Assembly: GCF_000801955.1 (NCBI RefSeq)
Contig: NZ_JSZO01000003.1
Span: 1-64,000 of the forward strand
DNA from: Ralstonia sp. A12
Lineage (GTDB): Bacteria; Pseudomonadota; Gammaproteobacteria; Burkholderiales; Burkholderiaceae
Direction: 5' to 3'
Length of the DNA stretch: 64,000 nt
Under the pieces are notes generated by a model. It worked only from the letters and a program-made list of their open reading frames with translations, ran no database searches and was not told the origin of the DNA. Below, one piece after another: positions 1-64,000 of this stretch; within the stretch, counting starts at the first letter, position 1; each line of letters starts with the position of its first letter. The translations under genes were made by a program, and so were the position numbers.

Positions 1-30
1 TCGCCGCATCGGGCGCGCCTTTCTTTGCTG

Positions 31-56
31 ACTTTCTTTGGCAAGACAAAGAAAGT
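31..56. repeat. Inverted repeat at the left edge
   Basis: A perfect 10-base inverted repeat (ACTTTCTTTG, loop GCAAGA, CAAAGAAAGT) lies between the window edge and the stop of the next minus-strand gene. There is no T run beside it, so it is not a classic intrinsic terminator. It resembles intergenic hairpins I associate with Burkholderiales genomes, but that is from memory. No gene is visible in bases 1-108. Confidence 0.6.
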
Positions 57-108
57 GAGTCAGCCCCGGCAGGGGATGAAACAAGGGGGGCGCACCACAA
101 GAAACATT

Positions 109-876
109 TCAGGCACGCATGAACAGCCAGACCGTGAGGATGATGCCAACCACCACCACGAACCCGCGCAGCACCTTTTCCGGCAGCCGGTGCAGCAGCC
201 ACGCACCGGCAAACCCGCCCGCGATGCCGCCGATGCCCAGGGCCAGCACCGCCGCCCAGTTCACCTGTGGCGAGAACGCAAACACGGCCACCGCTGATGC
301 ATTCATCGTCATGGCGAGCACGTTCTTGGTCGCACCCGCCATGCGCACCTGTTGCCCAGCCACGGTGAGTGCCGCCAGCATCAGAAACCCGATCCCACCG
401 CCGAAGTAGCCCCCGTAGATGGCAATCGCAAACTGCGCGGTCGCCAACGCCGTGGTCGACATGCCGGACGCCGCGTGCAGCGGCTTGCGCCGGAAGCTGC
501 CCCATGCGAACACGCTGGTGGCAAACAGCACGAGATACGGCACGAGCTTGGCGAAGAACGAGGGCGGCGTCGCCAGCAGAAGCAACGCGCCAAGCACACC
601 ACCGATCAGACTGATGACGATGAGCTGCTTGAGCGAGAGATGATGCTCGCCGGCATCGACGCCGCCGGCCAGCTTGCGCCCGGCTATCGACGAGGTGATC
701 TGGCTGGGAAACAGCGCGATCGTCGAGGTCATGTTGGCGCCCAGCGGGTTGAGCCCCGCCAGCAGCAGCGCCGGAAACGTGATGAACGATCCACCGCCCG
801 CGAGGGCATTTTGCGCACCGGCATAGACGCCGGCCGCTGCAACGAGCAGGGCGGTGGAGAGCGAAAGCGTGGTCAT
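109..876 (-). CDS. TauE/SafE (TSUP) family membrane exporter
   Basis: A 255-residue polytopic inner-membrane protein. Members of this family are proposed to export sulfite, sulfonates or other small organosulfur anions. The two family signatures are visible as glycine-rich half-repeats: AGGGSFITFP at residues 26-35 and YGGYFGGGIG at 154-163. They match the internal duplication expected of the family, and the length is normal. Hydrophobic segments fill almost the whole chain. The start is the ATG at 876; no strong ribosome site precedes it. It lies 63 bases downstream of the ABC transporter gene on the same strand and may be cotranscribed. The substrate cannot be told from sequence. Confidence 0.85.
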   Translation of the reverse strand: MTTLSLSTALLVAAAGVYAGAQNALAGGGSFITFPALLLAGLNPLGANMTSTIALFPSQITSSIAGRKLAGGVDAGEHHLSLKQLIVISLIGGVLGALLLLATPPSFFAKLVPYLVLFATSVFAWGSFRRKPLHAASGMSTTALATAQFAIAIYGGYFGGGIGFLMLAALTVAGQQVRMAGATKNVLAMTMNASAVAVFAFSPQVNWAAVLALGIGGIAGGFAGAWLLHRLPEKVLRGFVVVVGIILTVWLFMRA

Positions 877-939
877 GAGAGAGGAGGTGGGCAGCCGAAA
901 TTACCGCGCATGGTAATGGAACGCCCGCGCTCGCGCTGG

Positions 940-2496
940 CTACCGGAGTGGGGTGCCGCCCCCGTGCCGGCGCAGCCCCCATTCGATGACCTCGAACACG
1001 CCTTGCACAAGCAGCGCCAGGACGGCGGCGGGGATGGCGCCTGCCAGCAGTGTTGCGCTGTCGTTGAGCGCGAGCCCGGTGGCAATGCGCTCGCCATAGC
1101 CGCCCGCGCCGATGAACGCGGCAATCGTCGCCGTGCCCACGCTGATGACGGCCGCCGTCTTGATGCCGGCCAGGATGACGGGCAGCGCCAAGGGCAAGTC
1201 CACCACGCGCGTGCGCTGCGCGGGTGTGAAGCCGAGCGCCAGCGCTGCATCGCGCAGGCCATCGGGCACCTGTTCCAGGCCGACGATGGTGTTGCGTACG
1301 ATGGGCAGCAGCGCGTACAACGCCAGCGCGATCAGCGCCGGCACCACGCCGATTGACCCGACGATCGGGATCAACATGGCCAGCAGCGCCAGTGACGGAA
1401 TCGTCTGCAGCACGCCCACCAAGGCAAGGATCGGTTGCTTGATCCGCCGTCGCGCGGCGGCCAGACCCAGCGGTACGCCGAGCACAATCGCAACGCCCGT
1501 TGAGATGCCGACCAGCGTGAGGTGCCGTTGCGTCAATCGCCCCAGGCCATCGGTCAGTTGCGCAAAGAACGCCCGGGCCGGCTTGGCGGCGGGCGCAGTG
1601 TGCTGGCCGGCGAGGAACTGACGCGCGACCTGCGAGAACGATTGGCCCTCCAGTTCGACCGCCGCATTCATCGCCACCATGTCGTCGCGCTGGATACGGC
1701 CGGTGAGTGCCGTGATGGCTTGCCATTGCGCGGCGTGCTTCTGTGCGGCGTCGCTGCGATAGAGCAGTACGGCGTCGTAGCGCGGGAAGACGTGTGCGGT
1801 GTCGTCGAGCACACGCAGGTGTTCGCGGCGGATCTTGGCGTCCGTCGAGTAGATGTCGATCACGTCGACTTGGCCTGCGCGCAGCGCGTCGTAGGCAACA
1901 CCGTGATCAAGGCCGGTTGGATGTTGCGGCAGCGCGTAGCGCGCGGCAATCGCCGGCCAGCCGTCGGCGCGACCGAGAAATTCGTGCGACAGGCCGAGGC
2001 GCAGCGCGGGGTGGGCGGCCAGATCGGCGAGTGTGCGGATGTGCTCGCGCTCGGCATCGGCCTCGCGCATGGCGAGCGCGTAGGTGTCTTCAAAGCCGAG
2101 TGGAACACCCGCGGCCAAGCCTATCGGCGCAAGCGCGCGGTTCACATCGGCCAGCAGCGCGGCTTGGTCCGGGTTGGCGGCTTGCGCTTGCGGCAGGTGG
2201 AGGATCTCGGCGGCGATGGTGCCGAGGTAATCGGGGTAGGCGTCGATGCTGCCGTTCTTGAGCGCCGCAAAGACGATGGCGGTATTGCCCAGGCCCGGCA
2301 CGTGTTCGGTGGGGCCGTGCGGGGTGGCAGTCTGCGTGAGGATTTCGCCCAGAACGTACGACTCGGTGAAGCGTTTGGAGCCGATGCGCAGCGGCTGCTC
2401 TGCAATTGCCGATGCGCTGTACGCCAGCCAGCCCAGCGCAAGCCACACAAGGCAACGCCGGAGGAGGGGACTACAGGTCAGTCGCCGTGTATCCAA
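940..2496 (-). CDS. Osmoprotectant-type ABC transporter, substrate-binding/permease fusion
   Basis: A 518-residue protein. An N-terminal signal or membrane segment is followed by an OpuAC/ProX-like quaternary-amine-binding domain (about residues 35-300; it opens with RIGSKRFTESYVLGEIL). The C-terminal half is a ProW/OpuCB-like permease of about five or six membrane spans, with the ATPase-contact loop near residue 420 (GLRDAALALGF). Such fusions import glycine betaine, choline or similar solutes with a separate ATPase. No ATPase gene lies next to it: the flanking genes are a TauE exporter and an HD-GYP protein. Its start overlaps the end of the upstream HD-GYP gene by 19 bases, so translation may be coupled. 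The solute is not determined. Confidence 0.85.
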   Translation of the reverse strand: MDTRRLTCSPLLRRCLVWLALGWLAYSASAIAEQPLRIGSKRFTESYVLGEILTQTATPHGPTEHVPGLGNTAIVFAALKNGSIDAYPDYLGTIAAEILHLPQAQAANPDQAALLADVNRALAPIGLAAGVPLGFEDTYALAMREADAEREHIRTLADLAAHPALRLGLSHEFLGRADGWPAIAARYALPQHPTGLDHGVAYDALRAGQVDVIDIYSTDAKIRREHLRVLDDTAHVFPRYDAVLLYRSDAAQKHAAQWQAITALTGRIQRDDMVAMNAAVELEGQSFSQVARQFLAGQHTAPAAKPARAFFAQLTDGLGRLTQRHLTLVGISTGVAIVLGVPLGLAAARRRIKQPILALVGVLQTIPSLALLAMLIPIVGSIGVVPALIALALYALLPIVRNTIVGLEQVPDGLRDAALALGFTPAQRTRVVDLPLALPVILAGIKTAAVISVGTATIAAFIGAGGYGERIATGLALNDSATLLAGAIPAAVLALLVQGVFEVIEWGLRRHGGGTPLR

Positions 2497-3680
2497 AGTT
2501 CGTTGAGGTCGGTCAGGCCCCAGTCACTGGGTTCTTCTCGTGAAACGATCTGGTCGCCGGTGTGCGCCAGATCGATGAGTTCGGGCGCAATCCGCGTGCC
2601 CGACGATATGGAGAAGAATACCTTGACCGTGGGCGTGAGCAACGCGCCCGGCATGTGTTGCATGACCACGGCCAGCCGCCCCGAGCGCAACCGCACCAGT
2701 GAGCCCACCGGATAGATGCCCACGCTCTTGACGAAGGCGTTGAACACCATCGGGTCGAAATGGTTGCCGCGCCATTCGACCATGCGCTGGATCGCGTAGG
2801 CGGCTTCCCACGCTTTCTTGTAGGGACGGTCGGAGGTGACCGCGTCATACACATCGCAGATGGCGCCCATACGTGCAAACAGCGAGATGCTCTCGCCGGC
2901 TAGCTTGTGTGGATAGCCCGTGCCGTCCATGCGCTCGTGATGGTGCAGGCAGACGTCGAGCGCGATGTCGCGCATGTCGGCATCGCCCACCAGGATGTCG
3001 TGCCCGGCCTGCGGGTGGACGACCACGGTGCGGAATTCATCGGCGGTGAGCGCCCCCGGCTTGTTCAGCACCTCGGGCGGGATGGCGATCTTGCCGATGT
3101 CGTGCAGCAGGCCGGCCAGGCCCGCGTCGCGCACCTCATCATCGGACAGACCGAGCTGGCGGCCGAGCGACACCATCAACGCGCATACCGCCACGGAATG
3201 CAGGAAGGTGTAGCGGTCTTTCGTCTTCAGGCGCGCGAGGCTGATCAGCGCGCTCGGGTGGCGGTCGACCGAACCGGAGATCGCCTCGACCAGCGGCAGC
3301 GCGTCGCGTGCTTCAATGGTGCGGCCCATGCGGGCGTCCGCAAACATGGCTTTGACGGCAACTTCTGCCTTGCTGATCAGGCGCCCGGCGCGGCGCATTT
3401 CTTCCGCGTACGTGACCGGGCGCGGCGTAATGCCGGCGTCCGGTTGCGCGGACGGCGGGCTGGGTGGTGCGGGTGGTGCAGCGTTGGCTGCGGCCACATC
3501 GGTGCCGCATGCGGTGTCGATCCAGACTTCTCGGATGCCGCTGGTCCGCAGGCGTTGCAACTGGGCGGAATCTTCAACGCGAAAGCGGGCCCGCCAGAAC
3601 GGGTGGTCCAGCCACGAGCCGACAAATTCCTCCAGATACATTCCCACCCGCAGGTGTTCGATGGCGATGCGCTTGCGCAT
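2478..3680 (-). CDS. HD-GYP cyclic-di-GMP phosphodiesterase with DUF3391 domain
   Basis: A 400-residue cytoplasmic protein predicted to hydrolyse cyclic-di-GMP. An N-terminal DUF3391 domain (about residues 1-100, starting MRKRIAIEHLRVGMYLEEF) precedes an HD-GYP domain. The metal-site motifs are intact: H161, HD at 193-194 in LLHDIGKI, and HHERMDGTGYP at 247-257. The frame stays open upstream to 3965, but DUF3391 proteins characteristically begin with this sequence, so I place the start at 3680. The ribosome site is weak. The end overlaps the start of the ABC transporter gene by 19 bases. It should promote motility over biofilm, as family members do; the local target is unknown. Confidence 0.9.
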   Translation of the reverse strand: MRKRIAIEHLRVGMYLEEFVGSWLDHPFWRARFRVEDSAQLQRLRTSGIREVWIDTACGTDVAAANAAPPAPPSPPSAQPDAGITPRPVTYAEEMRRAGRLISKAEVAVKAMFADARMGRTIEARDALPLVEAISGSVDRHPSALISLARLKTKDRYTFLHSVAVCALMVSLGRQLGLSDDEVRDAGLAGLLHDIGKIAIPPEVLNKPGALTADEFRTVVVHPQAGHDILVGDADMRDIALDVCLHHHERMDGTGYPHKLAGESISLFARMGAICDVYDAVTSDRPYKKAWEAAYAIQRMVEWRGNHFDPMVFNAFVKSVGIYPVGSLVRLRSGRLAVVMQHMPGALLTPTVKVFFSISSGTRIAPELIDLAHTGDQIVSREEPSDWGLTDLNELWIHGD

Positions 3681-3930
3681 GTTGGTGTCCAGACAATCGG
3701 ATGCCTTGGCAGGGCACGTCCTATGCAGCGGGCGCAAGGGGACGCTGCTGTGCCAATGGTTGCCATTCATCATATCGGACGCAGCGGGCGCGGCTTGAGG
3801 GGGAAAGCCCGGTGATACCGGGTGCGACCGCGCGAAACAAGGCTGTGCAGCAAACACGCCTTGGTATGTATGCGTGACGTGGCAAAGATGACGCCGCACG
3901 CATGATTTGGTCGCGGAAAGACGGCGGCCA

Positions 3931-3959
3931 AAAAATAAGGCGGCCAGAAAAGGCCGCCT
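3931..3959 (-). terminator. Intrinsic terminator for the DPYTDG-repeat gene
   Basis: An 8-base-pair GC-rich stem (AGGCGGCC / GGCCGCCT, six-base loop). On the minus strand it is followed by TTATTTTTT. It lies about 75 bases past the stop of the repeat-protein gene. Confidence 0.8.
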
Positions 3960-4034
3960 CATCAAACCGGCACCGGCGCCGCGTGGGCGCCTGGCATCGG
4001 GGAGGGAGATGAATCAGGGGTGATGCAGACGGGC

Positions 4035-4307
4035 TTACTGGCCGTCGGTGAACGGGTCAGCCTTGCCGACCAGGGCGCCGTCCGTGTACGGATCAGCCTT
4101 GCGCAGTTGGCCATCGGTGTACGGATCGGCCTTGCGCAGGGCACCGTCGGTGTACGGGTCAGCCTTGCGAGCGCCATCGGTGTACGGGTCGCCCTTGGTG
4201 ACGGCCTGGCCATTGGTGTACGGGTCTTTGCCCTGCACGCCGGCAGCGAAGGCGGGCACGGCGGCAATAGCGATCAGCGAGGCGAGAAGCAGGTTCTTGG
4301 TCTTCAT
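4035..4307 (-). CDS. Secreted DPYTDG-repeat protein of unknown function
   Basis: A 90-residue protein. Residues 1-21 form a clean signal peptide (MKTKNLLLASL, cleavage near AFAA). The rest is almost entirely six tandem units of 10-12 residues built on the core K-A-D-P-Y-T-D-G, with variants DPYTNG first and DPFTDG last. The unit is rich in Asp, Tyr and Gly and runs to the stop codon, with no other domain. The start at 4307 is chosen because it opens the signal peptide; an upstream in-frame ATG at 4379 would put 24 unlikely residues before it. I do not recognise a characterised family. Surface-exposed, cation-binding or wall-associated roles are guesses. It has its own terminator. Confidence 0.8.
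   Translation of the reverse strand: MKTKNLLLASLIAIAAVPAFAAGVQGKDPYTNGQAVTKGDPYTDGARKADPYTDGALRKADPYTDGQLRKADPYTDGALVGKADPFTDGQ
4038..4229 (-). repeat. Six in-frame repeats of about 33 bases
   Basis: Six degenerate direct repeats, each encoding K-A-D-P-Y-T-D-G plus a short linker (A/Q-L-R or similar). The bases are well conserved (GTGTACGG and TCAGCCTTG recur on the plus strand), so the array could expand or contract by slippage. Confidence 0.9.
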
Positions 4308-4715
4308 GATGGACTCCACAACAGGGGGGTGAGCATTGCTACAGGGCAGATTCGCTGCAGTGCAGTAACGCGATGGCATAAGCTTAGTCGTTGCTTGGGC
4401 GGTAAAAAAGAGGTTCTATTAAACTCTTTGTTCAAAAAACACGAACAATTGTGCTGCCTCAAGCACCACAATCCGCACATAAGTCATTGATATGACACAT
4501 GAATATGCGATGCGGGATAACCCTAATGCGAACATCAGACGGTGCCACCTGGAAAAAAATTCCGGCCGTGGGTGCGACAGATTGTTGCGTCGCATTACAA
4601 ACCTGGGGATTCCCCCTCCCCCCAGTAGGGCGGTCTGCCACTAAACATTCCACGCGAACGGTCGTTGAAGCAGGTGTGGGCGACGCTTTCCGCCCCTGCT
4701 GCAAGGAAGACCATC
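4308..4715. other. Intergenic region between divergent genes
   Basis: About 400 bases without a convincing gene. The stretch around 4380-4520 is AT-rich compared with the window and probably holds the promoters of the DPYTDG gene (leftward) and the 4716 gene (rightward). I could not fix a promoter with confidence. Confidence 0.5.
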
Positions 4716-5522
4716 ATGACCATCACCACTGCTTCCATCGCCCGTTTCGAGATCGACGGCGCCGCTTATCAGGCGAGGCTGTTTGCCATGCCGTTTCACG
4801 TGCCGGAAAACGGCCGTGTGCGTGCGCATGCGGTCGGGCGCCCGGAGATGCCGTTCGGTGGCGTGCATGTGCTCGCCCGATGGCTGGAGGCGCGTGTGCT
4901 GCCCGAAGGCGTGGGCCTGGTGATGGCGGATCGCCTGTTCTCGCACGGCGCGGTGGAGCAATGGTCGGGTGCCGACGGCGCGCGCGCGGCCAAGGTGCTG
5001 TCGCAGGTGGCACTGGGCAGCAAGAACAGCCACCGCCTGTGGCGCAATACCGTGGCGGGCGGCTTTCGTGACGAGACGGCGTTCTTTCTGGGCGCCGCCT
5101 TCGTGCAGACCGATGCCGCCGTCGACGACGTCCGCCTGCTGGGCGATCTGATTCCTGCTGCTGAATGGTCGGGCGTGGCCGATGCCGCGTCGACCATGAT
5201 GGGCCTGCACCTGTATCGCCCTGAAGAGCCCGAGACCCTGGTCGATTGCGCGCTGCTGGCGCCGTCCTGGACGGAAGCCGCGGTGGAGCGCGCCGACGGC
5301 TATCGCGCGCTGACGCTGCTGCATTCCTTTACCGAAGACGACGAGGACATCCACGTCGATATCGAGCTGCTGCCGCCGGGCCAGGTCGTGCTGCAGGTGG
5401 AGTCGTGTTCGACGCGTTTCTCGGCACGCTTCGATCCTGCACTGCTGGGCCGCGACATGACCGATGCGCTGCTGCGCGACGCGCTCGCCCTGCAGCACGG
5501 CGTACCTGCCAATCTGCACTGA
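4716..5522 (+). CDS. Protein of unknown function
   Basis: A 268-residue protein without signal peptide or membrane span, so probably cytoplasmic. The start at 4716 is supported by AAGGAAGA five bases upstream; the open frame begins 51 bases earlier without such a site. Codon use matches its neighbours. The sequence is acidic toward the C terminus (FTEDDEDIHVDIELLPPG) and has no motif I can assign to a family. It stands alone between divergent and parallel genes, so context adds little. Confidence 0.75.
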   Translation: MTITTASIARFEIDGAAYQARLFAMPFHVPENGRVRAHAVGRPEMPFGGVHVLARWLEARVLPEGVGLVMADRLFSHGAVEQWSGADGARAAKVLSQVALGSKNSHRLWRNTVAGGFRDETAFFLGAAFVQTDAAVDDVRLLGDLIPAAEWSGVADAASTMMGLHLYRPEEPETLVDCALLAPSWTEAAVERADGYRALTLLHSFTEDDEDIHVDIELLPPGQVVLQVESCSTRFSARFDPALLGRDMTDALLRDALALQHGVPANLH

Positions 5523-5661
5523 TCGGCGCTGACCCCGCCAGCAAGCTTGCGCTTGCCTTGCGCGCCTGCCGGGTCTGCGGCACAGCGCCCGCACTTGGGC
5601 GCATCATCGCGACTTTCTTTCCTCATGCGCCGCCGCCTGCCTGGGCCTGCGGCGCGTTCGC

Positions 5662-6843
5662 ATGCCTGCCTTTGCCGTCATTCTTTCCACGTTGGCGCTC
5701 GATGCCATGGGCGTCGGGCTCATCATGCCCATCCTGCCGAGCCTGCTGCGCGAGCTCGATCACACCGGCGACATCGCCTTTGAATTCGGTTTACTGATCG
5801 CCGCGTATGCGGCCATGCAGTTCCTGTTCGCGCCGATCCTGGGGGCGCTGGCGGACCGCTTCGGGCGCCGGCCCGTGCTGCTGGTGTCACTGGCCGGCGC
5901 GGCGATCGACTATCTCGTGATGGCGCTGTCGCCGCATGCGTGGGTGCTCTACCTGGGGCGCGTGGTGGCAGGCATTACAGGGGCCAACTACGCCGTGGGG
6001 ACGGCCTATATTGCCGACATCACCGCACCGGCTGACCGCGCGCGCCGCTATGGGCTGATGAATGCGTGCTTTGGCCTGGGCTTCATTGCCGGGCCAGCAC
6101 TGGGCGGCCTGCTGGGGGATTGGTGGCTGCGCGCGCCGTTTCTGCTGGCGGCGGTACTCAACGGCGTCAACTTCCTGATCGCGTGTGTGGCGTTGCCGGA
6201 GTCACGCCGTGCCGAGCGCGCGCCGTTTGCCTGGCGCACGCTGCTGCCCGTGCAGTCGCTGTTGCGCGTGGCGCGTGTGCCCACGCTGCTGCCGTTTCTG
6301 ATCGTGCTGGCCATCATCGAGATCGTCGGGCAGATTCCGCAGACGCTGTGGGTGATCCACGGTGAAGCGCGTTTCGGCTGGGATACGCGTGCGGCCGGCC
6401 TATCGCTGGCGGCCTATGGACTGATGCATGCGCTGTCGCAGGCGTTCCTGACCGGGCCGATTGCGCGCGCTGTGGGCGAGCGCCGCGCCGTGGTGTTGAG
6501 CGTGATGATGGACATTGCCGGCTTTGCGGCGATGGCGTGGATCAGCGCCGGCTGGATGGTCTATCCGACCATGGTGCTGCTGTGCATGGCCGAGATCGGC
6601 ATGCCCGCGCTGCAGGCAATGTTGTCGCGCCAGGTGAGTGAACACGAGCAGGGCGAGTTGCAGGGCGCTTTGGCCAGCATGGCCAGTGTTGCCGCCATGA
6701 TCGGGCCGCTGGCGGCCACCGCAGTCTATGCGGCCACCGCGCAGGTCTGGTCCGGCTCAGTCTGGCTGCTGGGCGCCGTGCTCAACGGCTTCTGCCTCAT
6801 CGTGCTGATGCAGCGTGCGGCCCGGCGCGCCGTTGAGGCATAG
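5662..6843 (+). CDS. TetA-like MFS drug efflux protein
   Basis: A 393-residue, 12-span major facilitator protein. Motif A is intact at GALADRFGRRP (residues 61-71), and the opening LDAMGVGLIMPILPSLLREL matches the Tet(A)/Tet(C) class of drug:proton antiporters. The length is also typical (about 390-400). It probably exports a hydrophobic drug. Tetracycline is possible, but no tetR repressor lies beside it, and chromosomal relatives are often not true tetracycline determinants. The start is the ATG at 5662 with a weak ribosome site. Confidence 0.8.
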   Translation: MPAFAVILSTLALDAMGVGLIMPILPSLLRELDHTGDIAFEFGLLIAAYAAMQFLFAPILGALADRFGRRPVLLVSLAGAAIDYLVMALSPHAWVLYLGRVVAGITGANYAVGTAYIADITAPADRARRYGLMNACFGLGFIAGPALGGLLGDWWLRAPFLLAAVLNGVNFLIACVALPESRRAERAPFAWRTLLPVQSLLRVARVPTLLPFLIVLAIIEIVGQIPQTLWVIHGEARFGWDTRAAGLSLAAYGLMHALSQAFLTGPIARAVGERRAVVLSVMMDIAGFAAMAWISAGWMVYPTMVLLCMAEIGMPALQAMLSRQVSEHEQGELQGALASMASVAAMIGPLAATAVYAATAQVWSGSVWLLGAVLNGFCLIVLMQRAARRAVEA

Positions 6844-6870
6844 CGCGCCAGGGCTGGCCGGGGTTTGCGT

Positions 6871-7677
6871 TTACTTGGCGGCCGGCACGTTCCACGGATA
6901 CGCCAGCCACACATCGAAGCGCTTGGCGAACTCACCGCTCTCCATGGTCTGCCGCAGCCACTGGTCGACGAAGTTCTTGAACACCACGTCGCGCGGCAGC
7001 AGGTAGGCCTTCTCCGAAAAATCGAACGGCGCCTCCGGGTGCACGGCGCACAGTTCCGGGTGCAGCTTCTGCTGCAGCTTGGTTTCCACCGCGTCGGTCA
7101 TCATCAGGTCGGCACGCCCGGCGACGATCTCGTTGAAGATCGTCACGTTGTCCGGATACACGCGGATCTGCGCCTGCTTCAACTGCGCGCGGGCAAATTT
7201 CTCGTTGGTGCCGCCCGGGTTGACGATGGCGCGCACGTTCGGTTGGTCGATCTGCGCCAGTGTCTGGAACTTGGCCTGGTTCTCGCAGCGCGTGATCGGC
7301 GTCTTGCCGTCGCGCTGATACGGGATGGAGTAGAACGCCTTCTTCTGCCGATCCAGCGTGACAGACACGCCGCTCATGGCGATGTCGTAGCGGTCGGCCG
7401 CAAAGTCCTGCATCAGCGTCGACCACGTGGTCGGCACCACTTCCAGCTTCACGCCCAGCGCGCGGGCCAGTTGCTCGCCCATCTCCACGTCCAGGCCGAT
7501 GAAGTGGCCATCGGCGGGGTTCTTGTAGCTGAAGGGTTTGTAGTCGCCGGTGGTGCCGACGCGCAGCGTGCCGCGGGCGATGATCTCGTCGAGACGGTTG
7601 GTGGTTTGCGCCACGACTGGCGCAGCGAGGCAGGCGCACAGCAGCAGCGTGCCGGTGCGGATGAAGCGGTTGAGCAT
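6871..7677 (-). CDS. pheC: Periplasmic cyclohexadienyl dehydratase
   Basis: A 268-residue protein with a signal peptide (cleavage near VVAQ) and a type-II periplasmic binding-protein fold. It would normally be called an amino-acid ABC binding protein. However, the runs TTGDYKPFSY, IPYQRDGKTPIT, NPGGTNEKFARA, DNVTIF, ADLMMTDA and LHPELCAVHP match, as I recall it, the Pseudomonas aeruginosa PheC enzyme. PheC converts prephenate or arogenate to phenylpyruvate or phenylalanine in the periplasm. No ABC permease or ATPase is adjacent, which supports an enzyme over a transporter part. The start at 7677 is preferred over 7689 because GGGAGA lies six bases before it. Confidence 0.85.
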   Translation of the reverse strand: MLNRFIRTGTLLLCACLAAPVVAQTTNRLDEIIARGTLRVGTTGDYKPFSYKNPADGHFIGLDVEMGEQLARALGVKLEVVPTTWSTLMQDFAADRYDIAMSGVSVTLDRQKKAFYSIPYQRDGKTPITRCENQAKFQTLAQIDQPNVRAIVNPGGTNEKFARAQLKQAQIRVYPDNVTIFNEIVAGRADLMMTDAVETKLQQKLHPELCAVHPEAPFDFSEKAYLLPRDVVFKNFVDQWLRQTMESGEFAKRFDVWLAYPWNVPAAK

Positions 7678-7697
7678 GGAGTCTCCCATCTGAGCAA

Positions 7698-7731
7698 TGA
7701 AAAAGGCGCGGCCGCTGTGGCGCCGCGCCTT
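7698..7731 (-). terminator. Intrinsic terminator for the M20 amidohydrolase gene
   Basis: A perfect 10-base-pair stem (AAGGCGCGGC / GCCGCGCCTT, nine-base loop) at 7703-7731. On the minus strand it ends in a run of five T. It lies 15 bases past the 7746 stop and separates that gene from pheC. Confidence 0.9.
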
Positions 7732-7745
7732 GTGGGGTCAGCGGC

Positions 7746-9161
7746 TTACTGTCCGGCGGTCTTGTTCCACTGCAGCGCGTTGAGCACCGCCAGCGACATC
7801 GCCGTCACGCCCGTCTTGATAGACGGCTCCGGCACCGGTGCGAACAGTGGCGAGTGATTGGTCGGCAGCGGCTTCGCACCCGGCTTGAGCGAGGCGAAGA
7901 ACGTCTGCGGATCATTCACGCCGATGAAGAAGAACATCGACGGGATACCCGCGTCAACAAACGCCGAGAAATCTTCGCTGGCCGTGATCGGGGGCACGCG
8001 CAGCACGCGGTCGTTGCCGAAGGCGGTCTTGAACATCGCCTCGGTGCGTGCCACCACGGCTGGGTCGTTGTTGACGGCCTTGCCGCCCTCGGTGATCTTG
8101 ATCTCGGCGTCCGGCGCGCCCGACATCTCCGTCACGGCCTTGGCCGTGCGGCGGATGCCGTCGAGCATCTTCTGGCGCACCGCCGGCTTGTACGAGCGGA
8201 TCGTGCCACGCAGCAGCACGCTGTCGGGGATGATGTTCTCGGCGCTGCCGCCCTGGATGGCGCCGATGCTGACCACGCCAAATTCCTGCGGGTCTTTCTC
8301 TCGGCTGATCACGCTTTGCAGATCGACCACGAAGCGCGCGGCCATCATCACCGGGTCGATGGTCTTGTCAGGTGCCGAGCCGTGGCCGCCGCGGCCCTTG
8401 AAGGTGATTTCCAGCCCGTCGGAGTTGGAGGTGATCGGCCCGCTGTTGAAGACGATCGAACCATACGGCCCCGGGCCGGTATGCAGCGCAAACGCATAGT
8501 CGGGCTTGGGGAAGCGCTTGAAGAAGCCGTCGTCGATCATGGCTTGCGCACCGCCCACCACTTCCTCGGCCGGTTGCGCCACGAACACCAGCGTGCCGTG
8601 CCAGCGGTCCTTGAGCGACACCAGCGTCTTGGCGGTGCCCACCCACGAAGCCATGTGCACGTCGTGCCCGCAGCTGTGCGCCACGCCGACGTCTTCGCCG
8701 CGCCATTTGGTGTGCACGTGGCTGGCGTAGGGCAGGCCGGTCTTCTCTTCCATCGGCAGCGCGTCGAGTTCGGTGCGCACCAGGATCGTCGGGCCGGCGC
8801 CGTTGCGGTAGACCGCCACCACGCCGGTCTTGCCCACGTGCTCCGTCACGTCAAAGCCGATCTTGCGCATCTCCTCGGCCAGCTTGGCGGCCGTGCGCGT
8901 TTCCTGGAAGGCCAGTTCCGGATGGGCGTGGATGTCTTTATAGAGCGAGTCGAGCTGGCCGTATTCGGCATTGACCGCAGCATCCACCGCCGGCTTGATC
9001 TGCGCCACGTCAATCCCACCGCCCGCGGCAACCGCCGCCGGTGCCGGTGCAGATGAACTGCCGCCGGGGCTGAATGGAATCTGCGCAAAGGCCGGCAGTA
9101 CGGTACCGGCCATCAACCAGGCGAGGGCAGTCCGCTTCAGGCGCGTCTGGCGGTGGGTCAT
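7746..9161 (-). CDS. Exported M20-family amidohydrolase
   Basis: A 471-residue zinc-dependent amidohydrolase of the M20/HipO/AmhX type, predicted to cleave N-acyl amino acids or similar amides. A signal peptide (LMAGTVLPAFAQ) places it in the periplasm, which is less usual for the family. Metal and catalytic motifs are visible: SCGHDVHMAS, AQPAEEVVGGA, GRGGHGSAPD in the lid domain and ASEDFSAF near the C terminus. The start at 9161 follows a strong AAGGAGA; the frame is open 432 bases further upstream but without a good site. A proline/alanine/serine linker follows the signal peptide. Confidence 0.9.
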   Translation of the reverse strand: MTHRQTRLKRTALAWLMAGTVLPAFAQIPFSPGGSSSAPAPAAVAAGGGIDVAQIKPAVDAAVNAEYGQLDSLYKDIHAHPELAFQETRTAAKLAEEMRKIGFDVTEHVGKTGVVAVYRNGAGPTILVRTELDALPMEEKTGLPYASHVHTKWRGEDVGVAHSCGHDVHMASWVGTAKTLVSLKDRWHGTLVFVAQPAEEVVGGAQAMIDDGFFKRFPKPDYAFALHTGPGPYGSIVFNSGPITSNSDGLEITFKGRGGHGSAPDKTIDPVMMAARFVVDLQSVISREKDPQEFGVVSIGAIQGGSAENIIPDSVLLRGTIRSYKPAVRQKMLDGIRRTAKAVTEMSGAPDAEIKITEGGKAVNNDPAVVARTEAMFKTAFGNDRVLRVPPITASEDFSAFVDAGIPSMFFFIGVNDPQTFFASLKPGAKPLPTNHSPLFAPVPEPSIKTGVTAMSLAVLNALQWNKTAGQ

Positions 9162-9364
9162 GGGCTTCTCCTTATAGGCTCGTGGCGTTGTGGGCAAAGT
9201 CGTTGCTTCGTCAATCGATCTGATTATGCAGGGGGATACGGTTGTGCACACCCGGGGTATCCCCAAGTCGACGCCAGTATGCCCGCGAGGCCTGTCACGC
9301 TTGGCACTCGATAGGCGTTTTCCTAGACTGGGTTGGGTGTGCCGTTCCAGAGATTGAAACGCGG

Positions 9365-9637
9365 ATGAATCCGACGTCCTGTTTACAGCTTGCGTTTCCT
9401 GATCCCCCGCCTGGGGAGACGGCGATTCATGCGGCGTTGGAAGCCGCGCAGCGGGTGCTTGAGCGCAGCGGCGTGTCGCCGCGCGATGCGTACGAGGCCT
9501 ACCAGGCATTTGCTGCCGGGGCAGGTGGCCCCGATGTACTGGCGTTGACCTTCGCCCGTGCTGAAGCCGAGGCGATGGACACGCTGGCCGCACACGGGTA
9601 CGCCCGTTACGGCACGATCAGCCTCGCTGTTCTATAG
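9365..9637 (+). CDS. Small protein of unknown function
   Basis: A 90-residue alanine-rich protein without signal peptide or membrane span. It sits alone between a divergent amidohydrolase gene and the convergent HipA-like gene; the two stops are 28 bases apart. I chose ATG 9365; the frame is open from 9242. I recognise no family. Predicted helices (ALEAAQRVLERSG, AYEAYQAFAAG) suggest a small helical protein. It could be a spurious frame, so confidence is moderate. Confidence 0.55.
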   Translation: MNPTSCLQLAFPDPPPGETAIHAALEAAQRVLERSGVSPRDAYEAYQAFAAGAGGPDVLALTFARAEAEAMDTLAAHGYARYGTISLAVL

Positions 9638-9665
9638 CCGACTGGCCGATTGGGCCAATTCCGAT

Positions 9666-10994
9666 TCAGATTTCAGCCGCTTTCCCACCGAGCCGCCGCG
9701 CCGTTTCCGACACGTGACGATGGATGCGTGCGAGGAAGTCGATTTCCGCTGCGCGCGTCGGCGAATGGCCCAGTGCTTGCGACAGATGCGTCGCCACGAA
9801 CGACGATTGCGGCGCCAGCATGCTGATCAGGCGCAGCAGTTCGCGACGGGCTTGCGCGGCGTCGTAGCCGAGGTGATCGGCCAGTGCCAGCAGGGCATCC
9901 TGATCGATGGCGTCGTAGCGGGCTTGCGCGTCGGGCGTGCGTTCGTCATCGAGCGACAGCGCGTCGGCATCCCACTCGTTGGCGTAGACGGCGGCGCAGA
10001 ACAGGTGGTCGTGCGCGGCCAGGCGGACGCCATCCGGGCCGATGTGGAAATGCAGCGTGCCGGCGGAGGCGTTGCGCCCACCGATCAGCAGGCAGAACAC
10101 CATCCAGCGGAACAGCGAAGCCGTGGCGGCCGTCGGGTCAGCGCACATGCGTGCGCATTGCGCGACCTGCTCGACGGTGATCGGCAGGAAGCGATGCTCG
10201 GGTGAGAGCCCGAGCAATTGCACAGCCGAGACGACGTAACGCGCTTGCACGAGCGCGGTGTCGTCGCTCTTGCAGCGCAGGGTGCGATCCAGGCGCTGCA
10301 CCACGGCGGCGGTTTCCGGAAACTGGCGCAGGCCGAGGAAGGGCGTTTCCAGCCCGATGCTGCGGCCGAGCAGCGTGGCCCAGCAGTGGTTGATGGTGGC
10401 ATATGGCAGGTTGCTGCCTTCGCCCAGGTCCAGCCGCACGAAGTGGCTCGACTGCGCGGCGTTGGCCGGCGCTGCAAAGCGGCCCAACCACATCGACACC
10501 GGCAGACCATTGGAGGCCAGGAAAGGCAGGCTGATCTCGCTGGATTCCGGCGTGGCCGTCACGCCGTAGTGCGCGCGCGGCTCGGCCACTCGCAGTGGCG
10601 TGGGTTGGCGCGGGCGTCCAATGCTTTGCTGGAACTGCAGGACGAGGTCACGCTCGGAGAGGCCATCCGCGCGGCCGCTGCACGGCTTGAAACCAGTAGG
10701 CACCAGCGCCAGCGGGCCATCCAGATGCGGCGCGGTTTGTGCAAGATGCTCCAGCGCGGCCGCTGCAGCCTTGGGGGCTTCGCGCGCCGACTCGGGCAGC
10801 AGGTATTCGAAGAAGTGGCGCACCGGCTGGGTTTTCGCCGTATCGGCAATGTTGCCTGCGGCGCGTGCCAGATGTGGGCTCAGGTCAAAGCCCTGCGGTG
10901 AGGTCCGCCACCGCGGGTCGTATTCGAACGCCCAACCGCTGCGGTCGCACGACAGTTGACCGATCAGATGCTTGTTCAGGTAGACGTCCAGCAT
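9666..10994 (-). CDS. HipA-like protein with a degenerate kinase site
   Basis: A 442-residue protein with the two-part layout of HipA serine/threonine kinases: an N-terminal HipA domain (about 1-110, with FFEYLLPESAR) and a C-terminal kinase-like domain (about 150-420, with LFRWMVFCLLIGG). HipA phosphorylates glutamyl-tRNA synthetase in type II toxin-antitoxin pairs. Here the catalytic loop, normally N-x-D-x-H-x-K-N, reads GGRNASAGT at 305-313, losing the Asp, His and Lys. The ATP-binding Lys appears to be Arg (HFVRLDL, 184-190). No HipB-like antitoxin gene is adjacent. It is probably a pseudokinase or a decayed solitary copy. The start at 10994 matches the family; the frame extends 93 bases further. 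Confidence 0.75.
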   Translation of the reverse strand: MLDVYLNKHLIGQLSCDRSGWAFEYDPRWRTSPQGFDLSPHLARAAGNIADTAKTQPVRHFFEYLLPESAREAPKAAAAALEHLAQTAPHLDGPLALVPTGFKPCSGRADGLSERDLVLQFQQSIGRPRQPTPLRVAEPRAHYGVTATPESSEISLPFLASNGLPVSMWLGRFAAPANAAQSSHFVRLDLGEGSNLPYATINHCWATLLGRSIGLETPFLGLRQFPETAAVVQRLDRTLRCKSDDTALVQARYVVSAVQLLGLSPEHRFLPITVEQVAQCARMCADPTAATASLFRWMVFCLLIGGRNASAGTLHFHIGPDGVRLAAHDHLFCAAVYANEWDADALSLDDERTPDAQARYDAIDQDALLALADHLGYDAAQARRELLRLISMLAPQSSFVATHLSQALGHSPTRAAEIDFLARIHRHVSETARRLGGKAAEI

Positions 10995-11357
10995 GCGCGT
11001 ATCCAACGTATTTGACTGGAGCGTGCGAGGTCGGCCGTGTAGCGGAGGATCCGCCAGCCATTGGGAATCGCCAATATGCAAATGCAATTGCGCGATTCCT
11101 TTGCACGCCCCTCATCGACCGAGGCCCGAGCATAGCAAAGAAATTATAAACGGCACTCGGAAAAACCTGATTTCGGTGATGCAGGTTTCTGAAATCGGAT
11201 TATCGAGTCGTTAAGATCGAGTGCGCGAAAGGCGATGTTTATAACGTCTATCTCAGTTTTGAGAGTTATTTAAATCAGTCCGTAAATCGTTTGCTGGCGC
11301 CATAGAAGAAGTTTCAATGACGTCTGCATGGCAAGGTATTTATTGCAAAGCGAGGTT
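10995..11357. other. AT-rich intergenic region
   Basis: About 360 bases upstream of the HipA-like gene and downstream of cytochrome b561. The stretch 11130-11350 is clearly richer in A and T than its surroundings. No gene is visible. It probably holds the promoter for the HipA-like gene. Low GC next to a toxin-like gene may mark acquired DNA. Confidence 0.5.
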
Positions 11358-11882
11358 TTATCGCATTCGTGTCAGCAATTTGTCGCGTTGCACGAATTCG
11401 TGCCAAAGCACCGCCACAATGTGAAGACCCACGATGAAATACACGGCATTGCCGACAAATTCATGTGCTGATTTAAGTGCTGACTTCAAATCGGGGTTTT
11501 CGGCCACGAGCCGGGGCAGCGTCCAAGTGAGGAAGGTCACGTCCTTGCCGCCGGCCTGCACAAACAGGATGCCGCTGATGGGCATGGCAAACATGATGGC
11601 GTAGAGCACCCAATGCACCAGCTTGGCACCGGCGACTTGCCAGGCCGGGCCGACGTCCGCCGGTGCGGCGTAGCGCCATCGCGCCCAGACGCGCACGCAC
11701 GCGAAGAGCAGGATGACCTGTCCCAGCATCATGTGAATGGAAGTGAACAGCGCGCGACCGGCTGAGCCCTTGGGCAGCGTGCCCTTGTATTCGATGGCGG
11801 CCAGCGCGCAGGCGAACAGCAGGAACATCAGCCAGTGCAGAACGACGGAGGGGCGAGCGTAGCGCTCGGGAGACTGGGACAC
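11358..11882 (-). CDS. Cytochrome b561 family protein
   Basis: A 174-residue, four-span inner-membrane di-heme b-type cytochrome of the bacterial CybB type. It probably passes electrons from ubiquinol to an unknown or superoxide acceptor. Histidine-bearing helices are visible: PSVVLHWLMF near the N terminus, FTSIHMMLGQ, KLVHWVLYAIM, and the terminal YFIVGLHIVAVLWHEFVQRDKLL with its paired His. The length is normal. It stands as a single gene; no periplasmic YceI partner is next to it. Confidence 0.9.
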   Translation of the reverse strand: MSQSPERYARPSVVLHWLMFLLFACALAAIEYKGTLPKGSAGRALFTSIHMMLGQVILLFACVRVWARWRYAAPADVGPAWQVAGAKLVHWVLYAIMFAMPISGILFVQAGGKDVTFLTWTLPRLVAENPDLKSALKSAHEFVGNAVYFIVGLHIVAVLWHEFVQRDKLLTRMR

Positions 11883-11949
11883 GGGGACCTCTTCCTGTGA
11901 GCGGGGGAGGTCTGCACACTAACCCAGGTGTCGACTACGCGGTTTGATC

Positions 11950-11969
11950 TCGCCCGAAAAGACGGGCGA
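11950..11969 (-). terminator. Weak hairpin after the DMT exporter gene
   Basis: A seven-base-pair stem (TCGCCCG / CGGGCGA, six-base loop), 20 bases past the 11989 stop. There is no T run, so factor-independent termination is doubtful. Confidence 0.3.
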
Positions 11970-11988
11970 AATCTGGCAAATTCGGTAG

Positions 11989-12903
11989 CTAGCGGCCCGA
12001 ACGCAAAAGCGAATCCTTCTCGTTGGCGTTCGTCTTCTTACCCAGCGCCAGCACACCGGTCGACAGCGACGTGCCGAGCAGGATGACCGCACAGCCCAGC
12101 ACCATGTTGAGCGTGAGCTGCTCACCGAGGAACAGGATGCCCCACAGCACGCCGAACACCGGGATCAGGAAGGTGACCGACACCGCGCGTGTCGGCCCCA
12201 CGTGGGCCACCAGGCGGAAGAACAGGATGTAGGCGACGCCCGTGCAGGCGATGCCCAGGCCGATCACGTGCAGCCACACGTTGCCGGTGGGCGTTTGTGC
12301 GGGCCACAGCCAGAGCGCCAGCGGTGCCAGCACGATGGTGGCCGCCAACTGGCTGCCGGTGGCGACGGCCAGCGGTGGCACGCCGGTCAGGAAGCGCTTG
12401 GTGTAGCTGCTGGCAAGGCCGTAGAACACAGTTGCCGACAGTGCTGCTGCCACCGCCAAACCGCCCTGCGTGGCACCGAGGGCCGACGACCCGCCCACCA
12501 GCACGATCACGCCGACGAAGCCGATGGCCAGCCCCAGCACGCGCAGCGACGACATGCGCTCACCCAGCCACGCAAACGCGACGATGGCCGCAAACAGCGG
12601 TGCCGTCGCGTTCAGCACCGACGTAAAGCCGGCTGTGAGGGTCAGCTCCGCATAGGCGAACAGGCAGAACGGAATGGCCGAATTCAGCACGCCCACGGCC
12701 AGCAGATGCGGCCAGTGCGCACGCAGTGCCCCCATGCCCCCGCGCCAGGTCAGCACCGGCACTAGGAAGCACGAGGCGATGGCCACGCGCAGCGCGATCA
12801 GCGCAACCGGCCCGAACTGCGGCGCAGCCACGCGCATGAACAGGAAGGAGCCGCCCCAGAGGGCAGCAAGCGTCAGGAGTTCCAGCACATCGGAGCGGCG
12901 CAT
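11989..12903 (-). CDS. EamA/DMT family exporter
   Basis: A 304-residue, ten-span inner-membrane protein of the drug/metabolite transporter superfamily with two EamA repeats. It opens LTLAALWGGSFLFMRVAAPQ, and the second repeat starts near FYGLASSYTKRFL. Members export amino acids, pentoses or drugs; the substrate here is unknown. It ends with a charged tail. The ogt gene lies 83 bases upstream on the same strand, so partial cotranscription is possible. Confidence 0.85.
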   Translation of the reverse strand: MRRSDVLELLTLAALWGGSFLFMRVAAPQFGPVALIALRVAIASCFLVPVLTWRGGMGALRAHWPHLLAVGVLNSAIPFCLFAYAELTLTAGFTSVLNATAPLFAAIVAFAWLGERMSSLRVLGLAIGFVGVIVLVGGSSALGATQGGLAVAAALSATVFYGLASSYTKRFLTGVPPLAVATGSQLAATIVLAPLALWLWPAQTPTGNVWLHVIGLGIACTGVAYILFFRLVAHVGPTRAVSVTFLIPVFGVLWGILFLGEQLTLNMVLGCAVILLGTSLSTGVLALGKKTNANEKDSLLRSGR

Positions 12904-12986
12904 GGGGTTGTCTCGTTATCGTTGTAGGGCGAATGGAACCGGGAGGGGGGCGCGTTGCGGACGCCATTGTCCGCGCTTCTATCGTT

Positions 12987-13535
12987 TCATGCTGACGCCA
13001 GGTCCAGCGTGCCCTGGCGGTGGTCGTCGGACATCGGCAGGCGTTCACCCACCTGCGCGGGATGGCCTTCGAGCTGCAGCAGCGCGGCCTTGCGCGGCAG
13101 GCCGCCGGCATAACCGGTGAGTGCGCCGTCGGCCCCCACCACGCGGTGGCAGGGGATGGCGATCGAGATCGGGTTGCGCCCCACCGCCGTGCCCACGGCG
13201 CGAGCGTGCTCGCGCGTGAGACCCAGATGTGCGGTGATCTGGCCGTAGGTGCTGCGCTGGCCGAAGGCGATGTCGCACAGCAGGCGCCAGACATCCTGCT
13301 GGAACGCTGTGCCTGCGGGCGCCATCGGCAGATCGAAGAGCTGCAGCTTGCCGGCAAAGTACGCCTCGAACTGTGCCTGGGCTTCGCGGATGATCGGCAG
13401 GTCTGCGCCCGATGGCATGCGCGCGGCGTTGACGGGAATCGTCTTCTGGCCGGTGAAGAACGCGCCGGTCAGGTGTGTGTCGGTGGTGGTCAACAGTAGA
13501 TCGCCGAGGGGGCAGGGGAAGGTGTGGCGGTACAT
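12987..13535 (-). CDS. ogt: Methylated-DNA-protein-cysteine methyltransferase
   Basis: A 182-residue suicide enzyme that removes methyl groups from O6-methylguanine and O4-methylthymine. The acceptor motif PCHR is at 128-131 (Cys129), preceded by the helix-turn-helix GQRSTYGQITAHLG. The start at 13535 opens the usual N-terminal sequence; the longer frame adds shadow residues. It begins five bases after the stop of the Ada/AlkA fusion gene, so the two are almost certainly one operon. Together they supply all domains of the adaptive response to alkylation damage. It could equally be viewed as the detached C-terminal domain of Ada. Confidence 0.93.
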   Translation of the reverse strand: MYRHTFPCPLGDLLLTTTDTHLTGAFFTGQKTIPVNAARMPSGADLPIIREAQAQFEAYFAGKLQLFDLPMAPAGTAFQQDVWRLLCDIAFGQRSTYGQITAHLGLTREHARAVGTAVGRNPISIAIPCHRVVGADGALTGYAGGLPRKAALLQLEGHPAQVGERLPMSDDHRQGTLDLASA

Positions 13536-13540
13536 GGCGG

Positions 13541-15049
13541 TCAGTTCGCAAGGGCAACGGGCGTGTCGGCTGGCGCCTGATGGAACGCATCGTCGCGGTG
13601 CCAGAGATGCATGGCGGCGTAGGCGCGCCACGGGGCCCACGGTTCGGCGCGCTCGATCATGGCGCGGCGTGTGGGCAGGGCACCGTCGCCGTTGGCCAGG
13701 CGGCGGCGCAAGACGTAGTCGCCCAGCGGAAACGCGTTTGGCCAGCCGAGTGCGCGCATGGCGACGTATTGCGCGGTCCATTCGCCGACGCCGGGCAGTG
13801 CCTGCAGCGCGGCCAACGTGGGGGCGAGCGGCACCAGCGGCTCCAGCCGCAGATGGCCGGCATCCATGGCGCGGGCAAGTTCGATCACGGCAGCGGCGCG
13901 GCTGGCTTGCAGGCCGGTTTCGGCAGACAGTGTGCGCGGGTCAACGCGCGCCAGGGTGGCAGCCGAAGGAAACGTTATCGAGAGACCGGGGCGCCCGTCA
14001 TGCGGTTGCGCCAACGCGATGCCATGCGCGGCGGTCATGCGTGCCAGGATGCGCCGTGCCTGCACCAGCGAAATCACCTGCCCGGCGATGGCGCGCACCG
14101 CAATCTCGAAGCCATCCACCGCACCCGGCACGCGCAGGCCCGGCGTGTCGTCCGCCAGCGCACCAAGATGCGCGTCCACCACGTCCGGCCGGCAATCCAG
14201 ATCGAACAGCCGTCGTGCGCGGGCCAGCACAGGCGGTATGGCGTGCAGCAGGCTGGCTGACAGCGTGAGCGCAATGGCATGGCGCTGCGGCACGTTGCGC
14301 GCGTGCAGCCAGCCGGTATGCCGTGCGCCGGCATAGTCGACGGTGATCGTGCGCGCGTAGCTGTCGGCATCGACCACTTCCACGCCATCGACCGCACGGG
14401 CACGCAGGAAGTCGAGCAATGCGTGCCAGGCGAACGGCGGGCGGTAGCCCAGCATGAGCGTGGGGCCGTCGTCTGGGTTGGTTGCTGTGGCGGTGCGGGT
14501 GCGCAGGCGGGTGGGCGCAAAACCGTAGTGTTCGGCAAACCCGCTGTTCAGGCGCCGCACGCTGCCAAAGCCCGCGGCAAAGGCCACATCGCCAACGGGC
14601 AGGGCCGTATCCGTCAGCAGCCGCTTGGCGAGCAGCAGGCGCTGCGTTTGCGCATATTCAATGGGCGAGACGTCGAACTCCGCGCGGAAGATGCGGCGCA
14701 GGTGGCGATCCGTCACGCCCACGGCGGCGGCCAGCGCGGCCAGGTCGTGCTCCTGCAGGAAGCCCTCGTCGATCATGCGGGCAGCCGCGCGTGCGAGGTT
14801 CGACGACATCTCGGCCAGGCTGTGCCCCGGCGCCAACTCGGGCCGGCAGCGCAGGCACGGGCGAAAGCCCGCGCGCTCGGCAGCGGCAGCCGTGATGAAG
14901 AAGCGGCAGTTTTTCTGCTGCGGCGTGCGGACGGCGCAGATTGGCCGGCAATATACGCCGGTGGAAGTCACGCCGACGAAGAACCAGCCGTCAAAGCGCC
15001 GGTCACGCGATTGCACAGCGTGGTAGCAGGCGTCGTGGTCGAGGTGCAT
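13541..15049 (-). CDS. Ada regulatory domain fused to AlkA DNA-3-methyladenine glycosylase
   Basis: A 502-residue fusion. The N-terminal Ada zinc domain (about 1-75) has its four cysteines in GVYCRPIC and PCLRC and takes methyl from DNA phosphotriesters. An AraC-type DNA-binding domain follows (about 85-185). The rest is an AlkA-like glycosylase: AlkA N-terminal domain, then an HhH-GPD domain with LPGVGEWTAQYVAMRALG and the catalytic Asp in FPLGDYVLRRRL. It senses alkylation, activates transcription and excises 3-methyladenine. It is first in an operon with ogt. The divergent SDR gene lies 137 bases away and shares the promoter region. Confidence 0.93.
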   Translation of the reverse strand: MHLDHDACYHAVQSRDRRFDGWFFVGVTSTGVYCRPICAVRTPQQKNCRFFITAAAAERAGFRPCLRCRPELAPGHSLAEMSSNLARAAARMIDEGFLQEHDLAALAAAVGVTDRHLRRIFRAEFDVSPIEYAQTQRLLLAKRLLTDTALPVGDVAFAAGFGSVRRLNSGFAEHYGFAPTRLRTRTATATNPDDGPTLMLGYRPPFAWHALLDFLRARAVDGVEVVDADSYARTITVDYAGARHTGWLHARNVPQRHAIALTLSASLLHAIPPVLARARRLFDLDCRPDVVDAHLGALADDTPGLRVPGAVDGFEIAVRAIAGQVISLVQARRILARMTAAHGIALAQPHDGRPGLSITFPSAATLARVDPRTLSAETGLQASRAAAVIELARAMDAGHLRLEPLVPLAPTLAALQALPGVGEWTAQYVAMRALGWPNAFPLGDYVLRRRLANGDGALPTRRAMIERAEPWAPWRAYAAMHLWHRDDAFHQAPADTPVALAN

Positions 15050-15186
15050 GGTGGTGATCGGGGAGTTCGGGAGCTAGTCTAGCCCTGTCGGGTCGCATGC
15101 GTTCGCCGGATTCGGACAACTCCCTCGGTGCCGAAAAGTCGGCATGTCGGCACAATGCGAGCACAACAACACATCGGGAGATCGGC

Positions 15187-15933
15187 ATGTCCAAGACCAT
15201 CGTTATCACCGGCGGGGGCCGGGGTATCGGCCGCGCCACGGCGGTGCTGTGTGCACAACGCGGCTGGTCTGTTGCGTTGCAATATCGCGGTAACCGCGCC
15301 GCAGCCGAAGAGACGGTCGGCATGATCGAGCAGGCCGGCGGCCACGCGCTGGCGGTGCAGGGCGATGTGTCGAGCGACGAAGATGTGATCGCCCTGTTCG
15401 AGGCTGCCGCAGGGCGCTTCGGGCCGCTGCACGGCGTGGTCAACAACGCCGGCATCGTGGCCGAGGCGCAGGATGTGGCCGACATGACTACGCACCGCCT
15501 GCGCACGATGTTCGAGACCAATGTGCTGGGCGCGTTCTTGGTGGCGCGCGAGGCGGCGCGGCGGATGAGCACCGGGCGCGGCGGGGTGGGCGGCTCGCTG
15601 GTGAATGTGTCGTCGGCGGCGTCGCGGTTGGGTTCGCCGCATGAATATGTGGACTATGCGGCGTCCAAGGGCGCGGTCGACACTATGACGCTGGGCCTGG
15701 CGCGTGAGCTGGCGCGCGACGGCGTGCGCGTGAACGCGGTGCGCCCCGGCTTGATCGAAACCGAGATCCACGCCTCGGGCGGACAGCCGGACCGCGCACA
15801 GCGGTTGGGCTCCACTACACCCATCGGCCGCCCGGGCAAACCGGAAGAAGTGGCCGAGACCATCGTCTGGCTGCTCTCCGACGCGGCGTCGTACGTGACC
15901 GGCGCGCTGCTGGATTGCGCCGGCGGCCGTTGA
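15187..15933 (+). CDS. SDR family NAD(P)-dependent oxidoreductase
   Basis: A 248-residue classical short-chain dehydrogenase. The cofactor motif TGGGRGIG is near residues 8-15, NNAG follows about 80 residues later, and the active-site Ser, then Y-x-x-x-K (DYAASKGAVD), are all present. The C-terminal G-x-L-L-D-C-A-G-G resembles glucose-1-dehydrogenase and FabG-like enzymes. The start at 15187 is the ATG that opens the Rossmann strand; the frame begins 90 bases earlier. It is divergent from the Ada/AlkA operon. The substrate is unknown. Confidence 0.9.
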   Translation: MSKTIVITGGGRGIGRATAVLCAQRGWSVALQYRGNRAAAEETVGMIEQAGGHALAVQGDVSSDEDVIALFEAAAGRFGPLHGVVNNAGIVAEAQDVADMTTHRLRTMFETNVLGAFLVAREAARRMSTGRGGVGGSLVNVSSAASRLGSPHEYVDYAASKGAVDTMTLGLARELARDGVRVNAVRPGLIETEIHASGGQPDRAQRLGSTTPIGRPGKPEEVAETIVWLLSDAASYVTGALLDCAGGR

Positions 15934-16024
15934 CCGGCCCGCGTTTCCTCCTCTGATCCCCTCTGATTCCGTTCGACGGTTGGCACCATCCCCAAATTTG
16001 GGGATGCGTCGACCGGCCCGCGTT
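15932..16024. repeat. Short direct repeat flanking a palindrome
   Basis: Fourteen identical bases (GACCGGCCCGCGTT) occur at 15932-15945 and again at 16011-16024, on either side of the palindrome at 15987-16006. The first copy overlaps the stop of the SDR gene. Confidence 0.7.
15987..16006. promoter_or_regulatory. 20-base perfect palindrome, candidate operator
   Basis: CATCCCCAAATTTGGGGATG is a perfect palindrome with an AT centre, 139 bases before the lipoprotein gene start. The symmetry suggests a dimeric repressor site. No T run follows, so it is not a terminator. The regulator is unknown. Confidence 0.5.
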
Positions 16025-16144
16025 CCTACGATGACCGGCGTGTCGTCGCGGCCAGGACAGCCGCCACGGCATCCGGCATGCGCCACCAGAGCGCACCCGG
16101 CCGAGTTGACGGGAAATATGTAGAACCAACGTTACGGGGGTCTC

Positions 16145-18259
16145 ATGCAGACGAACAACACCGGCCGTGGCCGGCATACGGGCGCCGTCGCTATCACGGC
16201 AATGGCCTTGGCGGCAGCCTTTCTGGTGGCAGGTTGCGGCGGATCGGACAGCGGTTCGAGTAGCAGCGGCGGCGGCATCATTACACCTGCCTCGGCTTCA
16301 CTCACGGGCACCGCCGCAACGGGCAGCGCACTGCCCAATGCCAATGTGGCCGTCACCGATAGCACCGGCAGTTCGCCGTGCGTGGAAACCAGCATCACCA
16401 CCAGTGCGCTGGGCGCATACACCTGCACGTTGAAGGCGGGCGAGGCTGCACCGTTCTTCGTGGTGGTGACCGACCCGACGGGCAACACCGCGCCGCTGGT
16501 GAGCGTGACCACCGTCACGCCGCCCGCGGGCTCGCCGCTCACGCTCAACGCCACGCCGCTGACCACGGCCATCGTTGCGCAGCTCTCACCAGACGGCAAT
16601 CCGCTGTCGGTGGTTAGCGCCAAGACCGTGGATGCCACGGCGCTCAAGACTGTGACCGCCAACGTGGTCGCGCAATTGGCGTCCGTGCTCAGTGCCATCG
16701 GCGCGCCGGCCAACTATGACCCGTTCGCTACCAGCATCTCGGCGGCGACGGCATCTTCCGGCGGCAACACCGCTGACCAGGTGCTCGACATCGTCAAGGT
16801 GTCGAAAGACCCGAGCACCGGCCAGTTGCAGTTGGCCACGGTGGACAACCCCACGCCCGTGCCCTTGGCCACGGCCACCAGCAGCGGCTCGACGCTGCCT
16901 GCGCCGGCGGCCAACGTGTCGACGCTCACGCAGGGCGTGCAGGCCATGGCGACCGCATTGACCGCCTGCTTTGCGCAGCCCGTCGCGCAACGTGTCGTGG
17001 CCACTGACACCACCGTGCCCGCCACGCAAGGCGGCGCGACTGTCATCACGGCGGGCGCGGCCTGCCAGAACATCCTGTCTGACACCAGCAACGCAGGCGG
17101 CATTGCGTTCCTGCACAACGGTTATAACGGCGGGCAGTGGCTTTACAGCTTGCTGACCAGCAGCAGCATGACCGGCGCGCAGTTCAGCGTGCCGGAGATC
17201 ATGGCGTTCTACCCAGCGGCGCAGAGTGCATCTGGGCAGGATGAAGCGGTCGTGAATATCAAGTACCTCGATGCCAACGGCAATCCGGGCAACCTCATCA
17301 CCGTGGCGCGCTTCGTTGCTGCGGGCGCCTCGAGCGCGCACGCGTCCAACTGGTGGCTCGTGGGTAACCAGCAGCCGGTGGACATCACGGCCAAGACGGT
17401 GATCCGACGCGTCGAGCAGTTCAACCCAAGCTCTGGAAATTTCAGCCACTTCCGCAACGGGGTCCAGTTCCTGATCAACGCTGCCGGGCCGGGCTCCGTC
17501 ATCAACGGCAAAGGCAGTCTGAGCTATGCGATCGTGACAGGGCCGGGGCTGCCGCAGGCGGGGCTGGTCTTCGTTCCGCCGGTGGTGAGCGGCCAGGTGT
17601 ACATGGATCTCGCGAACAAGACGGGGACGCTTCCTGCCACGTATCAGTGCGGGAATACGGCCACCACCAAAACGCCGACCTACAACTGCCCGAACTTCTG
17701 GATATCCAAGACCACGGGGATCAGTGGTGCAGCGGCCGCGCAACTGGTGAGCCCCAACCCCAGCGGCCTGACCTGGGCACAATCGGGAGACAACCTCGAC
17801 ACAACGGCCGTCACCAAGGGCGTGAAGTACACGATCGCGTTGTTCTACGGCGCGAATACGAGTGTGGCGAGCCCGGACCTGAGCATCAAGAAGACGCTTC
17901 TGACGGACCTTGTCGCGGCGACGCAGGGCGTCAATCTGCCGTGGAACACACCGGGGAGCCAGTCGCTGGCGGCGCTGGATCCGACCAACAGCAGCTTGAG
18001 TGCTGCGCAGACGTCGTTGACGGTGGATTGGGTGCAGAACGTTGCTGCACAGCAGATCGGTGGTGTGGCCGTCACCATTGATTCTGCCGGCACGTACAGC
18101 GCGCAGACTGCGGTGCCCAAGGGTGCGACTTCGGCGGTCATCAACCTGCCAAGCGGGCAGCAAGTCCCGGCGCTCACGACCAGCACCTCGCGCGCACTGA
18201 ACTTCAGCTATCGCATGCTGGACAACAGCGCCAAGAGCACGATCTACATCTACAACTGA
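16145..18259 (+). CDS. Large lipoprotein of unknown function
   Basis: A 704-residue protein with a lipoprotein signal: lipobox LVAG-C with Cys31, then a Gly/Ser linker. Residues about 50-130 look like a carboxypeptidase-regulatory (CnaB-like) beta-sandwich (GTAATGSALPNANVAVTDS). The rest is rich in Thr, Ser, Ala and Asn, with no catalytic motif I can recognise. It is probably anchored in the outer membrane. It ends in an aromatic-hydrophobic strand (STIYIYN). A strong terminator follows. It stands alone as a transcription unit, possibly controlled by the palindrome upstream. Confidence 0.8.
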   Translation: MQTNNTGRGRHTGAVAITAMALAAAFLVAGCGGSDSGSSSSGGGIITPASASLTGTAATGSALPNANVAVTDSTGSSPCVETSITTSALGAYTCTLKAGEAAPFFVVVTDPTGNTAPLVSVTTVTPPAGSPLTLNATPLTTAIVAQLSPDGNPLSVVSAKTVDATALKTVTANVVAQLASVLSAIGAPANYDPFATSISAATASSGGNTADQVLDIVKVSKDPSTGQLQLATVDNPTPVPLATATSSGSTLPAPAANVSTLTQGVQAMATALTACFAQPVAQRVVATDTTVPATQGGATVITAGAACQNILSDTSNAGGIAFLHNGYNGGQWLYSLLTSSSMTGAQFSVPEIMAFYPAAQSASGQDEAVVNIKYLDANGNPGNLITVARFVAAGASSAHASNWWLVGNQQPVDITAKTVIRRVEQFNPSSGNFSHFRNGVQFLINAAGPGSVINGKGSLSYAIVTGPGLPQAGLVFVPPVVSGQVYMDLANKTGTLPATYQCGNTATTKTPTYNCPNFWISKTTGISGAAAAQLVSPNPSGLTWAQSGDNLDTTAVTKGVKYTIALFYGANTSVASPDLSIKKTLLTDLVAATQGVNLPWNTPGSQSLAALDPTNSSLSAAQTSLTVDWVQNVAAQQIGGVAVTIDSAGTYSAQTAVPKGATSAVINLPSGQQVPALTTSTSRALNFSYRMLDNSAKSTIYIYN

Positions 18260-18338
18260 TTCAAAGGGCGGGGGAGCTGATCCGGCAAACCCCACGCGGC
18301 ATCAAGACTACGTGGGGAACGGATCGGAAAAAGCGGTT

Positions 18339-18366
18339 GGGCATGCGTCAGTGCATGCCCATTTTT
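18339..18366 (+). terminator. Intrinsic terminator for the lipoprotein gene
   Basis: An eight-base-pair stem (GGGCATGC / GCATGCCC, six-base loop) followed by ATTTTTG. A second inverted repeat, CCCCACG / CGTGGGG, lies just before it at 18290-18317. The convergent ypfJ gene ends nine bases beyond. Confidence 0.9.
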
Positions 18367-18374
18367 GTTTGCGC

Positions 18375-19262
18375 TCAGGCGTCGGCGCCGGCGCGGAAGG
18401 TGTCGCACTGGCGGATGTCGCCGCCATCAAAGCCCTGGCGGAACCAATGCATGCGCTGCTCAGACGAGCCGTGCGTGAAGGCATCGGGCGTGACGCTGCG
18501 GCCGGCGTTGCGCTGCAGGGTGTCGTCGCCGATGGCGTGCGCGGCGGTGAGCGCCTGCTCCAGGTCACCGCGCTCCAGCAGGCCGCGCTTCTGTGCAAAG
18601 TGGCCCCACACGCCGGCCAGGCAATCGGCCTGCAGTTCCAGCTTGACCGACAGCGCATTCGCCACAGCCTGCGATTTGCCGGCTTGTGCGCGGCTGACCT
18701 TCTCCGACACGCCCAGCAGGTTCTGTACGTGGTGGCCAACCTCGTGAGCAACGACGTACGCAGCGGCAAAGTCGCCCGGTGCGCCAAATTTGCGGCGCAA
18801 CTCATCGAAGAAGCCGAGATCCAGGTAGACCTTGGTGTCGGCCGGGCAGTAGAACGGGCCGACGGCCGAGGTGGCGTCGCCACAACCCGAGCGGATGCCC
18901 TGGCGGAACAGCACAAGCTTGGGCGGCTGATACGCGCGGCCGGCCTGCTTGAACAGTTGCGTCCACGTGTCTTCGGTGTCGCCCAACACGTGCGAGACCA
19001 ACTGCTTGCTGCGGTCATTGTCGGTCTCCCCCGTGGGGCGGGCCGGTGCATGCTGCGTACTCTGCGTGGTGGGCGCGTTCTGCGACACCTGCATCACCAT
19101 GCCGAGAATCTCCAGCGGGTTCTTGCCCATCAGCAGGCCGACCACCGCCACGATGGCGATGCCGCCGATCCCCAGCCGCATGCCGCCACCGCCAAATCCG
19201 CCGCCCGAGGATGCGCGTTCATCCTCAACGTTGTTGCTTTCGCGCATGTCATCCCAACGCAC
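18375..19262 (-). CDS. ypfJ: Neutral zinc metallopeptidase family protein
   Basis: A 295-residue protein of the YpfJ family, close to the usual length of about 287. It has an N-terminal Gly-rich stretch, one membrane anchor (LGIGGIAIVAVVGLLMG), and a predicted zinc-protease domain with HEVGHHVQNLLG (HExxH) and the later Glu-bearing helix (LQADCLAGVWGHFAQ). The family start M-R-W is encoded here by GTG at 19262. GGGAGA lies five bases upstream, so I choose it over the internal ATG at 19247. The substrate is unknown. It converges on the lipoprotein gene. Confidence 0.9.
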   Translation of the reverse strand: MRWDDMRESNNVEDERASSGGGFGGGGMRLGIGGIAIVAVVGLLMGKNPLEILGMVMQVSQNAPTTQSTQHAPARPTGETDNDRSKQLVSHVLGDTEDTWTQLFKQAGRAYQPPKLVLFRQGIRSGCGDATSAVGPFYCPADTKVYLDLGFFDELRRKFGAPGDFAAAYVVAHEVGHHVQNLLGVSEKVSRAQAGKSQAVANALSVKLELQADCLAGVWGHFAQKRGLLERGDLEQALTAAHAIGDDTLQRNAGRSVTPDAFTHGSSEQRMHWFRQGFDGGDIRQCDTFRAGADA

Positions 19263-19584
19263 GTCTTTCTCCCTGGATTGCCTTGATGTGCAGACTCGGG
19301 CGTCACACCCGGTAAACTTTGCAAAGTCTACCTGCCTTGCATGCGCACGGGCACTCCGTCGGATGGCCAAATCGTCTGTTCTCACGATCAAGGCGAGCAT
19401 TGACAAGGGTTTGTGGGTGTTTGTCGCAGCGCACAATACCCGGCAAGGAACTTGCTACGCATGGCTGATCGCCGCAACCGGGCCGCTCGGCAGCTTCGTG
19501 CTGTCACGTGCGTGTCATGCGGCCATTCCCGAATAACGATCGGCAACGCGCGATGTTGCCGACCCACGATCTCGAGTCCTCAAC
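19263..19584. other. Intergenic region, no clear gene
   Basis: About 320 bases between ypfJ and the gene at 19585. A plus-strand frame of 57 codons from ATG 19362 to 19536 is open, but it has no good ribosome site and no family resemblance, so I do not call it. Confidence 0.4.
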
Positions 19585-20160
19585 ATGCGCTTGCCCGCTT
19601 CGACTACCACTCAGCCACCCGAACCCATAGACGCTCCGCAATTGGCTGCCACCTATGTCGACCCGACCGGGGTGTCCGACGTGCCGCCGGCACAGGTCGA
19701 GCACAAGCCGTGGTGGGCCCGCGCTTCGAGTGCCATCGTCCATGGTGCATTCACCAACGTGGCGGCTGCGTTCATTGCAGTGACGGGGGCAATCTACGTG
19801 GGGATGGTGCATGCGCCGTGGGTGCGCAGTCTGGCAGGGCATACGCCCACCGCCGTGCAGGCCAGTGATGCGATGAGCGTGGCGATGGCGGCGCCCCCCG
19901 CGAGTGCTGCAACACCGCAGGCCTCACAGCAGGGCACGCAGCCGGATCCGGTTGCCGTCGCACGGGATCGCATGGAGCAGCGCGTCTACTCGCAGATGGC
20001 GCCCGCCAGCGCGCAGACTGTGGCCGCAACGGAGAACGCCAACGACGTTGACGACGGCCCCGTCGCGAGTTCGCCGCGTCACCGCCATCGTGGCGCGCGA
20101 CATGTCACCTACCGCAGGGCAGCCAGTGCGTGGAATGCGCACTGGTACAAGGGCGCGTAA
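19585..20160 (+). CDS. Single-span membrane protein of unknown function
   Basis: A 191-residue protein. A proline-rich N terminus (about 1-45) precedes one hydrophobic segment (about 56-77, FTNVAAAFIAVTGAIYVGMV). A low-complexity Ala/Gln/Thr region follows, and the C terminus is basic and His/Arg-rich (RHRHRGARHVTYRRAA). I recognise no family. The topology suggests a small cytoplasmic head and a periplasmic tail, or the reverse. It converges with the DapA-family gene, with stops nine bases apart. Confidence 0.65.
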   Translation: MRLPASTTTQPPEPIDAPQLAATYVDPTGVSDVPPAQVEHKPWWARASSAIVHGAFTNVAAAFIAVTGAIYVGMVHAPWVRSLAGHTPTAVQASDAMSVAMAAPPASAATPQASQQGTQPDPVAVARDRMEQRVYSQMAPASAQTVAATENANDVDDGPVASSPRHRHRGARHVTYRRAASAWNAHWYKGA

Positions 20161-20168
20161 GACGTCGC

Positions 20169-21053
20169 TTAAGCCAGCCGCAGTGCGCGGTCGGCTTCGA
20201 CGCTTTCCAGTGCCTGCACGGCTGCCACCAGGCGGCGACGCAACGATTCCGTCACCGGCAGGATGGGCGCGCGCGTCTGCTCGCCGATGTGCCCGGCTTC
20301 GGCCAGCAACGCCTTGACCGGCGCCGGGTTGGGCTCGGCAAACAGCAGCGCTGCCAGCGGCGCGAGTGCGTGAGCCAGGCGCCGGGCCTGGTCGACGCGG
20401 CCCGCGCGATGGTGTTCCACCAGGGCCACGAACAACTCTGGGCGGATATGCGCACCGGCCAGGATGCCACCCGCACCACCGTGCACAAGGCAGTCGAGCA
20501 GCGCGCTGTCATCGCCGCTCAGCACATCCAGCGGCCCGCCTTGCAGCGCGCCAAAGTTGTCAGCCACGCATTCCTTGATGGCGACGATGTTGGCCTGCTC
20601 GGCCAGCACCAGTGCGGTATGCGGTGCGATGGCCACGCCCGTGCGCTTGGGCACGTTGTAGAGCACCACCGCGCGCGACGTGCTGGCCGCCACCTGCGTG
20701 TAGTGCCAGCGCAAGCCTGCCTGCGACGGGCAGACGTAATACGGCGGCGGGACGAGATAGCCCGCACTGTTCCAGCGTTCGTAGTGACGGATCTGCGCGC
20801 AGACCTCGCGCGTGTCAGCCGCGCCCACGCCGATCAGGTAGGGCGTACGGCCGTCGCATGCCTCGGCGATGGTCTCCAGTACGGTGTAGCGCTCGATCTG
20901 TGAGAGCAGCGCGGCTTCGCCCGTGGTGCCCAGCGCGACGAAGCCTGCTACGCCTGCGCCCTGGTAGTGGCGCACCAGTCGGCGCAGCGCAGCCGTGTCG
21001 ACTCTATCGTCATGGAAGGGGGTGATCAGCGGAATCCAGATGCCCGAGAACAT
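20169..21053 (-). CDS. DapA-family aldolase (dihydrodipicolinate synthase-like)
   Basis: A 294-residue class I aldolase of the DHDPS/NAL family. The Schiff-base lysine is Lys160 (IVAIKECV), the proton-relay Tyr is Tyr132 (LYNVPKRTG), and the pyruvate-binding GTTGE is at 42-46. These residues fit 4-hydroxy-tetrahydrodipicolinate synthase in lysine and peptidoglycan synthesis. Many bacteria have several paralogues, and the neighbours here are not lysine genes, so another keto-acid lyase is possible. Its start lies eight bases after the stop of the upstream gene on the same strand, suggesting an operon. Confidence 0.85.
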   Translation of the reverse strand: MFSGIWIPLITPFHDDRVDTAALRRLVRHYQGAGVAGFVALGTTGEAALLSQIERYTVLETIAEACDGRTPYLIGVGAADTREVCAQIRHYERWNSAGYLVPPPYYVCPSQAGLRWHYTQVAASTSRAVVLYNVPKRTGVAIAPHTALVLAEQANIVAIKECVADNFGALQGGPLDVLSGDDSALLDCLVHGGAGGILAGAHIRPELFVALVEHHRAGRVDQARRLAHALAPLAALLFAEPNPAPVKALLAEAGHIGEQTRAPILPVTESLRRRLVAAVQALESVEADRALRLA

Positions 21054-21061
21054 GGCGCGCC

Positions 21062-21424
21062 TCAGTGCAGCAGGTGTGCATGCCCGCGCTTGAGCGGGGT
21101 GATGCGGCCGAGCGTTGCGCGCGGCAGGCCGCGCAGCAGGGCGCCGATGACGGCATCCACATCGGCGTGCACGAGCTCCAGATCGACGCTGATGGTGTGA
21201 CGGCGCGCGTCATGCTGGACGATGTACAGGCCGAGCGCATCGCCCAGCAACGCATGCAACTGACGGCGAACCGCATGGGGTTCATCGCTCGGCACCGCTA
21301 CGCGCAGGCACACGTACTGACGGGCCGGCGTGGCAACCGCACGGGCATCCACGCGAGCAGCGGCCGCCGGCGAAGGCGGCAGCAGGTGCGGAACCAGCGA
21401 AGACAGGAGCATCGATCGCGCCAT
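21062..21424 (-). CDS. Small protein of unknown function, possible ACT-like fold
   Basis: A 120-residue protein. The C-terminal 80 residues alternate strand and helix (YVCLRVAVPSDEPHAVRRQL, then SVDLELVHADVDAVIGALL). This is the beta-alpha-beta pattern of ACT-like or MgtC C-terminal domains; it is an impression, not a proof. The start is uncertain: ATG 21424 is chosen, but ATG 21490 is also in frame and neither has a clear ribosome site. It ends eight bases before the DapA-family gene and may form an operon with it. Confidence 0.6.
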   Translation of the reverse strand: MARSMLLSSLVPHLLPPSPAAAARVDARAVATPARQYVCLRVAVPSDEPHAVRRQLHALLGDALGLYIVQHDARRHTISVDLELVHADVDAVIGALLRGLPRATLGRITPLKRGHAHLLH

Positions 21425-21557
21425 GATGGGTCGGCGACGGCTTGTGTCGCCGTATCGTTGAACATGGCGACACCGTATCGGTTTGCTCATAAAAAGCGTG
21501 AAAAAGGCAGCGGGCGGTGTGTAAAGAAAGAGTAAAGAGTCGGGCGTTCTGCGGGCG

Positions 21558-21587
21558 AAAAAAATGCCCCGAATCTGTCGGGGCATT
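21558..21587 (-). terminator. Intrinsic terminator for the YiaA-like gene
   Basis: A perfect 10-base-pair stem (AATGCCCCGA / TCGGGGCATT, five-base loop). On the minus strand it runs into a T tract. It is located 35 bases past the 21623 stop. Confidence 0.92.
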
Positions 21588-21622
21588 GGGTGCAGCTGTA
21601 TGCAGCGTTGGATATCGCAGAC

Positions 21623-22078
21623 TCAGTTCGTAGCGTCTCCGCCCTCACGCAACTGCACGAATTCCGATTCAACGGTGTAAGGCTTGGCGGCCTGCGTATC
21701 GCGCGTGTTCTTCTGCACGGCAATCGCACCGAACAGCGCCAGTGCGAATGACATGCCGTAGAAGCCCTTCTCGCTCAGCGCCAGCGTGGCGTTGAACAGG
21801 CCCACACACAGCAGCAGCACGGCCAGCAGCGTGGAGAGCCAGCACAGCCCGTAGTACAGGCCGGTGACCGGAATGCCCTCGGCACGGTCGCGCACGCTCT
21901 TCTGGATCGAGACTGCGGAGAACAGGCCATAAACCAGCACGGTGAAGTAGTAGCCGCGCTCGTTGAGCTGCATGTTGGCGTTGTACAGGCCGATCAGGAA
22001 CGAGAGGAAGCCGATCAGAAGCGCTGCCCAAGAAACAGCGACGAACGCGAACGACGGGGCCTGGAGTTGCGGTTTCAC
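21623..22078 (-). CDS. YiaA/YiaB-like inner-membrane protein
   Basis: A 151-residue protein with four predicted membrane spans arranged as two similar halves. Each half carries the family pattern L-x-x-G-L-[YF]-N-A followed by [EK]-[KR]-G-[FY]-Y ([17 protein letters not shown] and [19 protein letters not shown]). The family is widespread, but its function is unknown. It stands as a single gene with its own terminator. The start at 22078 is preceded by GGAGA (minus strand) at good spacing. Confidence 0.85.
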
Positions 22079-22208
22079 GAGGTCTCCTTGAGATCAATGC
22101 AACTGGGAACGCCAGAGAGGCGTTCCGGGTGCCAGCGATCCTAATGGCGGAGACGGGCCCCGTTTATTAAATATTCATAATGCAGCGCCCGGCGTGGAGG
22201 GGCTTCCT

Positions 22209-23525
22209 TCAGGCAGGGCGCACGGCTTTGCGATGGCGCAGCGCGATGATCGTCAGCGCGATGCCGCTCACCACGGCCGCTGTCAGCACGTAGTAGCTGG
22301 GTGCCAGCGTATCGCCCGTCGTGTGGATCAACCATGTGACGATGAACGGTGCGAACCCGCCGAACAGCGTCACCCCCAGGCTGTAGCCGAGCGACAGCCC
22401 CGTCGAGCGCACGCGCGTGGGGAAGATCTCCGACATCAGCGCCGGCATCGGCCCGGAATATGCCGCCTTGAAGATGCCCGACACGGCTTGCAGCGCCAGC
22501 AGCGCGCCAATGGTCGGATACGCACGCAGCAACGCAAACATCGGATAGATGAACAGGATCATCAGCACCGACGTGGTGAGCATGATGCGGATGCGGCCAA
22601 TGCGATCCGACAGCGCGCCCATCACCGGCGACAACAGAAACTGCAGCCCACCGTTGAGCACCACCACCGCGAACGACTGCGCGGCCGGCAGATGCAGTTG
22701 CTTGACGGCATACGTTGGCATGTAGAGCTGCAGCACGTACACCGACACGGTGGACTGCGCCACCACGCCCACCGCCAGCAGCAGGTTGCCCCACTGCGCC
22801 TTGAATGACGCCTGCGGGTCGACGGTGGTCTTCTTCTGCTCGGCAACAAACTCGGGCGTCTCGTCCAGATGGCGGCGGATGTAGAAGCCAACGGGGCCGA
22901 CCAGCAGGCCGAAGATGAACGGCAAGCGCCAGCCCCAGCCCTCTAGGTCCGCCGGCGTGAGCGATGCCGTCAGCAGCGCCCCCAGCCCCGCCGCGAGGAT
23001 GGTCGCAATGCCCTGACTCGCAAACTGCCAGCTCGCGTAGTAGCCGCGACCGCGTGTGCTGTGCTCCACCATGAATGCCGTCGCGCTGCCGAACTCACCG
23101 CCCACTGCAAAGCCTTGCACCAGGCGCGCCAGCAGGATGGTGACCGGCGCGATGATGCCGATCTGCTGATAGCTCGGCATCACGGCAATCGCCAGCGTGC
23201 CGACAATCATCAACAGGATCGACAGCGTGAGCGCGGCCTTGCGCCCCTTCCTGTCGGCATACATGCCGAGCACGATCGCGCCCACCGGCCGCGTGATGAA
23301 CGACACGCCAAAGCTGCCCACCGCAAACAGCAGCGACACCCACTCGTCATCTGCCGGAAAGAACAGCTTGCCGATGATGGACGCGAAGAACCCGTAGACG
23401 AGAAAGTCGTACCACTCCAGCGCATTGCCGATCGACGACGAGATGACGATGCGGCGCGCATGGGCGGCATCGGTTTTTTCAGGGCGAGCGGGTGCAGCAG
23501 CGCCTGCCGTAGAGGGGGCGATCAT
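22209..23525 (-). CDS. MHS-family MFS metabolite transporter
   Basis: A 438-residue, 12-span major facilitator protein of the metabolite:H+ symporter group, like KgtP, ProP and ShiA. The signature near the N terminus (SSSIGNALEWYDFLVYGFFA) and the loop MYADRKGRKAALTLSI are typical. It probably imports an organic acid or betaine. It lies 96 bases downstream of the gamma-glutamyltransferase gene on the same strand and may serve the same catabolic route, controlled by the divergent LysR gene. The substrate cannot be fixed from sequence. Confidence 0.85.
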   Translation of the reverse strand: MIAPSTAGAAAPARPEKTDAAHARRIVISSSIGNALEWYDFLVYGFFASIIGKLFFPADDEWVSLLFAVGSFGVSFITRPVGAIVLGMYADRKGRKAALTLSILLMIVGTLAIAVMPSYQQIGIIAPVTILLARLVQGFAVGGEFGSATAFMVEHSTRGRGYYASWQFASQGIATILAAGLGALLTASLTPADLEGWGWRLPFIFGLLVGPVGFYIRRHLDETPEFVAEQKKTTVDPQASFKAQWGNLLLAVGVVAQSTVSVYVLQLYMPTYAVKQLHLPAAQSFAVVVLNGGLQFLLSPVMGALSDRIGRIRIMLTTSVLMILFIYPMFALLRAYPTIGALLALQAVSGIFKAAYSGPMPALMSEIFPTRVRSTGLSLGYSLGVTLFGGFAPFIVTWLIHTTGDTLAPSYYVLTAAVVSGIALTIIALRHRKAVRPA

Positions 23526-23621
23526 GATGAGGGTTCCTTTGGTGCTGGCCGGGCTCGTTGTTATGGAACTGCAGCGCGTTGCCCGCCCGATCCACGGGTC
23601 AACGCGCTTGTGTACTGCGGT

Positions 23622-25250
23622 TTAGAAGCCCACAGCGTGGCCGTCGCGGCGGCTGTCGCTGGCGGCCACGTAGCCGTGGTCGGCGTCATCCGACAGGCGC
23701 CAGATGAACTGGCCCGAGCCAAAGTCCATGTACGGATCGGCCACCGATTTGAGCTTGTGCCCGCGTGCCTCCAGTGCGGCGACGGTGCCGGCGTTCATGG
23801 TGGCTTCCACGTCGAGGGTGAAATCGCGGTTGACCTTCCAGCGCGGCGCGTCGCATGCGGCCTGCGGCTGCTGCTTGTAGTCGAGCATGCGCACCAGCGT
23901 CTGCAGGTGGCCTTGCGGTTGCATGTCGCCGCCCATCACGCCAAAGCTCATCTGCGGCTGGCCGTCCTTGGTGAGGAAGCCCGGGATGATGGTGTGGAAC
24001 GGCCGCTTGCCGCCTTCCACCACGTTGGCCGAGCGTGCATCCATCGAGAAACCGAAGCCGCGGTTCTGCAGACTGATGCCCGTGCCCGGCACCACCACGC
24101 CAGAGCCGAAGCCCATGTAGTTGGACTGGATGAACGAGACCATCATGCCGTTCTCATCCGCGGCGGTCAGGTACACCGTGCCGCCGGCGCGCGGCATACC
24201 GAAGGTTGGCATCTGTGCGCGGCCCATGTCGATGAGCTTGGCGCGTGCATCGAGGTACGCATCGTCGAGCATCTGCTCGGGCGTGACTTCCATGCTGCGC
24301 GGGTCAGCCACGTACTTGTAGAGATCGGCAAACGCCAGCTTCATCGCTTCGATCTGAAGGTGCTGCGAATCGGCGGAATCGACGGGCAGGGCGCCCAGGT
24401 CAAAGCGATCAAGAATGCCCAGCGCGATGAGCGCGGCAATGCCTTGGCCATTCGGCGGGATCTCGTGCAGGTCATAGCCGCGGTAGCGCTTGGTGATGGG
24501 CTTGACCCACTCGGGTCGGTAGTCGCGCAGGTCTTGCGCACGCATGCCGCCGCCGCATTCGCGCGAATACGCGGCGATGCGCTCGGCGAGTTCGCCTTCG
24601 TAGAAATCGCGGCCGTTGGTCTGGCCGATGCGGCGCAGCGTGGCAGCGGCATCGGTCAGCTGGAATTTCTCGCCCACTTCCGGCGCGCGGCCGTGCGGCA
24701 TGAAGGCCTGTGCGTAGCCGGGCTGATTCTGCAGATCGGGAATCGCTGCGGCCCACTTGTGCGCGACGATGGGCGAGACGGTGTAGCCGCGCTCGGCAAT
24801 TTCCGCGGCAGGTTCCAGCACGTCGGCAAACGGGAGCTTGCCGAAGCGCGCATGCAAGGCAGCCCACGCGGAGATGGCGCCGGGCACCGTCACCGCATCC
24901 CAGCCGCGTGTCGGGCGCTTGGGCGTGCCGTTCGCGTCTTCGCCGTACTTGCTGCGGAAGTAATCCAGGTTCCACGCTTGCGGCGCCGTGCCGGAGGCGT
25001 TCAGGCCGTGCAGCTCCTTGCCGTCCCACAGGATGGCGAACGCATCGCTGCCGAGGCCGCACGAAACGGGCTCCACCACGGTGAGCATGGCCGCCGCCGC
25101 AATGGCTGCATCCACCGCACTGCCGCCCGCGAGCAGCATGCGCAGCCCGGCCTGTGCGGCCAGCGGATGCGAGGTGGAAACAACATTGCGCGCAAACAGC
25201 GGAATGCGCACGGTGGGGTAAGGGTTCTGCCAATCGAAGCGGTGGGACAT
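23622..25250 (-). CDS. Gamma-glutamyltransferase family protein
   Basis: A 542-residue Ntn-hydrolase of the gamma-glutamyltransferase family. The nucleophile is Thr358, which would be exposed by autocleavage in AGG-TVYLTAADENG. The N-terminal block STSHPLAAQAGLRMLLAGGSAVDAA and the glycine-rich loop near the C-terminal end of the large subunit are present. There is no signal peptide, so it resembles cytoplasmic YwrD-type members rather than periplasmic Ggt. It may hydrolyse glutathione or another gamma-glutamyl compound. It is transcribed away from a LysR gene, with an MHS transporter downstream, which points to an inducible uptake-and-cleavage pathway. Confidence 0.88.
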   Translation of the reverse strand: MSHRFDWQNPYPTVRIPLFARNVVSTSHPLAAQAGLRMLLAGGSAVDAAIAAAAMLTVVEPVSCGLGSDAFAILWDGKELHGLNASGTAPQAWNLDYFRSKYGEDANGTPKRPTRGWDAVTVPGAISAWAALHARFGKLPFADVLEPAAEIAERGYTVSPIVAHKWAAAIPDLQNQPGYAQAFMPHGRAPEVGEKFQLTDAAATLRRIGQTNGRDFYEGELAERIAAYSRECGGGMRAQDLRDYRPEWVKPITKRYRGYDLHEIPPNGQGIAALIALGILDRFDLGALPVDSADSQHLQIEAMKLAFADLYKYVADPRSMEVTPEQMLDDAYLDARAKLIDMGRAQMPTFGMPRAGGTVYLTAADENGMMVSFIQSNYMGFGSGVVVPGTGISLQNRGFGFSMDARSANVVEGGKRPFHTIIPGFLTKDGQPQMSFGVMGGDMQPQGHLQTLVRMLDYKQQPQAACDAPRWKVNRDFTLDVEATMNAGTVAALEARGHKLKSVADPYMDFGSGQFIWRLSDDADHGYVAASDSRRDGHAVGF

Positions 25251-25303
25251 GGCTCAGGAAAGGAGGATGGATTCAGTGGATCAGATGATTATTTGCGGTG
25301 CCT

Positions 25304-25327
25304 TGAATTTAATAAAGCTAAAATTCA
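25304..25327. promoter_or_regulatory. Candidate LysR-type operator
   Basis: An imperfect dyad with arms TGAATTT and AAATTCA separated by ten bases, in an AT-rich patch of the 113-base gap between the divergent ggt and LysR genes. Spacing and position suit a LysR-type regulator site. Confidence 0.5.
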
Positions 25328-25363
25328 TTGGATTCAGCTTAAGAAAAACTTGAGTATCAGTCT

Positions 25364-26248
25364 GTGAGCACTGTCCGCTTCCTCCGCACCTTTGTCGCCG
25401 TAGCGCGCCATGGCTCGTTTGCCGCCGCCGCCGAGCGCGTGGCGCTCACGCAGGCCGCCGTGAGCCTGCAGATGCGTGCGCTGGAAGCCGAGTTGCGCCG
25501 CGACTTGTTCGACCGCTCCGGGCGCACTGTTACGCTCAATGCCCATGGCCGCGCACTGCTGCCGCAAGCCGAGCACCTGCTGAGCCTGTACGACGCCATG
25601 CGCATCGGCGATGAGCCGCAGACCGAGCTGGCCGGTGCCGTGGCGATCGGTGCAGTGGTGTCGGTGATGGGTTCGCTGGCACACGCGGTGGCGGGGCTCA
25701 AGCAGGCGCACAAGGGGCTCGACGTGAAGCTGATCACGGGCAAGTCTGGCGAGCTGGCCGAGCAGGTGGAGGCGGGTGAGCTGGACGGTGCGCTGGTGGT
25801 CGAGCATCTGGAGCGTTTGCCGGCCAACCTTGCATGGCATCCGCTCTACACCGAGCCGCTGGTGGTGGTGGCCGGCCGCCACACGCGCGGCCGTGCGGAA
25901 GAAGTCCTGCGCACGCATCCGTTCCTGCGCTTTGACCGTGCCGTGCGCACCGGCGCGCTCATCGATCGTGCACTGCGCAAGACGCACATGGCGGTCAACG
26001 AGTTCATCGAGGTCAACTCGATCGAGGCGATTGTCGAGCTGGTGCGCCAGCAGGTGGGGGTGACGCTGGTGCCGCGTCTGCGCCGCGCCAGTTGGGAGAG
26101 CGATCCGGCCTTGCGCGTGCTGCCCATGCCACCGCAGACGCCCGTGCGCACCGTCGGCATGATCGAGCGGCGCGAGCACGTGCGGCACGGTGTGATTCAG
26201 GCAGTACTCGATGCGCTCGAAACCACACTTGGCAAGTCCAGCACCTAA
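25364..26248 (+). CDS. LysR-family transcriptional regulator
   Basis: A 294-residue regulator with an N-terminal winged helix-turn-helix (about 1-60, FVAVARHGSFAAAAERVALTQAAVSLQMRAL split by the turn) and a C-terminal effector-binding domain. The start is GTG at 25364. It is divergent from the gamma-glutamyltransferase and MHS transporter genes, the classical LysR arrangement, so it probably controls them. The inducer is likely the substrate or product of that pathway. Confidence 0.88.
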   Translation: MSTVRFLRTFVAVARHGSFAAAAERVALTQAAVSLQMRALEAELRRDLFDRSGRTVTLNAHGRALLPQAEHLLSLYDAMRIGDEPQTELAGAVAIGAVVSVMGSLAHAVAGLKQAHKGLDVKLITGKSGELAEQVEAGELDGALVVEHLERLPANLAWHPLYTEPLVVVAGRHTRGRAEEVLRTHPFLRFDRAVRTGALIDRALRKTHMAVNEFIEVNSIEAIVELVRQQVGVTLVPRLRRASWESDPALRVLPMPPQTPVRTVGMIERREHVRHGVIQAVLDALETTLGKSST

Positions 26249-26283
26249 ACTTGAAGCGTCATCAACGGGCCCTGGGGGCTGCC

Positions 26284-26694
26284 ATGAACGCATTCATCGA
26301 ACGTTGGCGCGACGAGCTGATTCTGCTCGGTCGCGTGCTGATGATGTTGCTGTTCCTGATTTCCGGCTGGGGAAAACTCACAGGCTTCTCCGGCACCGTG
26401 GGCTACATGGGCTCGGTCGGGGCGCCGATGCCGATGGCCGCCGCCGCCGTCGCCGTCATCATGGAATTTGGCGTGGGAATCGCGCTGCTGATCGGCTTCT
26501 GGACACGGCCGCTGGCATTGCTGATGGCGCTGTTTGTGCTGGGCACCGCGCTGATCGCCCATAGCTTCTGGAACGTGGAAGGCGCCATGCAGACCGCCAA
26601 CATGGTGCAGTTCTACAAGAACCTCAGCATCATGGGCGGGCTGCTCATGCTGGCCGTGACGGGGCCGGGGAAGTATGCGCTGCAGAAGTCGTAG
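26284..26694 (+). CDS. DoxX family membrane protein
   Basis: A 136-residue, four-span membrane protein of the DoxX family. Signature segments are visible: LLGRVLMMLLFLISGWGKL near the N terminus, GYMGSVGAP, and a central helix with EFGVGIALLIGFWTRP. Members have been linked to thiosulfate oxidation or oxidative stress, but most are uncharacterised. It lies 35 bases after the LysR gene on the same strand, possibly cotranscribed, and converges on an MFS gene. Confidence 0.88.
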   Translation: MNAFIERWRDELILLGRVLMMLLFLISGWGKLTGFSGTVGYMGSVGAPMPMAAAAVAVIMEFGVGIALLIGFWTRPLALLMALFVLGTALIAHSFWNVEGAMQTANMVQFYKNLSIMGGLLMLAVTGPGKYALQKS

Positions 26695-26704
26695 GCGTGG
26701 CCAG

Positions 26705-28261
26705 TTAGCGCAGCGACCGCTGCACCAGCACCAGCACCGCAAACACGCCGCAGGCAATCGCAAACCAGCTGAACAGTTGCGTGCCGGCCAGCAGCGTCGC
26801 CTGCCGGTCGATCTCGGCCGACAGGCTGGCCAGCCGTTCAGGCGTGAGCGGGTTGGCCGCCTGCAGGTCCGACGTGAAGCGCGTGACGTGCGCCACGATC
26901 AGCGAGCGCGACTCGGCCTGCTGCGACTGCAGCGACACCACGGCCAGCCCCGTGCCCACCGCCGTGGCGAACTGGCGTGCGATGTTCTTCATCTGGTAGC
27001 CGTGCGCGAAGTCTTCGCGGTCGAGATCGAGGTAGGTCATCATCGCGACCTGGATCATCACGGCGCCCGGCGTCATGCCTTCCAGGATCGACACGGGGAA
27101 GAACGCGTAGTCCGGTGCACCGGGCATCAGGCTCGTTGCCAGTAGCAGCGCAGCCGCTGCATAGATGGCAAAGCCGATGGCGATGAAGCGGCGCTTGCGG
27201 AAGAAGAACGGCAGCCAGACGGTCATGACGACGGCCACCGCGGTCGACACCGCGCCGCTGATCATCAGGAACAGCGTGGTCGTGCGGAACGTGAAACCCA
27301 GCCCGCCTTGTGACACCGCCGGAAACAGATACGACCAGTAGCCGCTCATCAGGTAGTAGACGCCGTAGAAGCCGATGCCCCACAGATAGCGGCGGCCGCT
27401 CAGGCGCGAGAGGTCGAGCCACGGATCCGGGTGCGTGCGCAGGCGGTGGATGGCCAGCAGCAGCGCGGCCGCGCCACCCAGCAGCAACAGCGGAATCACG
27501 GGCGATGCGGTCAGCCGGTTGTAGCGCAACTCCGACAAGCCCATCAGGAACGACAGTGCGCCAATGGCGATGGCACCCACGCCAATCCAGTCCCACTGGC
27601 TCTCTTCCGGCGGCGCTTCATGCGGGCGGCGGGCGGCACGTGTACGCGGCTGATGGCGTTCGGGCGGCAGGAAGAACATGGCAATCCATGCGACCACCGC
27701 AAGCCCCAGCTCCAGCCAGAAGATCACGCGCCATTCGCTGTATTCCAGCACCTCGGCGCAGATCCATGGCGCGATGGTCGTCAGCCCGAACAGGCCGACG
27801 CTGAACATCAGCATGGGCGGGATGCGCTCGTCGGGCTCGGTGGTGAGCTGCACCAGAATGCGCGAGGCCGAGAACAGCCCACCGGCGCCCAGGCCCTGGA
27901 TGGTCCGGCCGATAATGAGTTCACCAATGTTGTTGGACGTTGCGCAGACCACGCAACCGATGCCGAACAGCACGATGCCTGCCAGCGCGAACAGCCGGTA
28001 GCCCACGTGCGCGGCAATGCGGCCAATGGCCAGGTTGGCCACCACGGCGGCCACGGCATAGGCGGTGACGGCGTACAGATATGCGTCTGGGCTGGCATGC
28101 ACGCCGCCCTGGATATGCTGGCCCGCCACGGCCATCATCTGAGAAGAGACGAAATCGAGGCCCGTGGCCAGGCCCACCGCCAAGCCAAAAGCGTGGATGC
28201 GAGCGGAAGAAAAGTGGGGAAACGCCCGCAGCGAGGCGGGCGGTAGGATTTGCAGCGACAT
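26705..28261 (-). CDS. DHA2-type MFS efflux transporter
   Basis: A 518-residue protein with about 14 membrane spans, the size and layout of the DHA2 drug:proton antiporter group (EmrB, QacA-like). The motif C-like region GAGGLFSASRILVQL and long mid-protein loops are visible. It probably exports a drug or metabolite. A divergent LysR gene starts 64 bases away and likely controls it. The start is uncertain between ATG 28261 and ATG 28273; neither has a strong ribosome site. No HlyD-type partner gene is adjacent. Confidence 0.82.
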   Translation of the reverse strand: MSLQILPPASLRAFPHFSSARIHAFGLAVGLATGLDFVSSQMMAVAGQHIQGGVHASPDAYLYAVTAYAVAAVVANLAIGRIAAHVGYRLFALAGIVLFGIGCVVCATSNNIGELIIGRTIQGLGAGGLFSASRILVQLTTEPDERIPPMLMFSVGLFGLTTIAPWICAEVLEYSEWRVIFWLELGLAVVAWIAMFFLPPERHQPRTRAARRPHEAPPEESQWDWIGVGAIAIGALSFLMGLSELRYNRLTASPVIPLLLLGGAAALLLAIHRLRTHPDPWLDLSRLSGRRYLWGIGFYGVYYLMSGYWSYLFPAVSQGGLGFTFRTTTLFLMISGAVSTAVAVVMTVWLPFFFRKRRFIAIGFAIYAAAALLLATSLMPGAPDYAFFPVSILEGMTPGAVMIQVAMMTYLDLDREDFAHGYQMKNIARQFATAVGTGLAVVSLQSQQAESRSLIVAHVTRFTSDLQAANPLTPERLASLSAEIDRQATLLAGTQLFSWFAIACGVFAVLVLVQRSLR

Positions 28262-28325
28262 GTGCCCGAGCATAAACTTGCCCGCCAGCCGGATAAACGG
28301 CCAACTCTAGGAACACTGTCCAGTC

Positions 28326-29252
28326 ATGCGAACAATGGAGTGGAACGACTGGGAGACCTTCTGCCGCGTGGTGGAGGCCGGCAGCTTTACCGCCGCTGCC
28401 GAGGCGCTGGGTATCCCCAAATCGACCGCCAGTGCCGCCGTATCGCGGTTGGAAGCTGCCCTGGGCGTGCGGCTCATGACCCGCACCACGCGCCAGTTGC
28501 GGCTGACCGAAGCGGGCTCGCACTTCTATGACGACATCGCGCCATTGTTCGAGCGCCTGCGCGAAGTGCACGCCGACACCACCGCCGCCAGCGAGACGGT
28601 CGCCGGTACGCTGCGCATCGCCGCACCGTACGAGGTGGGCGCGCAGCATCTGACCGAGCCGGTGTGCCGCACGCTGGAGAAATACCCCCACCTGCAGATC
28701 CAGGTGCACATCTCGTGGGAGCAGCCGGACCTGCTGGCCAGCGGCTACGACATCGTCTTCGTGATGGTTGATCAGGTGCTGCCGGATTCGTCATTGGTGG
28801 CGCGGCGCGTGGTGTTGATCCCGCGCGGTTTGTACGCATCGCCGACCTTGTTGGCGGAACGCCCGCCGCTCAAGACGCCCGCCGATCTGGCCGGCTGGCC
28901 GTGTCTTTCCGGCCCCGACGATGCAAGCTGGGCCTTCCGCCCCGTTGGCGAGCCCACGGCCGAGCCGATTGAAATTCCCATCCAGCCGCGCCTGCAGACC
29001 TTGAATGCGGAGATGCGCGCCCGCGCCGCCGTGCGCGGCCTGGGCGTGGCCCGCATGGCGCGCTCCGTGGGCGATACGGAAGTCGCCGCCGGCCGCCTGG
29101 TGCGCGTGCTGCCTGATTTCGAGCTGACCGCGCTGCGCGTTTACGCGCTGATGCCGGCGCGCAAGCTGGTGCCGCGCAAGGTGCGCGTGTTTCTGGATGC
29201 GCTGGAAGCCGAGGGCGCGGCCGCCACGGTGGCTGCATCTGCGCCCGCCTAG
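28326..29252 (+). CDS. LysR-family transcriptional regulator
   Basis: A 308-residue regulator with an N-terminal helix-turn-helix (WETFCRVVEAGSFTAAAEAL, then IPKSTASAAVSRLE) and a substrate-binding-like C terminus. It belongs to the subgroup with SxFF/TAVS-like helices common in Burkholderiales. It is divergent from the DHA2 exporter, its most likely target. ATG 28335 is an alternative start. Confidence 0.88.
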   Translation: MRTMEWNDWETFCRVVEAGSFTAAAEALGIPKSTASAAVSRLEAALGVRLMTRTTRQLRLTEAGSHFYDDIAPLFERLREVHADTTAASETVAGTLRIAAPYEVGAQHLTEPVCRTLEKYPHLQIQVHISWEQPDLLASGYDIVFVMVDQVLPDSSLVARRVVLIPRGLYASPTLLAERPPLKTPADLAGWPCLSGPDDASWAFRPVGEPTAEPIEIPIQPRLQTLNAEMRARAAVRGLGVARMARSVGDTEVAAGRLVRVLPDFELTALRVYALMPARKLVPRKVRVFLDALEAEGAAATVAASAPA

Positions 29253-29316
29253 CCGAAGACCGGCGCCGGATGTCACAATCGGCGCTTCCCAATTCGGATT
29301 GTGAGGACCGGCGGCC

Positions 29317-30285
29317 ATGCGTTTGCGCCAGATCGAAGTCTTCCGCGCGGTGATGCTGGTCGGTACGGTCAGCGAGGCAGCGCGCATGCTGAACGTGTCG
29401 CAGCCCGTGGTGACGCGGGTGCTGCAGCATACCGAGCTGCAGCTCGGCTTTCGCCTGTTCGATCGCACCAAGGGTCGCCTGCAGCCCACCGCTGAGGCGT
29501 TCGAGCTGTTCAGCGAAGTCGAGCGCCTGTATCAGGAGGTCGAGCGCGTCCGGCGCGTGTCGGCCAACCTGCGGCACAAGGGGGCAGGGCGCCTGCGCGT
29601 AGCGGCCACGCCGAGCCTGGCGCCGAGCATTCTCGCGCCCGCCGTGCGACGTTTCTCGCAACGGCATCCCGATACGCTGGTGCGCGTGTTCACGCATCAC
29701 ACGGCCGAGATCGTGCAGGGCCTGCTCTCGCAAGACATCGACGTGGGCTTTGCCTTTGCGCCGCCCGTGCATCCGGCCATCAGCACCACGCCCGTCGCGC
29801 AGGGACGCATCTTGCTGGCCGCGCCGCGCGCCTGGGTGAGCGGCAAGACCGATGGGCGCGCGCTGCACAAGCTCGTCGCCGAGAAACCGTTCATCGGGCT
29901 GGAAGATCAGATTTCGCTGGGCTCACTGGTCGGGCAGACACTGGCGCGCGGTGGGTTGGCACCGCAGTCGACGCTGGAGGTGCAGACATACTCGCTGGCG
30001 CGCTCGCTGGTGGAGGAGTCGCTGGGTGTGACGATGCTCGATCAGTTCACAGCAGCCACCGGCAGCATGGACCGCATCGCGCTGTTCGCGCTGGAGCCCG
30101 CGCAGACGTTTGACGTGCGCGCCATGCGTGCCGAGCATCACGCACCGTCATCGCTGGCGGATAGCCTTGTGCAATGTTTTGCCGAGGCTGCCCGCGCGTT
30201 GTCCGACGAGTTGCCGCAACGCCTGGAGCCGACGCCGTTCGTCCTCAAAACCGGCGCCAACGTAGACGCGGCCGCGGCTGACTAA
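29317..30285 (+). CDS. LysR-family transcriptional regulator
   Basis: A 322-residue regulator. The DNA-binding domain (RLRQIEVFRAVMLVGTVSEA, then LNVSQPVVTRVLQH) resembles the NocR/OccR and CysB-related group that senses amino acids or organic acids. GAGGA lies about ten bases before the ATG. It follows another LysR gene by 64 bases, and no obvious structural target is beside it. The MliC-like gene 57 bases downstream is the nearest candidate. Confidence 0.87.
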   Translation: MRLRQIEVFRAVMLVGTVSEAARMLNVSQPVVTRVLQHTELQLGFRLFDRTKGRLQPTAEAFELFSEVERLYQEVERVRRVSANLRHKGAGRLRVAATPSLAPSILAPAVRRFSQRHPDTLVRVFTHHTAEIVQGLLSQDIDVGFAFAPPVHPAISTTPVAQGRILLAAPRAWVSGKTDGRALHKLVAEKPFIGLEDQISLGSLVGQTLARGGLAPQSTLEVQTYSLARSLVEESLGVTMLDQFTAATGSMDRIALFALEPAQTFDVRAMRAEHHAPSSLADSLVQCFAEAARALSDELPQRLEPTPFVLKTGANVDAAAAD

Positions 30286-30342
30286 CTTTTTCGTCGCGCG
30301 CACGTCTAACGGTTTCTGTTGACCTTCCAAGGAGACTGATCG

Positions 30343-30810
30343 ATGCGACGTTCTGCAACTGCCCTGATCTTTGGCGTGGCACTGTCTGCCGGCGTGTTCA
30401 GCGGCGTGGCCGTGGCGCAGCAATCGCCGGTGCCCGGCATGTCGTCTGATGATCTGAACACCGCGCTCGACTTTGCCAAGGCCGGACTCAACAAAGCCAT
30501 CGATCAGGCGCGCGCCTATACCGCGCTGCCGATCAAGGATCCGCGCGATGTGCGCTACACCTGCGAGGGCGGCAAGACGCTCGCGGTGAAATACATGACG
30601 GTGGGAGATACGCCGCTGGCATCCATCGTTCTTGATGGCAAGACGCTCGTCTTCGCCAATGTGATTGCGGCCTCGGGCGCGCGCTATGCGTCGGGCCCGT
30701 ATGTGTGGTGGACGAAGGGCCCCACCGGCTTTCTCGCCGACGAGACCCTGCCTGGTAATCGCAATCAGCTCTACCGAGATTGCAACGAGGCTACCAGCGG
30801 GCGTCCTTAG
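30343..30810 (+). CDS. Secreted MliC-like lysozyme inhibitor
   Basis: A 155-residue protein with a signal peptide (cleavage near VAVAQ), a helical spacer and a C-terminal MliC-type beta-barrel domain (about 65-135). The domain shows YTCEGGKTLAVKY, LDGKTLVF, SGARYASG and YVWWTKG, the family pattern in which a conserved Ser/Lys loop blocks c-type lysozyme. There is no lipobox Cys, so it is periplasmic rather than lipid-anchored. AAGGAGA precedes the start. It protects the wall from host or competitor lysozyme, if it works like its relatives. Its stop overlaps the convergent hydrolase gene by four bases. Confidence 0.82.
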   Translation: MRRSATALIFGVALSAGVFSGVAVAQQSPVPGMSSDDLNTALDFAKAGLNKAIDQARAYTALPIKDPRDVRYTCEGGKTLAVKYMTVGDTPLASIVLDGKTLVFANVIAASGARYASGPYVWWTKGPTGFLADETLPGNRNQLYRDCNEATSGRP

Positions 30811-31769
30811 ATTTCGAGCAGATCGCGCCCGACAATGATCTCGCCCTTGAAGTGCGGGCGTACCGCATCCAGCCACACCGAATCTTCCAGGAACGGATAG
30901 CCGCCCGGCACGAAGTGCGACAGCACCAGCGTCTTCACCTTGGCCTCGGTGGCGATGCGGCCGACGTCTTCGGCGGAGGTGTGGCTTGCCAGCAGGTGCT
31001 CGCGCAGCGTCTTGGCGTTGGGCTCGGTGGAGAGCAGCTTGTCGAGCGACGGCAGATGCATCACCTCATGCACCAGCACATCGGCGCCATAGGCCATGCG
31101 CACGAGGTTTTCGCTCGGTGCCGTATCGCCGGAGATGACGATGGAGCGGTCTGCCGAATCAAAGCGGAACGCAAATGCGGGTGACACGGGCGGGTGCTTG
31201 ACCAGCGCGCTGGTCACCTTCACGTTGGCGTCCTGCATCACCAGCCCGCCTTCGGTCAGCTCATGCGGATGGATCATCGGTGCCAGCGGCGGGCGGCCTT
31301 CATCGGCGATGCGGGTGCGGATGTCGTAGTCGTACAGCTCGAGGAACTTGGTCGTCATCGCGGCCAGCGGGGGCGGGCCCCAGGCGTCCACCGGGCCGGT
31401 CAGGTCGGTGGCCCACGCGAGCAGTAACAGCGTGCCGTAGTCGGCGTTGTGATCCGAGTGCTGGTGCGTGATGAAGACGTTGCGGATGGCCTTGAGCTTG
31501 AGCCCGGCGCTCACGTACTGGCGCCCGACGCCGTTGCCGCAATCGACCACGTACGACACGCCGTTGATGACGATCACCTGTGCCGGCGCCGAGCGGTTCT
31601 TCTTGGGCGTTGGCCCACCACCCGTGCCCAGCAGGATCAGCCGAGTGCCCTTCGGCGTATCAGCGGCCGAGGCCGCGAGCGGCCAGCCTGCGGAGGCAGC
31701 GCCAGCGCCCACAGCCAGCGCACCGGCTTGCCGCATCCAGCGGCGACGGTTGTTGTCGAAAGCGTGCAT
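30807..31769 (-). CDS. Tat-exported metallo-beta-lactamase-fold hydrolase
   Basis: A 320-residue metallohydrolase. The N terminus has a twin-arginine signal (RRRWMRQAGALAVGAG, cleavage near ASAA). The zinc motif is THQHSDHNAD at 101-110, and ISGDTAPSENL and the late SHF histidine complete the site. It resembles arylsulfatase/RNase Z-like members of the fold; the substrate is unknown. A Tat signal fits metal loading in the cytoplasm. It ends four bases inside the convergent MliC-like gene. Confidence 0.85.
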   Translation of the reverse strand: MHAFDNNRRRWMRQAGALAVGAGAASAGWPLAASAADTPKGTRLILLGTGGGPTPKKNRSAPAQVIVINGVSYVVDCGNGVGRQYVSAGLKLKAIRNVFITHQHSDHNADYGTLLLLAWATDLTGPVDAWGPPPLAAMTTKFLELYDYDIRTRIADEGRPPLAPMIHPHELTEGGLVMQDANVKVTSALVKHPPVSPAFAFRFDSADRSIVISGDTAPSENLVRMAYGADVLVHEVMHLPSLDKLLSTEPNAKTLREHLLASHTSAEDVGRIATEAKVKTLVLSHFVPGGYPFLEDSVWLDAVRPHFKGEIIVGRDLLEI

Positions 31770-31807
31770 GCGGCGGTCTCCTCTCTGTTGTTGTGTGTGT
31801 TCGCGTT

Positions 31808-32260
31808 TCAGCGGGGCAGTCCGCCCACCTTCATGCCGGGCTTGATCCCCTTGCGTGCAAACCAGCCCTTGTTCATTTCCAGTGCATAGCTGCCGGCCTG
31901 GGTCGGGCAGTGGTTGTCTTCCGTCTGCGGTTTCATCTCGGCAATGTCGGAGATGGTGCCGTCGTCGGTAATGAAGGCGATCGACAGCGGCAGGTCGGTG
32001 TTCTTCATCCAGAAGCAGTGGCCGGCGGATTCATCAAACACGAACAGCATGCCAGCGGTGTCGGGCATCGATTTGCGGAACATCAGGCCGGTTTCGCGCG
32101 TTTGCTGGGTAGCGGCCACTTCGGCTTTGACCTTGTACATGCCGATGGTCAAATTGGCGACGGGCAGGCCAGCGTTCGGAGCCGTGGGGGTTTGGGCGAG
32201 CGCCCCGGTGGCGGCAACGGCCAGCGACAGGGCGGCAAAGAGGCGGGACAGGGTGGTCAT
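31808..32260 (-). CDS. DUF192 family exported protein
   Basis: A 150-residue protein with a signal peptide (cleavage near GALAQ) and a DUF192 domain (RETGLMFRKSMPDTAGMLFVF, CFWMKNTDLPLSIAFI, ALEMNKGWF). The family is common, small and periplasmic, without an assigned reaction. The frame can start with TTG at 32275, but ATG 32260 is more likely. It lies just upstream of the Tat hydrolase on the same strand (38-base gap), so the two probably share a transcript. Confidence 0.88.
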   Translation of the reverse strand: MTTLSRLFAALSLAVAATGALAQTPTAPNAGLPVANLTIGMYKVKAEVAATQQTRETGLMFRKSMPDTAGMLFVFDESAGHCFWMKNTDLPLSIAFITDDGTISDIAEMKPQTEDNHCPTQAGSYALEMNKGWFARKGIKPGMKVGGLPR

Positions 32261-32350
32261 GGCGCGTGTGGACAAAAAATGTAACGCACCATGATCGGCA
32301 CTCGGCCAGCCGCCGTCAATGAGACTGCGCCTAAGGCCGGGCCGAAGTTG

Positions 32351-33679
32351 TTACCGCGTGTTTATGACCTGGCGCTCGGCGGCGGCCGTCTTGGTGGTGG
32401 TCTTGCCGGTGTGCGCCGAGCGTGCCTTGTCAGCCGCCGGGTCTGGCATGAGCCCCACGTAACGTGCATCGGTGAGCGTGCGCAGGAAGGCGACGATGTC
32501 GTCGATCTCGTCTTCCGTCAGGGCGGGCGTGGTGCCAGGGCGGCGGTTCATCGGCACGGCGTTCACGTTGATGTTGCTCTGGTACTTGGCGGGCACGTCG
32601 TCAAACCGCTTGCCACCGGGGTACCACTGCGCGGGGTCTGTCGAGCGCGTGGCATAGAAGGCCACCGTGTCGCGCAGCGTGCGGAACACGCCGTTGTGCA
32701 TGAAGGTCTGCCGTACCGCCACGTTGCGCAGGCCCGCCGTGCGGAAGTAGCTGCACCACTGGTCGGGTTCGGGCCATTTGAGCTTGCGGGCGGTCTGGCA
32801 CAGGCCGACGTCGAAGTGCTTGGCGTCCTTGTTGGCGGGCAGCAGCGGGTTGCGCGGCACGGCAATGGCGTCGTAACCGAAATCGGTGAACAGCGAGCGC
32901 TCGGGCCGCGACGACGATTCCACCATCAGGTGGCATGACGCGCAGTTGCCCTTGTCCGGGTTGCGGAACAGCGCGAGGCCACGCATTTCGGCGGCGGACA
33001 GCGGCGTGCGCTTGCGCAAAAAATCATCAAAGCGCGAAGTGAACGGCGCCATCTCGTCGCTCTGGAAATAGGCCTCCAGCGCCTTGCCCAGCACGCCGAC
33101 AAGGCGTTCCGGATCACGTACCGCATCGGCACCGAATTGCTTCGTCAGTGCCTGGCCGAGGTCGGTGCCGGCCACTTTGCGCTGCAGCGTGCGCGGCGAT
33201 GGGTTGCCCATCTCATCGGGGCTGAACAGCGGCCCGCGGATCTGCTCGGCCAGCGTATCGGCACGGCCATCGACGAAGAAGCCGCCGAACGGCGACGGGA
33301 AGCTGGCGTCGTCGTCCTGGAAGAAATAGCGATGAGGGAGATAGCGCAGGTATAGCAGCGATGGCGCATTGCGCGCCGCCACGTGCCCTGGACGGCTGCC
33401 GGCCGGCACACCGACGCGCAGCGCCTCACCCTTCAGCGTGGGCGCGAAGGCGCGGCCAGGGTCATGGCATGCCGCGCACGACGTGCCTTGCGGTTCCGAC
33501 AGGCGTGGGTCAAAGAACACCCGCTTGCCGAGTGCGACGAGGTTCGGGTCCGACTTGAACGACGTCGATTCGGCTGGCGGCGGCACGGCGTCCAGCTTGG
33601 GCGTCATGCCGATCGATTCGGCTGCCGCCGCACCCGAGAAGAGTGCGGCAGCAACCAGCAGCGCGGAGCGTAGGCGCAT
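32351..33679 (-). CDS. Di-heme cytochrome c peroxidase/MauG family protein
   Basis: A 442-residue periplasmic protein with a signal peptide and two covalent heme sites: CAACH at 68-72 and CASCH at 246-250. The layout is that of bacterial cytochrome c peroxidases and MauG-like enzymes, but it is longer than the usual 320-350 residues, with an extended middle (about 110-160). It could reduce hydrogen peroxide or oxidise a protein or organic partner. The start is set by a TGATG overlap with the upstream metallophosphoesterase gene, which implies coupled translation and a shared function. Confidence 0.88.
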   Translation of the reverse strand: MRLRSALLVAAALFSGAAAAESIGMTPKLDAVPPPAESTSFKSDPNLVALGKRVFFDPRLSEPQGTSCAACHDPGRAFAPTLKGEALRVGVPAGSRPGHVAARNAPSLLYLRYLPHRYFFQDDDASFPSPFGGFFVDGRADTLAEQIRGPLFSPDEMGNPSPRTLQRKVAGTDLGQALTKQFGADAVRDPERLVGVLGKALEAYFQSDEMAPFTSRFDDFLRKRTPLSAAEMRGLALFRNPDKGNCASCHLMVESSSRPERSLFTDFGYDAIAVPRNPLLPANKDAKHFDVGLCQTARKLKWPEPDQWCSYFRTAGLRNVAVRQTFMHNGVFRTLRDTVAFYATRSTDPAQWYPGGKRFDDVPAKYQSNINVNAVPMNRRPGTTPALTEDEIDDIVAFLRTLTDARYVGLMPDPAADKARSAHTGKTTTKTAAAERQVINTR

Positions 33680-35199
33680 CAAGGTGCAACGAAGCCCGTC
33701 TTGTCGCACACCAGGCTCGAACCGTTCTGCGTGCAGGTCGTCAGCAGCTTGCCGTTGACGGTGTAGGCCTTGAACAGCCAGCCCTTGGCGGGTGCCGGCT
33801 GGCGGTCCATCACCATGAAGCCGAACGAGTTGTTGTGCGAGATGCTGCCAACCGTCACGCCCGAGGCCGGGCTGATGGCCGGGAACGGATCCGGCAGGGC
33901 CACGTCCAGCGAATCGCCAGCGTTGCCGGCCACGATGGTCGCCGGGTGGTTGCTGGTGAAGTTGATGGCCTGGAAGTCATGCACGTGACCATGCAGCGCG
34001 ACCTGCACGCCGGGCGGGTAGTACGCCGTGGCGTTCAGGCTGTTCATGACCGACAGCAGCGCGGCGTTGCCGCCCAGCGGCGTGGCGCCCGCGATCGGCA
34101 CGAAGCCCAGGATCGGGTGGTGGTTGGTGAAGATCGACATCACGCCCGGCTTGGCGGCCAGCGTGCCCACCGTGCTGAACTGTTTCTGGTAGGTCTGGAA
34201 CCACGGGTCGGTGGTCGCCAATGCCGTCGTGCCCACCTTGGCCGAGTCGAACACGATGACCTGCGTGTCGGTGCCGATGGCCACGGCGTACGGGTCCGAT
34301 GCGTTGGCACCGGTGTCGTTGGCCGGGTTGTCGCACGAACGGGCAGCGGAGTAGGGGCGCGGGTCCAGGAAGCGGTACCAGCCCTGGCCGGCGCGCGCGC
34401 ACTCCTCATGGTTGCCGCGCACGAGCACCCACGGGGCAGCGGCCATCAGCGGCGCGGCGGGCTGGAACAGGTCGGATTGCCACGTATCCCAGCCGTAGCC
34501 CCACGGGCTGCCTTGGCAGCCGGCCACGTCGGGCGGGCAGACGTTTTCACGGTAGTGGTAGTCGCCCACGTGCAGCACGAGGTCGGGGTTCATCGTTGCC
34601 GCTGTGGCAGCAGCGGTGGCGAACGGCCACGACAGCGGGTCGTTACACGACTGGAACGTGTTGCTCGACTTTTTCATGCGGCAGCCGGTGTCCGCCAGGA
34701 TCACCACGCGCTGTGGGTTGGCCTTGGGCAGCGGCAGCACGCGCGAACCGATCGACGCGGCTTTGGCGGTAGACGCCACGGTTGCCTCGCAGGCATTCAC
34801 CGGGAAGGCCGATGCTTTCGAATCGCTGGCGGCGCTGGCCGTGGTGCGTTGGGCAACGGTGCCGGCCGCCACGCGCAGGCTCATGCGCGTGGAGGTGCCG
34901 TCCACCGTCAGCAGCGGGCAGACCGAGTTGTCCGCCGGGGAGGCGCTATTCGTATACGTGGTGACGGCGCGGATGACCGCTTGGTTGCTGTCGCCAATCT
35001 CGACCCATGCGGCCTGGATATTGCTATCGCTGGTGGCGGCATCCGCCGGGGCGGCCGGCGATGAGGTGACCGGTGCCGGATCGGACGACGAGCCGCCGCA
35101 GCCTGCAATCACGGCAGCGGCGGTCAGTGCGGCAAGTGTGACCATCGTGAACACGGTGCGTTTGCGCCGCACCGGAGCGAACATCGATCGAATTTCCAT
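33679..35199 (-). CDS. Metallophosphoesterase lipoprotein
   Basis: A 506-residue lipoprotein (lipobox VIAGC, Cys34, then a Ser/Ala linker). The calcineurin-like phosphoesterase motifs are in order: LADTGC, HVGDYHYREN, VRGNHEEC, TNHHPILG and HGHVHDFQ. These ligate two metal ions. The fold suggests a phosphatase or phosphodiesterase acting in the periplasm or at the outer membrane. It is the first gene of a two-gene unit with the di-heme peroxidase, overlapping it at TGATG. Confidence 0.87.
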   Translation of the reverse strand: MEIRSMFAPVRRKRTVFTMVTLAALTAAAVIAGCGGSSSDPAPVTSSPAAPADAATSDSNIQAAWVEIGDSNQAVIRAVTTYTNSASPADNSVCPLLTVDGTSTRMSLRVAAGTVAQRTTASAASDSKASAFPVNACEATVASTAKAASIGSRVLPLPKANPQRVVILADTGCRMKKSSNTFQSCNDPLSWPFATAAATAATMNPDLVLHVGDYHYRENVCPPDVAGCQGSPWGYGWDTWQSDLFQPAAPLMAAAPWVLVRGNHEECARAGQGWYRFLDPRPYSAARSCDNPANDTGANASDPYAVAIGTDTQVIVFDSAKVGTTALATTDPWFQTYQKQFSTVGTLAAKPGVMSIFTNHHPILGFVPIAGATPLGGNAALLSVMNSLNATAYYPPGVQVALHGHVHDFQAINFTSNHPATIVAGNAGDSLDVALPDPFPAISPASGVTVGSISHNNSFGFMVMDRQPAPAKGWLFKAYTVNGKLLTTCTQNGSSLVCDKTGFVAP

Positions 35200-35306
35200 C
35201 GCGCCTTCCCTGATTCTTGTTGTGAGGAAGGCGCAAGGTACCCAAGACAGATGGCGCTATTTTGACAGCCCCGCGTGCGTGTCCGGGATTACAGAGAACA
35301 CGGGCG

Positions 35307-35338
35307 AAAAAAAAGCAGATGCATATGCATCTGCTTTT
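35307..35338 (-). terminator. Intrinsic terminator built on a 28-base palindrome
   Basis: Bases 35311-35338 are a perfect palindrome with AAAAGCAGATGCAT as one arm. On the minus strand the hairpin runs into a long T tract, ending the Ala/Lys-rich gene. The plus-strand arm also ends in TTTT. Confidence 0.9.
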
Positions 35339-35379
35339 CTGTGTCAGCCGAGCCGCGAGGGCCCGGCAGAAACACAAGC

Positions 35380-35586
35380 TTATTGCTTGGCAGCGTCAGC
35401 AGCCGGAGCAGCAGCGTCGGCCTTCTTGGCGGCCTTCTTGTGCTTCTTGTGGGCCTTCTTGGCCTTCGGAGCAGCCTTTTCGGCAGCAGCCGGAGCAGCA
35501 GCTGCGTCAGCAGCCGGAGCGGAGGCTTGAGCGAACACGCCGGTAGCGAACAGGCCGGCGATCAGGGCAGCGATCAGCTTCTTCAT
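35380..35586 (-). CDS. Secreted alanine/lysine-rich small protein
   Basis: A 68-residue protein with a signal peptide (MKKLIAALIAGLFATGVFAQ). The mature part of about 48 residues is almost only Ala, Lys, Pro and Asp, with a basic core (KAKKAHKKHKKAAKK) flanked by Ala/Pro/Asp runs. AAGGATT precedes the start. It resembles acid-shock (Asr-like) or histone-tail-like low-complexity proteins by composition only. It has its own terminator and is probably strongly expressed. Its function is unknown. Confidence 0.8.
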   Translation of the reverse strand: MKKLIAALIAGLFATGVFAQASAPAADAAAAPAAAEKAAPKAKKAHKKHKKAAKKADAAAPAADAAKQ

Positions 35587-35863
35587 GGTGAATCCTTTTA
35601 TAGATCAGTGAGTTAACCAACGACCCGCTAAATGAGTCATCTGCAATAACGCAGGCCGTTACAGGCGCGTTGACACGTCGCGTTGATTTTTTTTGAGATC
35701 TTGCAGCGGAGGTGGGCAGCGCGTCGGACGGGATGTGGCGGTTGTTGCGCTGCGCAAGAAAGATGCCTGGCATTCGAGTCGGGCTGATCGGGTTTCGGAC
35801 GCGTCTGATTGGACGGATGCGGCCCGGCCTTGAGAATCGCTTGGATTCTGCCCAAGATCCGCC

Positions 35864-36331
35864 GTGCCGCTCCCTTTTCTGTCTTCCCACTCCCTCAAGC
35901 CAGCCCGATTCACCCGCCGCGACCTCCTGCTCGGTAGTGGGGCGCTGGTTGTGCTTGCCATCACGACCGGGTTGCATCGGGTGCCGGATCAGGATGCCTC
36001 CAGCCTGGACGATTTCATGCTCGTGTCGCAGACGCTTTCCGGCCAGCCGCTGGACCGGCGTGCAGGCCTGGACTGCTTCAGCCATCTGTACCGGACTGAC
36101 GCCCGCTTTGTTGACCGCGTCCAGACCCTGGCCTGGCTGGTGCGCCGTCACCCCGGGTTGAGCGGCGCGGGCCTCGTCGGCCTGCTCGATGCTGACCACC
36201 ACGTGGAACTGCGAGCGACTCTCGGCCGCCTGGTCGACGCCTGGACCGCCCAGACCGGCACCACGCCTGCACTGGCCGACGCCCGCAGCCTGATCGAGCA
36301 CCCGTCCGGCACGGCCCAGCCCAGCAGCTGA
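35864..36331 (+). CDS. Tat-signal protein resembling a sugar dehydrogenase small subunit
   Basis: A 155-residue protein. The N terminus carries a twin-arginine-type signal (FTRRDLLLGSGALVVLAI). The following sequence (LDDFMLVSQTLSGQPLDRRAG) resembles the small subunit of membrane-bound FAD-dependent sorbitol/gluconate dehydrogenases, which escorts the large subunit through the Tat pathway. This is a moderate resemblance. The expected GMC-type large subunit and cytochrome genes are absent. The GTG start at 35864 lacks a strong ribosome site. It may be an orphan or another Tat protein. Confidence 0.6.
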   Translation: MPLPFLSSHSLKPARFTRRDLLLGSGALVVLAITTGLHRVPDQDASSLDDFMLVSQTLSGQPLDRRAGLDCFSHLYRTDARFVDRVQTLAWLVRRHPGLSGAGLVGLLDADHHVELRATLGRLVDAWTAQTGTTPALADARSLIEHPSGTAQPSS

Positions 36332-36393
36332 CCCGCCATTTCGCCATGTGCGGGACTGTGGCGGATGGTGAAATTTTCCGGCATAATGCGAAA

Positions 36394-36422
36394 TTAACTC
36401 TTGTGTCTTATATAAGAGTTAA
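36394..36422. promoter_or_regulatory. Overlapping palindromes upstream of icd
   Basis: An inverted repeat TTAACTCTT / AAGAGTTAA spans 36394-36422. Inside it is a perfect 12-base palindrome, TCTTATATAAGA, at 36406-36417. The two pairings share bases, so they are alternatives. The site lies just after CATAAT (36382-36387), a possible -10 element, and about 150 bases before icd. It looks like an operator for control of the TCA-cycle gene. Confidence 0.6.
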
Positions 36423-36573
36423 GGTTTTGTGCGGTGCATCGTGAGAGCGTCATCGCAGCCCGCTAGAATCACCAGTTCATTGCAGTGTGTCGTACCGGCC
36501 AACCCGGGGCGACGCGCTGTGCTGTCAACCCCCACCGTCCACCCGCTCACCTGCGGTCGCACTGGAGTCGTCC

Positions 36574-37824
36574 ATGTATCAACACATCAAGGTCCCGGCC
36601 GGCGAGAAGATCACCGTCAACCAAGACTTCTCCCTGAACGTTCCCAACAACCCCATCATTCCTTACATCGAGGGTGACGGCACGGGCTTCGATATCACCC
36701 CGGTGATGATCAAGGTCGTGGACGCAGCCGTTGAGAAGGCTTACAAGGGCGAGCGCAAGATCTCCTGGATGGAAATCTACGCCGGCGAGAAGTCGACCAA
36801 GGTGTACGGCCCGGACGTGTGGCTGCCGGAAGAAACCCTGCAAGTCCTGAAGGACTACGTGGTCTCGATCAAGGGCCCGCTGACGACGCCGGTGGGCGGC
36901 GGCATCCGTTCGCTGAACGTGGCGCTGCGCCAAGAGCTGGACCTGTACGTCTGCCTGCGCCCGGTGCGCTACTTCAAGGGCGTGCCCTCGCCGGTCAAAG
37001 AGCCGGAGAAGACCGACATGGTCATCTTCCGCGAGAACTCGGAAGACATCTACGCCGGCATCGAATTCGAAGCCCAGAGCGAGAAGGCCAAGAAGCTGAT
37101 CAAGATTCTGCAAGACGAATTCGGCGTCAAGAAGATCCGCTTCCCGGAAACCTCGGGCATTGGCGTGAAGCCGGTTTCGCGCGAAGGCACCGAGCGCCTG
37201 GTGCGCAAGGCCATCCAGTACGCGATCGACAACGACAAGCCGTCGGTCACGATCGTGCACAAGGGCAACATCATGAAGTTCACGGAAGGTGGTTTCCGTG
37301 ACTGGGCCTACGCGCTGGCACAGAAGGAATTCGGCGCTGAGCTGATCGACGGCGGCCCGTGGTGCAAGTTCAAGAACCCGAAGACGGGCAAGGAAATCGT
37401 CGTCAAGGACGCGATTGCCGACGCCTTCCTGCAGCAGATCCTGCTGCGTCCGGCCGAGTACTCGGTCGTGGCCACGCTGAACCTGAACGGCGACTACATC
37501 TCCGACGCTCTGGCTGCACAAGTCGGCGGTATCGGTATCGCCCCGGGCGCGAACCTGAGCGACTCCGTCGCCATGTTCGAAGCCACCCACGGTACGGCAC
37601 CGAAGTACGCAGGCAAGGACTACGTGAACCCGGGTTCCGAAATCCTGTCGGCCGAAATGATGCTGCGCCACATGGGCTGGACGGAAGCCGCTGACCTGAT
37701 CATCTCGTCGATCGAGAAGTCGATCCTGTCGAAGAAGGTCACGTATGACTTCGCCCGCCTGCTCGAAGGCGCGACGCAAGTGTCGTGCTCGGGCTTTGGC
37801 CAAGTCATGATCGACAATATGTAA
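36574..37824 (+). CDS. icd: NADP-dependent isocitrate dehydrogenase
   Basis: A 416-residue cytoplasmic enzyme that oxidises isocitrate to 2-oxoglutarate with NADP in the TCA cycle. The length equals that of E. coli Icd. The substrate loop with the regulatory serine ([14 protein letters not shown]), the metal/substrate segment ([13 protein letters not shown]) and the C-terminal NADP region ([19 protein letters not shown]) are intact. The phosphorylatable Ser suggests possible AceK control, though aceK is not in the window. The start at 36574 gives the family N terminus; the longer frame adds 29 residues. A strong terminator follows. Confidence 0.97.
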
Positions 37825-37855
37825 GCACGCCTCAGGGTGTTTTACCCCGAGTCAG

Positions 37856-37889
37856 AAAACCCCGGTGGCGTCAGCTTCCGGGGTTTTTT
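37856..37889 (+). terminator. Intrinsic terminator for icd
   Basis: A ten-base-pair stem (AAAACCCCGG / CCGGGGTTTT, 12-base loop) followed by two further T, 31 bases past the icd stop. Confidence 0.93.
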
Positions 37890-37948
37890 GCTATCAGCCG
37901 GCACCCGGCATGCCCCAATGCGGCGTGCCTTCTTCTGGAGCAACCACG

Positions 37949-38410
37949 ATGCATGACGTTGAACAACGCTTGGCCGAACTGGGTATCACGCTTCCCGCAC
38001 TGACGCCGCCTCGCGGTAACTTCGCGCTGTATGTCCGCAATGGCAAGACGATCCATCTGTCGGGCAAGGGGGCGCCTCTCCGCGAACCGGGGTATCCCGT
38101 CCCAAAAGTTGGTGCGGAGGTTTCCGTCGCCGAGGCTCAGCAGTACGCACGGGAGGTGGCCATCTATCTGCTCGCCGTCATGAAAGAGGCACTCGGCGGA
38201 TTCGATCGCCTGGGCCAGCTCGTCAAGGTGTTCGGGATGGTGAATGCGACGCCGGACTTTACCGAGCATACCGAGGTCATCAACGGTGCCTCCGATCTGT
38301 TTGTCGCTGTGTTGGGGGACAAGGGGATACACGCGCGCTCGGCCGTCGGGGTGGGGTCGTTGCCGCGCGGTTTTGCGGTGGAGATTGAAGTGATTGTTGA
38401 GCAGATCTAG
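37949..38410 (+). CDS. RidA-like (YjgF/UK114 superfamily) protein
   Basis: A 153-residue protein of the longer RidA-like subgroup. RidA itself hydrolyses reactive enamine/imine intermediates from amino-acid metabolism. Visible are LYVRNGKTIHLSGKGAP, GAEVSVAEAQQYAREVAIYLLAVMK and VNGA-like ending motifs (HARSAVGVGSLPRGFAVEIEVI split by a turn). The usual catalytic Arg context (ARSAVGV) is kept. CTGGAG lies nine bases before the ATG at 37949. It is a single gene between two terminators. Confidence 0.88.
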   Translation: MHDVEQRLAELGITLPALTPPRGNFALYVRNGKTIHLSGKGAPLREPGYPVPKVGAEVSVAEAQQYAREVAIYLLAVMKEALGGFDRLGQLVKVFGMVNATPDFTEHTEVINGASDLFVAVLGDKGIHARSAVGVGSLPRGFAVEIEVIVEQI

Positions 38411-38475
38411 CGCCAACCCAATGCGCTGCGCGGAGTGATCAAGGCAGGCTTGGTGGCTTTGGTTGTTGCGCAAGG

Positions 38476-38512
38476 AAAAACCCCGGGAGCTTCGGCTGAC
38501 CGGGGTTTTTTG
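38476..38512 (+). terminator. Intrinsic terminator for the RidA-like gene, TTCG-core loop
   Basis: The stem AAAACCCCGG / CCGGGGTTTT encloses GAGCTTCGGCTGA, in which AGC-TTCG-GCT can form an inner hairpin. A T run follows. It shares its loop with the hairpins at 42931 and 49906. Confidence 0.93.
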
Positions 38513-38895
38513 TTTCAAGCAGTATTAAACGGCATCCAGATCAACGGCGCCAACCGATGCGAGTTCGAGCAGAAGTCAGAGGCGTGTCGGGCCTGATAGG
38601 AAGGGGCGGGGCGGCCGTATGGATACATCCTTCTGTTCATCCTATCCCCCTCCGCCGTCGCATTGCGACCGGGTTGGCGGCCTCCTAGGCTGTACTTCCA
38701 GGCCGCCGGTACTCCCGATGTCACGCGGAACATAAAAACGATCCCCTCTCTCCGAAGCGCGCGCTATCGCGATGAAGGGCAAGCGCGCGTGGTGTGCCGT
38801 GCAGTCGCTCGGTGTCCGGACCTCGCCATCTCATGTGGCTGCGTGGTGGCGTGTCCGGCCCATTCCCGGCATGACTTACCAACGGAGACAGACGG
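38513..38895. other. Intergenic region upstream of the ferritin-like gene
   Basis: About 380 bases without a convincing gene; a 72-codon minus-strand frame at 38515-38733 lacks support. It must hold the promoter of the ferritin-like/MNIO unit. GGAAC near 38727 followed by TCTCCGA some 16 bases later faintly resembles an extracytoplasmic-function sigma promoter, but this is speculative. Confidence 0.4.
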
Positions 38896-40974
38896 ATGAA
38901 CATCAGAGAGTCGAGCAGCAATCTGCTGCTTTACCGCGAACGGAGCCTGGACGACCTGGCAACCGATACCTCTGCGGTGCGGGCCCTTGCGCAAGCGGCG
39001 ATCAACGTGGAACTGTTCACCATCCCGCTGTACATGACTGGCCTGTATTCGGTGTTCGGCACCCACGAAATCAACGCGCAGGACATCAGCTACTACCAGG
39101 GGCGTCGCTGGCCGGGCATGGCCCCGACGGCCCAGCCGGCTACGCGCGAAGACAAGGCGTTCAATCTGGTGTTCAGCGTGTTCATCCAGGAGATGCTGCA
39201 TCTGCAGATGGCGGCCAACATCTGCACGGCGATTGGCGGTACGCCGTCGTTCACCAGTCCCGCGCTTCAGCAGCCCGACCACGGCTGGTCTTGCTACGGC
39301 TCGGAACAAACGAAGATTCCGCACGTGCTCAATCTGCTGGACACGACGCGCTATCACGACACCAAGGTCAATCTGGGTGCGCTCAACAAGAACACGCTTG
39401 ACCTCTTCTGTGCCATCGAGCAGACCGAGAAAGATGCGATGGACGTTCTGCTGCCGGACAAGCGCCGGGACTACTTCCCGACCGTGCCGTTCAACGGTTG
39501 GAACCCGGGCAAGGGCGAGACGGACCTGCCGATGTTTGGCTCCATCGGCCACATGTACGAGTGCTATGCGCAGTACCTGCGGATCGAATACACCGATGGC
39601 CAGACGCTTTGGCAGAAGCTGTTCGACCCGAACTGCGTCCAGCAGGACATGTTCAACACCACGGTCAAGGGGCATCCGCGGCGCGAGTACCCACGCTTTG
39701 AGACCGTCCTGAACAAGGAAGACCTGGCTGATCCGGTGAAGGCGTTCAACAAGGTCATCACCTTCATGTCGGCCATCACCGATCAGGGCGAAGGCAGCCA
39801 GGTCCCGCTGGGCCGTTCGCTGCTGCGCTATCAGCTTGGCCCGACGCAGCCTGCTCCGCTGTCGCTGACAGCCGTCAAGGACAAGTACCGCGAGGACCGG
39901 CAGTCCCTCGAGGTCGACTATCCCTCGTACACCGCGAGTGGCCAGGATGCGCCGTCAGCCGACGCCGAGGCCAGGTACCACTATGCGGCCGAGACCCACT
40001 TGGAGCGCTTCGAGGCGTTGCGCCACGAGTTGCCGCACATCATGACCTGGGAGAAGTGGCACGCCGATCCCCAGAACACGTGGACGGCAGAGATGCTCAC
40101 CAGCCCGGACTACGACCCGGCCAAGGATTCGCAATCGATTCCGGCACCGCAGGCGATTGCCGATGCGCTGAACCGGCTGAAGCAGCAGGGTGCGACGGAA
40201 TACGCAACCCTCAGCAAGGTGGCGGTCGGTGCCATTGCGGGCATCACGACCGTACTCGACGCGTACTGGAAAGTCGCCTCGACCACCTTCCCGTATCCGT
40301 CGATGGTTGGTTCGGGCGATCGTGTCTCGTTGTGCTGGGCTGTCTTCGGGCAGGCACCGGACCTCGGCTTGGGCATTGGCACGCCGGATGACCGGCAGCT
40401 CTACCACGCCTGCCAGGCGCTTGACCTGAACGGTGACGACCAGGCCAGTTGTGCCGCTATCGAGATCTACCACAGCTGCCGCGGCTCCAATGGCTGCAAG
40501 GCGCAAGGCGGCTGTGGCTTCGCCCAGCTCGACACCGGAGGTGGTTCCTGTGGGCATAGCAGCAGCGCTGCCACCACAGCCACGGCCGGGCAGACCACCG
40601 GGCCGGCGCCTTTCAGGGTGCACGGCCGCAAGAGCCGCAGCAATGTCGTGGACCAGAATCTGTGCGGCGGCCTGACCCCGGCACCGGGGCCGTACAGCGC
40701 GCCCAGTGACAACCGCTGCGGCAGCTTGGGAGGCTGCGCGGTACCGATCTCCGCGTCGCAGCTCTATCCGGAGGGCGGCACCATGCTGGTGTATGACTTT
40801 GTCGGGCCGCAGCATACCAAGGAGAAGATCGGTGAAATGACCTTCGCGCTGGGTGATTCCGTCTACGACAAGGCATGGCAGGCCTACAAGGAAGTCATGG
40901 CCCACCGCGGCAAGCCAGTTGGCGATCCGCCGAAGCCGACTGACCTGCGCATCGCTCTGCCGCCGTCGACCTGA
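38896..40974 (+). CDS. VioB-like ferritin-domain protein with a cysteine-rich C-terminal tail
   Basis: A 692-residue protein. Residues about 25-260 form a ferritin-like domain of the VioB/iminophenyl-pyruvate dimer synthase kind. Candidate iron ligands are Glu39, Glu99 with His102 (QEMLHLQ), Glu175 or Glu178, and His219 with Glu222. Residues 480-614 hold ten cysteines, including YHSCRGSNGCKAQGGCGF at 525-542 and NRCGSLGGCA at 606-615. That spaced Cys/Gly pattern is typical of peptides modified by MNIO enzymes. There is no signal peptide. The start follows GGAGACAGACGG. An MNIO gene follows after 96 bases, then DUF2063. It may be enzyme and substrate in one chain. Confidence 0.82.
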   Translation: MNIRESSSNLLLYRERSLDDLATDTSAVRALAQAAINVELFTIPLYMTGLYSVFGTHEINAQDISYYQGRRWPGMAPTAQPATREDKAFNLVFSVFIQEMLHLQMAANICTAIGGTPSFTSPALQQPDHGWSCYGSEQTKIPHVLNLLDTTRYHDTKVNLGALNKNTLDLFCAIEQTEKDAMDVLLPDKRRDYFPTVPFNGWNPGKGETDLPMFGSIGHMYECYAQYLRIEYTDGQTLWQKLFDPNCVQQDMFNTTVKGHPRREYPRFETVLNKEDLADPVKAFNKVITFMSAITDQGEGSQVPLGRSLLRYQLGPTQPAPLSLTAVKDKYREDRQSLEVDYPSYTASGQDAPSADAEARYHYAAETHLERFEALRHELPHIMTWEKWHADPQNTWTAEMLTSPDYDPAKDSQSIPAPQAIADALNRLKQQGATEYATLSKVAVGAIAGITTVLDAYWKVASTTFPYPSMVGSGDRVSLCWAVFGQAPDLGLGIGTPDDRQLYHACQALDLNGDDQASCAAIEIYHSCRGSNGCKAQGGCGFAQLDTGGGSCGHSSSAATTATAGQTTGPAPFRVHGRKSRSNVVDQNLCGGLTPAPGPYSAPSDNRCGSLGGCAVPISASQLYPEGGTMLVYDFVGPQHTKEKIGEMTFALGDSVYDKAWQAYKEVMAHRGKPVGDPPKPTDLRIALPPST

Positions 40975-41070
40975 GCGGCGCCGCGTTGCCGCGCATGCGC
41001 CCTGCCTTGGTTGGCGGGGCGCTGTGTTGGCTCGACTCGACTTCACCCGACAAGCCGTCTTCATCTTTCT

Positions 41071-42072
41071 ATGCGTGTCCAACGACTGGGTTTGCCCAAT
41101 CTCGGCTTTGGCGTTGGCCTGCGGACCACGCACCTTCCGCACATTCTGCGCCACGGCCCCGGCGTGGACTGGTTCGAGATCATCAGCGAGAACTTTATCG
41201 ACCACTACGGCTACGCGCGCCACGCACTGGAGCGCATCCGCGCCGAGGTGCCGATCGTGATGCACGGCGTGTCGCTGTCGATTGGCAGCACCGATCCGCT
41301 GAACCGCGACTACCTCGCCAAGCTCAAGCAACTGGCCGATGACATCCAACCAGCCTGGGTTTCCGATCACCTGTGCTGGACGGGCGCGGCCGGCGTGAAC
41401 TCGCACGATCTGCTGCCGCTGCCCTTGACCGAAGCCAGCTATCGGCACGTGCGGCAGCGCGTGGAAGCCGTCCAGGAATTCCTGCGGCGGCCACTGGTGC
41501 TTGAGAACCCCAGCAGCTATCTCGAGTTTGCTGGCGCCACCATGGCCGAGTGCGATTTCCTGGCGCGGCTGGCGCGCGAAACCGGCTGCGGCCTGCTGCT
41601 CGACGTCAACAACGTCTACGTGTCTGGCCACAACCATGGCTTTGATCCGGAGGCGTATCTGCGCACGTTGCCGCCCGAGCACATCGTGCAGCTTCATCTG
41701 GCTGGCCCGACCGACTGCGGCGACCTGCTGGTCGATACGCACGACCGCGCGGTGCCGCTGCGTGTCTGGCAGCTCTACGCGCTGGCGCAGCAGCTGTGTG
41801 GAGCGACGGTGCCCGACGATGCGCCGATGCCGCGAGGCGCGGTTTCCACCTTGCTCGAATGGGATGCCGACATTCCCGACTATCCGGTCTTGCTGGCCGA
41901 GTTGGACAAGGCCCGCACCGTGCTCCGCGGCGAGATGCCGTCGCCGGCCGATGCACCGATGCATGACGTGGTGAGCGGGCAGGCTGGCGCCACGGCAGGC
42001 GGGACGACCGTGTATTCGACGCCGCTGGATTTCCAGGTGAGGGAATGCGATGCCATCACACCCGCTCCATGA
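41071..42072 (+). CDS. MNIO (DUF692) multinuclear iron oxidative enzyme
   Basis: A 333-residue TIM-barrel enzyme of the family that includes MbnB and TglH, which use two or three irons to rearrange cysteines or other residues in peptides. All the usual metal-ligand blocks are here: HGVSLSIG (His65), SDH (His100), LENPSSY (Glu145), LLDVNN (Asp178, Asn181), GHNHGF (His187/His189), QLHLAG (His209), DTHD (Asp222, His224) and EWD (Glu263). It should therefore be active. The start at 41071 has no clear ribosome site; the frame opens 60 bases earlier. Its end overlaps the DUF2063 gene by 23 bases. Confidence 0.92.
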
Positions 42073-42913
42073 TGTTCAACGCTGGCTGATGACCGTGATG
42101 ACCGCGCCCGGCGGTGCGGACCACGGTCTGACGCTGGCGCTGCATCGTTTCGGCTTCACGGCCGACGACCTGATTCGCGCGGGCGGTGTGGCGAGCCCGC
42201 TGCGGCGGCTGGGCGTCTATGCCGACGGCTACCTGCAGCGTCTGTACGACTGCCTGTCCGCCGACTACCCCATGCTCGAACGCGTCATGGGGCGCGACGT
42301 GTTTGGCTTTTTCGCCCGTGCCTACCTCTGGGAAAATCCATCCGGATCGACCACCCTCTACGATCTGGGCATCGGCTTTCCCGATTTCCTGGCGCGACAT
42401 CTGCCTGCGGGCACCGATCCTGATGACAGCGTCGCGCTGCTGCCGATCGAGCTTGCGCGCCTGGAGCGGGCGCGTACCGAGGTCTTGCGTGCACGCGGGA
42501 TGGAGCAGGCGAGCGCGGCGAAACCCGCCGCTCATCTGCTGGGGCTCGCGCCGGACCCTGCAATGACCTGGGCTGTTCCACACTGCGTGAGGCTGCTCGC
42601 GCTCAGGCTCGACCTGATCCCGTTCTGGCAGGCCATGGAAGTCGACGATGCGGTGCCGGCCTGCCCCGGGATCGCGCCCAGCTACGTGGCGGTCAGCCGC
42701 GTGCGCTACCGAGTCTCGATGTATGCCCTGAATGGCTGGCAATACGCGACGCTGTGCGCGCTGCGCGACGGACGCCCCCTCGCTGCGGCGCTGGATGCAA
42801 TGGCACGGACCGGTATGACGCCGGCCCAGGCTCTGGCCGAATGGATGCTCTGGTCTTCGGCGGCGCAGTCGCTAGGGTTGCTCGCCAACGCGGCAGATCT
42901 CCCGCCGAGCTAA
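42050..42913 (+). CDS. DUF2063 (HvfC/BufC-like) partner protein
   Basis: A 287-residue protein of the family labelled putative DNA-binding (DUF2063). Its N-terminal domain contains the typical [29 protein letters not shown] block near residues 50-85. In MNIO gene clusters this protein binds the precursor peptide and presents it to the iron enzyme, like MbnC. It starts inside the MNIO gene (23-base overlap), so the two are translationally coupled and probably form a complex. A terminator follows. Confidence 0.9.
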
Positions 42914-42930
42914 ATGGCCGTGAGGCAAAG

Positions 42931-42966
42931 AAAACCCCGGCAGCTTCGGCTGGCCGGGGTTTCTTG
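42931..42966. terminator. Bidirectional terminator between DUF2063 and cusF
   Basis: A stem with ACCCCGGC / GCCGGGGT continues inward to AGC-TTCG-GCT, giving a nearly unbroken hairpin capped by a TTCG tetraloop. AAAA flanks the left and TTTCTT the right, so it can serve both converging units. Confidence 0.9.
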
Positions 42967-42978
42967 TTGGGACGGCGA

Positions 42979-43326
42979 TTACTGCTTGTGCATCTCAACC
43001 ACAGTCGGCCGCCCGTCCACCGTATCGAACGTCGCCATCACGTGATCGCCTTCCTTGAAGTTCTTGAGCGCGGCCTTGTCCTTGACGGCAAACGTCATCG
43101 TCATGGCGCCCATGTTCAGGTTGTCGATGTCGCCGTGCTTGAGCGTGACCTTGCCCGTGTCGGGGTAGACCTTGCGGACCTCCGCCGCGACGGGCTTGGG
43201 TGCTTGCTTGGACGGATTGGCCTGGGCGGCGGGCTTCATGTCCATGCCTTCCATTGGCGTGGCGGCAAACGTTACGGGCGATGTGGCCAGCAGCAGGGTG
43301 AAAGCCAGAGCGGATGCGTATGTCAT
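42979..43326 (-). CDS. cusF: Periplasmic copper-binding CusF-like protein
   Basis: A 115-residue protein with a signal peptide (cleavage near VTFAA) and a CusF-type beta-barrel (about 45-115). The copper/silver ligands are carried in [20 protein letters not shown], with the Met-x-Met pair and the preceding His. It passes metal to the CusBA pump. GAGGT precedes the start. The ATG overlaps the cusA stop (ATGA). It is last in the operon. Confidence 0.92.
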
Positions 43327-46300
43327 CGTGAGACCTCGTGCGAATCGGGTTGAGCGTGGGGTTGGGAAGGGGAGGATGCGCCGCGCCTGCGCAACAGCAG
43401 ATAGACAGCGGGAACAACAAACAGCGAGAGCAGGGGCGCCGTGACCATGCCGCCGACCATGGGGGCGGCAATGCGCTGCATGACTTCGGAGCCGGTGCCG
43501 TGTGACCACATGATCGGAATCAGGCCGGCCAGGATCACGGCCACCGTCATGGCCTTCGGGCGCACGCGCAGCACGGCACCTTCCTGGATGGCGTCGAGCA
43601 GCGCTTCGGTGCTGGTCTGGCCGCGTTCCTGACGCTGGTCCCACGCCTGCTTGAGATAGAGCAGCATGATGACGCCAAACTCCGCTGCCACGCCCGCGAG
43701 CGCGATGAAGCCCACCACGCCCGCCACCGACAGGTTGTAGCCCAGCCCGTACAGCAGCCAGAACCCGCCAATCAACGCCAGCGGCAGGGTGCCCATGATG
43801 AGCAGCGCCTCGTCGATGCGGCCGAACACCAGATACAGCAGCACGAAGATGATGAGCAGCGTGAACGGCACCACCACCTTGAGCTTGGCGGTGGCGCGTT
43901 CCAGGTACTCGAACTGGCCCGACCAGCTGAGTGCGTAGCCTGCGGGCATCGGTACCGCCTTGGCGACGGCCGCTTGCATGTCGCGTACCGCCGAGCGCAG
44001 ATCGCGCCCGCGAATGTCGACGTACACCCAGCCGGAGAGCCGTGCGTTCTCACTGCGCAACATCGGCGGACCTTGCACGACACGGATGTCGGCTACATCC
44101 GATAGCACGATCTGCTGGCCCCGGTCGGTCACGATCGGCAGGCGGCGCAGTTGCTCCACGGAATCCCGGTAGTCGCGTGGGTAACGCAGGTTGATCGGGA
44201 AGCGCGCCAGCCCATCGACGACTTCGCCCACGTTGTCGCCGCCGATGGCAGACGACACGATGTTCTGCACGTCCTCAATGTTCAGACCGTAGCGTCCGGC
44301 GGCCACGCGGTTGATGTCGACGTCGATGTAGCGCCCGCCCGAGAGCCGCTCGGCCAGCGCCGAGGTGACGCCGGGCACCGTCTTGACCGCTGCCTCGATC
44401 TGCGTGGTGAGGCGGTCGATCTGCTGCAGGTCCGTGCCCGCCACCTTGATGCCGACCGGGCTCTTGATGCCGGTGGCCAGCATGTCGATACGGTTGCGGA
44501 TGGGCGGCACCCAGATGTTGGACAGGCCCGGCACCTTGACCACACGGTCCAGCTCGTCGACCAGCTTGTCGGGCGTCATGCCGGGCCGCCATTGGTCGCG
44601 CGGTTTGAACTGGATGGTGGTCTCGAACATCTCCATTGGCGCTGGGTCGGTGGCGCTGTCCGCGCGGCCGGCCTTGCCGAACACGCTGGCAACTTCGGGC
44701 ACGGTCTTGATGAGCCGGTCGGTCTGTTGCAGCAACTGCGCCGCCTTGCCGGCCGACAACCCGGGCAGTGCCGACGGCATGTAGAGCAAGTCGCCTTCAT
44801 CCAATGGCGGCATGAACTCGCCGCCCGTGCGCAGGATTGGCCAGGCCGTTGCCGCCAGCAGCACGAGGGCAATCGCCACCGTCGTCTTGGGATACGCCAG
44901 CACGCGAGCCAGCACCGGCTGGTACATGCGGATGAGCCAGCGGTTGAGCGGGTTCGACTGCTCGCTCGGGATGTGTCCACGAATCAGGTAACCCATCAGC
45001 ACCGGCACCAGCGTGACCGACAGCCCGGCGGCTGCCGCCATCGAATACGTCTTGGTAAAGGCCAGCGGCGAGAACAGCCGCCCCTCCTGCGCCTCCAGCG
45101 TGAACACCGGGATGAATGACAGCGTGATGATCAATAGCGAGAAGAACAGCGCCGGCCCGACCTCCGCAGCAGATTCGCCGATGATGCGCCAGCGCTCCTG
45201 CCCGCCAAGGTCACGCTGCAGATGCGCCTCGTGCCAGCGCTCCAGGTGCTTGTGCGCGTTCTCGATCATCACCACGGCTGCGTCCACCATCGCACCCACC
45301 GCAATGGCGATACCGCCCAGCGACATGATGTTGGCGTTCACACCCTGATAGCGCATCACCAGGAACGCAGCCAGCACGCCCAGCGGCAGCGAGACGATGG
45401 CCACCAACGCAGAGCGCAGATGGAACAGGAACACCACGCACACCAGCGCCACGACGATGAATTCCTCGATCAGCTTGTGCGTGAGGTTGTCCACCGCGCG
45501 GTGGATGAGTGCGGAGCGGTCGTAGACGGGCACGATCTCCACGCCCGCCGGCAGGCTCTTCTGCAGCGTGGCGAGCTTGGCCTTGACGGCATCGATGGTC
45601 TCCAGCGCGTTCTTGCCGGAGCGCATCACGATCACGCCACCAGCGACTTCGCCCTGACCATTCAGCTCGGCAATGCCGCGCCGCATCTCGGGCCCGAGCT
45701 GGATGGTGGCGACGTCGCCCAGCCGCACGGCGATGCCGGTGTCGCTCGTTGCCAGTGGAATCTGCCGGAAGTCGTCGAGCGTCTTCAGGTAGCCGCTGGC
45801 GCGCACCATGTACTCGGCCTCGCCCAGCTCCAGCACGGAGCCGCCGGTTTCCTGGTTGGCGCCCTTGAGCGCCGCCAATACCTTGGCTTGCGACAGGTTG
45901 TACGCGCGCAGCTTGTCTGGCTGCAGCACCACCTGGAACTGCTTGACCATGCCGCCCACCGACGCGACTTCTGCCACGTTCGGCAACGCCTTCAGCTCGA
46001 AGCGCAGGAACCAGTCTTGCAGCGCCCGCAGTTGCGCGAGATCGTGGTGGCCAGTCTTGTCGACCAGCGCGTATTCGTAGACCCAGCCCACGCCCGTCGC
46101 ATCCGGCCCCAACGCCGGCTTGGCCGCCGCCGGCAAGCGTGACTGCACCTGGTTCAGATACTCCAGCACGCGCGAGCGCGCCCAGTACAGGTCGGTGCCG
46201 TCCTCGAACAGCACATAGACAAACGAGTCCCCAAAGAACGAATAGCCGCGGACCGTCTTGGCGCCCGGTACCGACAACATCGTGGTGGTGAGCGGGTAGG

Positions 46301-46496
46301 TGACCTGGTTCTCGACGATCTGCGGCGCTTGGCCGGGCAGCGGGGTACGGATGATGACTTGCACGTCCGACAGATCGGGCAGCGCATCGAGCGGCGTGCT
46401 GCGTGCCGCCCACAGTCCCCACGCCGTTAGCAAGACGGTGGCGAGCAGCACCAGGAAGCGGTTGCGGATGGAAGCGAAGATGAGGCGCGCGATCAT
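43323..46496 (-). CDS. cusA: Copper/silver efflux RND pump
   Basis: A 1057-residue inner-membrane RND transporter of the heavy-metal subgroup, driven by the proton gradient. The heavy-metal signature [20 protein letters not shown] lies near residue 37. Two large periplasmic loops and about 12 spans are evident, and the fourth-span motif [17 protein letters not shown] is intact. The CusF and CusB neighbours argue for Cu(I)/Ag(I) rather than Co/Zn/Cd. It shares 4-base ATGA overlaps with both flanking genes, so subunit synthesis is coupled. Confidence 0.95.
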
Positions 46497-48025
46497 GGTT
46501 TGCCTCCCGCATCACCGGTCAGTTGCACCGAAGAGAGGACCGCCATACCGTCCTTATCCAGATGGAAGCGGAAGTGCACGCGGTCACCCGGCTTCAGGCC
46601 CCTGGGCAAGCCATTGGGGGGCGAGGCAAAGTCCATCGTCATCGCGCCCCATTTCAGCGAGGGGATCGGACCATGGGAGAGCGTGAGCCCGTCTCTGTTC
46701 ACGGCTTCGATGCGGCCGATGCCTTCGTGCTCGGTGGTGGCAGCGGCGGGTGCGGATGCTGCTGACGGCGGCGTCATCCGTTCCGTGGTGCCGCGCAGGC
46801 TGGCCTCGGAATCCACCAGGAATTGGCCGGAGGTGACGACCTTCTGCCCGGCCTGCAAGCCCTGCAGTACCTCGACCTTGCCCTCAGCCTCGCGCCCGGT
46901 GCGGATTTCCGTGGGCACGAAGCCGGTCTTGCCACCATCCACCATCACGACGCTGCGCTCGCCGGTGCGGATCACAGCTTCGGACGGGATCAGCAGCGCT
47001 TCCTGGTCCAGACCGCCATCGAACCGCACGGTGGCAAACATGCCCGGCACGAGTCGCCTATTGGGGTTGGGCAGCACGATGCGGACCTTGATCGTGCGCG
47101 TGGCCGTATTCACGTCAGGCAGGATTGCGTCGACCTTGCCTGCGACCGGTTCCGTCAGGCCAGCAGCCGATACCTTGACCGGTGCGCCTGGCGCCACCGT
47201 TCGCATTTGCGCTTCCGGCACTTCTGCAATGACCCAGACGCGGCTGAGATCAGCCAGCCGGAACAGCGTCATCCCCGGCGAGACCGTCATGCCGTCACGC
47301 ACGGCAACTTCTGTGACGAAGCCGTCGATCGGGCTGGTGATCGCCAACGCCGGCTGCAGCTTGCCCGAAGTGCTGACGGCGCTGATCTGGCCCGCCGTCA
47401 TGCCGGCCTGCAGCATGCGCGCCTTGGCAGCACCTGCGAGATCGGACTGACCGTGCGCGGCTTGGCGCGATACCGCTAGGTATTCCTCCTGCGCCGCCAC
47501 CCAATCCGGCGAGTACAGCGAGACCAGCGTCTGCCCACGCCGCACCGGATCAAACATTGCGCGCACCGACACCTGCTGTACGAACGCGCTCGTGCGTGCC
47601 TGGATGACTTGCGCGCTGCGCTCGTCCACGGTCACATTGCCCGGCGCTTCCAGCACGCTGCCCAGGTGGCCAAGCTGGGCCTCAGCAGTGCGGATGCCCA
47701 GGTTCTGCACGACGCGGCTGTCGACGGTGACGCCACTGCCGCCTGCATCGCCATCTGCGTAGACGGGCGTGAGCTGCATGTCCATGAAAGGCGACTTGCC
47801 CGGCTTGTCAAAGCGCTGGCCGGGCACCATCGGGTCGTGCCAGTACAGCACTTTCTTGCCGGTTTGCGGATCGATGTCGCCTGCCTTGAGGCCGGTCGAG
47901 TTCGATGCTGATGTTGTGACCAGGGACGATTGCTGGCCGCGTGACAGGCCGATGCGGTAGCCGCCATAGGCCACCGCGCCAACCAGCAATGCACCCGCCA
48001 CCGTGGCGATTAGCGTTTTGTTCAT
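46493..48025 (-). CDS. cusB: Copper efflux adaptor with fused CusF domain
   Basis: A 510-residue membrane-fusion protein. After an N-terminal anchor comes a heavy-metal-binding domain ([20 protein letters not shown]), then the barrel-sandwich and hairpin domains of the CusB/HlyD fold. The C-terminal 75 residues are a second CusF-like domain ([18 protein letters not shown]). Such CusB-CusF fusions are known, but here a separate cusF gene is also present. The start at 48025 is set by the ATGA overlap with cusC; the longer frame is a shadow. Confidence 0.93.
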
Positions 48026-49326
48026 TGAAGGCTCCCCGTTGCGGGTTCGGTCTGGGCGGTGGGCAGTGGCACGAGGAAGGCGAGATCGGCCCACAGCTTG
48101 GCCGTCTTGGCTTCCAGCGTCAGGCGTTCCTGCGCGGTATCGATGGCGCGGTGGTTGGCTTCGGCCACGGCCGAGAGCGTGCCGGTGTTGGCGCGATAAG
48201 CCGTTAGGGCCGCGTCCGCCTGCGCGTTGGCCAGTGGCAGCGTTGTCTCTTCGTAGCGCTTGAGGCGGTCGAGATTGCGTTGCAGCTCGGTCAATCGGGT
48301 CGCGACCATGGCTTGCGTGTTGCGTCGGAGGACTTCCGATTTGGCGCGCGCCTCCTGTGCCTGTGCCAGTTTGGCGGCCACCTCTCGGTCTTGCCGATTG
48401 CCCTGGTCCCACGGCACCGGGAAGCTGACGTTGAGCGAGCCCATGTTGGAGTACGCCGCGCCGCGCTGGCTATACATCAGCTCGACCGTCACGTCCGGCT
48501 TCTTGGCCTCAGCCGCCGCGCGAATTTCCGATTCCGCCAGCGCCACGTCACGTTGAGCAGCGGCCACTTCCGGCACGGCGTCGAATGCGTCTGCCGCAAG
48601 GCGCTGCGTGGATGCGGGGACCTCCAGTGGCGGGCGGTCGCCCAGCGGACGATGCGCAGCGGGACCAATCCAGCGTTCCAGGGCCACCGTCGCCATCTCG
48701 ACGGTGGAGCGATTTTCATCCTGGCGGTCGTGCAGCTTCTGGACCTCCAGATCAGCGGCCAGCACGTCAGCGCGTGTGCCGCGACCGCTTCGGTACGCGG
48801 CCAGTGCGGCCTGGCGCGCCAGTTCGAGCGGGTGTCCGTGGTGGCCGAGCAGCACGCCGGTCTGCTCGGCATACCAGCGGTCCAGCCACGCGGCGACGGC
48901 GTTGCGCTGCACCTCGGCAAGGCCGGCATTGCGGCGCGCTTCGGCTGCGGCGGCTTCGGCGGTGTAGCGGTCAGCCTTGGCACGGCGCTTATCCGCACGC
49001 GTGAACTCCTGCATCACGCTGATGGAGCGCTGGGTCATGGAGTCCCGGCTGAGCGAGAACTGGTCGGATTTGTTGAGCGGAACGCTATCGAGCCCGAGCT
49101 TGACCACCGGGTCCGGCAACTGGCCGGCGGCGATGGCCATTTCATTGGCGGCCTGAATGGGTGCGCGGGACGTTTCCGCGTCGGCAGAGCGGGCCGACGC
49201 GAGGCCGATCGCCTCTTGTATGGAAAGCGTGTCAGCGGGCTGGCTGTACGCCAATCGACTGCTGACGAGCAGAACAGCGGCGAGCGCAAGCCAGCGCCCA
49301 CCGCATGGGGAACAACGCGAAAGCAT
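48022..49326 (-). CDS. cusC: Outer-membrane efflux channel of the CusCBA system
   Basis: A 434-residue TolC-family protein with a signal peptide (cleavage near LAYSQ), two long alpha-helical hairpin repeats and an alanine-rich coiled-coil core. It forms the outer-membrane exit duct for the CusBA complex. GGAGGT sits before ATG 49326. The stop overlaps cusB by four bases. A small metal-binding-like protein is encoded 71 bases upstream on the same strand. Confidence 0.9.
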   Translation of the reverse strand: MLSRCSPCGGRWLALAAVLLVSSRLAYSQPADTLSIQEAIGLASARSADAETSRAPIQAANEMAIAAGQLPDPVVKLGLDSVPLNKSDQFSLSRDSMTQRSISVMQEFTRADKRRAKADRYTAEAAAAEARRNAGLAEVQRNAVAAWLDRWYAEQTGVLLGHHGHPLELARQAALAAYRSGRGTRADVLAADLEVQKLHDRQDENRSTVEMATVALERWIGPAAHRPLGDRPPLEVPASTQRLAADAFDAVPEVAAAQRDVALAESEIRAAAEAKKPDVTVELMYSQRGAAYSNMGSLNVSFPVPWDQGNRQDREVAAKLAQAQEARAKSEVLRRNTQAMVATRLTELQRNLDRLKRYEETTLPLANAQADAALTAYRANTGTLSAVAEANHRAIDTAQERLTLEAKTAKLWADLAFLVPLPTAQTEPATGSLQ

Positions 49327-49397
49327 AGAACCTCCGGAAAGCAACGATCACCCCGCCGCGCAGGCGGCAGGGCATGAAGAACGCGTTGCTTCGGAGG

Positions 49398-49817
49398 CTA
49401 ATTTCGGAAACAGCAGTGAAGGATGGACAGCGGTGGCGGGGGTGCCCGCGCGATCGGATCGGCTTGCGCCAGGATCAGCGGCACCGTCGCGGCAATCGGC
49501 GTTGGCTCGATTTGCCCAAGCAGGACAGGGAGGAAGGCCGGAATCTGTGGCGAGACGTGGTCCGCCGTTTTGGTGCCGGCCTGACAATGCTCCAGGCATA
49601 GCCCGTCATGCTGGCCGTTGTCCTGCGGCGCCTTCTCCGCCATTTCGGGGCACGACTCGGCCATGTCTGCCATGCCTTCCATCGCGCCCGTGTCCATCGC
49701 TGACTGCACCGCAAACCGGCCGCCCGCGCAGGCGTAGGCCGCCGTTGCCAGTTGCACGGTCAGGAACGTCAGGACGAGGAAGCCGGCAAGCCAAAACCGG
49801 CGAGGGGAGCGGCGCAC
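49398..49817 (-). CDS. CopL-like small Met/Cys/His-rich exported protein
   Basis: A 139-residue protein. A hydrophobic N terminus (FWLAGFLVLTFLTVQLATAAYAC) acts as signal or anchor. The next stretch is rich in Met, Cys and His (MDTGAMEGMADMAESCPEM, LCLEHCQAG), suited to Cu(I). Residues 95-130 are hydrophobic and Pro-rich, ending in HCCF. It resembles CopL-type metal-responsive proteins found upstream of copper operons. It probably senses or binds copper and is cotranscribed with cusCBAF. Confidence 0.7.
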   Translation of the reverse strand: MRRSPRRFWLAGFLVLTFLTVQLATAAYACAGGRFAVQSAMDTGAMEGMADMAESCPEMAEKAPQDNGQHDGLCLEHCQAGTKTADHVSPQIPAFLPVLLGQIEPTPIAATVPLILAQADPIARAPPPPLSILHCCFRN

Positions 49818-49905
49818 GTGGGGTCTCGGTGGTGGCGCGATGCTAGCAGAGGTGGGTGATGCGCGTGAGTCTTGGGCTTCCCATGTGGGAAGGTCAAGTG
49901 CCTAG

Positions 49906-49936
49906 CCCGGGGGGAGCTTCGGCTGGCCGGGGTTTT
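49906..49936 (+). repeat. Degenerate copy of the TTCG-core hairpin
   Basis: CCCGG at 49906-49910 pairs with CCGGG at 49927-49931, enclosing AGCTTCGGCT as in the 38476 and 42931 hairpins, then TTTT. No plus-strand gene feeds into it. It lies directly after the stop of the minus-strand DsbA-like gene but in the wrong orientation for a T run. Confidence 0.6.
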
Positions 49937-50652
49937 CATTGAGGTTCTTCGCCGATTGATCGCAGCATGCCGTTCAACAGCAACGCTGCTGAGCGCGCCC
50001 CTGACACCGAGGCGGCGCCGTTGAAGACGAAATGTGGCGTGCTCAATATCTTCCCCTTGGCCGGGCGCCCGCGCTTTGGCCGTTCGCGCTCAGGCTGGGC
50101 AACGCAGTTGCGGATGTCATGCAGACAGGCGAGCAAGGCTTGCGGTTTTGCACCGTGCTCCATGCCCAACCGCTCCAGCACCTGCAGGTTGCCGATGTCT
50201 TCCCCATCAACAAAGAAGGCTCTGAACAATCGGTCGACCAGCCCGAAGCTCTCGAAGGTGGTGCACTGTGTCGCTACGCAGCCAACCATGCTGTGCGCCG
50301 CAGTGGTGTTCGGCAAGATGTTGATGCGTTTGAAGTCGAATGCGATGCCGGCGGTTTGGCCCGCTTGCTGCACCTGCTCGCGTCGCAACGCCACGGCTGT
50401 GGGGCCGCCGAACTGGGTCAGGTAGAACGACTGGTAGGACGTGCCCGCAAGCGGTGTTTCCGGCAACAGCGGATACGAGCGCCACTGTACCTTGACCTTG
50501 GCGGTTGGTTGCAGCCGCTGGAACTCGCGTAGAGCGGCTTCCAGATGGCGTATGCCGATCCAACTCCATGGGCAGACGAGGTCGAAGAAGACGTCGATGG
50601 TGAGCGGGTGCCTCGGGCGATCGATGACTTGATGGTTTGCTGGCGCGTTCAT
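49936..50652 (-). CDS. DsbA/FrnE-family thioredoxin-fold protein
   Basis: A 238-residue protein of the DSBA-like group that includes FrnE and HCCA isomerase. The active-site motif is CPWS at residues 27-30 (VFFDLVCPWSWIG), with the second Cys replaced by Ser as in many FrnE-type members. There is no signal peptide, so it is probably cytoplasmic. A basic insert near residue 190 (PERERPKRGRPAKGK) precedes the cis-Pro segment STPHFVFNG. It may act as a glutathione- or thiol-dependent isomerase or oxidoreductase. Confidence 0.85.
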   Translation of the reverse strand: MNAPANHQVIDRPRHPLTIDVFFDLVCPWSWIGIRHLEAALREFQRLQPTAKVKVQWRSYPLLPETPLAGTSYQSFYLTQFGGPTAVALRREQVQQAGQTAGIAFDFKRINILPNTTAAHSMVGCVATQCTTFESFGLVDRLFRAFFVDGEDIGNLQVLERLGMEHGAKPQALLACLHDIRNCVAQPERERPKRGRPAKGKILSTPHFVFNGAASVSGARSAALLLNGMLRSIGEEPQ

Positions 50653-50725
50653 ATTGGTGAAGCCTCCGCACGGTCAGCCATCGCGTTAGGTTTGGCGGCC
50701 GGTGCTGCTGGGTCCAGCCGCCACG

Positions 50726-50754
50726 AAGAAAAAGCGAGGAGGGCGCCCTCCTCG
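50726..50754 (-). terminator. Intrinsic terminator for the NHL-repeat lipoprotein gene
   Basis: A perfect 20-base palindrome, CGAGGAGGGCGCCCTCCTCG (50735-50754), followed on the minus strand by CTTTTTCTT. It lies about 70 bases past the 50825 stop. Confidence 0.85.
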
Positions 50755-50824
50755 AAGATGTACCAAGGGGACGAGAGGGTCATCTCCCCCGGTACGGGGT
50801 TGTTTCGATTACGTGTGGCACTGC

Positions 50825-52861
50825 CTACTGCCGGGGCAGGGCGGTACCGTCGGCATAGCTGTAGACACCCGCTGCGCCCGCCAGCGTCGACACGTTGCCC
50901 GTCGGGCTGATCATCCGGATCAGGCTGTTATACAAATCGGTCACGTACACGACGCCGTTGCTGTCAACGGTGATGCCGACGGGAATCGTGAACTGGGCGT
51001 TCGTGCCGAGGCCATCCGCGCTACCGGCGGCGCCCGAGCCTGCCAGTGTGGTCACCACGCCGGCGGGCGTGACTTTGCGGATGGTGTTGCCTTGGGATTC
51101 CGCCACATAGAGGTTGCCGTTTCCGTCGACGGCGATGAATCCAGGGACATTGAAGGCGGCAGCGCTCCCAGTGCCATCGGTGTGGGCACACCCCCCGGAA
51201 CCGGCCAGCGTGCTTACCACGCCAACTGGCGAAACCTTGCGGATAGTGCAGCTGGTTCTTTCCGCGACGTACACCGTGCCATTGCCGTCAACGGCTACGC
51301 CTAGTGGGTCATTGACACTGCCGGTCAGGGTGCTCACGGCACCGGCAGGCGTGACCTTGCTGAGGGTGTTGGTGCCGGAATCCGCCACATAGACGTTGCC
51401 TGCCGAGTCGACGGCAATGCTATTGAGCACGCTGGAGGCGCCGCCAGCGGTGGCCAGCGTGGTCACCACACCGGCAGGTGTGATCTTGCGGATGGTCTTG
51501 GAGCCGTTATCCAGCACATAGACGTTGCCGCTGTTGTCGGTTGCGATACTGATTGGGACGTTGAAACCGGCGGTGGTCCCGGTTCCATCCGCCTCTATGG
51601 CACTGCCGGAGCCGGCAAACGTCGACACCACGCCGGACACCGTGATTTTGCGGATCCTGCTGTTGAACGTGTCGGCCACGAACAGGTTGCCGCTGCCATC
51701 CACTGCGATGCCATACGGCCCGCTGAATCGCGCCGTGGATTGGAAATTGAGCGTGATGTTGACCGATTGCTGCAACGCGCCCAACGTGGCCGTGACGGTG
51801 GCCGCATCGTTTGCGGTCGTGTAGGCCGGGTCGGGGATATAGCTCACCGTGGCACCGCTGGTGGCGCTCAGGCTGCCATGGCCGCGAACGGTCCATTGCA
51901 CGTTGGCGGCAGACAAGGTCGTGTTGGGATTGGCTATGGTTGCCGTCAGAGACACGGGGGCGCCGCTGGCCGAGGTAGAGGCATTCGAAGGCGAGAGCGC
52001 GAGCGTGGCACTGGGTGTGACGGAGATCGTGCCGGTGAATGGCGCGCTACTGCCATCCGTGGCGCTGACCGTGGCGACTGCTGCCGTGGATAGCGTGGCC
52101 GGTGGCGTGTAGGTGGCGCTGCCATCCGCGTTGACAGTGATCGTGCCGATCGAGGCTGCCCACTTTAAGGCGCCATGGCTGATGGTCGACGGCACTGTCA
52201 GCGTGACCGAGCCATTGCCGGCTTGCACCGATGGGCTGCTCAGCGTCAGCGTTTTCTCGCTCGCGGGCTTGAGCGCGATGCTGACCGACTCCGTGTGGCC
52301 ACCCGCGGTGACAGAGACGACAGCCTGCGTGTCGTTGCTGACCGTTACTGGCGTGAAGGTGACGCTGTTGCCTTGCGTGGCGCTGAATGTGCCAGCGCCG
52401 GACGACCAGGTGGGCGTGCCGGTGGTGAACTGCGGCGAGACCGACATCGCGATCGGTGCATCGCCGACGTACCAGCTCACCTGACCGGCCACTGGGCGCA
52501 GGATGGGCGCGTGCAGGGTGATGGTTTTCGAGACGGTGGTGTTCCCCAGCGCGGCAGTGATCGTGACCTGCACATCGGCCTGCACGGTGGTGGGCGGCGT
52601 GTAGGTCACGCTGGCACCCTGGGTCGTGCTCAACGCGCCCGGGCCGGTCAATGACCAACTGGTTGTGTTGCTGCTGGCAGTGAAGGTCAGCTTGCTGCCG
52701 CTGCCATACGTATCGAGGCCGGCAGGATGATCAACAGACAGCGGGGCCGACGACGAGGTTGTTCCCGAATCGGTGGAGGAGGGTCCGCCGCTGCAGCCGG
52801 GCAGCAGCATGATGGAGGCGCAAATCAGTACGCCACAGAGCGTGGTCTGGTATCTAAGCAT
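50825..52861 (-). CDS. Lipoprotein with Ig-like repeats and an NHL beta-propeller
   Basis: A 678-residue lipoprotein (lipobox LLPGC, Cys23). Residues about 45-360 hold three or four Ig-like repeats of about 85 residues with the recurring pattern T-x-G-x-x-V-T-Y-T-P-P. Residues about 365-670 are five or six NHL blades (GNLFVADTFNSRIRKIT, GNVYVADSGTNTLSKVTPAG and others), expected to form a propeller. No catalytic site is seen, so it is likely a surface binding or adhesion protein. The start at 52861 gives a canonical lipoprotein signal; the frame is open to 52918. Confidence 0.82.
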   Translation of the reverse strand: MLRYQTTLCGVLICASIMLLPGCSGGPSSTDSGTTSSSAPLSVDHPAGLDTYGSGSKLTFTASSNTTSWSLTGPGALSTTQGASVTYTPPTTVQADVQVTITAALGNTTVSKTITLHAPILRPVAGQVSWYVGDAPIAMSVSPQFTTGTPTWSSGAGTFSATQGNSVTFTPVTVSNDTQAVVSVTAGGHTESVSIALKPASEKTLTLSSPSVQAGNGSVTLTVPSTISHGALKWAASIGTITVNADGSATYTPPATLSTAAVATVSATDGSSAPFTGTISVTPSATLALSPSNASTSASGAPVSLTATIANPNTTLSAANVQWTVRGHGSLSATSGATVSYIPDPAYTTANDAATVTATLGALQQSVNITLNFQSTARFSGPYGIAVDGSGNLFVADTFNSRIRKITVSGVVSTFAGSGSAIEADGTGTTAGFNVPISIATDNSGNVYVLDNGSKTIRKITPAGVVTTLATAGGASSVLNSIAVDSAGNVYVADSGTNTLSKVTPAGAVSTLTGSVNDPLGVAVDGNGTVYVAERTSCTIRKVSPVGVVSTLAGSGGCAHTDGTGSAAAFNVPGFIAVDGNGNLYVAESQGNTIRKVTPAGVVTTLAGSGAAGSADGLGTNAQFTIPVGITVDSNGVVYVTDLYNSLIRMISPTGNVSTLAGAAGVYSYADGTALPRQ

Positions 52862-53116
52862 GGAGATGTTGAAATCGAGCGAGAAGCAGAAGCGGCGTGC
52901 GTACAGCCGCGAGGCCATTCAAGCTGCAAGGCAGCACATGGATTCAACTTATCGCGTGCCATGGGGGATGGGGAGGCCGCATGTTTTGCGCGCCTGCACG
53001 ATTGTTTTGCCAGCCGGAAAAATCTTGGTCGGGCGGCAATCCGTGCAGAAACTTTAGAGCGAGTGCGTCAGGGGAGTGCCGCCAAGTCCCGGTCGGAGCG
53101 TGCTTTAATCGCGCCC

Positions 53117-53914
53117 ATGGCTGAAGACACTACCGTCTCTTTTTCTTCCGATCCGTTGCGCGGGCAGCGCATTCTGGTCGTTGACGACGTCGACGAGACC
53201 CGCATGCTGCTTGTGGATTTTCTGCAGCGGCGGGGTTGTCGTGTCTATATCGCGCGGGATGGGCAGGATGGTGTTCAGAAGGCCCAGAGCGTGGTGCCGG
53301 ATTTGATCCTGATGGACATCCGCATGCCGGTGTGTGATGGCATCACCGCGTGCAGGCTGCTCAAGGCCAATCCGGCTACGCAGAGCATCCCGCTGATCTT
53401 TCTGACCTCTGCGGCGTTGCCCCAGGAGCGCGTGGCTGGACTTGCGGCCGGCGCGGTGGACTATGTGACCAAGCCCTTCGATTTTGAAGAGGTCCGCCTG
53501 CGTCTGTGCATTCATCTCAAGCCTCTGGCCGCGCCCAGTGGCGCGCCTGCGGAAGGGGATGTGAATGCGGCCTCCAGTACGCTGGATGTCACGCTGTATC
53601 GGGCGACACGCAAGCTGCTGCTTGAGCAACTCGCGCAGACGCCCAGCCTGGTGGAGCTTGCCGCCGCAGTGGGAACCAACGCGCGCCGGCTCAACGCGGC
53701 TTTCAAGCAATGCGTTGGCGTGACGGTGTTCGATTTTCTGCGCGAGGAGCGCATGAAAGAGGCGCGGCGCATGCTGTCCGAGACCGCGCTCGACGTGCAG
53801 CTGATTTCCCGGGAGCTGGGTTACAACAGTGCGGCCAATTTCTCCACCGCGTTTCGTGATCGCTTTGGGCTGACACCCAGCCAGTTCCGGCAGGATTCCG
53901 GGGGCCACGCGTGA
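53117..53914 (+). CDS. Response regulator with AraC-type output domain
   Basis: A 265-residue two-component regulator. The receiver domain (about 15-135) has the acidic pocket VVDDVDE, the phosphate-accepting Asp67 (LILMDIRMP) and Lys in VTKPF. The C-terminal AraC helix-turn-helix (about 165-260) ends in the family motif RELGYNSAANFSTAFRDRFG. Its stop overlaps the kinase start by four bases (GTGA), so the two form a cognate pair. The target genes are unknown; the cytochrome bd operon 3 kb downstream is one possibility. Confidence 0.93.
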   Translation: MAEDTTVSFSSDPLRGQRILVVDDVDETRMLLVDFLQRRGCRVYIARDGQDGVQKAQSVVPDLILMDIRMPVCDGITACRLLKANPATQSIPLIFLTSAALPQERVAGLAAGAVDYVTKPFDFEEVRLRLCIHLKPLAAPSGAPAEGDVNAASSTLDVTLYRATRKLLLEQLAQTPSLVELAAAVGTNARRLNAAFKQCVGVTVFDFLREERMKEARRMLSETALDVQLISRELGYNSAANFSTAFRDRFGLTPSQFRQDSGGHA

Positions 53915-56628
53915 GTGCTTGCGCATTCGCCGTCGTATCGTCGCGCCGGCGTGTGTGCTGGGCGCTGTGTTTGGCACTCGTGCTGGGGGTGCTTGTCGGG
54001 CTGATCGGCCAGCCAACGTGGGCCAAGCCGATTGACATAGGGCAGGGCGGGGGCACCGATGCCAAGCCCCTGACGCTGCTGCCCGATTTGTCCGTGCTGG
54101 AAGACAAGACGGGTCGGCTGGATCTTGGGGCTGCCATGACCAGCACCGACTGGATGGCAATCCCTGGGGAGAGTTTGAACCCAGGCTACACCGCTTCCCG
54201 ATTCTGGCTCAGAGGAACGCTGCGCAACAGCGGCGCGCAGCCGGTGACGCGCTGGCTGGCCGTTGACCCTGCGCGGCTGGAATCGGTCGACTACTACCGC
54301 CTGGCACCTGACGGGCACACCGCACTCGAAACCACACTGAGCGGCAATCGTCTGCCGCTGGACACCCGGCCCATGACGGCGATGGTTCCAGTGTTTCCGG
54401 TCACGCTGGCCCCAGGCGAGCAGATGACATTTGCCCTGCGGGTCCACAGCCGCTCTGCGGTGAATATTGATCCGCAGCTCTGGGAGCCCGCCGCATTTCG
54501 GCAGCGCGAGGGTCACGACCTGATGCTGCAGGCATTCCTGGTCGGCCCCGCGCTGATGCTGGCGTTGTACGCCCTCATTCAGGGGTGGTCCGGGCGGGAT
54601 CGTGGTTTCCTGCTGCTGTTCGGGTGGATCTGCCTGGCTGTTCTCTACAGCATGGCCATCCAGGGGTACCTGTACCGCTATGTTCTGCAGGCCGGTGGGG
54701 AGTGGGTCCTGCGTGCGCCATCCACGCTGGGCGTGCTCACCACAGTGTTCTACGCCGCCGCCACGATGACCTTTGTGGGTCTGGGGCGGATCGCCGTCTG
54801 GAAGTGGGGGTATCGCACGGTCGTGATGTTCCTGCTGGCGGGGTGCCTCTGGACCCTACTGGGGGACTACCGCGCCGGCGCCGTCTATTCCAACAGTGTG
54901 GTTGCCGCGTTCAACGTGCTGTGGGCGATCTCGATGGTGGATGCCTGGCGGCGAGGCCTGCCCAACGCCCGGCTGTTCATGTTGACGTTTGGTGTCGTGT
55001 GGGCCGTGCAACTGGTGGGGCTGCTGGAGTTTCACGGTATCCTGAACCGCGGCTGGCATGCTGGCCTGGGGTTGTCCTGGCTGGTGGAGCTGGCGACGCT
55101 GCTGATGATGGGCGCGCTTGTCATTCAGCGCTCGCGCGAGATGTCCGCCGCGCACGCCGCGATCCAGCAGGTGCTGCTGGACGCCAAGAGCCAGGAGCAA
55201 CGCAAACTGGAACATGCCGTCGTCGAGCGCACGCAGGAGTTGCGCACGGCGCTTATTGACGCTGACGAAGCGAATCGCGCCAAGACCGATTTTCTCGCGC
55301 GTATCAGCCATGACCTGCGCACGCCGTTGACGTCGATCATCGGCTTTGCCGAGCTGGTGCAGACGGCGGGCCAGGAGAACGCCGAGCGGGGCCGGATCAT
55401 CAGCCGCAGTGCACGGCACATGCTCGCCATGGTGAACGACCTGATCGACTACGCACGCGGCGGCGAACCGGACGCATTGCACAGCGCGCCGGTCTACGTG
55501 CATGCGCTGCTCGATGCGGTTGTGCAGGAAGGCGCCGAGCTGGCCCGGCGGCGCGGCAACCAGTTCGCCTTTCAGATTGTGCGTTCGTTGCCGCCCGTAC
55601 TGGAGCTGGATGCCAAGGGCTTGCGGCGCTTGCTCGGCAATCTGCTGGACAACGCGACCAAGTACACCACGGGTGGCCGTGTTGAACTCCTGATCGATTG
55701 CGAAGGTGGGGTGCAGATCGGGCAAGCCGTACGGCTGACATTGATCGTGAAAGACACTGGGCCCGGCATTGCCCCCGAAGATCAGCAACGTATTTTCGAG
55801 CCGTTCCAGCGGCTGGACACGGCGCGCACCCAGCCCGGCACGGGGCTTGGGCTGGCGATCGTCCGGCAGTGGATCGAACGGATGGGCGGTTCGCTGAAGA
55901 TCGACAGCGCGCTGGGTGCCGGCACGTCAATGCGTCTGGAGGTGCCTGCAACCGTCGCGGCCGAAGATGCCGTCTCACGCCACCACGTTGCCGACATTGG
56001 CGCCGTCGCGCCGGGCATCGACGGCAGTGGCCTCGTCATCTGGATCGCGGAAGACACGGCCGACATCCGCCGCTTGCTTGCCGACGAGCTGTCGAGTCTG
56101 GGCTTTGCTGTTGAGACCGCGTCCGACGGCGTCTCGATCATCGAGCGGATGACGCAGGCGGGCGATGCGCGCCCCGACCTCGTATTGACCGACTATCTGA
56201 TGCCCGGCGCCGATGGTCGTGCGGTGTTGCAGGCAGCTCGGCAATACCTGCCTGGGGTTCCCGTGGTGGTCCTGTCGGCGATTCCCCAAACCGCGTCGGC
56301 CAGCGACAGCCCTGCAACGCCTGCGTTTGATGCCGCCTTGCTCAAGCCGATCAGTCTGGCCGAGCTGCAAGAGACCCTGATGCGCCTGCTCGGACTGCAA
56401 CGGCTCCCACCGGTGGCGGATGCTTCAGAGGCAGAGCCATTGGTTGGCCCACCGCCGAAGGCACGTGCCGTTGCGCTGGCGTTGATCGACTTGGGTGCCA
56501 TCTCGGATCTGATCGACTGGGCCGACGCCCTGCGCTCCGAGTATCCGCAGTGCGAGGCATTCGCCATGCAGGTCCGCCAACTGGCCACCCGTGGGGATCT
56601 GGCAGCGCTGCAACGGCTTTGCAGCTAG
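53911..56628 (+). CDS. Hybrid sensor kinase with 7TMR-DISM input domain
   Basis: A 905-residue membrane sensor. A signal/anchor segment is followed by a periplasmic carbohydrate-binding-like 7TMR-DISM domain, seven membrane spans (about 205-400) and a coiled coil. The HisKA domain with His467 (RISHDLRTPLTSIIGF), an HATPase domain (NLLDNATKY, DTGPGI, GTGLGLAIV) and a C-terminal receiver with Asp761 (LTDYLMPGADG) complete it. The start is GTG at 53911, overlapping the regulator stop. It phosphorylates the upstream response regulator, probably through a relay. The ligand is unknown. Confidence 0.93.
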   Translation: MSACAFAVVSSRRRVCWALCLALVLGVLVGLIGQPTWAKPIDIGQGGGTDAKPLTLLPDLSVLEDKTGRLDLGAAMTSTDWMAIPGESLNPGYTASRFWLRGTLRNSGAQPVTRWLAVDPARLESVDYYRLAPDGHTALETTLSGNRLPLDTRPMTAMVPVFPVTLAPGEQMTFALRVHSRSAVNIDPQLWEPAAFRQREGHDLMLQAFLVGPALMLALYALIQGWSGRDRGFLLLFGWICLAVLYSMAIQGYLYRYVLQAGGEWVLRAPSTLGVLTTVFYAAATMTFVGLGRIAVWKWGYRTVVMFLLAGCLWTLLGDYRAGAVYSNSVVAAFNVLWAISMVDAWRRGLPNARLFMLTFGVVWAVQLVGLLEFHGILNRGWHAGLGLSWLVELATLLMMGALVIQRSREMSAAHAAIQQVLLDAKSQEQRKLEHAVVERTQELRTALIDADEANRAKTDFLARISHDLRTPLTSIIGFAELVQTAGQENAERGRIISRSARHMLAMVNDLIDYARGGEPDALHSAPVYVHALLDAVVQEGAELARRRGNQFAFQIVRSLPPVLELDAKGLRRLLGNLLDNATKYTTGGRVELLIDCEGGVQIGQAVRLTLIVKDTGPGIAPEDQQRIFEPFQRLDTARTQPGTGLGLAIVRQWIERMGGSLKIDSALGAGTSMRLEVPATVAAEDAVSRHHVADIGAVAPGIDGSGLVIWIAEDTADIRRLLADELSSLGFAVETASDGVSIIERMTQAGDARPDLVLTDYLMPGADGRAVLQAARQYLPGVPVVVLSAIPQTASASDSPATPAFDAALLKPISLAELQETLMRLLGLQRLPPVADASEAEPLVGPPPKARAVALALIDLGAISDLIDWADALRSEYPQCEAFAMQVRQLATRGDLAALQRLCS

Positions 56629-56860
56629 GCAACGGACGGGGCTGCACCTGCGGGTTATACAGCGGGACTGATCGCTAGCCAGAAACACGAAGGCAACAAC
56701 AAGATGACGGGCGTGTGCATGGCAAACGCATCACAAACTCCCTGAAGAATCGTTTGCCAGTCACCCACGTGATGATTAGACTGCTCCTCATGTGACTTTC
56801 TGTGCCACCGGCAGGAAGCTTCGCCGATGGCACCGGCCGCACTCTCGATCGCCTCGACCC

Positions 56861-57037
56861 GTGAGCCCCAACGACCGCCGACTTGTCCGCCATCTGCTTA
56901 TCGTCGTCACCATCAAGGTGGCGGTGCTGGGTGCGTTGTGGTGGACCTTCGTGCGGGACCACCAGGTGCCAGTCGATGCTGAGCGCGCCGCCGATCGTCT
57001 TGGCGTGACACCACCAGCGCAGGGAGGGCATCCGTGA
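56861..57037 (+). CDS. cydP: Cytochrome bd oxidase small subunit CydP
   Basis: A 58-residue single-span protein (VRHLLIVVTIKVAVLGALWW, then FVRDHQVPVD). It matches the CydP family found before cydA in Betaproteobacteria. The start is GTG at 56861, which gives the usual M-S-P-N-D-R-R opening; the in-frame ATG further up adds shadow sequence. Its stop overlaps the cydA GTG start (GTGA). It is thought to help assemble or stabilise the oxidase. Confidence 0.85.
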   Translation: MSPNDRRLVRHLLIVVTIKVAVLGALWWTFVRDHQVPVDAERAADRLGVTPPAQGGHP

Positions 57038-58590
57038 TATCCGAGCACCTCGTCGATCTTTCCCGGCTGCAGTTCGCAGCCACGGCGATGTACCACTTCC
57101 TGTTCGTGCCGCTCACGCTGGGCATGGTCTGGCTGCTGGTCATCATGGAGAGCGTCTACGTGATGACCAACAAGGTCATCTGGAAAGACATGACGCGCTT
57201 CTGGGGCAAGCTGTTCGGCATCAACTTCGCGCTGGGTGTGACCACCGGCATCACGCTCGAATTCCAGTTCGGCACCAACTGGGCGTACTACTCGCACTAC
57301 GTGGGCGACGTCTTCGGGGCGCCGCTGGCCATTGAAGGGCTGATGGCGTTCTTCCTGGAATCCACCTTCATCGGCCTGTTCTTCTTCGGGTGGGATCGCC
57401 TCACAAAAACGCAGCATCTGCTGGTGACGACGCTCATGGCGATCGGCACCAACCTCTCCGCGCTGTGGATCCTGATCGCCAACGGCTGGATGCAGAACCC
57501 GGTGGGCGCCGACTTCAACTGGCAGACCATGCGCATGGAGATGAACGACTTCTGGGCCGTGGTCTTCAACCCCGTGGCGCAGGCCAAGTTCGTGCATACG
57601 GTGTCGGCAGGCTATGTGACGGGCGCGATGTTCGTGTTGTCGATCTCGAGCTGGTATCTGCTGCGCGGCCGCGATGTGGAGTTCGCCAAGCGCAGCTTCC
57701 GCGTGGCAGCGGCCTTTGGGCTGGCCAGCGTGTGCTCGGTGATCGTGCTGGGCGATGAATCCGGCTACACCGTGGGCGAAGCACAGCAAACCAAGATGGC
57801 CGCCATCGAGGCCATGTGGGAGACCGAGCCTGCACCGGCCAGCTTCAACATGATCGCGTCGATCAACCAGGCGGAGCAGAAGAACGACTGGGCGATCGAG
57901 ATTCCGTGGGTGATGGGCTTAATCGGCACGCGCTCGGTGTCCAAGCAGATTCCGGGCATCCATGAGATCAAGGTGCGCAACCGCGGCCGCATCATGAGCG
58001 GCATCGAGGCCGTCGCCGCGCTGGAGACGCTGCGCAAGAATCCGAGCGATGCTGCGGCGCTCCAGACCCTGCAGATCCATCAGCAAGACCTGGGCTTCGG
58101 CCTGCTGCTCAAGAAGTACGTGACCGACGTGCGGCAAGCCACGCCCGAGATCATCGACCGCGCCGTTGACGATACCGTGCCGCGCGTGTGGCCGATGTTC
58201 TGGGGCTTCCGCGTGATGGTCGGCTTGGGCTTCCTGATGCTGGCGTTGTTCGCGCTCTCGTTCTGGAGCACGCTGCGGCCGCAGCGCAAGGCGCCGGCAT
58301 GGCTGCTGCGCTGGGCGCTGTGGATGCTGCCCGCGCCGTGGATCGCCATCGAGCTGGGCTGGGTAGTGGCCGAGTACGGCCGCCAGCCGTGGACCATCTA
58401 CGGCGTGCTGCCCACGCACCTGAGCGTGTCGACCTTGAGTGAGGCTAGTCTGTACGGCTCGCTGGCCGGCTTCATCGGCTTCTACACGCTGCTGCTGATC
58501 GTTGAGATGTACTTGATGATCAAGTTCGCGCGGCAGGGCCCGGGCAGCCTCGGCACCGGTCGCTACGATTTCGAAGCCGCCCACGCTTGA
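57034..58590 (+). CDS. cydA: Cytochrome bd ubiquinol oxidase subunit I
   Basis: A 518-residue subunit that binds hemes b558, b595 and d and oxidises ubiquinol. It follows E. coli CydA closely as I recall it (SRLQFAATAMYHFLFVPLTLGM, ALWILIANGWMQNP, KFVHTVSAGYVTGAMF). The heme ligands His20 and the His in KFVHT, and a long Q-loop, mark it as the E. coli-like type rather than the cyanide-insensitive CioA. The start is GTG at 57034 with AGGGAGG upstream, inside the cydP stop. It supports respiration at low oxygen. Confidence 0.97.
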   Translation: MISEHLVDLSRLQFAATAMYHFLFVPLTLGMVWLLVIMESVYVMTNKVIWKDMTRFWGKLFGINFALGVTTGITLEFQFGTNWAYYSHYVGDVFGAPLAIEGLMAFFLESTFIGLFFFGWDRLTKTQHLLVTTLMAIGTNLSALWILIANGWMQNPVGADFNWQTMRMEMNDFWAVVFNPVAQAKFVHTVSAGYVTGAMFVLSISSWYLLRGRDVEFAKRSFRVAAAFGLASVCSVIVLGDESGYTVGEAQQTKMAAIEAMWETEPAPASFNMIASINQAEQKNDWAIEIPWVMGLIGTRSVSKQIPGIHEIKVRNRGRIMSGIEAVAALETLRKNPSDAAALQTLQIHQQDLGFGLLLKKYVTDVRQATPEIIDRAVDDTVPRVWPMFWGFRVMVGLGFLMLALFALSFWSTLRPQRKAPAWLLRWALWMLPAPWIAIELGWVVAEYGRQPWTIYGVLPTHLSVSTLSEASLYGSLAGFIGFYTLLLIVEMYLMIKFARQGPGSLGTGRYDFEAAHA

Positions 58591-58600
58591 GGAGAACGCC

Positions 58601-59743
58601 ATGTTCGACTATCCCACCCTCAAGGTCATCTGGTGGCTGCTGATCGGCGTGTTGCTGATCGGCTTCGCCATCATGGACGGGCACGACATGGGCGTCGGCA
58701 CGCTGCTGCCGTTTGTCGGCAAGACCGACGACGAGCGCCGCGTGATGATCAACACCATCGGCCCGCACTGGGACGGCAACCAAGTCTGGTTCATCACCGG
58801 CGGCGGGGCGATCTTTGCCGCGTGGCCGCTGGTGTATGCCACCGCGTTCAGCGGGTTCTACTGGGCGATGCTGGCGGTGCTGTGGGCGCTGTTCTTCCGG
58901 CCGGTCGGGTTTGATTACCGCAGCAAGATCCACAACACCACGTGGCGCAAAGCGTGGGACGTGGGCCTCTTCATCGGGGGCGCAGTGCCGCCGCTGATCT
59001 TTGGCGTGGCGTTCGGCAACCTGCTGCAGGGCGTGCCGTTCCACTTCGACAACTTCATGGTGGTGACGTACACCGGCACGTTCTGGCAACTGCTGAACCC
59101 GTTTGCCATCCTGACCGGCGTGGTGTCGAGCGCGATGATCACCATGCACGGCGGTGTCTATCTCGCGCACCGGACCGAGGGCGTGATCCAGCAACGTGCC
59201 ACGAAGGCTGCCACGGGGGCAGCCGTCGTCGCCGTGGTGGCGTTTGTCGCGGCTGGCGCATGGCTGCACGCAGGCAGCATCGAAGGCTACGTCATCACCT
59301 CGGCTATCGACCCGGCTGGCTTGTCCAATCCGATGGCCAAGACCGTCGCACGTGCTGCCGATGGGTGGTGGCGCAACTATCAGGCGCAGCCGTTGCTGTG
59401 GGTGCTGCCGCTGCTGGGGGTGGTCGGGCCGCTGCTGGCAGTGGTGCTGTCGCGGGCAGGGCGGACGCTACTCGCGTTCGTGCTGTCGTCGCTGGGGTTG
59501 GCGGGCATCATCACGACAGCGGGGGCTTCGATGTTCCCGTTCGTGCTGCCGTCGTCCAGCATGCCCGCCGCCAGCCTGACGGTGTGGGATAGCGTCTCCA
59601 GCCACTTCACGCTAGGCCTGATGTTCTGGGCCGCGATCATCTTCACGCCCATCATCATTCTCTACACGAGCTGGTGCTACCGCGTGATGCGCGGCAAGGT
59701 GACGGTCGAACACATCCGGGCCAACGAGCACTCGGCCTACTAA
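58601..59743 (+). CDS. cydB: Cytochrome bd ubiquinol oxidase subunit II
   Basis: A 380-residue, eight- to nine-span membrane subunit that stabilises the hemes of CydA. Family segments are clear: VIWWLLIGVLLIGFAIMDGHDMGVG, NEVW-like GNQVWFITGGGAIFAAWP, and SRAGRTLLAF late. GAGGAGA lies before the ATG, ten bases after cydA. It belongs to the cydP-A-B-X-ybgE operon. Confidence 0.97.
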   Translation: MFDYPTLKVIWWLLIGVLLIGFAIMDGHDMGVGTLLPFVGKTDDERRVMINTIGPHWDGNQVWFITGGGAIFAAWPLVYATAFSGFYWAMLAVLWALFFRPVGFDYRSKIHNTTWRKAWDVGLFIGGAVPPLIFGVAFGNLLQGVPFHFDNFMVVTYTGTFWQLLNPFAILTGVVSSAMITMHGGVYLAHRTEGVIQQRATKAATGAAVVAVVAFVAAGAWLHAGSIEGYVITSAIDPAGLSNPMAKTVARAADGWWRNYQAQPLLWVLPLLGVVGPLLAVVLSRAGRTLLAFVLSSLGLAGIITTAGASMFPFVLPSSSMPAASLTVWDSVSSHFTLGLMFWAAIIFTPIIILYTSWCYRVMRGKVTVEHIRANEHSAY

Positions 59744-59766
59744 GCACAGCACAGGAGAACAAGACC

Positions 59767-59880
59767 ATGTGGTACTTCAGTTGGATCCTGGGTGTCGGCT
59801 TTGCCGTGCTGCTGGCCGTGCTCAACGCGATGTGGGGTGAGGTGAGCGACGCCCGTGCCGCTGGCGAGGAACGCGAGTGA
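59767..59880 (+). CDS. cydX: Cytochrome bd oxidase small subunit CydX
   Basis: A 37-residue single-span peptide, MWYFSWILGVGFAVLLAVLN then MWGEVSDAR. This is the classical CydX/CbdX form, whose Glu sits at the membrane face. It binds CydA and is needed for a stable oxidase. AGGAGA precedes the start. The stop overlaps the next gene (GTGA). Confidence 0.92.
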   Translation: MWYFSWILGVGFAVLLAVLNAMWGEVSDARAAGEERE

Positions 59881-60164
59881 GCTCAGCCAGCGTGAACGCC
59901 CCTGACAAGCCGCGCATGCACGTGCCCAGCCTGGCAGCCGGGTTGATCGTCATGGTTGTCGGTACGGTCTATCCGTACATCGTGACCAACGGCGCTGGCC
60001 ATGTCGATCATGGCCTCGCCACTCTACTGTTCTGGGCGATGAGTGCAGGACTGGTGCGCGGGGTGGGGTTTATTCCGCGCCACAAGGTGTGGCGGGTGCT
60101 GTTTTCCGGGTGGTCGTGCGCGCTGGCCCTGGTGCTGTTCGGCCTGCTGCGTTTTCTCGGATGA
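59877..60164 (+). CDS. YbgE-like cyd operon protein
   Basis: A 95-residue protein with three hydrophobic spans (LAAGLIVMVVGTVYPYIV, LATLLFWAMSAGLVRGVGF, SGWSCALALVLFGLLRFL). It matches the cyd-operon YbgE family in size, position and the phrase G-x-[VI]-[PH]-P / GFIPR. The start is GTG at 59877, overlapping cydX. Its exact role is unknown, but it is conserved beside cydX. It converges with the DUF4126 gene, with stops four bases apart. Confidence 0.85.
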   Translation: MSSASVNAPDKPRMHVPSLAAGLIVMVVGTVYPYIVTNGAGHVDHGLATLLFWAMSAGLVRGVGFIPRHKVWRVLFSGWSCALALVLFGLLRFLG

Positions 60165-60168
60165 GGCG

Positions 60169-60789
60169 TTAGCGCGGCAGGTGGGTCGGACCAGCGGCTG
60201 GCGGCTCCGATGTGCGGCCGCGCAGCACATTGCGCAGGCGTCGCACACCACGCCACAGCTTCGGCAGCAGCCAGACGGCCACCAACAGCAGGATCGCCAG
60301 CACCACCAGAAACGCGACCGGCAGGAAGAATGACATCAACAGCCCACCGGTCGCCGTGATGTCTTCGCTAAAGGACGCTGCCCAATTCGAAAACGGCTCC
60401 GGCGAAGCGTTGATCAGCGCACGCGTGCCAGCCTTGGTTGCGTGCGCCGTTCCAGCCAGGGTGCCGCCGATCAGCCCTGCTGCCACCATCCATTGCGGAT
60501 CGAGCTGCCCAAATGCCGCTGCCGCCAGGATCGCCCCGGCAGGAATGCGGATGAAGGTCTGGATGCTGTCCCAGACGGAATCGAACCCCGGAATCTTGTC
60601 GGCCAGGAATTCCGCCACGGCCAGCACACCGGCCAGCCCGATCACCCACCACGATTCGAGCATCTGCAGCCCCGGCGGCAGGTGCAGCCAGCCCGTGCGG
60701 CCCAGCACACCGGCGGCAAACACGGCCAGGTAGAGGCGGAATCCGCTGGTCCAGGACAAGCCTGCGGCCAGCGCGGCGGTTTCCAGCAT
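60169..60789 (-). CDS. DUF4126 membrane protein
   Basis: A 206-residue inner-membrane protein with four to five spans. It contains the family opening ALAAGLSWTSGFRLYLAVFAAG and the block VAEFLADKIPGFDSVWDSIQTFIR, and ends in a basic cytoplasmic tail. The function is unknown. The start ATG at 60789 is followed by the family-typical M-L-E-T. It is a single gene facing the cyd operon end. Confidence 0.87.
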   Translation of the reverse strand: MLETAALAAGLSWTSGFRLYLAVFAAGVLGRTGWLHLPPGLQMLESWWVIGLAGVLAVAEFLADKIPGFDSVWDSIQTFIRIPAGAILAAAAFGQLDPQWMVAAGLIGGTLAGTAHATKAGTRALINASPEPFSNWAASFSEDITATGGLLMSFFLPVAFLVVLAILLLVAVWLLPKLWRGVRRLRNVLRGRTSEPPAAGPTHLPR

Positions 60790-60871
60790 GGGGCTCCTTG
60801 CGCGTTCAGGCAGGCAGACGGGGCGCTTGCCGATACTGGCAGTGTAGTGCCCGCGCGCCTGCCCGGTTGGC

Positions 60872-61333
60872 TTACAGCAACGATTTGCCCTGCGACAGGA
60901 TCTTGTCGCACGCCTGCTTCGTGATCTGCTCCTTCACGCCGCTCAGGTCGAACGTGCTGCCGTTTGAGCCAGTAAGCATGCCCTTCGTGCCGTTGCTGTA
61001 TCCAGCGTCAGAGGCTGGGGCACCGCCCAGCTTGCCGAGCAGCTTGTCTTTGACCGAAGCCGCATCCGACGCGCCACCCAGATAGTTGTTCTTGAGGCAG
61101 AACTCCAGCACACCAGCCACGTTGCCGGTGCTGCCGGAGGTGAGCGAGCCCAGCGAGGGCAGACCGCCCGATCCACCGAGATTGCCAAGGCTGCCCAGGC
61201 CACCGGATGCGCCCTGGCTGTTGCCTTGCGTTGCGCCCTTGATGAGATCGCCGATCTGGGCTTGAGCGGCGGGCGGCAGTAACGCGGCAACCAGGGCGAG
61301 GGCGGCAGTGGTACGGATCAGGTGGCGAGTCAT
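60872..61333 (-). CDS. DUF2501 (YjjA-like) secreted protein
   Basis: A 153-residue protein with a signal peptide (cleavage near AQAQ), a Gly/Ser-rich low-complexity stretch (about 35-75) and a C-terminal DUF2501 domain (GVLEFCLKNNYLGG, VKEQITKQACDKILSQGKSLL) with two Cys that could form a disulfide. The function is unknown; members are periplasmic. GGAG before the start agrees with ATG 61333. Confidence 0.85.
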   Translation of the reverse strand: MTRHLIRTTAALALVAALLPPAAQAQIGDLIKGATQGNSQGASGGLGSLGNLGGSGGLPSLGSLTSGSTGNVAGVLEFCLKNNYLGGASDAASVKDKLLGKLGGAPASDAGYSNGTKGMLTGSNGSTFDLSGVKEQITKQACDKILSQGKSLL

Positions 61334-61457
61334 ACGGGGCTCCTTGAGGGGGTGAGGCGGACAAACAAGGGGACACCACTACCGTAGCGCACGGTCAGAC
61401 GAAATGACGTGTTGCGCAACATGCGGTGCTGCCGCCATTTTCCACCGCCCGAGCAAC

Positions 61458-61486
61458 AAAAAACCCGGCAGGTCGCCGGGTTTTTT
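61458..61486 (-). terminator. Intrinsic terminator for the cold-shock gene
   Basis: A perfect 12-base-pair stem (AAAAAACCCGGC / GCCGGGTTTTTT, five-base loop), 45 bases past the cold-shock stop. The minus-strand transcript ends in a T run; the plus strand does too. Confidence 0.93.
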
Positions 61487-61531
61487 GCATTTCAGTACCC
61501 TTGCCAGAGGTCGGGTACTGGATGACGCTAA

Positions 61532-61735
61532 TCAGGCAGCCTGGATGTTGGTGGCCTGCTTGCCCTTCGGGCCCTGCGTCACTTCGAACGAGACGCGCTG
61601 ATTTTCCTTGAGCGTCTTGAAACCAGCCATGTTGATGGCCGAAAAATGCGCAAACAGCTCTTCGCCGCCTTCGTCAGGCGAGATGAAACCGAAACCCTTA
61701 GCGTCGTTAAACCATTTGACCGTACCGAGTGCCAT
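61532..61735 (-). CDS. cspA: Cold-shock domain protein
   Basis: A 67-residue OB-fold RNA chaperone. RNP-1 (KGFGFI) and RNP-2 (LFAHFSAI) are intact, and the size is typical. It melts RNA secondary structure, at low temperature or as a general housekeeping chaperone. GGAGGGG lies eight bases before the ATG. It is transcribed away from clpS-clpA. Bases 61736-62312 upstream could hold a long leader, as in other cold-shock messages. Confidence 0.95.
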
Positions 61736-62312
61736 AAAAACCCCTCCGTGGAAACACAAATTCGAGCCGGGAGGGGTATGCCTGTCGGGGCGGTGCAGAG
61801 CGGTACCGCGCAGTCATCGCCCGATTGTCGGCCCTGGGGCACGACGAATGGCGCGGGTGGAGCCGCGCCGCAAGCGATCGGTCTTCTTGTGGCAAAACAC
61901 CACAGCCTGATGCGGTTGTCGATCTGTCGTCGACTGGTGTGAGGCCTCCCGGGCTCACCATTCATGAGGCTTGCTGCCAAGTGTTTTTGGGGCAGTAAGG
62001 CGCACATGTTGAATTCGATTGTTCGAGGAAAGCAACAGACTGTCAAGGCTACCAAAGGTGGGTTTGTGGCGAAAATCGGTCAGTTTCAGAAGAGGTTTTG
62101 CTCGAAATTCCGTAAATCGTCCCCACCTGCCGAAAACGTTCGGCATCCAGGTCCGGCGCGCGCCCCGTTTCCAGCCCTCGGCTGGCCGGCGGAATGCCCC
62201 TCGCCCGGAGTGCCGACAGGCGAACGCAATTCAGGCCAAACCATTTGCAGGGCTTGAAATCGGCGTTATTTCCCTAAATTGCGAAGTCGAAAGGAGTGGT
62301 TAGAATAAGACC
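61736..62312. other. Divergent intergenic region between cspA and clpS
   Basis: About 575 bases without a convincing gene. The section 61960-62120 is relatively AT-rich. It probably holds the cold-shock promoter and leader (leftward) and the clpS promoter (rightward). I see no clear riboswitch. Confidence 0.5.
62279..62306 (+). promoter_or_regulatory. Candidate clpS promoter
   Basis: TTGCGA (62279-62284), 16 bases, then TAGAAT (62301-62306) resembles a sigma-70 promoter. Transcription would start near 62313, the A of the clpS ATG, giving a leaderless or almost leaderless message. AAGGAG at 62291-62296 is 16 bases from the ATG, which is too far for a normal ribosome site. Confidence 0.45.
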
Positions 62313-62639
62313 ATGGCAATCCGGCAAGCGACCACTCCACAACACGATGCAGGCACCGTCCTCGAGCGGAAAGAGCAAGCGCTCAAACCGCCCGCGATGT
62401 ACAAGGTGCTGCTGCTCAACGACGACTACACCCCGATGGAATTCGTCGTGATGATCCTTCAGCAATATTTCAGCAAAGATCGGGAGACCGCCACGCAGAT
62501 CATGCTGACGGTGCATCGGGAAGGTAAGGGCGTGTGCGGTCTCTACACCCGGGATATCGCCGCGACGAAGGTGGAATTAGTGTCAACCCATGCACGGCAG
62601 GCGGGTCACCCGCTGCAGTGTGTGATGGAGGAAGCATGA
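62313..62639 (+). CDS. clpS: Clp protease adaptor ClpS
   Basis: A 108-residue adaptor that binds the N-terminal domain of ClpA and delivers N-end-rule substrates to ClpAP. The core is visible: [20 protein letters not shown], then [17 protein letters not shown]. The hydrophobic pocket and the flexible N-terminal tail are normal. Its stop overlaps the clpA start (ATGA). The ribosome site is poor, which may point to leaderless translation. Confidence 0.96.
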
Positions 62640-64000
62640 TCGCGCAAGAACTGGAAGTCAGCCTGCACATGGCGTTTGTCGAAGCCCGCCAGGCTCGCCA
62701 CGAATTCATTACGGTGGAGCATCTGCTGCTTGCGCTGCTGGACAATCCGACGGCCGCGGAGGTGCTGCGCGCCTGCGCCGCCAATATCGAAGACCTCCGA
62801 ACGCATCTGAAGAACTTCATCGCCGACAACACCCCGGTGGTGCCCGGCACGGACGAGGTGGACACGCAGCCCACACTGGGCTTCCAGCGCGTGATCCAGC
62901 GCGCCATCATGCACGTGCAGTCGACTTCCAACGGTAAGAAGGAAGTGACGGGCGCGAATGTGCTGGTCGCCATCTTCGGCGAGAAGGACTCCCACGCGGT
63001 CTACTACCTGCAACAGCAGGGCGTGACCCGCCTGGACGTCGTCAACTTCATCAGCCACGGTATCCGCAAGGACCAGGCCGAACCGGCCAAGCACGGCGAC
63101 GGTAACCCGGAAGGCGAAGCTGGTGACGGCAAGGAAAGCCCGCTCGAGCAGTTCACGCAGAACCTGAATGGTCTGGCTAAGGCCGGCAAGATCGATCCGC
63201 TGATCGGCCGCGAGCAGGAAGTCGAGCGTGTGGTGCAGGTGCTGTGCCGCCGCCGCAAGAACAACCCGCTGCTGGTAGGCGAGGCTGGTGTCGGTAAGAC
63301 GGCCATTGCCGAAGGTCTGGCGTGGCGCATCACCAAGGGCGAAGTGCCGGACATCCTGTCGAAGTCCGTCGTCTACTCGCTCGACATGGGCGCGCTGCTG
63401 GCCGGTACCAAGTACCGCGGCGACTTTGAACAACGCCTGAAGGGTGTGCTGAAGTCGCTCAAGGACAATCCGAACGCGATCCTGTTCATCGACGAGATTC
63501 ACACGCTGATCGGCGCGGGCGCCGCTTCGGGCGGCACGCTGGACGCGAGCAACCTGCTCAAGCCTGCGCTGTCGTCGGGTGCGCTCAAGTGCATCGGCGC
63601 GACCACGTTCACGGAGTATCGCGGCATCTTCGAGAAGGACGCAGCGCTGTCCCGCCGCTTCCAGAAGATCGACGTGGTGGAGCCGACCGTCGACCAGACC
63701 GTGCAGATTCTGCGCGGTCTGAAGTCGCGCTTTGAAGAGCACCACGGTGTGAAGTACGCATCGTCGGCGCTGACCGCCGCAGCCGAGTTGTCGGCACGCT
63801 TCATCACCGACCGCCACCTGCCGGACAAGGCCATCGACGTGATTGATGAAGCCGGTGCGGCGCAACGCATCCTGCCGAAGTCGAAGCAGAAGAAGACGAT
63901 CGGCAAGGCCGAGATTGAAGACATCGTTTCGCGCATCGCCCGTGTCCCGCCGCAAAGCGTGTCGCAGGACGATCGCAGCAAGCTGCAGACGCTGGAGCGC
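62636..64000 (+). CDS. clpA: ATP-dependent Clp protease ATPase ClpA, 3' end outside the window
   Basis: The first 455 residues of an AAA+ unfoldase that feeds ClpP. The N-terminal ClpS-binding domain (about 1-145) is complete. The first AAA domain has Walker A GEAGVGKT at 215-222, Walker B ILFIDEIH near 285 and ARF-type SRRFQKIDV. The second AAA domain lies beyond base 64000. It overlaps clpS by four bases, so adaptor and unfoldase are made together. Confidence 0.96.

What the first reader, a model, noticed from the sequence alone, without database searches (positions are those of the whole stretch)
38896..42913. A ferritin-like protein with a cysteine-rich tail, coupled to MNIO and DUF2063
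Seen: the 692-residue ferritin-like protein carries ten cysteines in residues 480-614, in Cys/Gly patterns such as YHSCRGSNGCKAQGGCGF and NRCGSLGGCA. The next two genes are an MNIO enzyme with intact metal ligands and an overlapping DUF2063 partner. Known: MNIO plus DUF2063-type partners modify cysteine-rich peptides (methanobactin, bufferin and related systems), whose precursors are usually short separate genes. No short precursor is visible here. Inference: the tail of the ferritin-like enzyme is the substrate, so a modified, perhaps metal-binding, tail would be built onto an oxidative enzyme. This would be an unusual use of the machinery. The locus also lies directly beside a convergent copper-efflux operon.
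Basis: partly seen in the sequence, partly recalled or inferred. Interest (0 to 1): 0.9.

Follow-up and report, generated by a model that had tools for sequence, protein, structure and literature searches.

The report
Ferritin-like enzyme carrying bufferin-like segment
A bacterial ferritin-fold protein carries, in a floppy internal stretch, a cysteine pattern like that of small copper-binding peptides, and in every relative whose neighbouring DNA could be read it is followed by the two proteins that chemically modify such peptides, so this machinery appears to have been turned to a large enzyme-like protein.

Summary
In detail: window 38896-42913 encodes a 692-aa PF12902 ferritin-like protein with ten Cys in residues 480-614, an intact MNIO (BufB type) and an overlapping DUF2063 partner. 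The trio is a conserved operon. In 64 of 64 loci with readable context (window included) MNIO and partner lie directly downstream; one further contig ends at the gene. All 60 aligned close members keep seven Cys of the segment. 22 of 22 tail-less PF12902 controls had no MNIO nearby. No recurrent short precursor and no credible head-less copy of the segment was found in the samples searched. The segment is not a C-terminal tail: it is predicted disordered (498-616) before a folded C-terminal piece. Its CxGxNxCK pattern and C-x5-C-x5-C spacing resemble BufA2 bufferins (profile score above 150 of 150 column shuffles; single-sequence scores weak), and its MNIOs form one clade beside BufA2 MNIOs. 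The head keeps four Glu and two His suited to a dinuclear metal site. Best reading: the MNIO pair modifies this segment in cis on an enzyme-like protein, probably making thiooxazoles that bind metal. Chemistry and function are untested. The copper-operon neighbour is not conserved.

The parts
38896..40974 (+). 692-aa ferritin-like protein (PF12902 head, disordered Cys segment, folded C-terminal piece)
38992..39801 (+). PF12902 ferritin-like domain, residues 33-302
39010..39999 (+). span of the conserved putative dinuclear-site residues E39, E99, H102, E175, E299, H368
   Evidence: tail+ (65) E39 64, E99 64, H102 65, E175 65, E299 63, H368 63; tail-less (22) 22, 22, 22, 22, 21, 22
40387..40743 (+). 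Cys-rich segment, residues 498-616, predicted disordered
40471..40521 (+). BufA2-like core motif HSCRGSNGCKAQGGCGF, residues 526-542
   Evidence: H-x-C-x3-N-x-C-x3-G/A-C-G pattern in 61 of 62 segments
40708..40752 (+). second motif DNRCGSLGGCAVPIS, residues 605-619
   Evidence: 62 of 62 segments
40762..40971 (+). C-terminal folded piece, residues 623-692, ending in PPST
41071..42072 (+). MNIO enzyme, bufferin maturase (BufB) type
42050..42913 (+). PME1 partner: DUF2063 plus RRE-fold domain
42942..42961 (+). terminator-like hairpin after the operon (consensus match only; 3 found in the region, mean 2.1 in shuffles)

Best explanation
A dedicated MNIO plus PME1 pair, of the bufferin/captophorin type, modifies Cys residues in a flexible internal segment of a ferritin-fold protein that stays in the cytoplasm (no signal peptide by inspection). 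Shown by sequence: a three-gene operon conserved in order across Beta-, Gamma- and Alphaproteobacteria; invariant Cys motifs inside a segment predicted disordered; remote likeness of that segment to BufA2; an MNIO clade specific to this protein among those compared; a partner with an RRE-like fold; and a conserved Glu/His set suited to a dinuclear metal site in the head. Inferred: PME1 docks the segment and the MNIO oxidises Cys of the CxGxNxCK/GGC motifs, most likely to 5-thiooxazoles as in bufferins. The modified segment binds Cu(I) or another soft metal and stays attached to the head, a dinuclear (Fe or Mn) ferritin-like oxidase or catalase-like enzyme, as a built-in metal or redox site that buffers, senses or feeds it.
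Against: No modification, metal or activity has been measured. The window segment itself hits no Pfam or NCBIfam bufferin model, the BufA2 match covers about 31 columns, and the median BufA2 HMM score of the 62 segments is just 1.5 bits, hardly above that of the heads (0.7). There is no signal peptide by inspection, although the survey links PME1 partners to exported precursors (PMC12452194). The FonBC MNIO did not process an NACKG-type sequence (PMC13097082), so the site chemistry may be family-specific. Copper genes are not recurrent neighbours. The head's activity is unknown.
Confidence: 0.7

Rival explanations
1. The MNIO pair builds a catalytic, protein-derived cofactor for the ferritin-like enzyme from the Cys segment rather than a metal-buffering site, in the way LodB-like proteins are proposed to mature LodA-like quinoproteins (PMC4417212, passages).
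For: The substrate is joined to a fold with a conserved dinuclear-type residue set; the segment lies between two folded parts and is not positioned for release; the C-terminal end is strongly conserved in the 60 close members.
Against: The segment resembles BufA2 metallophores, and Sphingomonas members expand it with CGxPxP repeats, which suits binding capacity better than a single cofactor. Two distant members lack the PPST end.
Confidence: 0.25
2. The Cys segment is a giant-leader RiPP precursor: the ferritin-like part is carrier and leader, and the modified Cys peptide is cut out.
For: The protein occupies the precursor position of the operon, and most described MNIO substrates are peptides (PMC12452194).
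Against: The segment is followed by a folded, conserved C-terminal piece, so two cuts would be needed; no protease or exporter was seen to recur beside the operon (a coarse test without annotation of all clusters); the head's putative active-site residues are conserved.
Confidence: 0.08
3. The Cys segment works unmodified (Zn, Fe-S, Cu or disulphide), and the MNIO pair serves another substrate encoded elsewhere.
For: No modification has been measured; this genome also holds a DUF2282-type bufferin precursor.
Against: That precursor has its own MNIO and partner; the Cys segment was seen only with the adjacent pair wherever context could be read; the MNIOs form their own clade.
Confidence: 0.08

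Closest known systems
Bufferin 2 (BufA2, Cys-Lys captophorin) operons
   Same: Gene order substrate-MNIO-DUF2063/RRE partner; related MNIO; CxGxNxCK motif with C-x5-C-x5-C spacing.
   Different: The substrate is a 692-aa ferritin-fold protein without a signal peptide (by inspection), with the motif inside it; the BufA2 peptides seen are roughly 83-130 aa. The window segment has no NCBIfam BufA2 hit and the G096 one is below the cut-off.
Long or fused MNIO substrates of PMC12452194 (TIGR04222 membrane proteins; Buf1|Cytochrom_C|FGE-sulfatase; MerC|bufferin)
   Same: Cys motifs presumed to be modified on larger proteins.
   Different: Those described are membrane proteins or fusions with a bufferin signature. 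The word ferritin does not occur in the main text of that paper; its supplements were not read.
CC_0557 ferritin-like protein (3HL1) and tail-less PF12902 proteins
   Different: The tail-less controls have no Cys segment and no MNIO nearby; three of them follow GMC oxidoreductase genes. The chain of 3HL1 is 317 aa.
Manganese catalases (6kk8, 2cwl, 2v8t)

Membership tests
Bufferin/captophorin biosynthetic cluster (MNIO-PME1) | MNIO of the bufferin maturase type | tested here: met
   NCBIfam NF050167 MNIO_BufB 335.3 bits, cut-off 310; putative ligand residues invariant in 59 of 59
Bufferin/captophorin biosynthetic cluster (MNIO-PME1) | PME1 partner with DUF2063 and RRE domains | tested here: met
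Bufferin/captophorin biosynthetic cluster (MNIO-PME1) | order substrate gene - MNIO - PME | tested here: met
Bufferin/captophorin biosynthetic cluster (MNIO-PME1) | Precursor recognised by a bufferin model (BufA2 or DUF2282) | tested here: not met
   Window segment: no bufferin hit. G096 segment: BufA2 18.4 bits, cut-off 60. Remote likeness only by profile
Bufferin/captophorin biosynthetic cluster (MNIO-PME1) | Sec signal peptide on a short precursor | tested here: not met
   692 aa; N-terminus MNIRESSSNLLLYRERSLDD has no hydrophobic core by inspection. No predictor was run
Bufferin/captophorin biosynthetic cluster (MNIO-PME1) | 5-thiooxazole on Cys, Cu binding | not testable with these tools
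   needs mass spectrometry, UV at about 302-305 nm and metal binding
PF12902 ferritin-like family | Pfam match and fold | tested here: met
PF12902 ferritin-like family | conserved Glu/His set suited to a dinuclear metal site | tested here: met
   E39, E99, H102, E175, E299, H368 conserved in tail+ and tail-less proteins. Residue conservation only; geometry and metal binding were not tested
VioB/RebD iminophenyl-pyruvate dimer synthases | dimerisation of indole-3-pyruvate imine | not tested
   link to PF12902 recalled only; no NCBIfam hit of that kind

The most novel reading that the evidence does not exclude
An MNIO/PME1 pair has been recruited as a dedicated maturation system for an enzyme: it turns Cys residues of an internal bufferin-like loop into a thiooxazole metal site that works in cis with the dinuclear metal centre of a ferritin-fold oxidase. 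This would extend MNIO chemistry from peptide natural products to building a post-translational metal centre in a large protein.
Probability: 0.45. Interest if true: 0.9.

Novelty: new variant of a known kind. Interest (0 to 1): 0.76.

Why it matters
MNIOs are known for modifying small peptides; that they may also act on bona fide proteins is put forward as a suggestion in the survey PMC12452194 (section 21 read). Here is a family with a conserved dedicated MNIO, a clear candidate segment, controls that lack both, and compact three-gene operons, so the question becomes directly testable. If true, it links copper-type peptide metallophores with a ferritin-fold enzyme in one polypeptide.

Tried and rejected
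Copper operon as part of the system: rejected. Searching the window CusA and CusB against 64 other loci gave one weak CusB-like hit, in L013.

Separate short precursor: a signal-like, at-least-4-Cys ORF within 1.5 kb was found in 3 of 58 loci (L005, L023, L044), in unrelated sequences. The heuristic is crude. The neighbour clustering is a weak test: GC-rich shadow ORFs hid the MNIO in many loci, and the widest clusters after the three genes are minus-strand ORFs over the operon, which I take for shadow ORFs (20 loci, 4 genus labels; 16 loci, 6 labels; 16 loci, 3 labels). The next reach only 1-3 labels (for example an ABC-transporter-like ORF in 9 loci, 3 labels). Not all clusters were annotated.

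Two independent gains of the Cys segment: the G096 head falls among tail-less heads (long branches), but one clade is not rejected (p-AU 0.328). Not claimed.

Free-standing segments: in 369 genomes of the window's class 3 had a match, and in 385 of the class of G256 4 had one. One of these, G992, is a weak match (E 5.7e-4) in a stop-interrupted stretch without head, MNIO or partner; the other six lie in ORFs of about 650-720 aa with the head. At most 12 candidates per genome were scored. In plasmids only the two Pseudoalteromonas records matched.

CDGSH-type Cys in the C-termini of the tail-less controls L082 and L095 is a different motif by inspection (motif name recalled) and has no MNIO in the stretch.

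A SigF-like and a Fur-box pattern (both recalled) were sought within 300 bases upstream of the 60 members and not found. A search for the word bufferin matched 'buffering' and was useless. Searches gave nothing of use. No paper listed names a ferritin-like MNIO substrate in the parts I saw; supplements were not read.

A second Pseudoalteromonas record (H2) was not fetched; its MNIO and ferritin matches lie side by side by coordinates.

Full report
What is there. Window 38896-42913 holds three genes on the + strand: a 692-aa protein with a PF12902 ferritin-like domain (residues 33-302), an MNIO above the NCBIfam BufB cut-off, and a DUF2063 protein. The 692-aa protein has ten Cys between residues 480 and 614.

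Conservation. A scan of genome contigs gave 59 relatives, found by six peptide patterns, four of them upstream of the Cys segment and none made of its Cys motifs. In 58 of 59 the MNIO and the DUF2063 partner follow directly on the same strand; in the 59th (L029) the contig ends at the gene. The record titles include Chromobacterium, Janthinobacterium, Massilia, Undibacterium, Caulobacter, Sphingomonas, Vibrio, Pokkaliibacter, Motilimonas, Marinobacterium and Ferrimonas. Seven Cys of the segment are invariant in 60 of 60, within the motifs HxCQ, CA, HxCxGSNxCxxxGGCGF and NxCxxxGGCAVPIS. Five more distant members were found: G096, G530, G518, G1010 and a Pseudoalteromonas replicon (L094). All five have MNIO and partner downstream. 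That is 64 of 64 loci with context, the window included. In G518 the middle Cys of the core motif is replaced by His.

Controls. Among 398 genomes of the window's phylum (unnamed handles; Pseudomonadota by inference), 17 had a PF12902 match. Three loci have the Cys segment (window, G256, G096) and all three have MNIO and partner. Eleven lack the segment and none has an MNIO or partner in the stretch fetched (6-16 kb). The remaining three matches are short bacterioferritin-like proteins. Of 12 plasmid-collection loci examined, chosen from the 27 and 164 matching records, one (L094) has the segment and the MNIO pair and 11 have neither within about 5 kb. Together the split is 4 of 4 against 0 of 22, p about 7e-5 by counting arrangements, relatedness not corrected. 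No credible free-standing segment was found; one weak stop-interrupted match in G992 stands alone.

What the segment resembles. 28 of the 30 BufA2 loci fetched with the NCBIfam model gave peptides of the form HCxGxNxCKGxxxCxTxxNxCKGxNxCKGxGF. The ferritin-protein segment has the same CxGxNxCK pattern and C-x5-C-x5-C spacing. Profile comparison scored 37.0 (probability 79%), against a maximum of 23.8 in 150 column-shuffled controls and 20.6 for the reversed profile. Single-sequence scores are weak: 5 of 62 segments reach 10 bits, while none of 60 heads and none of 1302 shuffled or reversed segments does; the median is 1.5 bits against 0.7 for the heads. The G096 segment hits the NCBIfam BufA2 model at E 0.0019, below its cut-off. 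The MNIO tree, of 27 chosen ferritin-associated MNIOs, 27 from BufA2 loci and one DUF2282-type MNIO as outgroup, places the 27 ferritin-associated ones in one clade (SH-aLRT 98) beside 26 of the 27 BufA2 ones. The DUF2282-type MNIO of the same genome has its own 88-aa precursor, a partner and a DoxX-like gene (named by inspection). At four other plasmid MNIO loci examined, of 23 rows listed below the two Pseudoalteromonas, the gene in the precursor place is an 84-95-aa six-Cys peptide. The 692-aa protein therefore sits where a bufferin precursor normally sits.

Mechanism. Known from papers: MNIO-PME1 pairs make 5-thiooxazoles with loss of 4 H per site and absorbance near 302-305 nm (PMC13097082, passages); the partner is needed for the active mixed-valent diiron state of HvfB (PMC13419390, passages); [quoted passage not shown] By inference, the pair here modifies Cys of the internal segment on the folded ferritin-like protein, giving a built-in soft-metal site. 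The FonBC enzyme did not accept an NACKG-type site (PMC13097082, section 13), so the chemistry need not be identical. Whether the site buffers metal, regulates the head or takes part in catalysis is open.

Limits. Nothing chemical has been measured. There is no signal peptide by inspection, whereas the survey links PME1 to exported precursors. The copper operon beside the window locus does not recur. The operon was not found in 15 of 15 other genomes of the genus searched. In the searches made and in the two main texts searched for the word ferritin I found no ferritin-like MNIO substrate; of these papers I saw listings, passages and the sections named, and no supplements.

Noticed in passing
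G000:C4 about 39730-42140 (L108 5732-8138): Second MNIO locus in the same genome: an ordinary Buf1-like set with an 88-aa DUF2282-type precursor, MNIO, partner and a DoxX-like gene (precursor, partner and DoxX named by inspection).
   Followed up: partly
L097, L103, L105, L099: Tail-less PF12902 proteins follow GMC oxidoreductase genes in L097, L103 and L105, and precede ebo-type genes in L099; the partner of this ferritin-like family may differ with the tail.
   Followed up: no
L044 and other Sphingomonas members: Several Sphingomonas proteins expand the Cys segment with CGxPxP repeats, up to seven in L044.
   Followed up: partly
window 42979-48412 (-): Copper RND operon with a small CusF-like protein (MGAMTM) and a CusB-like protein that also ends in a CusF-like stretch, by inspection.
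   Followed up: no
window 38896-42913: The ferritin-like gene was not found in 15 of 15 other genomes of the genus searched, which suggests horizontal gain or repeated loss.
   Followed up: partly
L148 6707-8674 (-): Member with the middle Cys of the core motif replaced by His (GSNLHKGQGGC) and a C-terminus without PPST.
   Followed up: no
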